From contig CALSFV010000013.1 in the NCBI GenBank assembly GCA_943737045.1, positions 658,501 to 722,500 of the forward strand: a DNA stretch of 64,000 nucleotides. The letters run 5' to 3'. The DNA comes from Parapristionchus giblindavisi (taxonomy: Eukaryota; Nematoda; Chromadorea; Rhabditida; Diplogasteridae). A model generated the notes under the pieces. That model saw only the letters and a program-made list of their open reading frames with translations. It had not been told where the DNA came from and made no database searches. Shown here one piece after another: positions 1 through 64,000 of the stretch. Every line of letters begins with the position of its first letter. The stretch's first letter is position 1. Both the position numbers and the translations under genes were made by a program.

Positions 1-99
1 AAAAGTAAAAGAATCTTTTTTCACCCAAATGGGCGCCTTTTATTTTGCGCTAGCGATTTCGAAGTGGCGCGGCAGAGACTTATAACACACTATCTGAGA

Positions 100-1445
100 G
101 AATTCAACAACCGATTTTTTTCTTGGTATTGACGAAAAATGAATTTTCCGGTTTTATGTATGATAATTACAGGCTCCATGAGTGAAGTACATTGGTACTT
201 GGAAATATCTTCCAATTGAAAATTCGCATCAGGGTGTGCGTTTGGTGTAGTTTGGCGCTGTTTCCTAATAAGTTTATTTCGAATCCAATCGATTCGGGAG
301 TGGGCGTAATCGACTCCTTGACCAATTCTAAGAAACTATTGCCGAGGAGAGTTTTTCAAGCAAAGGTCAACGAACGTTGGAATTGGAAAAAAAATTACAT
401 TAAATTAATTCTCACTATTTTCCCATGGCGAACTACAATTTTTATTTGCTTAATAGCTTCTACATGTCATTACACATCTTCAATTTAAAAAGTATAATTT
501 TTTAAAAAATTACAAATTTGTGAACGAATCAATTTTGTTCGCTGTATTCAATTGTGGTGAGGATTGGCGAGGTTTCCTAAAAAGTTTATTTCGAAACCAA
601 TCGATTCGGGAGCAGGCGCATTCGAATCGTTGTCTAATTCTAAGAAACTATTGCTAAGGAGAATTTTTCGATCAACGGTCAACGAACGCTGATATTGGGA
701 ATTTTCGAAAAAATATTTACATTAAATTAATTCTCACCATTTTCCATGGCGAATGTAAACTTTTTATTTGCTCAATCGCTTCAACATAGAGAGAATTATG
801 GAAAATAGTGAGAATTAATTTATTGTACACATTTTATTCGAAAATTCCCAATATCAGCGTTCGTTGACCGTTGATCGAAAAACTCTCCTTAGTAATAGTT
901 TCTTCGAATTAGACAACGATTCGAATGCGCCTACTCCCGAATCGATTGGTTTCGAAATAAACTTTTTAGGAAACCTCGCCAATCCTCACCACAATTGAAT
1001 ACAGCGAACAAAATTGATTCGTTCACAAACTTGTAATTTTTTAAAAATTATACTTTTTAAATTGAAGATGTGTAATGACATGTAGAAGCTATTAAGCAAA
1101 TAAAAAATTGTAGTTCGCCATGGGAAAATAGTGAGAATTAATTTAATGTAATTTTTTTTCCAATTCCAACGTTCGTTGACCTTTGCTCGAAAAACTCTCC
1201 TCGGAAATAGTTTCTTAGAATTGGCCAAGGAGTCGATTACGCCCACTCCCGAATCGATTGAATTCGAAATAAACTTATTAGGAAACAGCGCCAAACTACA
1301 CCAAACGCACCCCCTGATGCGAATTTTCAATTGGAAGATATTTCCAAGTACCAATGTACTTCACTCATGGAGCCTGTAATTATCATACATATAACCGGAA
1401 AATTCATTTTTCGTCAATACCACACATATGTCGATTTTCTCAGAT
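100..1445. repeat. Long foldback, arms about 650-690 bp
   Basis: The stretch 100-780 is repeated inverted at about 785-1445; for example the words at 170-230 recur inverted at 1330-1380. The arms differ by scattered substitutions and small indels. Apparent reading frames at 192-488 and 986-1354 are the same arm read twice and are not genes. Confidence 0.85.
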
Positions 1446-1689
1446 AGCGTGATTTATATGAGTCGAAGATTAGTTTAGCGAAGAATAGAGTGAATTCTTA
1501 TAAAGTCAATCGCAGCAAACTGATGTCGTATGCGCATAAACCTGTTATTTCAACAGCGAATATTACAATATATCTATGAATCCTCTGCAATTATGCGAGA
1601 ATATCTTACTATGAGAATCATTTCCTCATTGCACATTTCATTTAACGATTCTGACAATATAATTGAAAAATGAATGAATTAATATAAAG

Positions 1690-1985
1690 AGACACGGGCT
1701 GACGGACTTCGGTGCTACAGATTGAGACGGTGGCGATGGGCTGCCCGCTTATCTTCACTTGATCGTGACTGATGGTTGAGAAGAGTGTTGGAATGGCACC
1801 CACAAGGGCCAAAGCGATCGAGAGGAAGACCCGAATTGAGATGGAAGGATGAATTTGTTAAGATAGTCGGGCCAGACTTTATGAAAGTTGCGCTCAACAA
1901 AGATCAGTGGAACCATCTCTTTTCACTACAGATCCACCGTTTACAGTTGATCTCGATAAAGTATTTAAATGTAATGTAAAAAGAC
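1690..1985 (+). pseudogene. RTE-type LINE reverse transcriptase, 3' tail fragment
   Basis: Translation around 1780-1930 gives a run resembling the carboxy-terminal tail of RTE-clade LINE proteins: VLEWHPQG, then RSRGRPELRWKDE, then a spaced DQW. The fragment ends in ATGTAATGTAA, a tail shared with the piece at 63700-63800. The catalytic domain is absent. 5'-truncated and dead. Confidence 0.7.
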
Positions 1986-2204
1986 ACGTTGCTCAATTCA
2001 AAAATATTAATGAAATGAAGTGAAAATAATTCAAATACAGTGCTAATTGATAAATACAAGAACAATAAATTAGCAGTGTTCGTAGATAATTAGTTCCCTC
2101 AAATAATGGTTCGAAAAGCGGCAATACGCATTATTTGTCTTTGCCTTCAATCGCTAGCGCAAAATAAAAGGCGCCCATTTGGGTGAAAAAAGATTCTTTT
2201 ACTT

Positions 2205-2790
2205 TTATTTAACTTGAGAGAATACGATTTATGCACTGTTACACTAACGTTTATCAACTTTTTGCGATTCTTCTGCTTTTATTTAACTTGAGAGAATACG
2301 ATTTCTGCATACTCTCTGAAGCCAAATGAATATCTTTTATTTGAGGGCTCGTAGCCCTCAAAGAACGCCCTCTACTGTATCCGCACTCCCTTGTGGTAGT
2401 TTTATTGAATCGCGGTGGAAACCGCGGTTAAAAATCATTGTAGAAAATGTATTTTTTGCACTAAACTATAATAAATGCTAAACATTGTTAGAATACAATA
2501 AATATAATATATTACAATATATAATAAATATTCTTTTATCACACATACCCGTCCATCATAGAAAATAAAATATATTTGCATTTAATATCTTAAGTTTTGA
2601 ATAATGGACAATGCATTGCATGGTTAAATATGCTCTATTATTCATGGTATTTCAAATACATATATGTACGATCCGTACCATTTGGTACGTCTACTATCGA
2701 CGACAGATCGATTGAATACACTTGTGATAGGATATTTTTGACACATTTGCTACAAAAATCGATAGTGGCTATTCCTACAATTTTTAGTGA
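2205..2790. other. AT-rich spacer with a short direct repeat
   Basis: A 27-base word (TTTATTTAACTTGAGAGAAT followed by ACGATTT) occurs at about 2204 and again at about 2278. The rest is AT-rich with no gene, tRNA or exon of the local gene families recognised. Confidence 0.5.
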
Positions 2791-5700
2791 AATCTGATCC
2801 ACCGCACTTGATCTGACCCACCGAACCGGGTTACGGTAGATTACTGTAGTTTACAATAGCCGAAAATGATTTCGCACAAGTAGAGGCTGTTCTGACAATT
2901 TTTAGTGAAATCTGGCCCACCGCACTTGATCTGACCCACCGATCCGGGTTACGGTAGATTACTGTAGTTTACAATAGCCGAAAATGATTTCGCACAAGTA
3001 GAGGCTGTTCTGACAATTTTTAGTGAAATCTGGCCCACCGCACTTGATCTGACCCACCGAACCGGGTTACGGTTGATTACTGTAGTTTGCACTAGCTCAT
3101 AATGATTTCGCACAAGTAGAGGCTGTTCTGACAATTTTTAGTGAAATCTGGCCCACCGCACTTGATCTGGCCCACCGAACCGGGTTACGGTAGATTACTG
3201 TAGTTTACAATAGCTGGAAATTATAACGCACACGTAGTGGCGATTCCGATAATTTTTAGCGAAATCTGACCCACTGCACTTGATCTGACCCACCGAACCG
3301 GGTTACGGTAGATTACTGTAGTTTACAATAGCTGGAAATTATAACGCACACGTAGTGGCCATTCCGATAATTTTTAGCGAAATCTGATCCATTGCACTTG
3401 ATCTGACCCACCGAACCGGGTTACGGTAGATTACTGTAGTTTACAATAGCCGAAAATGATTTCGCACAAGTAGAGGCTGTTCTGACAATTTTTAGTGAAA
3501 TCTGGCCCACCGCACTTGATCTGACCCACCGATCCGGGTTACGGTAGATTACTGTAGTTTACAATAGCCGAAAATGATTTCGCACAAGTAGAGGCTGTTC
3601 TGACAATTTTTAGTGAAATCTGGCCCACCGCACTTGATCTGACCCACCGAACCGGGTTACGGTTGATTACTGTAGTTTGCACTAGCTCATAATGATTTCG
3701 CACAAGTAGAGGCTGTTCTGACAATTTTTAGTGAAATCTGGCCCACCGCACTTGATCTGGCCCACCGAACCGGGTTACGGTAGATTACTGTAGTTTACAA
3801 TAGCTGGAAATTATAACGCACACGTAGTGGCGATTCCGATAATTTTTAGCGAAATCTGACCCACTGCACTTGATCTGACCCACCGAACCGGGTTACGGTA
3901 GATTACTGTAGTTTACAATAGCTGGAAATTATAACGCACACGTAGTGGCCATTCCGATAATTTTTAGCGAAATCTGATCCATTGCACTTGATCTGACCCA
4001 CCGAACCGGGTTACGGTAGATTACTGTAGTTTACAATAGCTGGAAATTATAACGCACACGTAGTGGCCATTCCGATAATTTTTAGCGAAATCTGACCCAC
4101 TGCACTTGATCTGACCCACCGAACAGGGTTACGGTAGATTACTGTAGTTTACAATAGCTGGAAATTATAACGCACACGTAGTGGCCATTCCGATAATTTT
4201 TAGCGAAATCTGACCCACTGCACTTGATCTGACCCACCGAACCGGGTTACGATAGATTACTGTAGTTTACAATAGCTGGAAATTATAACGCACACGTAGT
4301 GGCCATTCCGATAATTTTTAGCGAAATCTGACCCATTGCACTTGATCTGACCCACCGAACCGGGTTACGGTAGATTACTGTAGTTTACAATAGCTGGAAA
4401 TTATAACGCACACGTAGTGGCCATTCCGATAATTTTTAGCGAAATCTGACCCATTGCACTTGATCTGACCCACCGAACCGGGTTACGGTAGATTACTGTA
4501 GTTTACAATAGTCGAAAATGATTTCGCACAAGTAGTGGCTGTTCCGACTATTTTTAGTGAAATCTGACCCACCGCACTTGATCTGACCCACCGAACCGGG
4601 TTACGGTAGATTACTGTAGTTTACAATAGTCGAAAATGATTTCGCACAAGTAGTGGCTGTTCCGACATTTTTTACTGAAATCTGACCCACCGCACATGAT
4701 CTGACCCACCGAACCGGGTAACGGTAGATTACTGTAGTTTACAATAGCCGAAAATGATTTCGCACAAGTAGAGGCTGTTCTGACAATTTTTAGTGAAATC
4801 TGGCCCACCGCACTTGATCTGACCTACCGAACCGGGTTACGGTTGATTACTGTAGTTTGCACTAGCTCATAATGATTTCGCACAAGTAGAGGCTGTTCTG
4901 ACAATTTTTAGTGAAATCTGGCCCACCGCACTTGATCTGGCCCACCGAACCGGGTTACGGTAGATTACTGTAGTTTACAATAGCTGGAAATTATAACGCA
5001 CACGTAGTGGCCATTCCGATAATTTTTAGCGAAATCTGACCCACTGCACTTGATCTGACCCACCGAACAGGGTTACGGTAGATTACTGTAGTTTACAATA
5101 GCTGGAAATTATAACGCACACGTAGTGGCCATTCCGATAATTTTTAGCGAAATCTGACCCACTGCACTTGATCTGACCCACCGAACCGGGTTACGGTAGA
5201 TTACTGTAGTTTACAATAGCTGGAAATTATAACGCACACGTAGTGGCCATTCCGATAATTTTTAGCGAAATCTGACCCATTGCACTTGATCTGACCCACC
5301 GAACCGGGTTACGGTAGATTACTGTAGTTTACAATAGTCGAAAATGATTTCGCACAAGTAGTGGCTGTTCCGACATTTTTTACTGAAATCTGACCCACCG
5401 CACATGATCTGACCCACCGAACCGGGTAACGGTAGATTACTGTAGTTTACAATAGCCGAAAATGATTTCGCACAAGTAGAGGCTGTTCTGACAATTTTTA
5501 GTGAAATCTGGCCCACCGCACTTGATCTGACCCACCGAACCGGGTTACGGTTGATTACTGTAGTTTGCACTAGCTCATAATGATTTCGCACAAGTAGAGG
5601 CTGTTCTGACAATTTTTAGTGAAATCTGGCCCACCGCACTTGATCTGGCCCACCGAACCGGGTTACGGTAGATTACTGTAGTTTACAATAGCTGGAAATT

Positions 5701-6510
5701 ATAACGCACACGTAGTGGCCATTCCGATAATTTTTAGCGAAATCTGACCCACTGCACTTGATCTGACCCACCGAACAGGGTTACGGTAGATTACTGTAGT
5801 TTACAATAGCTGGAAATTATAACGCACACGTAGTGGCCATTCCGATAATTTTTAGCGAAATCTGACCCACTGCACTTGATCTGACCCACCGAACCGGGTT
5901 ACGGTAGATTACTGTAGTTTACAATAGCTGGAAATTATAACGCACACGTAGTGGCCATTCCGATAATTTTTAGCGAAATCTGACCCATTGCACTTGATCT
6001 GACCCACCGAACCGGGTTACGGTAGATTACTGTAGTTTACAATAGTCGAAAATGATTTCGCACAAGTAGTGGCTGTTCCGACTATTTTTAGTGAAATCTG
6101 ACCCACCGCACTTGATCTGACCCACCGAACCGGGTTACGGTAGATTACTGTAGTTTACAATAGTCGAAAATGATTTCGCACAAGTAGTGGCTGTTCTGAC
6201 AATTTTTACTGAAATCTGACCCACCGCACATGATCTGACCCACCGAACCGGGTAACGGTAGATTACTGTAGTTTACAATAGCTGAAAATGATTTCGCACA
6301 AGTAGTGGCTGTCCCGACAATTTTTAGTGAAATCTGACCCACCGCACTTGATCTGACCCACCGAACCAGGTTACGGTAGATTACTGTAGTTTACAATAGT
6401 CGAAAATGATTTCGCACAAGTAGTGGCTGTTCTGACAATTTTTAGTGAAATCTGACCCACCGAACTTGATCTGACCCACCGAACTGGGTTACGGTAGATT
6501 ACGGTAGTGT
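2790..6510. repeat. 118-bp satellite array (about 31 units)
   Basis: GATCTGACCCACCGAACCGG recurs every 118 bases (for example 2810, 2928). Two unit types alternate, one with CGAAAATGATTTCGCACAAG and one with TGGAAATTATAACGCACACG. The block from about 2928 recurs at 3518, exactly five units (590 bases) later, so there is higher-order structure. Small reading frames inside are repeats of one another and are not genes. Confidence 0.95.
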
Positions 6511-6950
6511 TACTGATGCTGATCACAATGATACCCATCCCAAGTTTCTAGGACCTCTATGAGCCGAGTTATTCCGAAATGTCGGTTTCCGAATTGTCTA
6601 GGCCCCGCCCCCTCCACTCTCATTGGTCCTCCAAGACTCCGCCCAGCGTGACATTCGGTACATTTTTGCAACTCAGGTGCACATGGTTCACGATATGGTA
6701 CCGACTTGTGACCGGTACCGTTCGAATATGGAGCCATAGGCATGACTACCCTGAACTTGAAACGAGTTTGCCACCATTCTGGTCCCGGAGAGGAGTTTTG
6801 AAAAACAGGTCTCCTAGTCCTCTGTTGTAAAAGGTCTCTCCTAAAAAAAAGAACCCAAATGGGCCAGTCTCTTCGAGACTGGCCTTAAGCAGAATACGAT
6901 TGCTCATTTAGTAAAAAAAAGGTAAGGTATTATAAAATGGAAAGAACTGG
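6510..6950. other. Unidentified unique stretch with a hairpin
   Basis: The stretch carries overlapping open frames on both strands of under 85 codons with no recognisable domain. At 6863-6885 there is a perfect hairpin, GGCCAGTCTC then TTC then GAGACTGGCC, preceded by CCCAAATGGG like the inverted repeat at position 1. The same stretch is repeated at 9403-9843. I see no gene. Confidence 0.4.
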
Positions 6951-6957
6951 AAAATAC

Positions 6958-8334
6958 CTGGAAGTTGGGATACACTTTATGCGTGACAGCATCAACCCAT
7001 CTAAAGTATGCACATCAGTCTTATTTAGATTTTATAACAGTTCATTTATTTTTTCGTGCAAATAATCTAAACAAAACGTATTTCGTGAACAAGGGGTTTA
7101 TGAAAAGTATATTTTATTTCCTCATAAATTGGAAAAAGGAGAATACTCACTGGTCATTCTCACAAGCGATATAAGCTATCGACAATATTCCATTGAGAGT
7201 TTTCTGGAAAATGAGTATTATACCAAATATATTTCATTTTTCGTTTAGTATTGAGGCTAGACTAACAATAGTACATTCGTTCGTCCCAATTAATTTCACC
7301 ACTCCGCTCATGGTTTGCCTATAAGGATTCAGTTAAAATGGCATTGTAATGCATTCCAGTCCAACTTTGGAAGAATCGTGTTCGTTGTCGTTGATATCAT
7401 GGTTGAAGAAGTGATAATACAGAGATGTGCGGTGCTATTAGAACCTTTTTAACAGATCATTTTGCTCCGCTACTTTCCCTAATTTCCCACGGCGGCTCAA
7501 TGGAGAGAAATCCCTACATTTTACTTTGGCTTGAAGCCTCCCGCTCTACTAAAAATCGGCAAAGTTGATCTGCACCGGGCGGGATTCGAGCCTACGAGGT
7601 TCGGATCGCTACACAAAAGTTGTAGTCACTAAGCATGTTTGGGAACTCGTAAAACTTGATGATAGGTCTTGTCAGAAGCGTTCGTATGGAGAGCAGAGCG
7701 CCCAGATATATCGTAGTCAACTTTCGCGCTGTGAGAACGTAGATGTTTTAGTGCTTATCAATCCATACTCTCGGTTGAAACGGGAGTCTCCGCCAACTGC
7801 ATCAAGATTGATAGAATGAAGAAATGAGAGTTCTTTCTCCTCTTTCCCATACTCTCTCGTCCTAATCCAATTTCATTTTCATATCGCCCCATTATCCTAT
7901 AAAAGCATTCCATTCATTCTCTCCGGTTCAGACCAAAGCTCTCCCATCTTGAGGAGAGCTCGGGGATCATTTCGCACCCATGGAAATCGTCCTCCCTGTG
8001 AAGAGGATGTCCAATCCATTCCATCGAAAAGATAAACCGAAGTTCCAATACTGACAAAACTGACCCAGGTTCAGAAAATTCATTGTTTTAATCTAATACA
8101 TACCGCAACCAAATTATCGCGATATTCATTTTCACAAGTGAGGTTTTCATTTCTGGGAATAGCTTTTCCAGACTATGTATATCCTCCAATGTTTGCCCTC
8201 GATAAGTGTTCCAAGGTAGGGCAATCACTCATTACTGGAAATATTCAAATTTAATTTAATTGAAATATTGAACATTAATAACAACCTGAGGCGCAGAGCG
8301 CAGAAAGCGAGATGAATTGAAGAAGATGAAACAT
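6958..8334 (-). pseudogene. Family S (Sushi/CCP-like secreted) gene, copy a, truncated
   Basis: Four exons match the intact S gene at 36398-40396 in length and phase: 8286-8334 (signal peptide MFHLLQFISLSALCAS), 8104-8234 (first half of the module, VMSDCP and GGYT), 7151-7203 (ILSIAYIACENDQ) and 6958-7000 (WVDAV to NFQ). Exon lengths 49, 131, 53 and 43 give continuous phases 1, 0, 2, 0. A TAG stop at 8173-8175 interrupts exon 2, and the last two exons are missing because unidentified sequence and satellite begin downstream. Its own promoter upstream of about 8382 has been replaced by satellite at the duplication junction. Confidence 0.8.
7478..7790 (-). mobile_element. tRNA-derived SINE-like element, copy 1
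   Basis: On the minus strand a box-B-like GGCTCGAATCCCGCC (7579-7593) is followed by a conserved tail reading through AACTTTGCCGATTTTTAG. The same sequence occurs at 20275-20600, where a box A (TGGCTTAGTGGCTA) is better preserved. It lies in intron 2 of the dead S gene and is duplicated at 10371-10683. Confidence 0.65.
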
Positions 8335-8382
8335 TAGTGGACTGTTATTTTTAAAAGTCGTCCTGTTTAAATATGCAGTGTA

Positions 8383-9410
8383 GACAATTTTTAGTGAAAT
8401 CTGGCCCACCGCACTTGATCTGACCCACCGAACCGGGTTACGGTTGATTACTGTAGTTTGCACTAGCTCATAATGATTTCGCACAAGTAGAGGCTGTTCT
8501 GACAATTTTTAGTGAAATCTGGCCCACCGCACTTGATCTGGCCCACCGAACCGGGTTACGGTAGATTACTGTAGTTTACAATAGCTGGAAATTATAACGC
8601 ACACGTAGTGGCCATTCCGATAATTTTTAGCGAAATCTGACCCACTGCACTTGATCTGACCCACCGAACAGGGTTACGGTAGATTACTGTAGTTTACAAT
8701 AGCTGGAAATTATAACGCACACGTAGTGGCCATTCCGATAATTTTTAGCGAAATCTGACCCACTGCACTTGATCTGACCCACCGAACCGGGTTACGGTAG
8801 ATTACTGTAGTTTACAATAGCTGGAAATTATAACGCACACGTAGTGGCCATTCCGATAATTTTTAGCGAAATCTGACCCATTGCACTTGATCTGACCCAC
8901 CGAACCGGGTTACGGTAGATTACTGTAGTTTACAATAGTCGAAAATGATTTCGCACAAGTAGTGGCTGTTCCGACTATTTTTAGTGAAATCTGACCCACC
9001 GCACTTGATCTGACCCACCGAACCGGGTTACGGTAGATTACTGTAGTTTACAATAGTCGAAAATGATTTCGCACAAGTAGTGGCTGTTCTGACAATTTTT
9101 ACTGAAATCTGACCCACCGCACATGATCTGACCCACCGAACCGGGTAACGGTAGATTACTGTAGTTTACAATAGCTGAAAATGATTTCGCACAAGTAGTG
9201 GCTGTCCCGACAATTTTTAGTGAAATCTGACCCACCGCACTTGATCTGACCCACCGAACCAGGTTACGGTAGATTACTGTAGTTTACAATAGTCGAAAAT
9301 GATTTCGCACAAGTAGTGGCTGTTCTGACAATTTTTAGTGAAATCTGACCCACCGAACTTGATCTGACCCACCGAACTGGGTTACGGTAGATTACGGTAG
9401 TGTTACTGAT
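8383..9410. repeat. 118-bp satellite, second block
   Basis: About nine units of the same satellite as 2790-6510. It is the satellite part of the second copy of the 2893-bp duplication and is identical to 5490-6517. Confidence 0.9.
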
Positions 9411-9850
9411 GCTGATCACAATGATACCCATCCCAAGTTTCTAGGACCTCTATGAGCCGAGTTATTCCGAAATGTCGGTTTCCGAATTGTCTAGGCCCCG
9501 CCCCCTCCACTCTCATTGGTCCTCCAAGACTCCGCCCAGCGTGACATTCGGTACATTTTTGCAACTCAGGTGCACATGGTTCACGATATGGTACCGACTT
9601 GTGACCGGTACCGTTCGAATATGGAGCCATAGGCATGACTACCCTGAACTTGAAACGAGTTTGCCACCATTCTGGTCCCGGAGAGGAGTTTTGAAAAACA
9701 GGTCTCCTAGTCCTCTGTTGTAAAAGGTCTCTCCTAAAAAAAAGAACCCAAATGGGCCAGTCTCTTCGAGACTGGCCTTAAGCAGAATACGATTGCTCAT
9801 TTAGTAAAAAAAAGGTAAGGTATTATAAAATGGAAAGAACTGGAAAATAC

Positions 9851-11227
9851 CTGGAAGTTGGGATACACTTTATGCGTGACAGCATCAACCCATCTAAAGT
9901 ATGCACATCAGTCTTATTTAGATTTTATAACAGTTCATTTATTTTTTCGTGCAAATAATCTAAACAAAACGTATTTCGTGAACAAGGGGTTTATGAAAAG
10001 TATATTTTATTTCCTCATAAATTGGAAAAAGGAGAATACTCACTGGTCATTCTCACAAGCGATATAAGCTATCGACAATATTCCATTGAGAGTTTTCTGG
10101 AAAATGAGTATTATACCAAATATATTTCATTTTTCGTTTAGTATTGAGGCTAGACTAACAATAGTACATTCGTTCGTCCCAATTAATTTCACCACTCCGC
10201 TCATGGTTTGCCTATAAGGATTCAGTTAAAATGGCATTGTAATGCATTCCAGTCCAACTTTGGAAGAATCGTGTTCGTTGTCGTTGATATCATGGTTGAA
10301 GAAGTGATAATACAGAGATGTGCGGTGCTATTAGAACCTTTTTAACAGATCATTTTGCTCCGCTACTTTCCCTAATTTCCCACGGCGGCTCAATGGAGAG
10401 AAATCCCTACATTTTACTTTGGCTTGAAGCCTCCCGCTCTACTAAAAATCGGCAAAGTTGATCTGCACCGGGCGGGATTCGAGCCTACGAGGTTCGGATC
10501 GCTACACAAAAGTTGTAGTCACTAAGCATGTTTGGGAACTCGTAAAACTTGATGATAGGTCTTGTCAGAAGCGTTCGTATGGAGAGCAGAGCGCCCAGAT
10601 ATATCGTAGTCAACTTTCGCGCTGTGAGAACGTAGATGTTTTAGTGCTTATCAATCCATACTCTCGGTTGAAACGGGAGTCTCCGCCAACTGCATCAAGA
10701 TTGATAGAATGAAGAAATGAGAGTTCTTTCTCCTCTTTCCCATACTCTCTCGTCCTAATCCAATTTCATTTTCATATCGCCCCATTATCCTATAAAAGCA
10801 TTCCATTCATTCTCTCCGGTTCAGACCAAAGCTCTCCCATCTTGAGGAGAGCTCGGGGATCATTTCGCACCCATGGAAATCGTCCTCCCTGTGAAGAGGA
10901 TGTCCAATCCATTCCATCGAAAAGATAAACCGAAGTTCCAATACTGACAAAACTGACCCAGGTTCAGAAAATTCATTGTTTTAATCTAATACATACCGCA
11001 ACCAAATTATCGCGATATTCATTTTCACAAGTGAGGTTTTCATTTCTGGGAATAGCTTTTCCAGACTATGTATATCCTCCAATGTTTGCCCTCGATAAGT
11101 GTTCCAAGGTAGGGCAATCACTCATTACTGGAAATATTCAAATTTAATTTAATTGAAATATTGAACATTAATAACAACCTGAGGCGCAGAGCGCAGAAAG
11201 CGAGATGAATTGAAGAAGATGAAACAT
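9851..11227 (-). pseudogene. Family S gene, copy b, truncated
   Basis: Exact counterpart of 6958-8334, shifted by 2893 bases. Exons are at 11179-11227, 10997-11127, 10044-10096 and 9851-9893, with the same in-frame TAG in exon 2 (11066-11068). Unlike copy a it keeps its original upstream region, with TATTTAA at 11260-11266 and AGATAAG at 11296-11302, so it is the parental copy for the promoter side. It may still be transcribed but cannot make a complete protein. Confidence 0.8.
10371..10683 (-). mobile_element. tRNA-derived SINE-like element, copy 2
   Basis: Duplicate of the element at 7478-7790 inside the second 2893-bp unit. Confidence 0.65.
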
Positions 11228-11310
11228 TAGTAGACTGTTATTTTTAAAAGTCGTCCTGTTTAAATATGCAGTGTAGATTTGACTATAAATGCTAGAGATA
11301 AGGCAATTTG
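11228..11310 (-). promoter_or_regulatory. Family S promoter (copy b)
   Basis: Reading toward the gene, AGATAAG lies 69 bases and TATTTAA 33 bases before the start codon at 11227. A possible splice acceptor (AACAG) lies just before ATG. The same arrangement is found at four other S genes. Confidence 0.6.
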
Positions 11311-12060
11311 TGGAGAAAATAAGAAGCAGAGATAATGCCTCGTTTGCATTGAGCACGAAGCTAGGCAGCTGCAACGTGGCATGTTATCCAGCCCAGATAA
11401 TTTTCCATTTGCCCACAATAACAAAAAAAATATCGAGCGATATAAGGATATTTATATCCGTCATACTCTTCTCAATTACGTTATCTTTATAATTTTACTA
11501 CTTTATGCTAGAGCTACTGCAACTTAACTAAACATAAAATTTATCATGTTTGAGGTTGACCATTCTTCATCATTCACCACTCACCAGTGTTGTCCCATTT
11601 TCTGCGTTATATGGTTTCTCCATAATATGATTACTGATTACACAACCGATCGATTACATTTACATTTTATTTAGAGTTTTACAACTACCTTTTTTTACAA
11701 CCGATTACAATGGAGACCGTAGGAGATAATACCGTCAAAACGAAAAAAAGTGAAACATTTGTCAAATAATTTGACAAAATTTGACAAAAGTTCACAAGAT
11801 TCCCATTTTTAGCATTTTTCATGATCTTGATGAAGTATTATCTCAGATTTTGTTTTGTAGATGTGTTTGCCAAATCCAGATAAGCACGACAAAAGTGAAA
11901 AAAATAATCAGGAGCGTTGCGGAACATAATTGGTATACTGTAGCATAGTGTAGAATCTTGCTGTAAAATTGCTTCCTTCGCGCTTTTTTCGTCTAATGAT
12001 TGATATATCTAGCGTTACCTGACTTCTTTTAGCGAATGTGCACTTTTTGGATCATTTTAT
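11310..12060. other. Gene-free AT-rich stretch
   Basis: I recognise no exon of the local families, no tRNA and no transposon. There is a loose repeat of TTTGACAAAATTTGACAAAAG at 11760-11790, and similar words occur at about 39330-39700, so this is probably an old dispersed repeat. Confidence 0.35.
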
Positions 12061-12440
12061 AGATCAGGCTGCAAAACGGGTATACTGTAGAACCAGTAAT
12101 GGATGATACGATTGAGAGCCACTGTTATCAAATTCATTAAAAAGATTTGTTTGTTCATAGTCATAACACAAATCATCTTATCTCATTAATTGCAAAGAAT
12201 GTAATAAACAGTTCTTCATTCGCAATTAGAAATTGATTTTGGCGATGTGAAGCCAAAAGTTAAGCTAAAATCGAATTTACTTTGAATTTCAAATGAGAAA
12301 AGTGAGCATATTCTCAGATATTCTATGACATACACCATCTATTGCCATATTGCCCACGTTCATTTTATTTCTCACAGGTCGTTCTCACACAACAGATGTA
12401 AGATTGGTGTGAGCATGTTTTTATTGAACAAAACTCGACA
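12060..12440 (-). pseudogene. Family S relic: 3' flank plus exon-3 remnant
   Basis: 12060-12320 resembles the downstream flanks of the S genes at 22600-22960 and 36050-36270 (shared AGAAATTGATTTT, TGAAGCC and TTTCAAATGAG words in the same order). Immediately beyond it, the minus strand at about 12385-12425 carries a TGTGAGAACGACCT then GTGAGAA donor context like exon 3 of the other copies (TGTGAGAATGACCA then GTGAGT). No other exon is preserved. Confidence 0.45.
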
Positions 12441-12589
12441 TAAAAAGTTTTTAGATGGCAAGTGCAACCATAACATCCAGCGCAATGGTTTCCACCAATT
12501 ATTAGTCAAATATCCCACGAAAATTTACGTAGCTCGCTCAAGAGGCCTGCTTGTTGTTGCATGTTCAGACAACTGCTAAGGCCTCATCC

Positions 12590-12805
12590 ACCCTACATCA
12601 TTGATCCCACTCTGATCTTTGATTTTTGGCACTAGAGAATACGTTATTGAGACTTTCCCGACCATCTTCCACCTTCCCTGTTTTCCCAATGTCTATTCTC
12701 CCTATTTTATTTAAATGTGGAAATCTTCTTAATTTTTTCACGTTTTTTAACTTGCTGAAACGTCCTCATGATGTATGACAAATAAATAAATAAATATATA
12801 TATAT
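12590..12805 (+). mobile_element. LINE 3' end, 5'-truncated
   Basis: Matches 51285-51475 in order: GGCACTAGAGAATA, TTATTGAG, CCAATGTCTATTCTCCC, GATGTATGA, then an (AATA)n tail. Two independent copies ending in the same simple repeat are typical of 5'-truncated non-LTR retrotransposons. Confidence 0.6.
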
Positions 12806-13024
12806 TTTATCGACATGCTCAGCATGAAACAATACATGTGGGTGAAGCAAAAATAAATAAATAATTCACAGAAATACTCTCGATAGGGATTGAACTTGAA
12901 GAGGGTACGAAGGGTAGAAATTGGGTATCATAGAAGAAAGTGATAGAAAGGGGTGGAAGGGGGGAATCTCTCTTTGTTGGGACCATCCCTCTAAATAAAA
13001 ACTGACCTAGTCTGCACGAGTAAT

Positions 13025-13250
13025 AAATGTAAAAAGGTAAAGGTACAACCCGTTATTCAAGGCACACGAAGTCCAGCGGCTGATCACTGCTACTGGCCAG
13101 TGATCTTTCAAAGCCAATTCAGTCCGGAGGGACTAATCTCTTCTTCGGACCTTTTTTACCGTGTGATCTAGTCACTACCAATTCCCCTTTCGGAAGCCTT
13201 GGTGGGGCGGAGGTGGTGAAATGACCGGGAAGCACGAAACAGCACGAGTA
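13025..13250. repeat. Dispersed palindromic MITE-like repeat
   Basis: Contains ACCCGTTATTCAAGGCACAC and a CACTG/CAGTG hairpin core. A related copy lies inverted at about 43985-44135 (GTGTGCCTTGAATGACGGGT). No coding capacity. Confidence 0.55.
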
Positions 13251-13740
13251 ATAATGAACTAATTTCAATGATTAATAACATCATCGTTGTTTCTAAAAAC
13301 ATTCTACGTTATCAATGGATCTCATAACACGGATCTCCTGTAAAAGTGTATGAAACCATTCGACAGAAAACAAATTGATTTCCTCCGTTTTTATTGATTG
13401 TTGTTAGACTGGCCTAACTGAGTGCGAAAACAACATTTTCAAATTTTGTTTTTCGGAATTTGCATATCTATGCAATTTGTTTCCTGTAAACTTCAGATGA
13501 GTGTAAGTCGCTTCGTTTTTGTGCTATCGTGTTCATTTTTTTAGATCGGTTGCTAATGACCTCGTCTACAAATAACTCAATTGAGGATACGGTCGGAAAT
13601 GTTGTTTTTCATGTTGTTTTTCAAAAAAATTTTCCGCGGAGTTATGATTTTTCAAAAAAGTGGACTTCGATTGCGTCATCATTACGCAATAACGAGAAAT
13701 TTTCATGAGTCCACAATATCAGGGTCGGATTCCTCGATAA
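13250..13740. other. No gene seen
   Basis: AT-rich stretch. The word TTCGATTGCGTCATCATTACG at 13668-13688 recurs near 15850, 16950 and 19265 in foldback elements, so part of this is one more arm of that repeat family. Confidence 0.35.
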
Positions 13741-14427
13741 ATTTCCCACAAGAACTCGCGAGAGCGGCCCCATAGCACGCTTGGTTCACTAAATATAATA
13801 AAAACAAAAAGTTGGCACTGACTTTCCGGCGCTACTGTACGGGATGCCACATATACGAAGTACGATTCTGGAATAAGTTTTAAGGACAGATTCAACATGC
13901 AGTCGCAATGACGAGGACGACGGGGACCAAAGTTCATTACAGTAATCGAGCAAGGGACGGACATAGGTACAGAATAGACGACTGTATAATGATACACTAC
14001 GAGAAGTAAACGACCGATAGATATAGCAACATCTTGATTTTAGCTTTCCTTACTATGTTAGCAATGTGCTCACTAAAATCAAGCGAATTGTTGTAAGTTA
14101 TTCCAAGATCTTTGAATTGTGATACTATTGGGGGTTATTATCAATAGTGAAGTCAACTTGAGGGTGGTTTGTGCCTATGCGCATAATAGCTAACTTAGAA
14201 CTAGACATAGTAAGGCCCACAAGGAGCTCCAATCATGAATACGGTCAAGGGCGGTGTGAAGAATCTCACAGTTTTTAAAGGAGTAAAATTTGAGATCGTC
14301 AGCATATATTGAACAAAATACATCAGGAGGAAGAATAGACGGAATATCAGAAATGTATAGAGAGAATAATAGGGGTCCAATACAACTCCCTTGAGGGACA
14401 CCACTGAGCTCCGCATTTTTAGGGGGG
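13740..14427 (-). pseudogene. CR1/jockey-type LINE, 3' half (split copy)
   Basis: The minus strand encodes reverse-transcriptase motif SGVPQGSCIGPLLFSLYISD followed by FCSIYADDLKFYSF (catalytic YADD), then frameshifted stretches with CPSSLDYCNELW-like and VLRICGIPYS-like homology to the more intact LINE at 45424-47547. The reading frame breaks repeatedly. The upstream half of the same copy lies at 21817-22560. The two halves meet exactly at SGVPQGS once the intervening 7.4 kb is set aside. Confidence 0.75.
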
Positions 14428-14579
14428 CCATTAATTTGGTCGAGAGTGAAAAGTTGAGCCATTATTTTAGTAGTTGAGCCAATAATTTGGTTCGAAGTGG
14501 GGCTATTATTTTAGTCGCAAAGTTGAGCTGTTTTTTGGCTTCAATAATGGCTCAACTACTGTAAATCGAGCCGTTTCAC

Positions 14580-15680
14580 CGAGAGCCGTAAAATAGGTCG
14601 GCGATGTTTGCTAATTTCTTTCTTGTTAGTTCATGTCGGCATACTCGCCATGGAAGTTTTTCAACTAAATAATGTTGTTTTCGTTGCATTTCTAGTTTGT
14701 ATTCTATTTTACAAAGTATTTTGCTAGTTGAGTAGAGTGTAGATGTTTTCGCTCCTTCATTAACTGTGCTCACTAATTGTTGCTTTTTCATTAATTTAAT
14801 GTTACAGGGATATCTCGGCTCTCTCAAGATGGACCCGCTCAATTCACTTCTACTAGAACGGTAAGCATCTTACTACTTATGAAATGTCAATTGTATTTAA
14901 TTGTAAGTATTAAGTATTTATGCCAATTAAGTCGTAAGGCAAGATTAAGTGTTTGATTTTGAGACCGTTAATTGTTTCATGTTTCAGCGTCTTATCGCTT
15001 CGTCCTCAAGCCGTTTCCGAGGTGTCTGCGCAAAGTGGATGGGTTAGATGATGTTTTATTGATTTCTTATGCATCGTTTACCTTACGTGCCTACGCCGTA
15101 ACCTCCTCCGCCGCGTCTCCGCCGTTACGGCGGAGGTTACGGCGTACGAGAATCTTGAGCAAGCATGCCGCAAACATGTAACAGTCTCGTAAATTGCGAA
15201 TAAATTGCTCCGTTGTTGCCTTCACAACGACAGTTTCAAAGCAATTTACTGGCAACTTGCTTCGTTGTTGCCTTATAGCTCTGTTTAGGGTTAATTGCCG
15301 ATTATTTGTTTCATCCTTGCTCTATTTATGGAGCAAGGATGAAGCAAGTTACTGGCTAAATATATTTTACTTGTTTTGTGCCGGCAAGTTTGCGGCAAGG
15401 GTTGGGTCAGGTTGCGGCGATATTCCCCGTAAGTTTGCCCGATACTTGCGGCAAGCTTGCTCCACATTCTCTGTGTAAGGTAAATGTAACGATACATTAG
15501 CTATCATTGTTTATCGATTAACTTTGTTCATTGTACCTTGTTTAGGTGTGCGTCTTCTGCTACCAGTTCGGCGTCCATCACGCTAAAAGCCGACATCGGA
15601 TGCCCCTTCCCCGTGTAGCTGTATAGACTTTCACCATAAAGTCGTAGGACGCTTTATTTCATTTTTTTTGTAACTTAATC
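14580..15680. other. Interior of the nested insertion, no gene
   Basis: Short open frames only. At 15090-15150 there is a GC-rich hairpin in which CCGTAACCTCCTCCGCC is matched by GGCGGAGGTTACGG. Nothing else is recognised. Confidence 0.4.
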
Positions 15681-15683
15681 TAG

Positions 15684-17130
15684 GAAAGATACAGTGTAGG
15701 CAACAAGTCTCCGGCCACTTTTACATTTTTTTATAACTTTTGATCCAGGAAAGCAATCAAGCTGATCTTTTCAGTCAATGTACAGAATTTATTAAGGAAT
15801 ACAACCATGATGTATTGGTGATATTACATTAGTTCATTATTGCGCAGTGATGACGCAATCGAAATACACTTTTTTGAAAAATTTTATTTCTTTAGTCTAA
15901 AGTCCTGTTCTTGTGAAACATTGTGAGAGTGTAGAACCCCACTATGGCTGCACAGTCAAACAATCCGGAATGGCTCCGACTCCGATTTCAAGCTGTAGCA
16001 GGGTTGCAACTTTGACCCCCCAAAATTTATAACTCGGCTTCTAGATGTGATAACGACCCGTTCTAAGCGCCAAAATGATGCTAGTGGCGAGATATGTTTA
16101 TCCCCAGATTACGGTAGTCATAGCTCGTCATTTGCCCTCAGGGCATAAAATATTTTTTTGTTGGGATGACCGATTTTGAGACCCTACCGTTCAGAGGGCA
16201 GGTCTTCTAAAATTATGGTTCCTGCGCAAGCAGCTTTGCAATGTATCATATATTTATTTCCCTTATTTTGGTTTAGTTCCGATTCCTTTCAGACCCGTAG
16301 CAAAAGTTAGGCTGAGGTCTACTCGGTGCGCGCTCTTGTGCTTTCTCTCTCACTGCTCTCATCCCTGGGCTTCTATTGATGAAATCTCTTATTTGCAAAG
16401 CACCAATGCATGTTAGAGATGTTCACAAAAGTTTTTACACTATTGCTGAACTTCGATCTTTGATCTTTGGATTTTGATCTTTGATCGCTGAAACCGAGTA
16501 GACCTCAGCATAACTTTGGCTACAGGGCTGAAAGGAATCGGAACCAAACCAAAATAAGGGAAATAAACATATGATACATTGCAAAGCTACATGCGCTGAA
16601 ACCATAATTTTAGAAGACCTGCCGTCTGAACTGTAGGGTCTCAAAATCAGTCCTTCCAACAAAAAAATTATTTTATGCCCTGAGGGCAAATGACGAGCTA
16701 TGACTACCGTAATCTGGGGATAAACATATCTCGCCACTAGCATCATTTTGGCGCTTAGAACGGGTCATTATCACATCTAGAAGCCGAGTTATAAATTTTG
16801 GGGGTCAAAGTTGCAACCCTGCTACAGCTTGAAATCGGAGTCGGAGCCATTCCGGATTGTTTGACTGTGCAGCCATAGTGGGGTTCTACACTCTCACAAT
16901 GTTTCACAAGAACAGGACTTTCGACTAAAGAAATAAAATATTTCAAAAAAGTGTTTTTCGATTGCGTCATCACTGCGCAATAATGAACTAATGTAATATC
17001 ACCAACACATCATGGTTGTATTCCTTAATAAATTCTGTACATTGACTGAAAAGATCAGCTTGATTGCTTTCCTGGATCAAAAGTTATAAAAAAATGTAAA
17101 AGTGGCCGGAGACTTGTTGCCTACACTGTA
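15684..17130. repeat. Foldback, arms about 640 bp
   Basis: 15684-16320 and 16485-17130 are inverted copies (for example GGCAACAAGTCTCCGGCCAC at 15700 and its complement at 17110). The arms are highly similar with few substitutions, and the spacer is about 160 bases. The apparent proteins at 16435-16973 are arm sequence. No transposase seen. Confidence 0.9.
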
Positions 17131-17579
17131 TCAAGATAGTTTAGTCAATGTGTGCAACTGTTCAAGAAATACAACCATGATGTGTTGTCATAATTAAATT
17201 AGTTCACTGCTGCATAATGATGACGCATTCGGAGTGCGCTTTTCGAACACTACTGCAGAAGCCCAGATTGGGGGTGGGGCCTGAAGTAGGGGGTAGAAGG
17301 CATATCCTCCCCGGTTGGACTTGCCGTTGATTACCCAACACTTCTTGACATAATTCTTGAACATTATATCTTTATGACGTAGCTTCCACTCCTATTGTAG
17401 CGAAATCCGCGTCGGTTTATCCATTTTAGGACTGCTTTCAGTCCATGTAGATTCTTGCCTCTGATGATATTCAGGAATTCAGAATGCTCTGGGAGATAAT
17501 AGTTTAGGGATTCGGAGGACAAAACTATAATTACCCTAATATTCTTTGGCCCCATTCGGCCCTAGCTCGTCCCCATTTT

Positions 17580-19010
17580 GGGTCGATCTGGGGATATTTT
17601 GGGCTTGTTCTCTTCACATGAGATGGCTGTAGCATGACTGAAATCAGTCTTCGATACTGATTAGGAATACGTTTTTAAAACGCTGTCCAATCGAGCTGAG
17701 GCTCGAAAAAAATCGATAGTGAAATTCGGCCCGTCGATTCGAAAATTTATGTCTGCGTTTAACAGAAGAAGGTGATGCACAACGGGATATCGATAATAGA
17801 GTGAAGTGTGCTTGGAGTAAGTGGAAAGCTTGCAGTGGAGTATTAAGAGATAGGAGAGTAGCGATTCGAGTGAAGGGCAAAGTGTATAAGACTGTGATTA
17901 GACCAGCACTGATGTATGGAAGTGAGACATGGCCGATGACGGATAGACAAGAAGCAAAGTTGGTGTGTACTGAGATGAGGATGATGAGATGGGCATGTGG
18001 AGTTACCCTGACTGATAGAATAAGAAATGAAGTGCTTAGAGGAATGATGAAAGTAAGACCGATTAATGAAAAGATCCGAGAAAAAAGACTGAGATGGTAC
18101 GGACATGTGAAGAGGAGAGATAGAGACCATGTATGCAGAAGGATGATACAATACGCGCCACAAGGAAGAAGACCAAGAGGAAGACCGAAGCTCAGATGGA
18201 AGCTCAGATCAAGAAGGACTTCAAGGAACTCAAGCTGACGGAACGACACACGCTGAATCGACTACTATGGCACACGAAGACTAGTTTTCCTGACCCCGTT
18301 TAACGTGATAAGAAGAAGCCCATACCATCCCCTTGCTTTCTTATACAGGAAAATAAATGATTTGATTTGATTTGATTTGATTTTGCCTGTCAGGGAGTGG
18401 ACAATTCGGGCGTCCGATACCAAATACTATTTGTTATTATATCAACAGTGAGCCGCTTTTTTCTGGATACCGTAACCCGCACTACCGTAATCGTAATACA
18501 CGCACCGGGATTTGCCATGAACTTCGCCACATTATTACAGTGTACGGTAGTTCGTGTTACGGTATATAGAAAAATAAAAGCTGGCTCATATTGGATATCA
18601 TAGCAGTAGTATTAAAGTTCACAATCGCTGATAAGATAAGGTAAGTTCTTTTTCTCTGGTTTTCGTAAAAGTAAAACATATTAATCAAAACAAAAACAGC
18701 ATAATAAAAGTGCTGCAAGGGATCGAACAAAGAAGACAGTCGCACGCAGACACCTTATCCACTACTCTACATAGGCAGTTGTTTAATAGTTGATAGATGA
18801 GAAACAAACCCAGCTGGATTGTTTGTGTAGGAGACCACGCAAATTTTCGAATCGACTGGCCGAATTTCAATATCGATTTTCTCGAAGCTCTGCTCTATTG
18901 GGCAGTATTTATATCTGATTCCTAATCAGTACCGAAGACTGATTTCAGTCATGTTACTGCCATCTTATGTGAAGATAACAAGCCCAAAATATCCCCTTGT
19001 TAGTTCTGAT
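17580..19010. mobile_element. Foldback related to the CAAGGG family, carrying an RTE piece
   Basis: Left sequence (17590-17760: GGGATATTTTGGGCTTGTTC, ACTGAAATCAGTCTTCG) recurs inverted at 18840-19000. The arms share ATCGATTTTCTCGA-type words with the foldbacks at 40963 and 56401. An RTE fragment sits inside, and a tRNA-like segment (CCTTATCCACTACTCTACATAG) lies in the right arm. Confidence 0.65.
17770..18385 (+). pseudogene. RTE-type LINE, C-terminal reverse-transcriptase fragment
   Basis: The plus strand from 17801 encodes about 145 residues matching the tail of RTE LINE proteins: KTVIRPALMYGSETWPMT, then MRMMRWACGVTLTDRIRNE, then LRWYGHVKRRD and RRPRGRPKLRW. A frameshift follows, and the copy ends in a (TTTGA)n tail at 18362-18382. 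The catalytic core is missing. This is a standard 5'-truncated retrotransposon end and resembles C. elegans-type RTE proteins in domain order. Confidence 0.85.
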
Positions 19011-19019
19011 TCTTGTCAG

Positions 19020-19680
19020 ACCCGCAGCAAACATTCTAACTACTCAATCTCAACACGTAGGCTTATGCTGCCCTTGTAGGAACTTTAGTTTTAAATGACC
19101 AGAACGGTAGGGCCTCGAAGTCTTAAAAAATGTTTTGTGGCTCAAATTTGCAGCCCGCTACAGCTTGAAATCGGAGTCCGAGCTATTTCATTTTTTTGCA
19201 TGGGCAGCCCTCGGTGAGGTCTCCATTTCAATAAAGAACATACGTGCTCGAAAAGTGTACTTCGATTGCGTCATTACTATACAACAGTGAAGTAATTTAA
19301 ATATACCAACACATCATGGTTATATTCCATGATGAATTACAAACCTTGACTATGCTTGATTTCCCGGATCAAAAGTTTAAAAAAATATCTAAAAAGAGCG
19401 TTCCATGACTTTATACTGTTATTGTTGTTATTCAATAGAAGAGTGTACATTGTTTTCATACGCTTGTGAGAGAACCGAGCATAGCCAGTGGGGTCTAGCC
19501 CAGTTAAAAATCAAATTTTAGCGATCGGGTTCTCAAGGTTGTTGATGATATCCCCCATCCACACAACCTTGCCTCCCCATTCCCCAGTTTTTTTTTTCCC
19601 ACATCGTGTCCACCTATGCTAGGGTCACCGTTGAGGCCAGACGGCGTCGCATTTAAATCTCTTTTTTTATTTCATTTTTT
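19020..19680. other. Repeat-derived stretch, no gene
   Basis: Contains one more diverged arm of the 15684-17130 repeat (TTCGATTGCGTCATTAC near 19265, ACACATCATGGTTATATTCC near 19308). No exon or RNA gene recognised. Confidence 0.4.
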
Positions 19681-20240
19681 CATCATCTGATGGTTAAAAA
19701 ATGGCTGACGAACGTTCCGGGGTAGAATTTGATGGCGATAAAGCCTGTCTAATTCATTTTTTCATGAAAAATTCATTCTGATGGCGCGTTATAAAGAGTG
19801 GAAAACCGAAATCGGCGAGTTTTCATGAGCATATGAAAACTCGACATTTTAATTCAAGAGCGCGACAAAGGTCCGGGAATTCAAATATCGTCTTTCCGAT
19901 TTAAATTTTCCGTTCAGTATAGCTGGAACTTAATTTTCCAACCCCCGTAAGTTTTCTGTATATACTGATCGGAATTTGAATTACCGGACCTTTGTCGCGC
20001 TTTCCGCTGTCGGGTTTCCATATGCGATTTAATGGCTGGAAACTCGCCGATTTCGGTTTTTTACTATTTTAATTCGCCATAAATCCATTCCGGTCCGATC
20101 TATGCAGGTCGCGTTTTACACTTTGAGAGAATTTCCGTTTTTGAAAATTTTTCTTGAAAAATGAATTCGACAGGTTCGCCATCAAATTCTGCCCCGGGAA
20201 CATGGTCGCAAAATATTTGCATTGATAGATTCAAAGAAAC
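19680..20240. repeat. Foldback, imperfect arms about 200 bp
   Basis: Words around 19770-19890 (AATTCATTCTGATGGCG, AACCGAAATCGGCGAGTTT, GCGCGACAAAGGTCCGG) recur inverted at 19980-20170. No coding capacity. Confidence 0.7.
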
Positions 20241-20274
20241 AATTGAAATCGTGAATTAGGCGCGAAGGGGTCTG

Positions 20275-20600
20275 GTATTGTCACGGCGGTTCACTGGAGA
20301 GAAACCCCTACATTTAACTTTGGCTTGAAGGCTCCCGCACTATGAAAAATCGGCAAAGTTGATTTGCACCGGGCTGGATTCGAACCCACGAGGTTCGGAT
20401 CGCCACACAAAAGTTCTAGCCACTAAGCCATCTCAGCATGTGTATCAGTTCGTAAAACTCGATGATAGCTCTAGTCAGAAGCGTTCGTATGGAGAGCAGC
20501 CGTAGCGCGCGCTCATTCATACCGTATCTAACTTTCGCGCTGGGAGGATCCCTCAGTTGCGGGAGCTCCTTAGTTACTATCATTGAGCCGCCGTGATTGT
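20275..20600 (-). mobile_element. tRNA-derived SINE-like element, copy 3
   Basis: The minus strand has box A-like TGGCTTAGTGGCTAG and box B-like GGTTCGAATCC at tRNA-like spacing, followed by a non-tRNA tail shared with the copies at 7478 and 10371. It does not fold as a complete tRNA acceptor stem, so it is a SINE or tRNA relic and not a working tRNA gene. Confidence 0.65.
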
Positions 20601-20890
20601 GAGGGGGTATCAAAACGGCAACGGATTATAAATATGTTGGGAGATGGCCTATGGCAACAAAAGTTGTATCATTGTTATCAGTGGTGATGTACGGTATTGT
20701 GCTACCGTAACCGTCGGGAATCGCGAACTGATCATGAATTTTTCGCTTTCGGCCATTTTCAACCATGAACCCCGGGTCATGGTTGAATGAAAATAATCAG
20801 TTCGCGATTCCCGACGGTTACGGTAGCACAATACCGTACACTCCCACTGATTACAATGATACAACTTTTGTTGACATAGGCCATCTCCCA
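20600..20890. repeat. Short foldback centred on an ATGA-CCCGGG-TCAT core
   Basis: Arms 20640-20750 and 20775-20885 are inverted copies around AACCATGAACCCCGGGTCAT. The same core occurs in the foldbacks at 29009-31231 and 58515-60010. Confidence 0.85.
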
Positions 20891-20959
20891 ACAGATTTAA
20901 GATCCGTTGCCGTTTTGATTGTTGCCGTTTTGATCGTTGCCGTTCTGATACCTCCCCGG

Positions 20960-21211
20960 TATTGTGCGTATAAAATGGACTTGCATAAGAAAAAGACACG
21001 ATGCTTCAAAGAACGTATATAAAGAACGGAAGTCGCTCAAAGTCTAGATCTCGCCCCGCCTCTCGATTGTCTCTCCGCTGCCTCTCCCTAACCCGGCTGA
21101 CCTTCGCCACGCGCTATTAGATATAAAAGAGTTCGGCGTAGTTTCTGAACCATGCAAAACCAGAAATAGTCTCTTCTACAAATAAAACAAGTGACTTTTA
21201 TACGCTCAATA
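20960..21211. mobile_element. TA-flanked MITE, copy 1 of 3
   Basis: Begins TATTGTGCGTATAAAATG and ends TTTTATACGCTCAATA. These are 16-base inverted ends whose outer TA fits a mariner-type TA target duplication. Internally it carries a TATA-like GATATAAAAGAG and an AATAAA motif. Relatives lie at 28001-28254 and 45138-45337. Confidence 0.7.
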
Positions 21212-21500
21212 TCAACACAAAATGACTATGTCCATCGTCATCAGCTTAGTCGAAAACCTTAGAAAAGTGCGATGTTATTGTTATAAATAAAATAAGAAGT
21301 TATAATATTATTAGAAGTTATATTTTGTTAGTGATACAAAATCAATTAAATGTTTATTGTTCGTTTCATTTTCTTGTCATGTTGTAATCGATATGTAAAT
21401 ATTGTATGTTATGAGAATAAAGAAGTTAATTGATGTATAAAACATTTAAATGTGTAATAAACATAAATGGAATTGGAATAAAAGTAAGCAAATAAAGGGC
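21212..21500. other. AT-rich interior of the nested insertion
   Basis: No gene, exon, tRNA or recognised element. Confidence 0.4.
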
Positions 21501-21816
21501 TAAACTTTTACTGGTCGAGCCAAATTATTGGCCAAATTATTGGCCCCACTTGAAAAGTAGAGCCATTAATTTGGACTAAAGTTTAGCGAAAAGTTTAGTG
21601 GGGCCATTATTATGACCAAATTATTGGCCCCACTTGAAAAGTTGAGCCATTAATTTGGACTAAAGTTTAGCGAAAAGTTTAGTGGGGCCATTATTTTGAC
21701 CAAATTAATGGCTCAACTTTTCAAGTGGGGCTTGTCTGGTAGCCTAATTCGAGACTCAACTTTTAGCAAATTATTGGCCCCACTTTGACCAAATTATTGC
21801 CCCCCCTAAAAATGCG
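21500..21816. repeat. Subterminal tandem repeats of the nested insertion
   Basis: An approximately 85-base word containing CCCCACTTGAAAAGTTGAGC and TTTAGTGGGGCCATTATT occurs twice in tandem and partly a third time in inverted form, next to the right terminal inverted repeat. Diverged copies lie at 14430-14560 and 34810-34945. Subterminal repeats of this kind often bind a transposase. Confidence 0.65.
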
Positions 21817-22560
21817 GAGAGAGTTTCAAACGGCCGAGAGCTGGAATTATCAACTAACACAGTTTGGGTTCTTGAAAAAAGGAACGATTTAAACCATTTA
21901 ATAAGGCATCCGCGAATACCTATTTTTCGCATTTGTAGATCAGAAGGTTTAGAGGGATGGAATCAAAAGCGCGACTAAAGTCGATAAAGGCGCATGAAAT
22001 GTAGCCTTTTTTGTCGAGTTCGGTGTGCCAGTGCGAAAAAGTAGACAAGAAACAAGAGTTACATGACCGCTTGTTTCGAAATCCATGCTGTTCATCATGT
22101 TGGAGGTTATTGATTGAAAGAAAGTTAGTAAGATCACGACATATCAATCTTTCCATAACTTTAGAAGTAGAGCATGTCAAAGAAATAGGACGATAGTTGG
22201 ATGCACAATGACGATCACCCTTTTTCTTGTAGATTGGACGGATAAATGATGTTAGCCAAATAGATGGAGCTATTGAGTGCGACAGAAATCGATCAAATAA
22301 TATGGAAAGAGGGACAGAGATTTGAGATGCTGTTCGTTTCAAAAATGAATTGTTGATTTTGTCGGGCTAGAATGATAGCTGATTTGGTAATGTGCTGATA
22401 ACCAGTTCTATGCGTTGAGCGGAGAAATTTATAAAATCGATTGAAGGCGCATCTGTGGTGAAGGTGTCAGACGGTGGGGTGGGAAAGATCGTTGTATTGA
22501 TCAGGCAAAATGTTGGCTTTGGCGAAGTCAGAAGTAGCGGCAATACCATTATTGTCTAAT
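21817..22560 (-). pseudogene. CR1/jockey-type LINE, 5' half of the split copy
   Basis: The minus strand at 21920-22342 encodes FIRPIYKKKGDRHCASNYRP, HGFRNKRSCNS and AFIDFSRAFDSIPLNLLIYK, the first half of a reverse transcriptase. A frameshifted GIRGCLIKWFKSFL follows down to 21830. It is closely related to the LINE at 45424-47547 and continues in the segment 13740-14427. Several frameshifts make it inactive. Confidence 0.8.
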
Positions 22561-22589
22561 AAAGAACCAATATGATTGGTTGTGTCTTT

Positions 22590-22985
22590 GAGCCGACTGA
22601 ATCACCGAGTTACATACTGCGTACAGTCTCAGTCCACCATGATCCACGCTGTTCGTCACTCGCTACTACAACCGACAAGGGTAAGTAAACGATGAGTCAA
22701 CCAGAGATATGGTGATCGAAAGCCACTGTCCCTTAACCTAAGAGAGTTCATTCATCGAAAAACTGTAGCGGAACATCTCATGATTCGCAAACAGAAATTG
22801 ATTTTATCGATATTAAGCCAAACGTTATGTTAAAATAGGATTCATTCTACATTTCAAATGAGTAAAGTGAGCAATATTTTTATTTTTGGGCTTATGATAT
22901 TTATCGTGTGGAAAAGGACAAAGCGGGTGGAATAATCGGGAAAAAGTGACGACTATATTTCTTGATATTTCGGAATTAAAGAAAA
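22590..22985 (-). other. Conserved 3' flank of a family S gene
   Basis: Order and wording (CGTCACTCGCTACT, GGAACATCTC, AGAAATTGATTTT, ATTTCAAATGAGTAAA) match 36050-36270 downstream of the intact S gene, and less well 12060-12320. This indicates that whole gene units, not just coding exons, were duplicated. Confidence 0.6.
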
Positions 22986-25085
22986 CTAACACTCATTCGG
23001 GATGCAAGAAATTTTCATTAAATAGAAGGTTGCAAAATCTTGGCCGCCAATAGTCAAGTAAGGAGGATTGCATGTAATGGTATCGGAAACATGAATTCGT
23101 CCTTGATTATCAACAAGTTCAACTTGTTCTCCAGTGGGACAAGTGTTATTGCCAGGAGGAAGTAAATCATCCGATAAGCCATCTTCTCCACCAAAATTAC
23201 AGTCTAAACACGTAATGAATTAAGTAATTGTATTCTTAAAGAAGGTGACCCCTGAGTTTGCATGACTGACTCCTGCCACGATAAGCATGTAAAATAATCA
23301 TTTTCTCATTGTCCCTCACGCCAATTACCATATAATAAAAACAATATTCGACATGCTAGTCGTGGCAGGACTCAGTTATGCAAACTCAAAGGCCTCCTTC
23401 TTTAAACTCACAGTATTTAGTTTGTTCAACACACGCCACCTAAAAAAAACAATGTTCAAGCCGAATGAGGTTACGAATTTAGTTTAAAAAAAGTAAAGAA
23501 CAGGGAAAAAGACCTTGAAATCGGGTAGCTTTTGCTTATTGTCATTACTCCATCTGAAGAGTTGTAGAGTTAGTTGGTATTATACAGTGAAAACGTGAGA
23601 AAACGGCACAGGTAACAGATTGTACGGAATTGTGGGAGATGTTATTTTTTCCATATTTTTACCTTCTCTCCATATTTATAACTCTGACAATGAGTCGACA
23701 AAAAATCCTTTCATTATATATGACATTTGATTTCCACTCACAAGGGGGATGCTGCCAACTGGCCCTGGCTATAGGATGGCGCATTAGTCAAATTCTGTTT
23801 GTAGTTTTTAGTGCTCCCTATAAAAGGCACTCCGCATTCTCATTCTTCGCTTCTGATATATCGGTTGCGTTACTCTCCTCGGAGAGAATTTTGTTTTTTT
23901 TGGGAAGGGCTTTCGCGATGAAGGCCCTTCCCTGCCCCGGACTTCTCCTTATTGGAGAAATCGCCTTGCAGAGCGGGCTGGGTCGGGTGGGAGGACTCCT
24001 GCTTGGACACCCCCCCCTCATTTTGCCCAGTTCATGCTGTGCAAGAACTTGGCAAATTGAAGGGGAGTGTCCAGGCGAGTGTCCTTCATTTTGCCCAGTT
24101 CTTGCACTGCGTGAACTGGGCAAAATGAAAAATGGCGAATTCTTGCACAGGATGAACTTGGCAGAATCTTCGTGTTGCTAGAATTGCATTAAATTGATTT
24201 ATGTCATATGTTTTGACATGTTTTGAACCTTATTTCCATTTTCTACTTGAATTGAAAAAAAAAATGCAGACACGGGTTTATTTTTTGCTCAACATATTTT
24301 GTCTATGCCGTTTCCTATCAGAAATACGGCAGCCCTTTGGCAAACATGCAAAATCTGTCTTTGTGTCTCATAAAAATTTCAAAATGTGCTTCCGAGTCAA
24401 AATTGTAAAAATTTTCAAATGCACTGTCCTATATGTACTACCAAAAAATGAACTCTACTCATTTTCGACTTTTAGGGCCAGGGCCGAAACACTAGATCGT
24501 TTTATATTCTTTATTGTCATATAGTTCACTCTTAAATATTTGCAACACAACCCATTTTTAGTCTTTCTCTTTGACTCTTCCCTATAATTTTTCCAATGTG
24601 CAACCTTTTATTCGAACCTTACGGGACACACGTGATATATTTAATTTAAAAAAAAACACTCACTGGCCGTTCGTACAAATCATGTTAGCAACTGATAACA
24701 TTCCATTGCGAGTTTTCTGGAAAATGAATGTTTTTTTGCTCAAAATTACTTCTTCTCTTTTAATATTGAATATTGAGGTCTTCATAAGACAAGCGATATG
24801 CAATGTAACCCATGTCAGTTTTCATCTTTCCATTTTTCCCTTTTCCCAACTCACTTTACCTTTTCCCATCTCACTTTCCCCTTTTTCCATCTCACTTTTT
24901 TTCCGAGCATAATCTCACTTTTGCATGACATACCATAACTGCTAAGTTCTTCGGTTTGCACATAATCACATACGCTTCATCTCCTAGCAACGTAGTACAA
25001 TCAATAAATGGTTCGCCGGAGGGCGAAAATGGATGACGAACTTCGTTAGCAGGTAATTTTTCAAAAGGGTGGCATCCATGCTTAG
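22986..25085 (-). CDS. Family S secreted Sushi/CCP-like gene, 3' five exons
   Basis: Exons 22986-23203, 23412-23439, 23514-23553, 24664-24716 and 24934-25085 are each bounded by GT/AG and keep one frame (phases 1, 0, 2, 0, 1). They encode a Sushi-like module (HGCHPFEKLP, FIDC, ANMICTNGQW, PDFKVACVE) and then a second four-cysteine module (CNFGGEDG, NNTCPTGEQV, SDTITC, KISCIPNEC, stop). Exon lengths match the intact paralogue at 36398-40396. There is no signal-peptide exon here. The first acceptor is phase 1 and pairs in phase with the donor at 27242, so these exons most likely form the end of the longer gene that starts at 34577. Total with those exons would be 1017 coding bases (338 residues). 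No stop or frameshift seen in these five exons. Confidence 0.75.
23236..23406. mobile_element. MITE in an S-gene intron
   Basis: Inverted ends read TTAAAGAAGG and CCTTCTTTAA, with inner arms GACTCCTGCCACGA / CGTGGCAGGACTC. Relatives at 44570-44873 and from about 54622. It sits between the last two exons without touching the splice sites. Confidence 0.7.
23560..24660. other. Intron of the S gene with a foldback-like core
   Basis: At 23960-24160 the words CATTTTGCCCAGTTC and GAACTGGGCAAAATG form inverted repeats. The long plus-strand frame here (23630-24181) is repeat-derived. No conserved exon seen. Confidence 0.45.
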
Positions 25086-25109
25086 CTGAAACAAAAGAGA
25101 TTTGCAAAA

Positions 25110-25390
25110 TTAAAGCTATTAGATTGGTGCAAAAAATTCTGACTTTTTAAAAACCCATTTTATGATTTGTTTGTACTTTGAAACGACAATAGACATCGGT
25201 CGTTCCAACGATGGTCTTGCCAACAACTGAACAGCATCTTGAAACCCTCCCATGGACTCTTCAGACTAGAAGACAAACCGATGAAAACCCTCTGCATAGA
25301 GCGTCCGCAATGACTATCTCCTGTTTTGCAAAGTACAGGAAGTACTTTGACGATCTCTTTTAAATATCAAATCAGCGCGGCGAAGATCAG
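25110..25390 (-). mobile_element. mariner-like remnant
   Basis: Begins ATTAGATTGGTGCAAAA, which resembles the terminal inverted repeat of mariner elements. The interior, read on the minus strand, has a TTCAAAGTACAAACAAATC-type tail. No continuous transposase frame. The call rests on the terminal word and is tentative. Confidence 0.4.
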
Positions 25391-25544
25391 ACGGATTAAG
25401 TGTGAGGAATTGGAGAAGTAACTGAGTTAGAGTGCAGGCGCCCGTTGTCTCGGTATTTACATACAGCTCGGCATTTTCTTATGCGAGTACTTTTTATACA
25501 TACAATATGAGACAATCCGATAGTGGAATGATAAAGACCTGTCA

Positions 25545-26640
25545 TACAGTGCTGGCCAATATTCTATCATATTTTGGTTTTTCAGCCAAATCTTTTTCGC
25601 AGTCAACCGTTTCTCTTCATTTTTAGTATGTTTGAATAGATGGTACTGTGATATAGAAATACATTTTTAATACATATTGGATCACAAACAACGGAATAGT
25701 GATCAATTTTCGTAAAATAACAATTTTCAGCGAATTCAGCACCTGGGCATATCGGCCATTGACGGCACCGGGGCAACTTGGATTCAGTTCTACGTGTGGA
25801 ATCTGTATGCGGCAATGACTGAGTGAAAGTATCAAGGCATGGGGTTGATCAGGATGTTGAAGGTGGAGGCGAGAATCGCAGTAGAAGTGCGCTGAACCTG
25901 CTCGGACTTCTCAGCAGCGTTCTTTTCCTTCTATTCCTCCACAGCACGCTCCAACTACTCCCATATGCAGGATGATGTTCAGATTGTATGATTGACTATG
26001 CTCGTCCATCTCCCGGACCCTACTACCGCGAAACTAGGCGGCAATATGGGGCAGACCTGTGCTTGAGATCGTTATTCCGCACCAAAACGAAGCCGCGGCG
26101 GCGCGTTTTGCGAACCCAGAGCAGTATCGTCTTCTCCAAGTTGTTCTCGTAGCTGTAGTGATCAAGAATTCTCTACATACGAAACAGGGGATTCAATCCA
26201 CGGCGGGAGAAGCATCCCCAGGCAAGGACGAAGCCGCAACAATGGGAGTAGTTGGAGCGTGCTGCGAAGAAATAGAAGGAAAAGAACACTGTCCGAGCAG
26301 GTTCAGCGCACTTCTGCTGCGATTCTCGCCTCCATCTTCGACACCCTGATCAACCCCACGGGTTGATACTTTCACTCAGTCATTGCCGCATGCAGATTCC
26401 ACTCGTATAAATAAATCCAAGTTGCCCCGGAGAGGCCGATATGCCCAGGTGCTGAATTCGCTGAAAATTGTCATTTTTCTAAAATTGATCAATATTCCGT
26501 TGTTTGTGATCTAATATGGATAAAAAATGTATATCTATATCACAGTACCATCTATATAAACATACCAAAAATTAAGAGAAACGGCTGACTGCGAAAAAAG
26601 TTATGGCTGAAAAACCTAAATATGATAGAATTTTGTAAAC
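25545..26640. repeat. Foldback, arms about 420 bp
   Basis: 25545-25960 recurs inverted at 26190-26640; for example AGCACCTGGGCATATCGGCC near 25738 recurs as GGCCGATATGCCCAGGTGCT near 26433. Arm divergence is a few percent plus small indels. Small frames here are arm sequence. Lies in an intron of the S gene. Confidence 0.9.
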
Positions 26641-26789
26641 CCCCCCCCCCACTGGAGGCGGATAAGGTACTCACAGTTCCTTAAAGAAGGCGACACACGA
26701 GATTTGGGCCGCGCTATTGATATGAAGAACGTGGGACATATGAAGTGATATTCTGTTCTCTATTAGATTTGACTGATTGAACGCGTAGA

Positions 26790-26862
26790 GCGTGTGGCTC
26801 AGTGGTTAGTAGTAGCGCTTGCAACCGCGCCACGCGGGTTCGATTCCCGTTTGCAATTTTCT
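26790..26862 (+). other. tRNA-like sequence
   Basis: Box A-like TGGCTCAGTGG and box B-like GGTTCGATTCC at tRNA spacing, with a TTGCAAC loop. The acceptor stem does not pair and the anticodon stem is poor, so this is a tRNA relic or SINE head. Confidence 0.45.
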
Positions 26863-27779
26863 ATATATTTGTGCTTCAATTTCAAAAAATTCCGCCTTTC
26901 CCTGGGCGTATCAATGAACTTTCAGCCTGAATTACGGGATTCCGGGGTATCTTTATCTAAAATTTTAGAGAAAATTGTTTTTGTATACAAGGAGATGTGA
27001 TCTATAGTTTTATCTGGCCAGTTTAGTCACGAAAAAATTCGTGGGTCCCCTTTTTAACTAGGAGTGTACACTACACACAAGTTAAGTTTACGGCGACTTC
27101 CGAATCATTCTGTTTGACTCAAGAGAGGTAACGGAACAATAGGTAGCAAAATAAGAAATTTACGCACCAACCTAATACATAAATCCAATGTGAAAATAAG
27201 AACGATATTTCGAGTGATATAATGAAAACGTTTCTCCTTACCATGACATGAAATGTGGGTTAATATATCTCCTTCAATTGCTTGATTATCAACTGTGAAC
27301 GATCCATTCTCATTGCAGGTTACTTCATCAGGAAAATATAGTACATCATTCCGTTCAACTCGCAGTTGTGGTCGTATATCAGAACATAAATAAGTTCCAA
27401 CTCGTGTTTCTGCCGTGACATTGCCATATAGTCCGAAAGCAAATTTGCAAGCTGAAATGATTGATGACATAAAGAGCATAAAATCTACCATGATTTTGTA
27501 ATTACTTTTGTAATTACTGATAACTACAATAAGTGCGTAGTGGGTAGGTTGAGTCAGATTTCTCCGTCTCCCTCACTTGTTCTTATTAACAAGTACTCTC
27601 ACAGAGATAATTGTCATTTATTTTTGTTGTTTTGTTATGTTCTTTTTTTCCGCAATATTAACCAACAGCACAGCGCCTAACAGGCGTATTTCGTATATAT
27701 TGGTGTATATGGGAAGAGAATGAATGCGAAAGTTATAGTCGCTTTTTGAAAATTAAAATTTAGGCTTCGAACTAGAGTT

Positions 27780-27955
27780 GGCCATTCGGAGGTTGCGGGC
27801 CCGCAGAGAACGAAGGAAAATGCTGCATTGTATGAATAAGTAGTCGTTGCGGGCCCGCAATCACTCCAACTCCCCTTATTTCGAAGTTATGGGCCCGCAA
27901 TGATTTCACAGAGCATTACGGGACCGCATTGCGTTTGCGTTATTGCCAACCCTTC
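27780..27955. repeat. GC palindrome cluster, copy 1
   Basis: Four copies, some imperfect, of the 14-base palindrome TTGCGGGCCCGCAA are spaced irregularly between TAGAGTTGGCCATTCGG and GTTATTGCCAACCC. The same flanking words bound the clusters at 42205-42300 and 63330-63680, so this is a mobile or duplicated element. It lies between exons of the split S gene. Confidence 0.7.
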
Positions 27956-28000
27956 GAACCCTCGACACTGCGCTTATATTACCTATAGCACATTGTTTGT

Positions 28001-28254
28001 TATTGTGCGTATAAAATGTACTTGCATAAGAAAATGACAAACGGTGCTAACGAACGGAAGTCACAATCGAGAGCCGGGCGAGATGTAGCCTTCTCTCCCC
28101 GCCTCTCGATTGTCTCTCCGCTGCATCTCTCTAACCCGGCTGACCTTCGCCGCGCGCTATATGATATATAAAAGAGATCAGCATAATTTCTGAACCATGC
28201 AAAGCAAGAAAGTCTCCTCTACAAATAAAACAAGTGATTTTTATACGCTCAATA
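28001..28254. mobile_element. TA-flanked MITE, copy 2 of 3
   Basis: Same ends as 20960-21211 (TATTGTGCGTATAAAATG and TTTTATACGCTCAATA) and about 85% similar inside, including TATATAAAAGAG and CAAATAAAAC. Lies 114 bases from an S-gene exon (28369-28396). Confidence 0.7.
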
Positions 28255-28579
28255 GTACATTGTGTTACCACAACGCTAAAGGATTGACGACTTTTTTACA
28301 ATGGCACAAAAGTAAACTGTATCCCCTTAGAGCTTTATTCTTCTATTTTTCTTTCGAACGACACTTACTTTTTTCCTCCTTCGTTACACAAGCAACCTAA
28401 AAAGATGAATTTAACGCTCTAATTCGAAATAGGGTACTTGTACCTTGAAGTCCAACAACGGGTTGTAAGCATCATCCCAGCGTTCAATCCACCTTGAAGT
28501 GTTCAATTTACACCTTATATAATCAGAAAAAAATCATTGTATATAAATTTATTGTTTTTATTGTCTCGGAAAGAATTGG

Positions 28580-28985
28580 CTCATCATTGCGGATGATGAC
28601 TCAAAGCCGTTATGAGACACTCTGTGTCTCACTATGTCTGGCTAATGAGACAAGAGCTGCGCGCCTCCCTCTCGCATAGACATTGAGTTCTGTTCAGCAC
28701 GTAAGCATGTCAAGATAGCGCAGTGGGTAAGGTGCTCGGCTAGTGCGCAGAAGTATACTCTCGCGCCTGTTCGATACCCACTCAGTGTAAAATCTTTTGC
28801 AAATGTTCGCTAGCTTTTAAAAGATTAGGTGAGTCTCTCAAATATGAGACACCAATTGTCTCATTGCTTTCTACACTCGCTCACGGTCTTAGCCACTCCA
28901 ATTGTCTCATATGTGAGACACTCAATGACGAACTCAGCTTCGTTTGCCATTGATTGTCTCACATTTGAGACAGTTCGCCGTGAGT
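28580..28985. repeat. GTCTCA/TGAGAC repeat cluster with an internal tRNA-like segment
   Basis: At least eight GTCTCA or TGAGAC words occur in short inverted pairs. Between them, 28712-28790 looks like a decayed tRNA (AGATAGCGCAGTGGGTAAG and TGTTCGATACCC) with a long anticodon-arm region. No functional tRNA fold. Confidence 0.5.
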
Positions 28986-29008
28986 GCAGATACCGCTTAT
29001 ATTTTTCT

Positions 29009-31231
29009 TAAGAGACCGGCTCGGTAAGACTCGAGCATGGTCCGGACATTCGCGAGGAATTTCGATCTGGCCCTCAATACTTTCATCATAGACGCATACC
29101 GGGGGGAGACCGATGAAAGTTATAGTGAAAATGCCCTTAGGCTCAAACCCGGCTCAAATATGTCACATTAATTAAAAAATTGAAAAATTCATATCTTTTC
29201 AATCGTGATAGCTAGGACTTTTATTTCTTTTTATTAGTGAATAACATGTCAAGCACTCTTACAAACACTGCTGAACACTAATATCATATCGTTTTGAATA
29301 TGTTTTTTCGGGTCTGATTTTCAGATTTTTTTCCTTCTATCTTCGTTGAAGAGATACTGCAAGAAAATTCATAGTGCATATTGTAGCCCTGACGATTATG
29401 TACATGTTGGTCACATTCCCTTGGCCAGCCAGTTTGTCATAAGCCTCGAGAATTGCAACTGAATATGAGATATGTGTAAATTGGAAAAATCGAAAATTAA
29501 ATTTCTTGAAATTCGCAAGAGCAAGAGTTAGCTTTATAATGTCATTTTACTCGTAGTGATGCGCGTATATAGGAAAAATATACAAATAGACTTGGACTAC
29601 ATTTAAAAAAAAATTAGAAAAATAATTATTTTATTTTTATTTTTTCAACTGCCACATTCAGTCGACCGTCAAGGCAAGTTGATTCATAGGGCGGATGGTG
29701 GCTAATGCATGTGCGTTTGCAGAAACGACTGCAACGTGATGAGTCGTCGTTTCGCAGATCTTGAATTTATTTTTTTATTTATCAAACTTGAATATTTATA
29801 CGTTTCTTTCATATAAATCGGTTGGAAGGTAGCGTATTGCATCCAAAGCTGTACCATTTTAATCTGTAGGAGTATACGCTATTGGACTACTGTCAACGTC
29901 AAGAATCGCGAACTGATTTTTTTTTTCAGTCGACTCATGATTTTCAACCATGACCCCGGGTTCATGGTTGAGAATTTCTGAGGCCGAAAATTCATGATGA
30001 TCCCAGATCAAATACTATTTGGCATTATATCAGCAGTGGGCCAACTTTTATTTTTATGGATACCATAGTTCGAATTACCGTAATCTAGCTACCGTATCCT
30101 ATAATAATGTGGTGAGATTCTCGGAAAATTCATGTACGTGCATTACTATTACGGTAATTCGAGTTATGGAATCCATAAAAATAAAAGTTGGCCCACTGTT
30201 GATATATTGCCAAATAGTATTTGGTCTGGGATCATCATGAATTTTTCGACCTCAACCATTCTCAACCATGAACCCCGGGTCATGGTTGAAAATAATGGGT
30301 CGACTGAAAAAAAATCAGTTCGCGATTCTTGACGTTGACGGTAGTCCAATAGCGTATACTCGTACTGATTAAAATGGTACAGCTTTGGATGCAATGCGCT
30401 ACCTTCCAACCGATTTATATGAAAGAAACATATAAATATTCAAGTTTGATAAATAAAAAAATAAATTCAAGATCTGCTAAACGACGACTCTTCACGTTGC
30501 AGTCGTTTCTGCAAACGCACATGCATTAGCCACCATCCGCCCTATGAATCAACTTTCCTTGACGGTCGACTGAATGTGGCAGTTGAAAAAATAAAAATAA
30601 AATAATTATTTTTCTAAATTTTTAAAAAATGTAGTCCAAGTCTATTTGTATATTTTTCCTATGTACGCGCATCGCTACGAGTAAAATGACATTGTAAAGC
30701 TAACTCTTGCTCTTGCGAATTTCAAGAAATTTAATTTTCGATTTTTCCAATTTACACATATCTCATATTCAGTTGCAATTCTCGAGGCTTATGACAAACT
30801 GGCTGGCCAAGGGAATGTGACCAACATGTACATAATCGTCAGGGCTACAATATGCACTATGAATTTTCTTGCAGTATCTCTTCAACGAGGATAGAAGGAA
30901 AAAAATCTGAAAATCAGACCCGAAAAAACATATTCAAAACGATATGATATTAGTGTTCAGCAGTGTTTGTAAGAGTGCTTGACATGTTATTCACTAATAA
31001 AAAGAAATAAAAGTCCTAGCTATCACGATTGAAAAGATATGATTTTTTCAATTTTTTAATTAATGTGACATATTTGAGCCGGGTTTGAGTTTAAGGGCAT
31101 TTTCACTATAACTTTCATCGGTCTCCCCCCGGTATGTGTCTATGATGAAAGTATTGAGGGCCAGATCGAAATTCCTCGCGAATGTCCGGCAGGGGGTCAA
31201 AATGCTCGAGTCTTACCGAGCCGGTCTCTTA
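29009..31231. repeat. Giant foldback, arms about 1.0 kb
   Basis: 29009-30120 recurs inverted at 30125-31231 almost without interruption, bounded by AAGAGACCGGCTCGGTAAGA and its complement. The related word ACACCGGCTCAGTGAGATTC bounds the foldback at 50840-52308. The interior repeats the CCCGGGTCATGG core twice. No transposase. It lies inside intron 3 of the split S gene. Confidence 0.9.
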
Positions 31232-31896
31232 AAAGAACAAGCGTCTTATTTGACAATTTGGTAGCTTGATTGAATAGCTGGATGTGTGAAAGACAGAAAT
31301 GCATAGCATATAATTAAGGTGACCGATATAATCGGGGACATCTATTATAATCAACTACAAAATTTGAAGCCATAGCTCATATCGACGCGTCCATGGCATT
31401 GTCAAACTTTTTTTCTTCGCGGCTACAATCATTGAATGACCAAGTAAAACCCGTTTTGCTAAAACTGCCAAAAGTTTTCGCCTTTACTACCTTTTCCACT
31501 TCACTCTCCAGACCTTACTAGGGTTGCTGTTTTGCGTAAAATCTAATGCTTTTCATCTCACGCCTTAATTTGAGAAGAAATTCGACTCACTTTTCCGATT
31601 TTCCCGTGGAATCGCATCGGATTGCGAAACTGGCAAATATTCCAAAAGGTGTTTGCTGAAATAATTCATTCAATAAACCGAAATATTCATATGTTAAAGT
31701 AACTCAATTTGCAGTTTATTCTACTGCATTCTGCACCCAAACAATTGATCTTGCATTGTAGAGTGACCACTTTTTAAATATTCTTGTACATTTTAGAACA
31801 TACCACATATATTTGGTCAGTCGATTTATCACATACTAGGTATCCATCGGCACTGTTTATTCTGGGTTTACCACTGTATGCATACCCTTCAGGAAT

Positions 31897-34445
31897 CTCT
31901 TAATGAGAGAGACAGAAGACGAAATTGTTCATGACTGTGAATAAAGGTAAAAAGGAAATGATAAAGATACTATAAGCAAAACAAACGCGGTCCGATGTTT
32001 CGGCCCTCGGTTCTAGACACCGGAACCGCCCCATGTGGGTTGGGCCTCATCAGTAGACGAGCCCACATAGGATTTTTGTAAAAACAAGTTATCAAAAGAA
32101 AAAATAGAAAGAATGTATTTGAAAGAGTAACTAATAAGATCTAATGTTAGAAAGAAAGAGCACAACAAAACAAAAGCACTTAGAGACTGAGGTAGTATTG
32201 TACCTCTCCGTAATCGTCCTCTGAATAGAGTGACATGTCCACTCAAAGGTGTGAGAGTTGGTGAGAGAGAGAGTGGATGATAGAGTGTGTAGACATGAGA
32301 GAGTACAAGACGCAAGGTCAGAGAAGTGATAGAGAGTGTGTACATATAAGAGAGTATAGGAACCAGGTCTATGATCTACCGTTCAATAGTACTCTATGTT
32401 GAATTGACCAGATTGTTTGAACTTTGAACTGGGTTTTCGACCTTTAATTTAAATAATCATGAAATATTCTAGTGCCAAATATGTAAACAAATTTCAGCAT
32501 TGGTTTTGTTATATTTCATGCCTATTATGGGTGTTTTATTAAGTAACTTAAATACTTTTGTTTTAATTTTATAAATCGGATACTGAATTTTCGTATAATA
32601 CGCTATTAGAGATTGTGTGCGTGCAACAAAGCTGTCAAATTTTGTCGAATTTCTATAAATTCTTAGTATTTCACTAGAAAGAGTGTTCATACCTATATAG
32701 ATTGGAATATTTGAGAGATAGTGAGGATATCTAATGACATCAAAGCTGTAGTCATCGGTTTTGTTATAAAGCTCAGTGGTAGCTTTACCATTTGTGACTT
32801 TAATACCGATGTCTAAGAAGGTACATTCATCATCTTTCGTATTGGTTCTTTCTAATGTAAGTGAATTATGATACATATCTCTAGTCATATCTATAAATAG
32901 TTTTGTTTTATCAGAAATGTGTAGCAAGTCGTCTATATATCGGTATGTCCTTCCGAGCGAATATGCAATGGGATTTCTTAAATTAATATTCTTTTGTATG
33001 TATTGAAACTCCATAACTGCTAGCGCAAGATCAGCTATTTGTGGGGATGCATTGTTTCCCTGTGGAATTCCTTTTTCTTGTTTATAGTAGTTACCACCAT
33101 AATATGCATAACTATTATTTAGTATGTAATCCAAAATACATTTGACATCATTTTTATGATAAGATCTGCCATGAGATGAACTATTAGTTTTGTCGTATCT
33201 AACATACTTTCCATTGACGTTGATATATTCTGATCCAGCATTTTTAAACAAGAGGTCTAATAAGTAAAATATCTTATCCTTAACAACTATATGAGGAAGG
33301 TTGGTAAAGAGAGATGCGAAATCTGCACAAAATAGTTTAGTGTCTGCTTTGTTTATAGTAGCAACGTTCTGAACAACCTTGAGAGAGTTTTGTATAGTGA
33401 AGTAGTGATTAATCTTACTGTGTCCGGAAGTTGTATGACAATAATTTTTAAAATGATTCTGCAGAAATTTCAAAATCCTCTGCAACTCTATTGAAATTGG
33501 CTTCAGACTACTGTTATAAGCGCCTGTTATAAATCTGAATTTTATAGGATTTTTATGCATTTTAGGTATGCCATATATTCTTGGAAGAGTTCCATTAATT
33601 TGTGGAGATATTCCAAAACTTTTGGTAAATGCTGAATGTTCTTCCATCAACTTTTCATTGTTAATTTCTTCTTTTAAAACGTATGTTTTAACTCCTCCTA
33701 CGTTAGTGTTAAGTTCATTTTCCATAAATTTAAGGTAAAGCTTTTTGCAAGTAAATGCGAAATTACCGGAAGCTTTATCAACAGCAGTTATTATGAAATT
33801 TTTATGTAATTTATTTAGGTATTTAAAATTGGCATTGTTTATGTTTTGTGGCAATAGTGCTTCGATTCTTTCTGACAATTTTACATATATTTGATCCTTT
33901 ATATCCAGAAGTAATTTATTATGTAGTGTTGATGATTTTTTAAATTTACGCAGAATTCTATATATCATATCACTAATCTCTTTTTCGATTCTTTGCATTA
34001 CTTCGGCATGACTCATAGTACTTTGTATTCTATATTTAGTTCCTTTTTCAATAAGCTCGCGTAGTTGATCATCTTCAACCATTGACGTATTACCTGTGCA
34101 AATATGACCATAATATGATTCTATTAAATAGGGAAAGTCATTGCAGTTACATTCATCCGATAAAATCCGCTGTTTCTCAGTATTTGAAAGATTTCTAAGA
34201 AATTTACCGTAATTGCATACTCTATTCATAATAGGATCATTAAGAGTATAACGGATACATACATACGGTATTTCGTCATCTTTAATATCAGTATGTTTCC
34301 ATACTTCTTTCAACTTGTTACCATTTAACAGTTTAGAAAATGGAATTTTATCCAAAAACTTTCCAATAAAAGGTATTTTTAATATAACCTCATTTGTGTG
34401 TTTTCGTTTAATAGTATCTTTCTGATTATTCCAATAGTGTGTCGG
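31897..34445 (-). mobile_element. Penelope-like reverse-transcriptase element inserted in an S-gene exon
   Basis: The two halves of an S-gene exon stop at GAG on one side (34446) and resume after GAG on the other (31896), so about 2.5 kb was inserted, with a possible 3-base duplication or microhomology. The insert holds the 668-codon reverse-transcriptase frame, about 570 bases of 3' sequence and a hammerhead-like motif. No GIY-YIG or other endonuclease is seen, and no terminal repeats are visible, so element boundaries rest only on the host exon. Confidence 0.7.
31994..32053 (-). ncRNA. Hammerhead-ribozyme-like motif
   Basis: On the minus strand CTGATGA (32053-32047) is followed by GGCCC, a loop with two extra hairpins, GGGCC, then GAAACATC (ending 31994). 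This is the order of a hammerhead core: CUGAUGA, stem II, GAAA, then a NUH (AUC) cleavage triplet. Stem II is five perfect pairs. Stem III is minimal, and stem I would be only about four pairs (GTCT with GGAC) with one unpaired A, so activity is uncertain. Such motifs are known in Penelope-like retroelements, which fits the reverse transcriptase next to it. Confidence 0.5.
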
Positions 34446-34577
34446 CTCCAAAAACGTCAAGTTGCACTCACTCATAACTAAAGAAAAATACTTTTAGTAT
34501 TTAAAATGAATAAAAAAATAAGTCAAACCTCTTCCAGAGAGAGCAGAAATCGATATGACATGTAAGAGAATCCACAT
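32469..34577 (-). CDS. Penelope-like reverse transcriptase, in-frame chimera with an S-gene signal peptide
   Basis: The frame 34475-32469 (668 residues) has reverse-transcriptase motifs in order: LPRIYGIPKMHKNP at 297-310, FRFITG 313-318, FCADFASLFTNLP 382-394, GIPQGNNASPQIADL 469-483 and catalytic YRYIDDLL 511-518, then FLDIGIKV. This order and the LFTNLP and KMHKNP signatures fit the Penelope-like group and related animal reverse transcriptases without endonuclease. The first ten residues are S-gene exon 2. A 51-base intron (34478-34528, GTTTGA to TTTAG) joins exon 34529-34577 in phase, giving a predicted 685-residue protein that starts with a hydrophobic leader. No stop or frameshift in 2 kb. 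It could equally be a recent insertion that is translated only by chance of frame. Confidence 0.75.
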
Positions 34578-34665
34578 TGTGCAACTGTAATTTCATTCAA
34601 AATCGTCCGACTTAAATATCTACATGAGAGGTGCTTAAAATGGGAGAGATAAGGCGATTCGTGGA
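34578..34665 (-). promoter_or_regulatory. Family S promoter upstream of the reverse-transcriptase chimera
   Basis: Toward the gene: AGATAAG at 34647-34653 (about 70 bases upstream), TATTTAA at 34612-34618 (35 bases upstream), then ATTACAG and a seven-base leader before ATG. Spacing matches four other S promoters to within three bases. Confidence 0.6.
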
Positions 34666-34799
34666 GAGAATAAGAAACAGAGCGATATCAGTAGTAAATA
34701 GTGTGATAAAATGAAGCTATGAAACAGTTAATGGAGAATAGAGAAGCTGAATTCTCTTTCGTCAAATTTACAATGATTTTCTTTGCATGATTTTCTTTG

Positions 34800-34950
34800 T
34801 AATGCGCCGCAAATTAAGTGGAGCCAATAATTTGGTTAACCCTAAAAGTTGGCCCAGAAATTTGGCAACCAGACAACCCCGCTTTTAAAGTTGTTAGTTT
34901 GGTGTTGGACCATAAATTTGGTACGAAGTGAGGCTTTTATTTTAAATCCA
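34800..34950. repeat. Diverged copy of the nested-insertion subterminal repeat
   Basis: Words such as AAGTGGAGCCAATAATTTGG and AAAGTTGGCCC resemble 14430-14560 and 21500-21800. Confidence 0.5.
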
Positions 34951-34989
34951 AATTTTTTATTCCAAACAAATTATTCAAATCACTCTTTG

Positions 34990-35115
34990 TTTTATCATTC
35001 TTTGCCTTTCAGACACAGGGAGTTGCATAAAATGTTCTTCACCCTTGCTCATGTTACACACTGCGTGGAATCTCAGCCCATGATCATCTACGCCGTCCGT
35101 CACTAGCTGCTATGG
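34990..35115. repeat. Direct repeat flanking the mariner remnant
   Basis: CATAAAATGTTCTTCACCCT, GCGTGGAATCTCAG and CATCTACGCCGTCCGT recur at 35990-36080 in the same orientation and order, and more weakly at 22600-22670. They are part of the S-gene 3' flank, and the mariner piece lies between the two copies. Confidence 0.6.
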
Positions 35116-35119
35116 TAGG

Positions 35120-35800
35120 TTAGCTTACCCCAAGACTCATCGCAATACCATGGGGTCCGCGTGGACGTGCTGCTCCAGAACGTCCAAGTCCAGCACGAGG
35201 GGCCGTTCGGACCTGATCCCGTCTTTGACGTCGTACCCCCTTTTCGAAGCGTTTGAACCATCGTTGCACAGTGTGTGTACTAGGGGCCTTAGTGTTGTAT
35301 ACTAGCGAAATACGGGTGTGGACCAGGGTTGTGCGGAAAATTTTCCGGACGGAAATGTTTTCCGGTTTTTCCGACCCCTTTTCGGCAAATTTTCCGAAAA
35401 AATACCGGAAACCCGGATAAATTAAATGCTGTACAATGTAAAAAATACACATCAAAAACAAAATTTGAATATTTTTGAGTGATTTTTATCTGACCGGTCA
35501 TAGTTCTGACCCATGAAGCGGTAGTAATGATCAACAATCACGTATGTAGCGTTGTTGTTCTTATTCAACTCCTAGGATTCTAAGCTTCACTTTGTTCGTT
35601 AATATATTTTTGGATGATTATTATCATTTGTGTGTTGCTGCATCCATTTTTTCCAGATTTTTTCCGGTATTTTAGACCGGAAAAAAAGTTTTCCGAATTT
35701 TTTTCCGAAATATTTTTTCCGCACAACCCTGGTGTGGACATCGGATGGTTGGAGCTCGGATCGGAAGAAAACAACATGACGTGTCGAATGTGCACTAAAT
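35120..35800 (-). pseudogene. mariner-type transposase fragment, interrupted
   Basis: The minus strand at 35200-35320 reads VYNTKAPSTHTVQRWFKRFE followed by KG, the helix-turn-helix part of mariner transposases (compare the family pattern of RWFAKF-like motifs). It continues on the other side of a 408-bp MITE (35324-35731). The DDD catalytic region is absent. Inactive remnant. Confidence 0.65.
35324..35731. mobile_element. hAT-type MITE with perfect 8-bp target duplication
   Basis: Inverted ends CAGGGTTGTGCGGAAAA and TTTTTTCCGCACAACCCTG are flanked by GTGTGGAC at 35316-35323 and GTGTGGAC at 35732-35739. An 8-base duplication with CAGGG ends is the signature of the hAT superfamily. No transposase inside. 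Confidence 0.9.
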
Positions 35801-35989
35801 TGGGAACTAAATAAAAAGGCGTTTCGGTATACTCGATGTAGGCACAATTTACTAATATGCTCAAAGAGTACTAGTAATGGCTTGTTTACTGCCATAACGG
35901 ACAGGGTAATTGATATTGTACAACTGAGCAATCTCCTCCTAACAATAAATGCTACAAGACTTATGAATCAACCTAATAAATCATTTTAG

Positions 35990-36397
35990 ACACACGGAGT
36001 TTCATAAAATGTTCTTCACCCTTGCTTAAGTTACACATTGCGTGGAATCTCAGACCACTATCATCTACGCCGTCCGTTACTCGCTACTTTAACAGTGAAG
36101 AAACGATCAACGATGGATCAACAATATTCATTCAAAAACTTTAGTGGAACATCTCTATCAAATCACAATTCACAATCAATGGTTCACAATTAGTAATTGA
36201 TTTGGGCTATATGAAGCTTCTCAAATCGAAAGTTTTCTGAATTTCAAGTGAGTAAAATGAGCATATTCTCTTTGGCTGGATATTCTCCGTGTTCATTTGT
36301 ATGCTTGTTTATTGATGTTTGTTAATATAGGTACAAATAAATGATTCAGTGCTAATTATTTTATATATAATATAACGGACAACAAAAAGCGGTCATA
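35990..36397 (-). other. Conserved 3' flank of the intact S gene
   Basis: Homologous to 22590-22985. An AATAAA (ACAAATAAATGATT) at about 36336-36345 lies some 55 bases beyond the stop codon and is a likely polyadenylation signal; the same word occurs near 42688 and 55445. Confidence 0.55.
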
Positions 36398-39300
36398 TCA
36401 ATATTCATCCTTCGAAATACAAGAAATTTCCGTTGCATAGCCTTTTCTAACATTCCGACCACCAATAATAAAGTAGTCATGATTCAGATCACATGTGACT
36501 ATATCAGATGTATAACTCTTCCCGTCTTCATCAATAGATTGAACTCGTTTCCCATTATAACAAGAGTGATTGCCAGGAGTAATCATCGACGTGAATGAAA
36601 CTCGTGAATGAACATCTCCGCCAAAAACACAAACTAAACGCAGAATGGATTAATTAATTATAATCTTAAACTCACTAGCTGGAGGCTTTTCCACGCATGC
36701 CGCCTGAAAAGCCATATTGCAGCCAAATTAGTTTACGCGTTTAGTTATTAAGACGGACTCTCTGGCTCAAGTGACATTCTCTTGGCCCTTGGCCAAAGGT
36801 GATATTTTTTTGAAAAAAAAAGTGAGTCATTTTGCACCCTAGATATTCAGACAACAAAAAATGATAAAAGTGATTGCCGAATTTTGAATTTTTTGAACGT
36901 AGGCATTACGGTAGGCGCACGCTGTTACGAGTCAATTCGCGATAAAATGGCTAATTAGTCGTGTTTTTTCGGGAACCACCCCATACTACAGCTGTGCACG
37001 ATTTTGGCCCGATTGGTTCATATCACTTTTTGGTCAAGTGCCAAGCCATAAGCCAACATATTTTCACTGATTCACCGTCTCTCTTAAAAGAGAAAAAAAC
37101 ATGAAAGAAGTGAAAAAAAGACCTTGAAGTCGGATAGCACTGCTTTGCTAAAAAGCTCAATCCATCTGAAATTATGAAGAGTTAGTTCTTTAGATCTGTG
37201 ACCGTATGTAAGAACATCGGAAAACTTTTTTTGGGAACATTTGACGTCATTAGCGTAGGCGGACGATTTTTGGGAAACGCCTCCGACGCAAATGACGTTA
37301 TATTTTTCGGAAAACTGTTTTCCCGTTGTTCATGCATATGACCACTGTTGTATTTAGATTATTAAACCATTCAACTATTTTTTCATCTGAGAACAGAATC
37401 AAATCAAAACGATTTACGTGAAGAAGAGGCTTAGTAAAAGCTATGTCTTTTCATCATATCTTAAATTGAAAAAAAGAAAAAAAACACTCACTGGTTGTTC
37501 ACACAAATAATGTTAGCTATTGACAACATTTTATTGGGAGCTTTCTGGAAAATGATAACAGTTCTTTTTTTAAAATTCTTTCTTATTTATTTTTTTATGT
37601 TGAGGCCTTTCTTTGTATAAAACTAGAGGAGGAGGTCTCTTTGTAACTCGTGAGAATCGAGGAATTCGTCAGAGTTCACAAGAAAGTCGAAATTTTAAGT
37701 AAGCATTTCATTAAACCTCTTGAAATTCTTTCATCTCATTTCTGGCGATAATCGAACGTTAAGCAGAAAGCTTCAAAAAAAAAATTATCTAAATGTTCGC
37801 AAAATTAATGCGTGATTGATCAGAGAAAGCTAAAGACATCAAAACGTAAAAGCGAAAAAGATATTCCTTTAGATCACTCATAGTCAGCGTTAGTCTCAAC
37901 ATCTTTCATGATAGTGCGACTGCCAAATTACTCATTTACCTCGCATTGATTAGTGCAGCAATTTGCATTTAATTTAAAACTTATTTAGTGCATATTAGAA
38001 GAAGGGAAAGGGGCGCCAGGTTTGGAAGGACAAGTGTGATCGAGAGGCAGGCGTGACCGATCATCTCACTCGCACTCTCTAGTCTTGTGTTTGCCGTACA
38101 TATTTTAAATCTCTCAATGCTTGTGCAGTTTTTTTTTTAATTCGACAAAAGCTGTTATCGGGCACTGTGACTCTCATCTAAATGGGAGAACGCTAGACGG
38201 AGACAAAGAAGGAGGGACGACGACATTTTTTGAATTAAATTTGACCATGATTTGAACGATAGAGTACGAAAAAAAATATAGCAATTCTTCATTCTGGCTT
38301 CGCTTTCCGCAATTGCAAGAACGGAAACGCCATCTTCGCCTATATTTCCTTCTTTTTTTCATTTAGACCGCGCTGGTTGGATGAAAAAATAGAGAAGTGA
38401 AAGGGATGGACAATCTAATTAAAGGATGGAGATGGAGAATGGAACAGGAGCAATGCAAATTTTCCAAAAAAGAGAGAGGTACGAGATTTTGTAAGTAAAA
38501 TTTTATATTTTCCAAATTTCAATTGCTACATACTAGGGTTGCCGTTGCGTAAGCGTTATCGTATTTACCGGGCCCTCTTCTCATCTCTTGCCACTCTCTC
38601 GTCATTTCCCGCAATAGAGAAGAGAGACTGTCAAGATAGCGTAATTCCCGCTAAATTAGCGGGAATTACGCTATCTCTCGCCCCCCCCCCCCTTCCCCTC
38701 TCCTTACTCTCTGTTCATACCACCCGCCTCGCCCTATTTGAGGCACGTTTGAAGAGATATCTAAGTCCCCTCACATCTGAGAGCTTTGCAGTCAACAGCA
38801 AAGTTGTAGCTCACATCGATCCGGTTCTGATTATTTTTTGGCTGAGACGATACGATCAAAACAAACAAAATGACAATCGTTCTACCTTTTCAGAGGAAAA
38901 TCGAAACGATAAGCGTTCAAAATATATTTTGGTATGGACAGTTGAATTTCTCTCAATGATCAGAGGAATCAGATTAGCATTTGAATACTGATTATCCATG
39001 TTATTTCCTCTATTTTCCATTTCAATAATTCATTACCTCAAGAGGGACATTGTTCACCTCTCATTATCATGTCTTCCACTCTCTTCGCTAGTTTTGATAT
39101 TCTTTATATCAGATAAAGTACACTTCGCATACTGTAAGTAATCATTGGATACAATATCCGAGACTGTTCCTGTAGATGAATCAGCAGCAACCGAGTGTTC
39201 ATCACCTAAATCGAGATGACCAAGTTATATTTTCAATGGAAATTGATTTCTCACAATGAGGATTTTGTTTCGAATATTTTAAATTTTTAAACAAGAAAAA

Positions 39301-40396
39301 TCAAAAACTATTTTTATTGAATATAAACGAAAAAAATGAAACATTTGTGACAAATAGTGAAAACATTTGTCAAAACTTAACAGCATTTCCGTATTATCTG
39401 TGATTTTTATTGGGTATCTTTTTGCTTTGCCCTAATGCATAAGAAAAAACTGAAAAATGTAACAGCTGGCGCTGCAGAGAAAAATTGATATAATGTGGCA
39501 TACTGTTGCATCTTTCTGTAAATGTACTAGCATTTTTATTTCTTCACATTATTATTATTTCTTCACTATCATTACATGACTCCATACATTGAATTTACTC
39601 AGGTGGCATTAATCGAAAACTTCAAAACTGGTATACCGTAGGATTTTCTCCACAATACAGAATTTTTCTCCACAATGTTTTTATCATTGTTCGAATAAAA
39701 TTATAGTTATATTAATAATAGTTATAGTAATAAAATAATAGTTATGTTAATTATAGTTGTTAGATTTATTGTTAGTTGAAGTAGTATAGATAAACAACCC
39801 TCTTTTCGTGATCTGTTTTCTCTTTTTTATTTCGCTTTCGGTTGTTTGTTTTTGCTTTGTATATTTGTATTTGCTCTCAGCTCTCAGATGCTCTCAGATG
39901 TGGGGGGAATTAGATATCTCTTCAAACGTGCCTCAAATAGGGCGAGGCGGGTGGTATGAACAGAGAGTAAGGAGAGGGGAAGGGGGGGGGGGGGCGAGAG
40001 ATAGCGTAATTCCCGCTAGTTTGCGGCAATTACGCTATCTTTGGCAGTGGTGTGTCTAATCACGAAGTTAGGAAGGGAGAGAGTGCCTCTCACGGGCGAT
40101 TGATAGAGGGAAGGGAAGGGGCGGGAATAGATAGCGTAGTCTTCGCTACCGTTCCTGCAACCCTACTACATACCAATAATGGTATCTCATAAGAGTTAGG
40201 ACAAGGATACCGTCCTGTAACTACTCCAGCAGTGTAATTATATCCGTTGATAATTTCTTCGGGTGGTAATTGTTTAATTGGAGGGCACTGGCACATCACT
40301 GAAAGATTTTTTGAGCTCACATTACAATATTCAATATTAAGATCAACCTGTAGCAAAGAGCGCAGAAAGCCAGAATATATGTAAAAGAATACCCAT
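36398..40396 (-). CDS. Family S secreted Sushi/CCP-like protein, intact
   Basis: Six exons: 40348-40396, 40174-40298, 37492-37544, 37123-37165, 36676-36703, 36398-36633. Every junction is GT/AG and phases run 1, 0, 2, 0, 1; total 534 bases, 177 residues. Residues 1-17 are a signal peptide (MGILLHIFWLSALFAT). Module 1 has Cys21-49-72-93 with NGY after the first Cys and Trp77 after the third, the Sushi pattern split over four exons. Module 2 has Cys101-124-147-171 without the Trp. An N-linked site (NYT) lies in exon 2. Introns are 49, 2629, 326, 419 and 42 bases; the large one holds a foldback. A splice acceptor (TTTCAG) lies six bases before ATG, as expected for trans-splicing. Probably secreted; ligand unknown. 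Sushi assignment is by pattern only. Confidence 0.8.
36720..37120. other. Intron 4 of the intact S gene
   Basis: No further exon or repeat of a known family recognised. Contains a PyPu-rich TTTTTTTGAAAAAAAAAGTG tract. Confidence 0.4.
37545..38540. other. Intron 2 of the intact S gene, left part
   Basis: 38085-38165 resembles 45395-45470 at the 5' edge of the CR1-like LINE (TTTAAATCTCTCAA / TTATATCTCTCAA, then CGGGCA-TGTGA), so it may be a fragment of the same region. No exon. Confidence 0.4.
38540..40172. repeat. Foldback in intron 2 of the intact S gene
   Basis: GGGTTGCCGTT at 38535 and GAACGGTAGC-GGGTTGC at 40140-40165 mark the ends. Inner arms (CCGCCTCGCCCTATTTGAGG at 38723-38742 and CCTCAAATAGGGCGAGGCGG at 39932-39951) are exact inverted copies. 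Near 38635 there is a 43-base hairpin of GATAGCGTAATTCCCGC and its complement. The right end abuts the donor of exon 2 (40173) yet leaves GTATGT intact. Confidence 0.85.
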
Positions 40397-40720
40397 TTTC
40401 TTCTGAAATTCAATGCAAATGATGCTCCTTAAATATCCACTGTCGATTTCACTAAAATGTCAGAGATAAGGCGAAATTCGGAGAATGCAGATTGCAGAGA
40501 CAATATTTATGGATAAATTTGATATGGAGTGGGTGAAATGACACTTTTGAATTCACAGCGAAGATTTATCTTTTGACCAAAAATCAATTTCCACGCTTCT
40601 GTTATTGCAGAAGAAAACAATTGATAGATACAATATCTAGCGATCTACTGCATCTTCTAACTAATAAGAGATATCATAATTTTCATTCTATGTATCTTCG
40701 TTCAAGCAATTTTGCACAAA
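40397..40720 (-). promoter_or_regulatory. Promoter and conserved upstream region of the intact S gene
   Basis: TATTTAA at 40429-40435 and AGATAAG at 40464-40470. A further 250 bases match the upstream regions of the dead copies at 47850-48130 and 57548-57790 (GAATGCAGATTGCAGAGACA, TTCTGTTATTGCA). The GATA-type site suggests gut-type control if the animal is a nematode; this is inference. Confidence 0.6.
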
Positions 40721-40780
40721 ACAATTTGACACATGAGTTTGAAGCCTCAAGATGTTCTTTTTTGAATCCTATTGAATCAG

Positions 40781-40835
40781 CCGCCATAGCTCAGGCAGTT
40801 AGAGCGTGGGTCTAATAATCCCCAGGTCGCATGTA
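40781..40835 (+). other. tRNA-Ile-like 5' fragment
   Basis: ATAGCTCAGGCAGTTAGAGC, then an anticodon loop CTAATAA (AAT) and CCCAGGTCGCATG resemble eukaryotic tRNA-Ile. It breaks off before the T arm and the stem has a T-T mismatch, so it is a truncated relic. Confidence 0.5.
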
Positions 40836-40960
40836 ATTAACCTTAATGTAACCTGTAATTTGTCATGTGACTAACCAACTATAATCCACTTTGTTTGATT
40901 GACACACCTACACCGTATGTTTGCAGCTGCAAACAAACAAACAGGTGTTGACTCTTTACT
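40836..40960. repeat. Dispersed repeat (TTTGTNNTGTGACTAACC family)
   Basis: Shares TGTGACTAACC, TTTGATTGACACA, CTACACC and GCAGCTGCAAAC with 50570-50640, 54285-54400 and 62845-62945. No coding capacity. Confidence 0.6.
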
Positions 40961-40962
40961 CA

Positions 40963-41843
40963 CAAGGGAGCTCTGTGGTCTTGTCTTGGCCATATGAGAA
41001 GGTACTATCATGACTAGATTAAGTTCTCGATGGTGATTACGAATCTCTTTTTAGGGCTGCCTAGACGACCTGAGTTTCGAAAAAATCGATATTGAAATTC
41101 CGATGGTCATTTCGACAATTTTCGGGGGATAGTACCCAAACATTTCCTATGAGTTGGTGAACTCATCTATCAACCTTCGAAGCAACGACCTTTGTAGTGT
41201 AGTGGATAAGGTGTCCGCGTTAGATTTTGACTGTCACTGGTTCGATCTTTCTTGCAGAACTTTTCTTTTGCTGATTTTCTTTATGTCAAGATAAAACATC
41301 AAAAAACATTTTTTTTAAACATCAAGCAAAACAGAAAAAAAATGGAGATCAAAGATCATTCTTTGCGTGTCCAAGATGTAAGAATCGCTTTTCTTTTGAT
41401 CATTTTGTTGTTAAAGATCGCGCACGCACACACACACACAAAGAGTGATCTTTGATCTCGATGTTTTTTGATGTTTTACTTGATGTTTAAAAAAAATGTT
41501 TTTTTTATGTTTCATGTTGACATAAAGAAAATCAGCAAAAGAAAAGTTCTGCAAGAGGGATCGAACCAGTGACAGTCAAAATCTAACGCGGACAACTTAT
41601 CCACTACACTACACTGGTCGTTGTTTCGGAGGTTGATAGATGAGTTCACCAACTCATAGGAAATGTTTGTGTACTATCCCTCGAAAATTTTCGAATTGAC
41701 CATCGGAATTTCAATATCGATTTTCTCGAAACTCAGGTCGTCTAGGCAGCCCTAAAAAGAGATTCGTAATGACCATCGAGAACTTAATCTAGTCGTGATA
41801 GTGCCTTCTCATATGGCCAAGACAAGACCACATAGCTCCCTTG
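40963..41843. mobile_element. CAAGGG foldback with TCA duplication, carrying tRNA-like arms
   Basis: Ends CAAGGGAGCT and AGCTCCCTTG are flanked by TCA at 40960-40962 and 41844-41846. Arms of about 400 bases are nearly exact. Each arm holds a tRNA-like stretch (AGTGTAGTGGATAAGGTGTC and TGGTTCGATC) with box A and box B. The centre has a (CA)n run. Same family as 54765-55191 and 56401-57445. Confidence 0.85.
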
Positions 41844-41856
41844 TCAGCATATTCAT

Positions 41857-41938
41857 GGTGAGATGGCCGAGCGGTCTAAGGCGATGGTTTAAGGCACCAG
41901 TCTCTTCGGAGGCGTGTGTTCGAATCCCACTCTCATCA
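41857..41938 (+). tRNA. tRNA-Leu (AAG), possibly decayed
   Basis: 82 bases: acceptor GGTGAGA pairs with TCTCATC (one G-T), D arm GCC/GGC, anticodon loop TTAAGGC (AAG), long variable arm CTCTTCGGAG and T loop TTCGAAT, discriminator A. Two stem mismatches (A-G at the top of the anticodon stem, T-C in the T stem) and the loss of the usual C at the top of the anticodon stem suggest decay. A related, clearly broken copy lies at 62960-63046. Confidence 0.6.
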
Positions 41939-42204
41939 GAAACATTTTGCAGCATTTTCATTCCACTTTTTACTTCTGTAATGTATGTATGTGGACTAGA
42001 TTTTCAAACAATTTTTATCGAATTTTTTTCCAAGATATCAGTTCGCGAATCGGTACTGTGCTAGTTTATTGTAGAGGGATTTATCTCAATTACCTCTGAC
42101 TCAAACCCGTTTGGCATTCGCCTCGCTCCTTTTAAATGCAACGAAACGCTCTCCTTTCACACGAGCGCTGTTGAAAAGGAAAATGCTCGCATAGCCTAAT
42201 GGTA

Positions 42205-42300
42205 TCTCGTAGAGTTGGCTATTCGGGGGTTGTGGGCCCGCAATGGCCTTGCCTCTCCATTGCTAGTGATTGCGGGCCCGCAATGATTTTGCATTTTTTT
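42205..42300. repeat. GC palindrome cluster, copy 2
   Basis: TAGAGTTGGCTATTCGGGGG is followed by two copies of TTGCGGGCCCGCAA (the first with a T). Shorter relative of 27780-27955 and 63330-63680. Confidence 0.7.
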
Positions 42301-42826
42301 CACCGGCAAGAGCCTCTTATTGTTAGTTACTATCATTGAGCCGCCGTGCGCAGGTTCGAATCACCATGGGCGTAATCTCTCTGTCACCCTTATTGTACGC
42401 TCTAAACTCATATTACTTGTCAGAAATAAGACAGACAGAGGCATATAAAATGAGAAAAAGAACGAGCCAGAGAAAACGAGAAAGAACGGCAAGGGAGAAA
42501 ACATGACGGGGATGATCCAATAGAGATGAAACCAGAAGTTCTTCTAAAGTCGGACGTATTCTCAATTTCAACAATGAGTAAGTTCAGAATAGTCTCTTTG
42601 GTATGATAACATCCTTAATTTTTTTCTTAAAATATTATCCGTTTTCATTTGTTTGCAATTTATCTATGTTAAAATATAGGTGCAAATAAATAAATAAGCG
42701 AAAATTGTGCTATTGTCCCATTGTGAATATTTATTTTTGTACTTCAGATATTTATCTTCTGAAAAATACAACAACGGGTAGGATCGTCGAAAAAAAAGAG
42801 AAAGAAATTTACGGCTGAAGGTAATA
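42300..42826 (-). other. 3' flank of the dead S gene
   Basis: 42540-42720 matches the S-gene 3' flanks (CAGAAGTTCTTCTAAA, TGTTAAAATATAGGTGCAAA, AATAAATAA), also seen at 36290 and 54540-55450. No separate gene. Confidence 0.5.
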
Positions 42827-43454
42827 TTAACACTCATCCTTCGGAATGCAAGTAATTATCGCTGATTGGCCTTCTCCAACACCGTGACCGTTAATAGTTA
42901 ATGCTCCATCCTCATCACATGCGATAACATCGGAACTAAAATTTTTTCCGGTCGCATCAACAACATGAACTTGCTCTCCGGTGGGACAAGAGTTATTGCC
43001 GGGACGGAGGCTTGCAAGCCATAAGTCGTCGTCTTATCCGTTATAAACACAGACTTAACACATAATTAATTAAGTAATTGGATTCTTTAACTTACCTAAT
43101 GATACATATTCGACGCATGCCGCCTGAAAAGCAATATATAAGCTGAAATAAAGGCAAAAAATAAGGAAAGAAAAGAAATGACAAACACCTTGAAATCAGG
43201 TAGAACTTCTTTCGTATAATCATCAACCCATCTGAAGTAATGAAGCGTGAGTTGTTAGTTTTATTTGGATTTTAAAACTATTCAACTAATTTGAGTTTTT
43301 ACATTATCGAAGCAAAACGATTTACGTGAAGAAAGGGCTTATAAAAAGTTCTTTAAATCATATGTTAAATTAGACAAAGAACACTCACTAATTTTTCGCA
43401 CACTTAATAACATTATATGAGAATATTCCTTTGGAAGTTTTCTGCAAAATTTAT

Positions 43455-43700
43455 GTATTTAAGACACCGGTTCAGTAAGATTCGAGGGTTGCGAAACAGG
43501 TGCCGGACATCGACCTCATAGATTTGGTTCAATTTTTTGTGGAAACCCCTATATGCAACATCACAAAATGAGAATTCATTTGGGCTGGGTCCTTGAAACA
43601 TGGATGTGTCGGGTTCTCGAAATTTGAAAACTCGATTTTCGCAAGAAAAAAGTGGAACAACTTACAAGGGAACCTTTGGAACCTAAAGGGACAGTAACCC
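43455..43700. repeat. Single arm related to the 50840-52308 foldback
   Basis: ACACCGGTTCAGTAAGATTC, TGGGCTGGGTCCTTGAAACA and TCGAAATTTGAAAACTCGAT match the arms at 50845-51240 and 52090-52300. Confidence 0.7.
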
Positions 43701-43784
43701 TTCGAATTTTAATGTTTGAATTCCCGCCAGTGTTCCCCAACGCGATAACTCTACCACAGATATAAGAAATAATGCTAAAATTTA

Positions 43785-43985
43785 GCGGTTTGGAATTGAA
43801 CCTGCACGGAGGCGTCTAGGAAGTGAGCGCTTACCACTACGCTATGCATTGCACTGACCGAGCGGGTGAAGAGATAGAGATAGGAGATATACAACTTGAT
43901 TTGATCTGCCTGGAGCGCAATGATTGATCCAAATGAGGCATCGAGGAATCCCTTCCATAGCCAATCGATCTTGTTTTATTGATCG
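43785..43985 (-). mobile_element. tRNA-derived SINE-like element, second type
   Basis: The minus strand has TAGCGTAGTGGTAAGCGCTC (box A) and GGTTCAATTCC (box B) at tRNA spacing, followed by a non-tRNA tail running into the repeat at 43985-44135. Confidence 0.55.
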
Positions 43986-44135
43986 CTTTTCAGGCTATTA
44001 CCGTATAAGAAATTAGGCGCTCCGGACTGAATTGGCCTATCACTGGCCTACCAGTGATGATCACCCGCAGGACTTTGTGTGCCTTGAATGACGGGTTACG
44101 AATTACCTTTTTTTACCTATACATCTAGAAGCACA
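43985..44135. repeat. Dispersed palindromic repeat, second copy
   Basis: Inverted relative of 13025-13250 (GTGTGCCTTGAATGACGGGT, CACTGG/CCAGTG core). Confidence 0.55.
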
Positions 44136-44399
44136 TGTTGTATGGGTGGAAGAAACCTTATAAGGAAATCTAAGGAAGGTGAGCACGTTAGTTCAATCAT
44201 AAGAGAGTCTGTACAATAGCCGGGAAATAGGATTTATCTCAAAATGAATAATTGTGTACGAAATATATGGTATGGTCTACGCATACAGCGCCTATAAACA
44301 GTAGGTGTATTCAAATTGCGACAACCGGACTGGAAAAATGATCAGCGCGTAAGTTCGAAATAATGTGAGTAGAGAAGGGAGGGAAGGGTGATCGAAGCG

Positions 44400-44466
44400 T
44401 GGCGCATTGGTAAGATGGCCGCCTCTCCTCCCAAAGGGTACGGGTTCGAATCCCGACCGGAGATTT
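44400..44466 (+). other. tRNA-like sequence
   Basis: TGGCGCATTGGTAAGATGGC and GGGTTCGAATCCCGACC are good A and B boxes, but the acceptor stem does not pair. Relic or SINE head. Confidence 0.45.
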
Positions 44467-44569
44467 CACTTCAGCCCTTATTGTACACTCTGAACTAACG
44501 TGTGAGGAAATGCGTACTCAAAAATCTATCAAAACTTTCAAGAGAAAGTGATAGGACAAATTGGGTTAA

Positions 44570-44873
44570 CACGCATTAAAGATGGAGACCCACGAGTTTT
44601 TTCGTAATAAGACTGTTCGGATAGTATGATAGAGATTCATCAAACGAATCGAAAGACATATCTGATATTGGTTCCCGATATGTTTAAAGCTCACTATGGG
44701 CATTGAAAGTACAACTTTCAAGGCATGTAGAGAGTGCTCATCGAATTTGCATACTTTCTCTCTCATTTTCTCATTATCTCTTACGCCAATTACCATATAA
44801 TATAAACAATAGCCAGCATGCTTATCGTGGCGGGAGTCAGTCATGCCAACTCATGGGTCCCCTTCTTTAAGTA
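44570..44873. mobile_element. MITE of the TTAAAGAAGG family
   Basis: Right end (CGTGGCGGGAGTCAGTCATG then CCCCTTCTTTAA) matches the MITE at 23236-23406; left end (TTAAAGATGGAGACCCACGA) matches less well. An internal arm is unlike the other copies. Confidence 0.6.
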
Positions 44874-44879
44874 GTGATT

Positions 44880-45137
44880 TTTAAGACTATTCGAATACGT
44901 CATCTAAGGTTCAATAACCGCTTAAGATGCGTCAAAATCGGCCAAATTGGTGAAGAGACTAGTATCCGCAACAATTCTGATCCATAAATAATACGGGTCC
45001 AAAATCGCGACCTAACTAGGGTTAATGCCTAGACGGTAGAAGAAGGGGAAAACACAGGGCGAGACGAAGGCCCACGAGTGTGTGAGACGAAGGCCCACGA
45101 GTTTGGAAGAAGAAATTAACCGTCCAGAGGGAGGCAA
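44880..45137. other. No gene; short tandem repeat
   Basis: GAGACGAAGGCCCACGAGT occurs twice in a row at 45060-45101. Nothing else recognised. Confidence 0.45.
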
Positions 45138-45337
45138 TATTGTCCGTATAAAATGTACTAGTGTAATTGCCTTGCTAAAGGCTGGTAAAAGGGAAAAGTA
45201 TTCTATCGATCAACCCCCCTTCCGTCCCTTCCCTTCTCGCTCACTATCTAATCTACGTTCATATCTTTTTTTTTTCTTTTTGGCTGCCGCTGGCTACTCT
45301 CGTAGAAAATAAACAAGTGTATTTTATACGGTGAATA
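45138..45337. mobile_element. TA-flanked MITE, copy 3 of 3
   Basis: TATTGTCCGTATAAAATG and TTTTATACGGTGAATA ends, shorter and more diverged inside than 20960-21211 and 28001-28254. Confidence 0.65.
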
Positions 45338-45339
45338 TC

Positions 45340-47656
45340 ACTCGCACTATATTTTAAACTTCAAATTCCCCCCCCCCCTCCACTCGCCCTTTACATTTTA
45401 TATCTCTCAAAGATTGTTCGGTTTTGCTGAACTCGACGGAAACTGTTACGGGCATTGTGATTACCCTCGTCCTAAGGACACTACAGATTTTAATCCGGTC
45501 AATTTGTATAGTCTTAGTTTGCCGATTTTCAATTGCTACATACCCATGCTGTTCTTTCGTTTTCGGTATTACAAGTCATCTCTCTCTCTACACAGCCTTT
45601 TCCTCTCGCATTACCACTATTATAAATAATTTCATTCCACTACGAAAAGTTTGTAATAATAATAAAGCACTCTCCCCATCGTCTCTCAACCTCCTACGAC
45701 GATGCCGACGATTATATAGAAATAGACATTCTATTGGTATTGGCCCCTTTCTTCGTCTCAACAAACGGTTACGCCAATCCGTTGCTAAGACCCGTAGAAT
45801 ACGCGAACGATCCCTATTCCGCAATCCTAATTCCAAGAATTTTTTCAAATTCGCCAACGAACGTATCAAGGATGGGTCATCTTCAATTGGATCTTTAGTG
45901 AAAAGCAATGGTAATGTTCTCACGTCCGATGTAGATAAGGCCCAAGCCCTAGCCGATTATTTTAACGAGACCTTTAATCATACGATATACCCACTTGCCA
46001 CAAATGCGCCTTCTCATACTAATGAATCCATCGATTTTGCTTATTTCTCTGCCTCTCGAATAGAGAAAATAATAAGGAAATTACCAAACAGAATTTCTAC
46101 AACTCCAGACTTTATTCCATACTCATTTCTGCGCAAAACAGCAGCCCAAATCTCCATTCCGTTATCTATTCTCTTTCATCGTTTTCTTCTTTATTCTATG
46201 GTACCTACCTCCTGGCGCACGGCAATAGTTCGTCCAATATATAAAAGAAAGGGAGCAAAACACACAATAAGTAACTATCGTCCTATTTCATTAACAAGTG
46301 CATGTTGTAAGGTTATGGAAAGAATTATATGTCAAGATATTTCGCACTTCCTAAATGAAAATGACTTGTTGAGTAATTCACAGCATGGTTTTCGCTTGAA
46401 ACGTTCATGTAATACCTGTCTTCTAACTACTGTCAATCACTGGCACCGCCATCTTGATAGAAAAAGTTATATCACATGCGCATATATAGATTTTAGCAAA
46501 GCATTCGATACCATTCCAATAAATCTTCTGGTCCAAAAATGCGAACAATATGGAATACGGGGATGTCTCCTGAATTGGATTTCTTCCTTCCTCCAATCCC
46601 GATCACAATCCGTACAAGTTGGTCTTTCCCAATCCCGCCCATACAATACAGTTAGCGGTGTACCACAAGGTAGCTGCTTAGGCCCCCTGCTTTTCTCTCT
46701 TTTCATCAATGAACTACCTTCCCTACTCCCTAGAGGTGCATTTTGTTCTATTTATGCTGATGATATGAAAATTTACTCATTTGATGATCCGTCCATTATT
46801 CAACACTCATTGAACACTGTACATGAATGGAGCATGAATTTTGGTCTTTGCATGTCCAAAACAAAGTCCGTCGTCATGCATATTGGGGCCAATCATCCCG
46901 ATGTTGCTTTATATGTAGACAACGAAGTGCTTCCCGTGGTAAAAGAGTTTACAGATCTTGGTGTAACGTATAATAATAAGTTAGAGTTTCATAACCACAT
47001 TACAAATATCGTCAACAAGGCCAAAGCGCGATGCGCATACATTCATAGATCTTTTATGTCTCGCTCCATAAATGTTTATGCACGTCTTTTTCAGACTTAC
47101 GTCTTGCCTGTTCTGGAATACTGTAGCGAGCTGTGGAATCCCAATAGTGTCATGCTGAATGATCTAATTGAGTCCTGTCTGACCTCATATTCCAGGAGAG
47201 TCCTTGCGAAGTGCGGCATACCCTACACAAACTACGCCGAGGCACTCAATCTACTTAATCTCCGATCACTGAAACATCGTCGAACCTGTCTAGATCTTTC
47301 TTTTGTATTTAAAATTGTTCACGGATTCGTTGATGTCGTTTATAGGCAATTTTTCATTATTTCGAGTAATCTAAATCGTACTAGAGGTCATCCTATGAGA
47401 ATGTGTTGTAATAGATGTAATAGTAGTAGATATCTTTCATTCTTCTCCAATAGAATTGTTAATAGTTGGAATAATCTTGATACATTAATTGTAACTTCCC
47501 CCAATCCTATAGTTTTCATTAATCATATTAAAGCTGTAATCATGTAATTTAGCAGCTATCGTCGAATCTTATTCATTTCTAAAGTATCGCTTTGAGTTTA
47601 TCTTCTGTTCCTCTTTATATAAGAAGCGATAAATATATTATTATTATTATTATTAT
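45340..47656 (+). mobile_element. CR1/jockey-type LINE, 5'-truncated
   Basis: One long open frame for reverse transcriptase, about 90 bases of 3' sequence and a (TTA)n tail ending at about 47656. The tail joins directly to the dead S-gene exon 2 at 47657. The apurinic endonuclease is missing, as usual for 5'-truncated copies. The left edge is uncertain; sequence from 45395 has a relative at 38085. Confidence 0.85.
45424..47547 (+). CDS. Non-LTR retrotransposon reverse transcriptase (CR1/jockey-like)
   Basis: 707 codons from the first ATG. Motifs: IVRPIYKRKG 268-277 and SNYRPISL 283-290, QHGFR 320-324, AYIDFSKAFDTIP 353-365, SGVPQGSCLGPLLF 411-424, catalytic IYADD 443-447, then LEYCSELWNP in the thumb region. 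The frame is uninterrupted, so the copy is young. The first 60 or so residues are hydrophobic and unlike the family and probably belong to the degraded endonuclease-RT linker, so the true start is unknown. Copies itself by target-primed reverse transcription in the family; without endonuclease this copy is unlikely to move by itself. Confidence 0.85.
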   Translation: MLNSTETVTGIVITLVLRTLQILIRSICIVLVCRFSIATYPCCSFVFGITSHLSLYTAFSSRITTIINNFIPLRKVCNNNKALSPSSLNLLRRCRRLYRNRHSIGIGPFLRLNKRLRQSVAKTRRIRERSLFRNPNSKNFFKFANERIKDGSSSIGSLVKSNGNVLTSDVDKAQALADYFNETFNHTIYPLATNAPSHTNESIDFAYFSASRIEKIIRKLPNRISTTPDFIPYSFLRKTAAQISIPLSILFHRFLLYSMVPTSWRTAIVRPIYKRKGAKHTISNYRPISLTSACCKVMERIICQDISHFLNENDLLSNSQHGFRLKRSCNTCLLTTVNHWHRHLDRKSYITCAYIDFSKAFDTIPINLLVQKCEQYGIRGCLLNWISSFLQSRSQSVQVGLSQSRPYNTVSGVPQGSCLGPLLFSLFINELPSLLPRGAFCSIYADDMKIYSFDDPSIIQHSLNTVHEWSMNFGLCMSKTKSVVMHIGANHPDVALYVDNEVLPVVKEFTDLGVTYNNKLEFHNHITNIVNKAKARCAYIHRSFMSRSINVYARLFQTYVLPVLEYCSELWNPNSVMLNDLIESCLTSYSRRVLAKCGIPYTNYAEALNLLNLRSLKHRRTCLDLSFVFKIVHGFVDVVYRQFFIISSNLNRTRGHPMRMCCNRCNSSRYLSFFSNRIVNSWNNLDTLIVTSPNPIVFINHIKAVIM

Positions 47657-47849
47657 CATCCCGTCTTTTTCAATAGCTTCTCCAGTGTAATTATAGCTTT
47701 TGGGAACTTCTTCGGGTGGTATTTGCTTAATTGGAGGACACATGCACATCACTGAAAGAATTTTTGAAATTATAACGCTATATTCAATATTAAGAATAAC
47801 CTGTAGTAAAGAGCGCAGAAAGCCAGACGATATTTAAAAGAATACGCAT

Positions 47850-48135
47850 TTCTTCTAAAGTTCGATGCAAATAACGCTCCTTAAATATCCACTGTCGATT
47901 GGTGTAAAATATTAGAGATAAGGCGAAATTAGGAGAATGCAGATTGCAGAGACAATATTTATGGATAAATATGATATGGTGTGGGTGAGATGACACTATT
48001 GAATTCACAGCGAATATTTCCATTTTTATCAAAAATCATTCTCCACGTTTCTGTTATTGCAGAAGAAAAACGATTGATCCATACAATATCATGCGATCTA
48101 CTACATTTTATAGCTAATAAGATATAAGCAATGGC
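47850..48135 (-). promoter_or_regulatory. Promoter and upstream region of the LINE-broken S gene
   Basis: TATTTAA at 47881-47887 and AGATAAG at 47916-47922; a further 200 bases match 40480-40690. The promoter is intact although the gene is dead. Confidence 0.6.
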
Positions 48136-48282
48136 GTACAAAACACTTTGAAAGGAGTATGATGCTTCATGAAGTTTTTGAAGTTTATTTTTCCTGTCTC
48201 TTTCGACATTTCTATTTCATATTCTATTTTACATTTAAAAATGTGTATTGTAAACATCGTTCTTCAAAATTTGTAAGCTGCG

Positions 48283-48346
48283 CACCCGGGTGGGTTCGAA
48301 CCTCCTACCCTTCCGTTAACAGCCGAACGCGCTGCCGAGTTTTCAG
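48283..48346 (-). other. tRNA-Asn-like 3' fragment
   Basis: The minus strand reads AGCGCGTTCGGCTGTTAACG and GGAGGTTCGAACCCACC, the 3' two thirds of tRNA-Asn (GTT). The 5' part is replaced. A matching relic lies at 60137-60196 at the same place relative to the second A gene. Confidence 0.6.
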
Positions 48347-48870
48347 ACTGAAATGTGTGCCACAAAGTGAAGCTGAACTGTCTCAATTTCAGCGAATTGA
48401 AATCAAACATTTTTATCTGACAGATAATGGACAAATACATATTAATATTAAAGATCTGTGCTTTGATCCGCAAAAGATCAAAGATCATTCCAACGATCAG
48501 CAGAAACCGCATGTTTTTGCACATTCCCTCTTGAGTTCATCAGCGTACGCAGGATGTGTGCAAAGATTGGCGCGTAGTGGACAATCGGAGACGCCAGAGA
48601 ATGGGTTGATGCGATCGGAACAATCTATAGTGATATACGTTAGAGTGATATTAAAGGGAAACCCAGAGCTAATTTGAAACTCTCCACTCTGGACACACTC
48701 TCTAACTTTCTTTGACTCTTCGAGAGAGCGTGACCAAGACTGAGAGTAAAATTAGTCCGGATGCTCCTTTAACATATAAATAAATTTTGACTTTATTTGT
48801 GAATAGGCAATTCCTTCAGGAACATATTCCTTCTGATTTGTAATTAACAGGAGCTGTATTGATTAATAAA

Positions 48871-50234
48871 TTATTTACTTGTAGTTGGAGTTCGCGTTGT
48901 TGTGGTCGTAGTTGTGAAATGTGTCGTTGTGTCCACAAACTCTTCAGTTTCTTCGATATCTACTGTAGAAGAGTCTACTGTGGATGATCCGAGTTTACTT
49001 GTAGTTGTAGTTTGTGTTCTTGTGGTCGTAGAGGTGAAAGGTGTTGTTGTGTCCACAAACTCTTCGATTTCTTCGATATCTACTGTAGAAGAGTCTACTG
49101 TGGATGATCCGAGTTTACTTGTAGTTGTAGGTTGTGTTCTTGTGGTCGTAGAGGTGAGAGGTGTCGTTGTGTCCACAAACTCTTCAATTTCGTCGATATC
49201 TACTGTAGAAGAATAGTCTGTAGATGATTCGAGTCCTTCCTCTTGTGGCTGCAAAAGCCTCGTTTTAATATAGAATGTGACTTTATTCATATTAAGCGGG
49301 TTTAAAAGTAAAATACAATAATAAAATACAACATGCCGTTGTCTCGAAACTTGAGCTTGCGCTTTGCGCAATGCCAAAATATAATATGCCGTTATTTGTT
49401 TTTTTTATAATGAATTTTTGTGCGAATATTGATCAGTCGATAAGTTTTCTTTTCTGATAGATGAAAAAGATTAAATTATTTATATATTTATTTAAGTATT
49501 TATAATTCATTAATTACCTGACAGCATCCATCGAATCCATCATCTGCATCCGCACTTGCCGCGCACTTTTCCGTCAGTGCCGCGCAGTCTTCCGTAGTAC
49601 TAGTGACATTGCAAGCTGCAGAACTATGGAATTAGTGGACTTTTGCATTAGACAGAGTTGAATATTGTATAAACCACAATATAAGCAAAGCCACTTTTGA
49701 GTTTCATTGATTTATTTATATTTCATATGATACATGCTGACCAAAAGTTATTGCGACTGTTTTTTTTGAACACGCAGTTGCGGGGGCGAGCTTATGAGGT
49801 GAATTACTTCCATAATTATGATTAATAATGTTTCTTGTTACTTCATTTCATTTTTCAATTGGTTAATTTTGATGAAAATGGTATGTTGATTTCTCAAAGT
49901 CGCTATTTATCGCGAGATCAGTGAAGCTGTCATCATGCCTGTGTAGCAGCTCACATCAACAAAATGGTTCAGGGATAGTGAGGGACTCAACTATAATAAG
50001 TTAGCGAAGAGGAATGAATGATCGAAATGTGAGACAATTTGTATTAATGTTTGAAATACGCGAGATAAAATTTGTACGTTGATTGATTCAATTTTTGAAA
50101 ATTTACTACGTTTTTTCGGCAATATTTTCTGATCACTCTGTAGAAAGAACAACCTTACCCTTTTGTTTATCCGGACATAACGATGATACGAGAGTGAAAT
50201 ATAACGACAGCAAAACGATCCAATGAATGAACAT
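48871..50234 (-). CDS. Family A secreted six-cysteine, Thr-rich repeat protein
   Basis: Three exons: 50159-50234, 49518-49615, 48871-49248 (552 bases, 183 residues), GT/AG junctions, phases 1 and 0. Residues 1-19 are a signal peptide (MFIHWIVLLSLYFTLVSS). Cysteines at 20, 27, 36, 43, 56 and 57 form a compact six-Cys region with an N-linked site (NVT). The tail is acidic and Thr-rich: a 40-residue unit (TVDIDEIEEFVDTTTP then a TTTRTQPTTTSK block) occurs three times, coded by exact 120-base repeats. The 5' side has TTTCAG then AA then ATG, the expected trans-splice position. It is a paralogue of 60754-61632 with identical intron positions. I do not recognise a named family; a secreted or surface mucin-like role is inference. 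Confidence 0.8.
48893..49250. repeat. 120-bp coding tandem repeat
   Basis: Three copies with period 120 (for example GTGTCCACAAACTCTTC at 48928, 49048, 49168). In frame, so each adds 40 residues to the A protein. The paralogue at 60754 has only one unit. Confidence 0.9.
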
Positions 50235-50560
50235 TTCTGAAAGGAACAAAAAAATTAAAATATATGCGGGCAATTACTCGAGACATCATGGGATCCCACT
50301 CTAAATTGTATCCCTAATCGAGAGAAATGAGTCTTTATTTTATACGAGTAGCGAATATTATTCAGAATGTGGGCGGAGTTTTATGGTGTATGAGTGAAGC
50401 TGATCAATCCAAAACTACAGTTATCGTACATCATACAGTTTTCAAATTTGGCGAACAAAATCACGAAAACATTCCAGTTTTCACACTAAATTATAGCATT
50501 TTACTGAATTTTGTAGAAATAGATTGCAGTTATTCATTTAATGATTTTCAAAATTACGTT
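50235..50560 (-). promoter_or_regulatory. Conserved upstream region of the first A gene
   Basis: About 200 bases starting 70 bases before the start codon match the region upstream of the second A gene (61800-61985): CTCGATT, AGCTTCACYYATACACC, CTCCGCCCACAT, ATCCAAAACTA on the complementary strand. Conservation of sequence with broken frames points to promoter or untranslated sequence, not coding. Confidence 0.5.
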
Positions 50561-50569
50561 AATTCAAAC

Positions 50570-50840
50570 CTAAAATTTGTTTTGTGACTAACCACGGAGT
50601 AACTATATACTCTGGTTGATTGATCCATCTACATCAGGGATCTTCATTTTTGGTTTTTCGATTTTTCGATAATTTCTCGAAAACCTTTTCGGCGAAAATT
50701 TTTTCGAAAAAAAAATCGAAAAAATCGAAAAATGCATTTGCAAAAAGTACAAAATTTCAAAAATTTATCACATTTAAAGAAAAATTTAAATTTGGAAACC
50801 AATATTAGAATTTCACTTGAGCAAAAAATATGTATTTTAT
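50570..50840. repeat. Dispersed repeat plus low-complexity tract
   Basis: Starts as the TGTGACTAACC repeat (see 40836-40960), then TTTCGA-rich inverted simple sequence at 50650-50730. No gene. Confidence 0.45.
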
Positions 50841-52308
50841 CATTTAAGACACCGGCTCAGTGAGATTCCAGGAAGTGTCGACTCTGGTATTTTCAAACTA
50901 GTAGTTTACTTATCATTCCCACTAGCCGTAGACTTGCAAGTCTACGGCTAGTTAAACGTAAGTTTACTAGAATTGGTGTATAATACGGTAATGCATTTCG
51001 TCAAATGTTCTTTCACTAGTAGTAAACTAACAGGAAACTGCTAGTCTGTGACGTCACGTAAGTAAACTACTAGTTTGGAAATACCAGAGGACCTCGCCGA
51101 TTAGGGCCAAAAAAATTTTTATGGATACCCCATGGGCCCCCATCACAAAATGGGTATTCATTTGGGCTGGTTCCTTGAAACACAGATGTGGCGGGATTTC
51201 GAAATTTGAAAACTCGTTTTTACCAACATAAAAAATGGAGCGACCTAGGACCAATGTTGGTGTCGACTAATTATAAGTATAAATACCACGCTGATCTCTG
51301 ATCTCGGCACTAGAGAATAGGTTATTGAGGCTTCCCCGATCATTTTCACCTTCCTGCTTTCCCATTGTCTATTCTCCCCATTCTATTTCCTTGTGCAAAT
51401 CTTCTACATTTATATCGTTTTTACTTGTTGATACATCTTCGCGATGTATGATAAATAAAATAAAATAAATAAATAGTATATTGAAGATCTTTTCGAGTAG
51501 AACAACTTTCATGTTTAGCATTTTGTTTGAAACTCATGTGCAAGAGAAATACATGAGTTGTCTTTATTCACAGCGTTTTTCAGACAAGGTTGAGTAAAAC
51601 AATAGTAAAATATTTTTGTGCACAAAATGCTTTCGCATATATTGTAGAACTCAAAAATCCATACATAGTTTGTTGTTTCACGAAAAATATTTAGTCCCAT
51701 ATGCTGAAAAATAAGAACTCGAAAGTGGTCTTGAAAAAAAGTTGTCGGATCCTTGCCACTCATTTTAAAGTACTCTTCGAGTACGTCATTTCTCATGTTG
51801 GTCGTTTACAATGAAAGTCATTTGTTCTCAAGATACAAGCAATCGAAATGATTTGGATCAAATAAAATTTAATTCATGTATTTCTCTTGTACATGAGTTT
51901 CAGACAAAACGTTCAACATAAAAGTTGTTCTACTCGACGACCTCTTCAACATGAGTACAAACATGAGGGGTTTTTGAAAGCAAAAATATTTTCGGAGGTA
52001 AAAAATCAGTTTGCGATCGGATCTCCGGACCGTCGTACGTATAACCAGTTTTTGTTGTCTATTTATACTTATAATTAATCGACACTAAAATTGGTCCTAA
52101 GTCGTTCCATTTTTTTGGTGAAAATCGAGTTTTCGAATTTCGAAAACCCGCTACATCTGTGTTTCAAGGAACCAGCCCAAATGAATACCCATTTTGTGAT
52201 GGGGGCCATGGAGATATCCATTAAAAAACTTTGAGCCAAATCGGCGGGGTCGATGTCCGGGGTCACTGGCTCAACCGTCGAATCTTACTGAGCCGGTGTC
52301 TTAAGCAA
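50840..52308. repeat. Foldback, arms about 450 bp, with a LINE tail in its loop
   Basis: TTTAAGACACCGGCTCAGTG at 50842 and its complement ending near 52305 bound the element; GGGCTGGTTCCTTGAAACAC at 51164 recurs inverted at 52154. The centre (51500-51960) is a second inverted repeat, and the segment 51285-51475 is an inserted LINE 3' end. No transposase. Confidence 0.85.
51285..51475 (+). mobile_element. LINE 3' end, 5'-truncated
   Basis: Second copy of the sequence at 12590-12805, ending in (AAATA)n, inserted in the left arm of the foldback. Confidence 0.6.
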
Positions 52309-52564
52309 ATTCAATTAAGAATAACACAGTTGCAATACTTGTGTTTCATTATAAAGATAATAAAATATTACGCTTAGGTGTTTTTGAAAGAGAAAACATC
52401 GCTTAAATATTTTTTTTCGAATTATTCTGTAATACTCGTTGTTTCTATAAGTCAACAATCTACTAAAGAGTGTTTACTATTTGACTAATGCAATTCGAAT
52501 AACAAACCGGATGAATCAATTGTTGATTCATCTGGGAGTTTGGTACGTTTAGGATATTATACCC

Positions 52565-53690
52565 GATAATGAATCATATCACGCCTGTCACGAGAGAATT
52601 GAGCTAAATTTACAATTTATGGGAATATAGCGAAAATGGTGAAATGAGTTAGGACCATTTTTGGGCATCTCTAGGCATGCCCTACCAGCCCCCAAAGTCT
52701 CATTATGCAATTTTCATTTTGGGGCTTAATACACCGATTCGGTAAAATGGAGTAAACTTTGAGCACGAATTTCTCGCTTCTGGTTTGTTTTAGGGAAAAG
52801 TGTCAAGCTCTGTCGATCTAAACAAACCAGAGGTCATAAAAATGTCTCAGAACAGAGCTTCACTTAGAAGCAAATAACTCAAAAATTTAGGAAAAGGAGG
52901 TGCTCTTCTTCCAGTATGTTATTAAGTTTTTCATGCGCTTTCGAATGAGTGGCTTGCGAAAAAAATACGTTAATGCGTTCGCATGGTTCATCCCCTTGGA
53001 AATTTCCTGATGATTTGAAGTCATTTTCGCTACCCCCACAATCTCTCGTTTGACACACTCTCTTGCCCATTCCTTTTCATTCCATTGTACACAGCACGGT
53101 CTCGAGCGCGCGGCGCGGAATGAAGCATATCATTTTCTCCCTTTCTCTTCCCTCTATTTCTTTCACTCTCCGGCGAGAGAGTGTGTGAAACGAGAGATTG
53201 TGGGTGTCCGAAAATCACTTCAAATCATCTGTAAATTTCCAAGGGGAAGAACCATACGAACGCATTAACGTATTTTTTCGCAAGCCCCTCATTCGAAAGC
53301 GCATGCAAAACTTAATAACATACTGGAAGAAGAGCGCCTCTTTTTCCTAAATTTTTGAGTTGTTTGCTTCTAAGTGTCGCTCTGTTCTGAGACATTTTCT
53401 TGACCTCTGGTTTGTTTAGATCGATAGAACTCAAAAAGAGAACGGGGGTCATTCTTGTGATACTTTTTCGCTAAAACGCACCAGAAGCGAGAAATTCGTG
53501 CTCAAAGTTTGGACTCCATTTTACCGAACCGGTGTATTGAGCCCCAAAATGAAAATTGCACGATGAGACTTTGGGGGCTGGTAGGGCATGCCTAGAGATG
53601 TCCAAAAATGATCCTAACTCATTTCACCACTTTTTCTTCATTCCCACTCTCAATTCTCTCGTGACAGATATATTGTAGAATATGTGATTC
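52565..53690. repeat. Foldback, arms about 490 bp
   Basis: 52580-53060 recurs inverted at about 53170-53680 (GGCATGCCCTACCAGCCCCC at 52672 and its complement at 53572). The loop end has a CACACTCTC/GAGAGTGTG hairpin. No coding capacity. Confidence 0.9.
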
Positions 53691-53894
53691 ATTATACGGT
53701 ATAATAATTTTATCACAATTCATGCGCACGAAATTAGATACGTAACGATATTACGATTGAAAAAAATTGAAATAAAATATATCCTCAAAAGTTTGAAACT
53801 CCCCGTACATGCTTCTCATGTGTGCTAACAGCCCCCGAGGCTATTAGAATGCCCAGAGAAAAAGTTGCAAAAGATATGTTTTTTTTCATAGACG

Positions 53895-54115
53895 AAAATG
53901 GATGTGGGTCAAGAGATTTCGTGCTATAATCGATGGAGTCTAAAAGTGCTCGAATGGACTCTGTATGGAAATAGAAAGCCGGCCAAGGGATGGACAGACG
54001 ACGACGTCAATATCGCTGGTCCTCAATTCATGCAACTTGAAATACACCATCGGACTCCTTGGAGAACCCTAATGACGATCCAGATAGAATACCACGGAAT
54101 TGCGTTTTTTTTTTA
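53895..54115 (+). pseudogene. RTE-type LINE tail fragment
   Basis: The plus strand reads VLEWTLYGNRKPAKGWTDDD, then IAGPQFMQL and PWRTLMTIQ, a decayed version of the RTE tail seen at 1780-1930. No tail repeat left. Confidence 0.6.
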
Positions 54116-54284
54116 ATTGAAAAAAACTGCAGATCACGTGATAACAATTCGACCGAGCTGTTAACACGTGCTACATTGAAATGTCTCTGATGATACTTGC
54201 AATGGTAAAATTTTCAAAAGAAAAAGGGTTTGGTCTAAGTTTCATGAATCTGACAGAGAATTTAGGATGTTGGCAGTTTAAAAA

Positions 54285-54405
54285 TTTGTTTTGTGGCTAA
54301 CCGAGGGGTGACTAATTGCAAAACATGACAGTCACACTCTTCTTGATTGACACATCTACATCGTATATTTGCAGCTGCAAACACAGTTAAACTTTCTTTC
54401 ATTCT
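54285..54405. repeat. Dispersed repeat (TGTGGCTAACC family)
   Basis: Matches 40836-40960 and 62845-62945 (CTTGATTGACACATCTACA, GCAGCTGCAAAC). Confidence 0.6.
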
Positions 54406-54524
54406 GCCTACCTCCAATGTGAGATGGCCTATGAATCGACAATTGATTCATCCGGTTTGTTATTCGAATTTCATTAGTCACATAGTAAACAATCTTTAGC
54501 AAATTGTTGATTGTTCAAGCATGA

Positions 54525-55500
54525 TGGGGTGGTCGAATAGAGATGAAACCAGCAGTTCTTCTCAAATCGTACGTATTCTCAATTTCAACTGACATTGAAT
54601 AAAATGAGCTTATGCTCTTCGTTAAAGAAGGAGACCCTTGAGTTGGCATGACGTAACGATTAACATGGGATAGAATGTAAATATTGTATGGAAATTTGCG
54701 TAAGCGACAATGTGAAGGTGAGAGAGTCAAGTATGCAATTCGGATAGGCACTCTACTTGCCTGACAAGGGAACCACTTAACCATACCCCATTTTTCTCTA
54801 ATTTTGATATCCTGGCGTAAATCTACATGAAAAAAGGTTTCTAAAAAGTTATGCCAAAAGTCCCACATTCGCGTTTTAAGGCCTTTTTCAGGCCTCTGAA
54901 AAGAGCATTTTTAGGCCTTTTGGGACTGTTTGTACATTTTTGGACCTTTTTGTTTCTTTTTGGTTCTTGTTTTTCCCTATTTATGACCATTTTTGGATAT
55001 TTTTGGCTTGGCATTTTGGCATTTTTTGGCCTCATTTTGGGCAAATCCAGTGCATTTTCAGAGGCCTGAAAAGGCCTTAAAACGCCAATGTGGGACTTTT
55101 GGCATAACTTTTTAGAAACCTTTTTTCATGTAGATTTACGCCAGGATATCAAAATTAGAGAAAAATGGGGTATGGTTAAGTGGTTCCCTTGTGAGAAGTT
55201 GTAGTTTCAATGCGCATAACAAGCTTCAAACATATCATCACGCAATATGAAATATGTCTTTCGGTTCGTGTGATAAATTTCTATCATTCTACCCGAACAG
55301 TCTTGTTACGAAAAAACTCGAGGTTCTCGAGGGTCGAGGGTCGAGGGACTCGAGGATCTTTAAGATATTCTCCGACATAAACCGACTGTGAAATTTGGTC
55401 CATGTTCATTTGTTTACATGTATATTAATGATAAAATATAGGTCCAAATAAATGATTTAGTGAGAATCACGCGTGTCACGTAAGAATCGAGACAAAATCG
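54525..55500 (-). other. 3' flank of the second dead S gene, with insertions
   Basis: 54525-54620 and 55385-55470 match the downstream flanks of the other S genes (AGCAGTTCTTCTCAAA, CGTATTCTCAATTTCAAC, TGTTCATTTGTTTACATG, ATAGGTCCAAATAAATGATT). They are split by a MITE of the TTAAAGAAGG type beginning near 54622, itself split by the foldback 54765-55191. Confidence 0.55.
54765..55191. mobile_element. Small CAAGGG foldback with TGA duplication
   Basis: CAAGGGAACCACTTAACCAT and its complement form the ends, flanked by TGA at 54762-54764 and 55192-55194. Arms about 150 bases. The frame at 54851-55069 is low-complexity loop sequence. Confidence 0.85.
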
Positions 55501-56335
55501 AGGGATGACCGGACAAAATATAACCCCCATCATATTGACTATTTATGGATAGCCCTGACAGTGCCGGAGAAGATAGCGTTTCGATTTTTTTTCTAAGATC
55601 AATTTTGACGAAGATAGACGCCGTTGACTGTCAGAATTTGTGGAAAAGTCGTGACTTTCACCCACAATAGCTCGCTTTGGAGTGGGAATAGCGAAAATAT
55701 CATACAGACATAAATTGTAGAAAATCCTCAGGAGAATCGAAATAACACAAGCGAGAATTACGAAATCGATTTTTCATCAATTTCTGTGGCGGGAAGCTGA
55801 CGTTTGCACCACAAATCGATTGTACACTTTTTTATTGGTTCAGATGTAAGATATTGTGAAGACGCATCGATTGATATATACTTTATGGGGTCAAATTGTG
55901 CCCGCGATATGAGTTTTTCCCAAAAAACGTGTCGGAAATCTCGGACTTTTCTGGCTCAAGAGATAGAAGGGTCATTTTGATCTACCCACTCGCCTCTCGC
56001 TGATCACTGATATTTCTTGGTATTTCTGTGCATTGAACCCGAAAAAGCGTAGAAATTAATGATAATCATAATTACAATCTAATTCAACGAATGAATTACT
56101 ATTTAAACAATGGAAACATGAACAAGCTAACAATCTATCTATCAAAGATGGAGTCAATTCCGGCCGTGATAGTCTCTCGAAGGAAACCACCCTCATCCCG
56201 ATTATTATTCATTTTTTCATCAAAGTCGTCTTCATCCTCTTCCTCATTCTCCCCTTCAAAGACGTCATCTTCCATCACCGATTCCTACTCCGACTCGTTT
56301 CTTCTCCTGTTGCAAGTGTTTATCGTAGTGGAAGA
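55500..56335. other. No gene recognised
   Basis: No S or A exon, no tRNA and no recognised repeat apart from a Ser-codon-like (TCA/TCT)-rich tract at 56200-56290. This is where the missing exons 3-6 of the S gene at 56340-57547 should be. Confidence 0.4.
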
Positions 56336-56339
56336 ACTG

Positions 56340-57547
56340 CTCTTATATCCGTTGATAATTTCTTTGGGTGGTAATTTTTGAATTGCAGGACAATCGCTCA
56401 CAAGGGAATGACCAACCATCCCCGTCGAGTTATGACTAGTGACATATACCATTCGAATCGCCATGTGATTCTGATAATACATCGTTAATGACTCGACTCA
56501 AACGTTTATGATCTTCGAGAAAATCGATATTGAAATTCGGTCAAATTCGTGTGGTTTCCTACACAACGCATGCGGATGGGTTGGTGAACTCTACTATCTT
56601 CTTTCGAAACATCGACTCGTGTAGTGTTGTGGATAAGATGCCTGCGTTTACTTTTGACTGTCAAGGGTTCGACCCCCCTTGCCGCACTCTTCTTTTGCTG
56701 GTTTTGTTGCTGTAGAAAGTTTGAAATGTTTTGCTGTGATTATAGAAAAAAGAACACACCCAACAAGTTTGAACAACAAAATGAGTGAAGTAAAGAAAAT
56801 ACAGTTTACACATCTGGGGCACATAATGAATGAACAGGAAGAACAATGACATCAAGGCTTTGGAAGACAGTCCAAGAAGAAATGGAAGCGCTTACCGTAC
56901 TCGCATGATCTTTGATCTTTGAACTCTCATTGCTGTTTTTAAGGTCATTCATTGCATGATATCGACCTCGGGTGAGGGAGAAGGAGATGGAGATTTCAAA
57001 AAATAATGCCATAAACAAAAAAGATCGAAGTTCAGTTTTCCTTGAGAAGTGTTTTTTCCATCAAGAAAACTTGCTGATTGTGTTCTTTTTTTTTAGCTTT
57101 CATAATCACAGCAAAACATTTCAAACTTTCTACAGCAACAAAATCAGCAAAAAAAAAGAGTGCGGCAAGGGGGTCGAACCCTTGACAGTCAAAAGTAAAC
57201 GCAGACATCTTAACCACTACACTACACGAGCCGATGTTTCGAAAGAAGATAGTAGAGTTCACCAACCCATCCGCATGCGTTGTGTAGGAAACCACACGAA
57301 TTTGACCGAATTTCAATATCGATTTTCTCGAAGATCATAAACGTTTGAGTCGAGTCATTAACGATGTATTATCAGAATCACATGGCGATTCGAATGGTAT
57401 ATGTCACTAGTCATAACTCGACGGGGATGGTTGGTCATTCCCTTGTCAGCACTGAAAGAATTATTGAAATTACATTACAATATTCAATATTAACCTGTAG
57501 CAAAGAGCGCAGAAAGGCAGACAGACGATATGTAAAAGAACACGCAT
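56340..57547 (-). pseudogene. Family S gene broken by a foldback inside exon 2
   Basis: Exon 1 at 57495-57547 (MRVLLHIVCLP, then out of phase): it is 53 bases instead of 49, a 4-base TCTG insertion that shifts the frame. Exon 2 begins at 57451, is cut after eight bases by the element 56401-57445, and resumes at 56400 as SDCPAIQKLPPKEIINGYK, then degenerates. The splice site before ATG (TTTCAA) has lost AG, and the GATA-type site reads AGGTAAG. Exons 3-6 are not found. Clearly dead. Confidence 0.75.
56401..57445. mobile_element. CAAGGG foldback inserted in a coding exon, TCA duplication
   Basis: CAAGGGAATG and CATTCCCTTG ends, flanked by TCA at 56398-56400 and 57446-57448. Arms of about 380 bases, each with a tRNA-like stretch (TAGTGTTGTGGATAAGATGC and GGGTTCGACCC). 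Removing it together with one TCA puts exon 2 of the S gene back in frame, which fixes its boundaries. Confidence 0.85.
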
Positions 57548-57790
57548 TATCTTTTGAAATTCATGATAATGCGGCTCCTTAAATATCAGCTGATGATTGG
57601 TGTAAAATGTTAGAGGTAAGGCGAAATGAAGAGAATACAGACTGTAGAGACAATATTTATGGATCAATTTGATATCGAAAGAAACTTCTTTTTGATCATA
57701 AAAAACTAGATCCATGCTTCTGTTATTGCAAAAGAGAAACGATTGATAGATAATATATCAATCGATTTACATTTTTCATGTAATAAGAAC
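57548..57790 (-). promoter_or_regulatory. Decayed promoter of the foldback-broken S gene
   Basis: TATTTAA at 57579-57585 is kept, but AGATAAG has become AGGTAAG near 57613. Upstream sequence matches 40480-40690 and 47930-48100. Confidence 0.55.
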
Positions 57791-58370
57791 AGCCACATTA
57801 CAATAGTTTCGTGCAATCTTCGTTTAATCAATCGTTTCGAATTCGGTTTTTTCCGTGTTTAAAAACACATTCAAGAGTATCTGATTTGCATGTTGGGCAA
57901 CTCCTGACTTCTTGCTTGTCTCAAAAAAGTTGAATCGACCATTCGCATAAACAAAATCAATACTTGTGGGCGACCGCATCCCCGCCTAGATCCTCGAGAG
58001 GTCCAATAGATTACAGATCTGCTTAACTTTAAGTCGTGATCATCAGCATTTCTATGCAACCAAAGCCATTTCATATTCAATGAAGTTCGAAGAACACGAA
58101 ACTATTGGACACCCGATTTTCAAGTTTCCTGGTGTTCTTGAACTTTTTATAGATTCAATTTTTCTGGAGCTTCAAGGTTAATTCCACATTGGCTGTTCTG
58201 TATAGATTTTCAATCATATGCAACCTATAATACATCTCGGGGGAAATATTTCGCAATTTCATGTCATTAAGTACAAGAGATAGAGAGAAAACCTAAAAAT
58301 GTCTTTCTCGAATAGAACATCCTGATTTTTATATAAATTGTATATCATACGTGACCCGAGATTTCCATCC
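57790..58370. other. No gene recognised
   Basis: AT-rich sequence with short open frames only; no known repeat identified. Confidence 0.4.
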
Positions 58371-58376
58371 CTTGTA

Positions 58377-58500
58377 TTAAAGGGAGCGTTACCTCGCTCA
58401 ATGGTCTCTTCATTGCGCACACTATTTTTATGTTCTCTAACAACGAGAGAGCATTGCGCGTCGAAGAGACCATTGAGTGAGGTTACGCTCCCTTTAAGAG
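58377..58500. repeat. Short foldback
   Basis: TTAAAGGGAGCGTTACCTCG and its near-complement GAGTGAGGTTACGCTCCCTT flank a loop with TTCTCTAACAACGAGAGA. Arms about 50 bases. Confidence 0.8.
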
Positions 58501-58514
58501 AGATGGCCGTTAAG

Positions 58515-60010
58515 ACTCGACCACCCCCCCCCCCGGACACGTGCGCTAGCAATGAGAACTGGGAGTCCATACTTGGGTGTTAGGAGTGTCATCGGCCCTT
58601 ATTACACAAAACAGCTGAAATTTCCTGTTTGTGCCCTCAGGCTATTAGAAAAATTAATTACAAAAATAAACTTTTAAAAATCATAAATTCTCAAATTGTT
58701 GAGATGAAGTCTAAATTCCATTTGCGATGCGTTTAGGGTGCACAGTGCTAGCTAATTCACTATTAGCATCGAATGTGCGTTGATTCCTAAACCACTTTTT
58801 TGACTCAAAATTGTGGTTTTTCCGGACAAATCATCGATTTTTGTAGCCGCTGACAAACATTTCCGACCAGGTATTGTAGCCTAAGAAATTCTGCATCGAT
58901 TTCACTTAAAACTAGGTTCTTCCCGTTAGACCATTTTTGCGAATTTTTCGCTCGAACTTCCGTCATAGATTTTTTTAAATTTTCGTGCTGAGTGCGTGCG
59001 AAAAATCAGAATTGTGTTTTAATCAGTTTCCAACTTGCCTTCTGTAACATTCTGTCATAGTGCTTTGCAATGTGCATAATAAAAAAAGAAATTCTGGCAT
59101 TCGGCTCACTTTTGAAAAATCGATTTCCATGACCCCGGGGTCATGGCAAAAAAAAAGAATTTTCGAAAATAAACGATTTTCATATTGATTATGTATATTG
59201 TAAAGTACTATGACAGAATGCTACAGAAAGCAAGTTTGAAACTGATTAAAACACAATTCTGATTTTTCGCACGCATTCAGCACGAAAATTTTCGAAAAAA
59301 TGGTTGAAAGGAGAGATCAGCCATTGAGCATTGGCTGAATATTATTCACATCATTGCTACTTCACAATAAGACACATAAATGAAAACATTTCAAACTTTT
59401 CGGACGATGATCCCCGGGTCATGAAAATCGAAATTTTCAAATTGATCCAAGTAATTCGCTTCTTGTGTCATTTTACTCGTCTCACCTCTTAACTTTGGGT
59501 AGACCACAATTCCGCACCAATCGTTTGGAAAATACAGCATTTGTTCGGGAAAACCATCTATGACGGAAGTTCGAGCGAAAAATTCGCAAAAATGGTCTAA
59601 CGGGAAGAACCTAGCTTTAAGTGAAATCGATGCAGAATTTCTTAGGCTACAATACCTGATCGGAAATGTTTGTCAGCGGCTACAAAAATCGATGATTTGT
59701 CCGGAAAAACCACAATTTTGAGTTTAAAAAGTGGTTTAGGAATCAACGCACATTCGATGCTAATAGTGAATTAGCAAGCACTGTGCACCCTAAATGCATC
59801 GCAAATGATATTTGGAATTTATCTCAACAATTTGAGAAATTATGATTTTTAAAAGTTTATTATTGAAATTAATTTTTCTAATAGCCTGAGGGCACAAACA
59901 GGAAATTTCAGCTGTATTGTGTAATAAGGGCCGATGACACTCCTAACACCCAAGTATGGACTCCCAGTTCTCATTGCTAGCGCACGTGTCCGGGGGTGGT
60001 CGAATATGAT
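58515..60010. repeat. Foldback, arms about 550-600 bp
   Basis: CGGACACGTGCGCTAGCAAT near 58535 recurs inverted near 59990, and TCCCGTTAGACCATTTTTGC near 58921 recurs inverted near 59603. Two CCCCGGGGTCATG-type cores lie in the middle. A third arm-plus-core copy lies at 62035-62690. Confidence 0.9.
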
Positions 60011-60136
60011 CGGGTCTTAGGGAACAGGCCTCTTAAACGCCTTCTTATTGAGTTCCCTGATCTCACTAACTAGTAGGTATTTGAGTTCAAAGAAGAACTC
60101 TAAAATAGGTCTCTCATTCTCTTTGTTTATTTTTTA

Positions 60137-60196
60137 ATACGCTCCCGGGTGCGTTCGAACCACCGACCTTTCGGTTAACAGCTAAACGCGCTGGCC
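60137..60196 (-). other. tRNA-Asn-like 3' fragment, second copy
   Basis: The minus strand reads AGCGCGTTTAGCTGTTAACC, GAAAGG and GTGGTTCGAAC, a tRNA-Asn (GTT) without its first 20 or so bases. It sits downstream of the second A gene exactly as 48283-48346 sits downstream of the first. Confidence 0.6.
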
Positions 60197-60199
60197 TAC

Positions 60200-60753
60200 A
60201 GGTTTCACACTTAAATGAATGTGGCTATTAATATTGAACTGTCTCAAATTCTGCGCAGTTGAAATCAAACATATTTATCTGACAGATAATGTACAAATAT
60301 ATAGTAATATATAAAGATCTCTGTTTTGATCTGAAAAAGATCAAAGATCAAAGATCATTCCAACGATCAGCAGAAACCACATGTTCTTGGACATTCCCTC
60401 CTGAGTATGTCAACGTACGCAGGATGTGTGCAAAGATAGGCGCGTAGTGGACAATCAGAGACCCCAGAGAACCGGTTAATACGATCGGAGCAATCTGTAG
60501 TGATGATATGTTAAAGTTACCTTATAGTAAATAGAAAAAATATAAACAACAAGATAATTTGAAACTTTCCGCTCATTCCACACTCACTAACTTTTTTTGT
60601 CAGCGCGAGAGCGTGGCCAATGAGGACATAAAAAATAGCTCGGATTGATTCTTTAATACATATAAATAAATTATGTATTCATCTGTAAATAGGTCTATTC
60701 TGGCACATATTCCTTCTGATTTGCAATTAACAGGAGCTGTATTGATTAATAAA
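60200..60753 (-). other. Duplicated 3' flank of family A
   Basis: 60255-60520 matches 48390-48640 (TTATCTGACAGATAATG, ATGTGTGCAAAGAT, GGCGCGTAGTGGACAATC) at roughly 85-90%, though open frames are not conserved. It marks the block duplicated with the A gene. Confidence 0.7.
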
Positions 60754-61632
60754 TCATTTACTTGTAGTTGGAGTTTGTGTTGTTATGGTCGTAGAGGAGA
60801 AAGGTGTCGTTGTTTCCACAAACTCTTCAGTTTCTTCGATATCTACCGTAGAAGAATCTACGGTAGATGATCCGAGTTCTTCTTCTTCGAAAAGCTGGGG
60901 CTACAAAATCCTCGTTCAATTATAGAATGTGCCTCTCGTTAAGTGAATTAAAATAAATTGTTGTGAATTTGTTGCAATGTAAAAGCAACTATGTAAAAGT
61001 TCTCGAATGAAACACTTACGGTTTATCTTTATGCCGTTATGATATAGGAGTATTTGAAATTTTTGGCAAGTTCTTGTCAAGCAAAAAAATGGCAAAATCA
61101 TTTTCGCTTTATTCTCGACTTTTTTCTCTTCCCGGTCTTTTGTGCGCACCGCAAAAACTGAAAAACACCGCAAAAATGCGAAGAATGATTCTGGCATTTT
61201 TTTTGCTTGACAAGAATTGCAAAAAATTTCAAATACTCTGTCCTATATGACGTCATTCTTTTTTTAATGAATTGTTGACCGAATGCTGATCATTCGACAT
61301 GTATTACTCCGATAGACGAATAAATTAATTTTTAATTTTTTTATGCATTTATTTAATTATTTATGATTAATTAATTACCTGACAACATCCATCGAATCCT
61401 TCATCTGCGTCCGCACTTGCCGCGCACTTTCCCGTCAGTGCCGCGCAGTCTTCTGCAGCACTAGTGACATTGCAAGCTGCAGAACTATGGAATTAGTGGA
61501 CTTTCGCATTGGACAGAGTTAATTTTGTAAAAATCCAGTCGAAAGAACAACATAACCTTTTTGTTGGTTCGGACATAGAGATGATATTAGAGTGATATGC
61601 AACGACAGTAAAACGGTCCAATAAATGTACAT
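60754..61632 (-). CDS. Family A secreted six-cysteine, Thr-rich protein, paralogue
   Basis: Three exons: 61557-61632, 61379-61476, 60754-60900 (321 bases, 106 residues), same phases and the same first two exon lengths (76 and 98) as 48871-50234. Signal peptide MYIYWTVLLSLHITLISS. Cysteines fall at the same positions (20, 27, 36, 43, 56, 57). Only one copy of the acidic/Thr unit is present (STVDIEETEEFVETTTPFSS then a short TTQTPTTSK end). Splice site TTTCAG lies two bases before ATG. The first donor is the weaker GTTATG. Frame fully open. Function unknown; secretion is inferred. Confidence 0.8.
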
Positions 61633-62030
61633 TTCTGAAAGGAACAACAAATTTAAAATATACGCGTCGCTAGAAAAAAAACACAACACAGAATATTTCT
61701 ATTCGCCTTTTTGTAGTATTGAACATGCGATAAAAAATCCCTAAGCTTCAGATAATTTTGATCACATCTGCCATACGAATTGGGGGATCATAAAGTCTTA
61801 TGATAAAGAACACTCTAAACTGTATCCCAAATCGAGAGAAATGAGCCTTTATTTGGTACGAATAGTGACTCTTGCTGGGGATGTGGGCGGAGTAAAATGG
61901 TGTATAGGTGAAGCTGAACAATCCAAAACTATAGTCATCGTAGATCATGTAGTTTTCAAATTTAGGGTACAAAATGACAAGAACTATATTCACTTCTCGC
62001 ACTAAATTAAGAGGCATGTTCCGCAAGACT
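61633..62030 (-). promoter_or_regulatory. Conserved upstream region of the second A gene
   Basis: 61800-61985 matches 50295-50470 upstream of the first A gene. It includes GTGGGCGGAG on the plus strand in both. Frames are not conserved. Confidence 0.5.
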
Positions 62031-62034
62031 CGAT

Positions 62035-62690
62035 CATACTGCCAACCCCGCGGACGCGTGCGCTAGCAATGAGAGCTGGGGTTCCATACATGGGTGTTAG
62101 GAGTGTCATCGGCCCTTATTACAAAAAACAGCAGAAATTTCCTGTTTGTGCCTTCAGGCTATTAGAAAAATTAATTTCAATAATAAACTTTTAAAAATCA
62201 TAAATTCTCAAATTGTTGAGATGAAGTCTAAATTCCATTTGCGATGCGTTTAGGGTGCACAGACCTTGCTAATTCACTATTAGCATTGTATGTGCGTTGA
62301 TTCCTAAACCTCTTTTTTGACTCAAAATTTTGTTTATTTCGTACAAATCATCTCTTGTTGTAGTTTGCTCCAGAGTTTTTCGGCCAGGTTTTGTAGCCTA
62401 AGCAATTCTGCATCGATTTCACTTAAAACTGGGTTCTCCACGTTAGACCCAGTTGTCGAATTTTTCGCTCGAACTTCCGTCATCGATGGTTTTCCCGAAC
62501 AAATACTGTATTTTCCAAACGATTGGTGCGGAATTGTGGTCTACTCAAAGTTTAGAGATGAGACGAGTAAAATCGCACAAGAAGCCCATCACTTGGATCA
62601 ATTTGAAAATTTCGATTTTCACGACCCCGGGGTCATGGTCTGAAAATTTCAAAATTTCTCAAGTTTGAAATGTTTTCATTTATGCGGCTT
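62035..62690. repeat. Third copy of the 58515-60010 arm
   Basis: GCGTGCGCTAGCAATGAGAG, TGTTAGGAGTGTCATCGGCC and ACCCCGGGGTCATGG appear in the same order as in 58535-59150, about 85-90% similar. The partner arm is missing. Confidence 0.75.
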
Positions 62691-62710
62691 ATTGTGAAGT
62701 ACTAATGAAA

Positions 62711-62850
62711 AACAAATTATAGGTTTTTGTTTAAAAATTCAAGTAATTTTCAATATCACTAACAATAAATGAATTACATTCTTATAATTCATTTATTGTT
62801 AGTGATATTGAAAATTACTTGAATTTTTAAACAAAAACCTATAATTTGTT
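62711..62850. repeat. Near-perfect 140-bp palindrome
   Basis: Left arm (AACAAATTATAGGTTTTTGT onward) and right arm (ending AACCTATAATTTGTT-type) are almost exact complements over about 65 bases, with an eight-base loop (CATTCTTA) near 62780. The transcript would form a long hairpin. Confidence 0.85.
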
Positions 62851-62959
62851 TTGTGACTAACCGTCGGGTGACTAACTATAATCTACATTGTTTGATTGAC
62901 ACATCTACACCTCATGTTTTCAGCTGCAAACATAGTTCACTCTTTCCTAAACTTATTCA

Positions 62960-63046
62960 TTGTGAGATTATTATTCAGAGCGGTCTAAGGCGCTGGTTAA
63001 AGGCACCAGTCTCTTCGGAGGCGTGGGTTCGATCCCACTCTCATCC
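62960..63046 (+). other. tRNA-Leu pseudogene
   Basis: AGCGGTCTAAGGCGCTGGTT, CACCAGTCTCTTCGGAGGCG and GGGTTCGATCC match tRNA-Leu, but the 5' arm has an ATTATTATTC insertion and the loop TAAAGGC lacks U33. Related to 41857-41938. Confidence 0.65.
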
Positions 63047-63049
63047 GAG

Positions 63050-63330
63050 TTTTTTTGCAACATTTACTGTGGATCATGAAAACAAGATCCTTTCGTTTTT
63101 GGATAGTGGAATAGTGTGATACAGAATAGAGAATAGATTGGCCAGCCGTGGGAGTGAGGCCTACACCATGGATCTCTCCAAATCTTCGGGATAACGATAA
63201 ACGCCCTCTCAATTGCCACCGATGGAAGGTCAGTTCAATTCGATCACACAATAAGAAGATTGGAGTAGGAATCGTTTATCTTTGTGAATTGCGTATGACG
63301 GAGAAGGATGAAGACGACTGGACAGTCGAT
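63050..63330. other. No gene recognised
   Basis: Short overlapping frames on both strands without recognisable domains. Confidence 0.4.
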
Positions 63331-63680
63331 AATAGGGTTGGCAATAACGTACACGCATTGCGGGCCCGCAATGCTCTGTGAAATCATTGTGGGCCCGCAA
63401 CCTCGAAGAGAGGAGGGGGAGTGATTGCGGGCCCGCAACGACTACTTTATTCCTACCCTCTACTTTTTGTGATCGGTCGTTCTTCTATGTTCTCTTCACT
63501 TTCCTTCGTTCTCTCGTTGCGGGCCCGCAATAGCATTGCGGGCCCGCAATCGCTCCCCCTGCCCTCCATCCAAGTTTGCGGACCCGCAATGATTTTACAC
63601 CGCATTGCGGGCCCGCAATCATTAGCAATAAAAGTCAAGGCTATTGCGGGCCCGCAACCCCCGAATAGCCATCTCTAGTC
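63330..63680. repeat. GC palindrome cluster, copy 3 (largest)
   Basis: At least eight copies of TTGCGGGCCCGCAA, a few with one change, lie at irregular 20-100 base intervals between AGGGTTGGCAATAACG and CCCGAATAGCCATCTCTAG. Same outer words as the clusters at 27780 and 42205. Reading frames across it (for example IAGPQ repeats) are palindrome translations. Confidence 0.85.
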
Positions 63681-63699
63681 GATAAGCTGGATAGATGCG

Positions 63700-63800
63700 G
63701 GCAACTCACGAGACACGATTCTCTCATTGGAGAACCCTAATGGCGACGCAGCTGTCCCTAATCGGCTGAATAAAGTTGTTCTAATGTAATGTAAAGAATA
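63700..63800 (+). pseudogene. RTE-type LINE extreme 3' end
   Basis: WRTLMATQLSLIG is encoded just before a stop, followed by AATAAAG and an ATGTAATGTAA tail like that at 1965-1978. Confidence 0.6.
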
Positions 63801-64000
63801 GATGTTTATGCGAATTCTTGCACAAGTTCAGTGATAATCGATCGTTTTTATTGCACCGATTTTTTCGTGTTTTGTATACTCCTGAAAGACTATTAGTTTT
63901 CTGTTTCCACGAATATTATTGGAAACGCATTTGTTTAATTGTCTACCAAATTTGATCATCTACATTTCCAAGTGTGTGAGAGATACAACAAAACGTCAGA
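63800..64000. other. No gene recognised
   Basis: AT-rich window end with no identified feature. Confidence 0.4.

Follow-up and report, generated by a model that had tools for sequence, protein, structure and literature searches.

Introduction

Penelope-like retroelements that carry a GIY-YIG endonuclease domain at the N-terminus are taken here to be of the Naiad/Chlamys type. The Athena elements of rotifers represent a Penelope lineage that lacks an endonuclease. Copies of Penelope elements with truncated 5' ends are known from the rotifer Adineta vaga, in which, according to the available part of the paper, one insertion is joined through microhomology and has no target duplication (PMC3846280). 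For the Penelope element Poseidon of Anolis, the accessible section of the report describes a tandem pseudo-LTR structure and a hammerhead motif (PMC11167929). In Pristionchus pacificus, the repeats are reported to include Penelope elements, and roughly 10–20% of the genes to overlap transposable elements (PMC9297572). Fusions with horizontally acquired sequence are treated in a further study, whose available section names Penelope only in the title of a reference (PMC13389597).

The locus described here lies in a stretch of 64,000 nucleotides from the diplogastrid nematode Parapristionchus giblindavisi (contig CALSFV010000013.1, positions 658,501 to 722,500), which is referred to as the window throughout. 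It contains a reverse transcriptase (RT) frame joined in phase to a small secreted-protein (S) gene. With a probability of about 0.9, the insert is a young copy, truncated at its 5' end, of a multi-copy Penelope-like element and landed in exon 2 of this gene, where it is in frame by chance.

Structure of the fusion locus

On the minus strand, host exon 1, the intron and exon 2 run in phase into the RT frame. The following features were assigned (window coordinates):

34647..34653, minus strand: GATA-type element, 76 bases upstream of the ATG (CTTATCT on the gene strand)
34612..34618, minus strand: TATTTAA element, 41 bases before the ATG
34529..34577, minus strand: host exon 1, encoding MWILLHVISISALSGR plus one base, signal-peptide-like
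34478..34528, minus strand: GT/AG intron of 51 bases, joining in phase and placed as in the paralogues
34442..34477, minus strand: first part of host exon 2, encoding the rest of V, then MSECNLTFLEP, plus one base
32469..34475, minus strand: open frame of 668 amino acids, 11 host codons followed by RT to the stop
31902..34441, minus strand: 5'-truncated Penelope-like element, 99.88% identical to the copy on contig C211; the bases to 31897 are ambiguous
31997..32053, minus strand: hammerhead-like core (CTGATGAG ... CGAAAC) in the element's 3' region
31804..31896, minus strand: remainder of host exon 2, followed by GTATGT
31591..31655, minus strand: likely host exon 3 (QTPFGIFASFAIRCDSTGKSE...), predicted by eye and followed by GTGAGT

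The original prediction had placed the start of a 668-codon frame (34475-32469) inside exon 2 of an S gene and linked it through an in-phase GT/AG intron of 51 bases to a signal exon at 34529-34577. Both claims held: the frame is open and is the RT frame, and the intron was located at 34528-34478. The proposed similarity of the exon 2 start (VMSEC) to the paralogues was likewise seen (VMSDC, VMCQC and VMCMC). Hydropathy, which is similar to that of the paralogues, and the paralogue pattern together suggest that exon 1 encodes a signal-peptide-like leader. Searches of the host exons against Pfam gave no families for two peptides and one chance-level match for the third. Residues of host origin make up the first 11 of the 668, and the alignment begins at residue 12 in 62 of the 66 scored matches from the same genome, the other four being the window itself and matches starting at residues 14, 25 and 322. 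Provided that the promoter and the splice sites of the host gene are still active, splicing would yield a putative RNA that encodes MWILLHVISISALSGRVMSEC... and then the RT.

Paralogues and promoter elements

Four S paralogues were found in the window (ATGs at 40396, 47849, 11227 and 8334, all on the minus strand), which share with the fusion locus the exon 1 pattern, the position of the intron and the VMxxC opening of exon 2. Of the two promoter elements said to be shared, TATTTAA was present in all five S copies, 38–41 bases before the ATG, whereas CTTATCT/AGATAAG was found in four of them, 73–76 bases before the ATG, and is missing at 8334. When the pair was defined as TATTTAA within 80 bases and CTTATCT/AGATAAG within 200 bases upstream, both motifs preceded 59 of 25,520 sampled window positions, a count that includes those of the S genes themselves.

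The S array is damage-prone. Among the four other S copies of the window, exon 2 looks intact in the 40396 copy alone: the copies at 11227 and 8334 have an identical in-frame stop in this exon, and the 47849 copy stops short within it, near the 3' side of an RT frame in the opposite direction (45358-47547), with the remainder of its exon 2 not found nearby. This last paralogue (47849-47600, minus strand) ends at an AAT repeat beside the 729-aa RT frame (plus strand), which is of another retroelement type. The copies at 11227-10950 and 8334-8060 (minus strand) are near-identical and lie inside a tandem duplication of ~2.9 kb, each unit of which holds an identical 124-aa frame (6510-6884 and 9403-9777). 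The window also contains a large palindrome at about 29008-31232 (one self-inverted match that spans 2,241 aligned bases and is 94% identical, with arms of about 1.1 kb).

Identity of the insert

The window RT contains ADFxSLFTNLPH, IPQGNNASP and RYIDDLL, which are presumed to be the core motifs of Penelope-type, telomerase-like RTs. It is conserved in every invariant column of an alignment with seven relatives, and its RT part has no stop; the Pfam RVT_1 score of the frame is below the cut-off (20.7 vs 29.6 bits). Protein searches returned 45 relatives. The named ones are all proteins of Pristionchus nematodes, except for one filed under a Flavobacteriaceae metagenome bin. Identities of 44–46% over 97–98% of the window frame were obtained with the GIY-YIG/RT proteins P0001, P0002 and P0005. 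When ten relatives were scanned with Pfam, GIY-YIG was detected in seven (P0001, P0002, P0005, P0016, P0019, P0025 and P0028), always in the N-terminal part, where the best stretches fall within residues 30–216, whereas the remaining three (P0003, P0020 and P0022) showed none; many longer unnamed relatives have a precomputed GIY-YIG domain. A search of the PDB by sequence gave a single match (E 0.59), and phage records gave no match. On the basis of alignment and core motifs, the insert is assigned to the Penelope-like retroelements. Two P. pacificus models named GPCR and bbs-1 (P0017 and P0031) contain Penelope-like RT with 57–60% identity over about 30% of the query, and are either gene-model merges or true insertions.

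The P. giblindavisi assembly (251 Mb, 703 contigs) was searched with the window frame, and 66 of 484 candidate matches were scored. The best other copies among these 66 were located on contigs C211 (99%, open frame of 938 aa) and C16 (98%, 938 aa). At the DNA level, the C211 copy corresponds to window positions 34441-31902 with three differences in 2540 bases and extends further 5' at the point where the window sequence becomes host exon; 282 residues of its frame lie 5' of the start of the window copy and are absent from the latter. Pfam placed GIY-YIG at residues 81-165, above the cut-off and with RT behind it in one frame, in all three full-length copies scanned (C211, C16 and C293), whose frames were delimited by stop codons (in that of C211, ATG first appears at codon 53). 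In the window frame, no GIY-YIG was detected by Pfam. The domain is a property of the full-length element and not of the truncated window copy, which has no endonuclease because it is 5'-truncated, so that no further explanation is needed. Its absence, originally held to be notable, therefore loses its significance.

Hammerhead-like motif

The hammerhead-like core pattern occurs in 25 of 35 Penelope-like loci (L009-L043, several of which overlap) and in none of eight other RT loci; in each of 20 rounds of shuffling, at most one of the 35 loci contained it. Diverged families show a paired change in the inner hairpin, from GGTTC/GAACC to GGTCC/GGACC. The score of the window stretch against Rfam Hammerhead_3 (21.7 bits) is below the cut-off of 48.5 bits, and Rfam lists no hammerhead for L039-L041. 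Folded by itself, the window stretch has a lowest-energy structure (z -3.64) that differs from the hammerhead fold.

Insertion boundaries and truncation

The junction between host and element lies at 34442/34441. The 3' end of the element falls between 31902 and 31897, with the last bases (CATTAA in other copies) not uniquely assignable, and host exon 2 resumes at about 31901-31897. The claim that the insertion site is defined to the base is thus correct for the 5' junction and accurate only to within about 5 bases for the 3' junction. When the window site was searched for a target duplication, only a 3-base match near the junction came up, and a long target duplication was rejected. No empty-site duplicate was found in the same genome, where both flanks lack a near-identical second copy: the downstream flank matched only itself and the upstream flank matched itself and four sequences at 70–77%.

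Truncation was assessed with a 572-base query from the element's 3' region, for which 40 of 489 candidates were scored. The 3' end was reached by 37 of the 40 (window included), and 26 of those 37 start inside the query, a count to be read with the provisos that contig C222, possibly as a single amplified locus, contributes 11 of the 40 and that divergent copies can look shortened. On C222 (G000:C222:850087-1034323), nine of these 11 matches cover the same stretch (362-569), as if co-amplified. The copies on C275, C42 (interrupted) and C351 start at element positions 2457, 2858 and 3278, respectively, compared with 1525 for the window copy; the 3' ends of all these copies lie no more than four bases apart, and no long direct repeat abuts the C275, C42 and C351 copies in the stretches fetched. 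Truncation at the 5' end is common in this element. The original prediction had proposed a comparison of 5' ends among the copies, and since others are shortened as well, the missing 5' end was rejected as a sign of capture.

Direct repeats and tandem structure of other copies

Direct repeats were found beside the three full-length copies (reverse-complement coordinates):

C211 (L039), 2365-2799 / 7127-7561: 435 bases, 99.5% identity
C16 (L040), 1250-1534 / 7117-7401: 285 bases, 100% identity
C293 (L041), 2352-2393 / 7166-7207: 42 bases, 95% identity

At each of these copies, the repeat adjoins the element directly on the 3' side; on the 5' side, 262 (C211), 16 (C16) and 9 (C293) bases separate it from the first recognised element sequence. 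Part of the C211 repeat recurs nearby in inverted orientation. Because of these gaps and the inverted part, the repeats may not all be simple target duplications. Repeats of 42–435 bases may bear on how Penelope elements with an N-terminal endonuclease cut DNA. Partial tandems, with a shortened copy or 3' piece placed before a longer copy, are present at C16, C293 and C5; in the stretches examined, this arrangement was not seen at C211 or in the window. The element has the tandem/partial-tandem (pseudo-LTR) structure of the Penelope type.

Age and selection

With C16 as outgroup, the window copy accounts for two of its three differences from the C211 copy (I to T and D to E) and the C211 copy for the third; each of them is amino-acid-changing, and there is no silent change. 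Values of dN and dS were 0.006 and 0.016 for C211 versus C16 (full frame) and 0.157 and 0.934 for the window copy versus C293, values that indicate a constrained element lineage. The test of dN/dS against the closest copies that had been suggested yielded just the two private changes, too few for a test; as both alter amino acids, there is no sign of selection on the fusion. The openness of the fusion frame follows from its youth; the window copy has its open frame by inheritance, which says nothing about selection on the fusion. By simple reasoning, about 1 in 6 landings in a coding exon would be both in sense direction and in the right frame.

Origin of the fusion

The sequence of events was most likely as follows. 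The parent is a Penelope-like element with an N-terminal GIY-YIG domain, present in many copies in the genome, whose reverse transcription probably stopped early and gave rise to a 5'-truncated new copy. This copy was joined into exon 2 of the secreted-protein gene in sense direction, with no visible target duplication and with the reading frame kept by chance, and the host gene is broken. From a promoter that is still functional, a transcript could arise that is spliced and translated, and the predicted product would comprise a signal-peptide-like leader, 11 host-derived residues and an RT with no endonuclease. A leader-bearing protein would be expected to enter the secretory route, so that no role in retrotransposition is expected. 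Most likely, the fusion has no function and will decay.

The original prediction left the choice between a recent accident and early co-option. The former agrees with the three differences in 2540 bases from a full-length copy. Two observations count against it: the full-length copies have direct repeats of 42–435 bases and the window copy has none, for which reason its joining route may differ, and the RT is open with its invariant columns kept, as co-option would also show. Early co-option, in which the host promoter drives the fusion and the RT with its leader has a role in the host, would account for the in-phase splice, the conserved promoter elements and the intact RT frame; it is very unlikely, however, given the 99.88% identity to an ordinary copy and the lack of silent changes in a copy too young to test, and the leader would probably route the RT to secretion, away from its nucleic-acid substrates. 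The chance is similarly slim that the chimera is transcribed and spliced to give a leader-bearing, endonuclease-less RT in the tissue of the secreted gene, as an initial stage of co-option or as a dominant new function.

An erroneous join of unrelated reads inside a repeat would fit an assembly in 703 contigs and a repetitive element. Such an artefact is highly improbable: neither flank has a near-identical second copy, and the flanks contain both parts of a single exon in one reading frame, followed by another likely exon, a layout that a mis-join would not produce. The absence of GIY-YIG from the window copy could also point to a distinct lineage lacking the endonuclease, comparable to rotifer Athena, that uses a captured host leader. 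This idea is barely credible and was rejected, since the full-length copies have GIY-YIG, including the C211 copy with 99.88% identity over the shared part, and the leader is not shared, only the window itself aligning upstream of residue 12. The young, truncated insertion thus remains the preferred reading, and the window fusion is ordinary insertion debris unless its expression is shown. It provides a clean young example of a truncated retrotransposon that gains a host promoter, a splice site and a leader in one step. As an intact-looking fusion frame can arise without selection, caution is advised against reading intact RT frames as co-option.

Comparison with known systems

By domain order rather than by a tree, the C211, C16 and C293 copies resemble the Naiad/Chlamys type, with GIY-YIG at residues 81-165 followed by RT; the window copy differs by truncation, lacking the first 282 residues of the C211 frame. 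Nearly all named relatives are Pristionchus Penelope-like RT proteins, the highest identity being 62% (P0013, over 53% of the query), but these are shorter or partial models, some of them merged with host genes (bbs-1, GPCR), perhaps by annotation error. Anolis Poseidon, as far as described in the available section of its report, is similar in its partial tandems and has a hammerhead motif, to which the hammerhead-like core found here may correspond; its endonuclease is C-terminal and that of the element described here N-terminal (PMC11167929). The canonical GIY-YIG Penelope elements of A. vaga, in the part of the paper available, have target duplications of 8–10 bases, compared with repeats of up to 435 bases here, and are like the present element in 5' truncation and in insertion without target duplication (PMC3846280).
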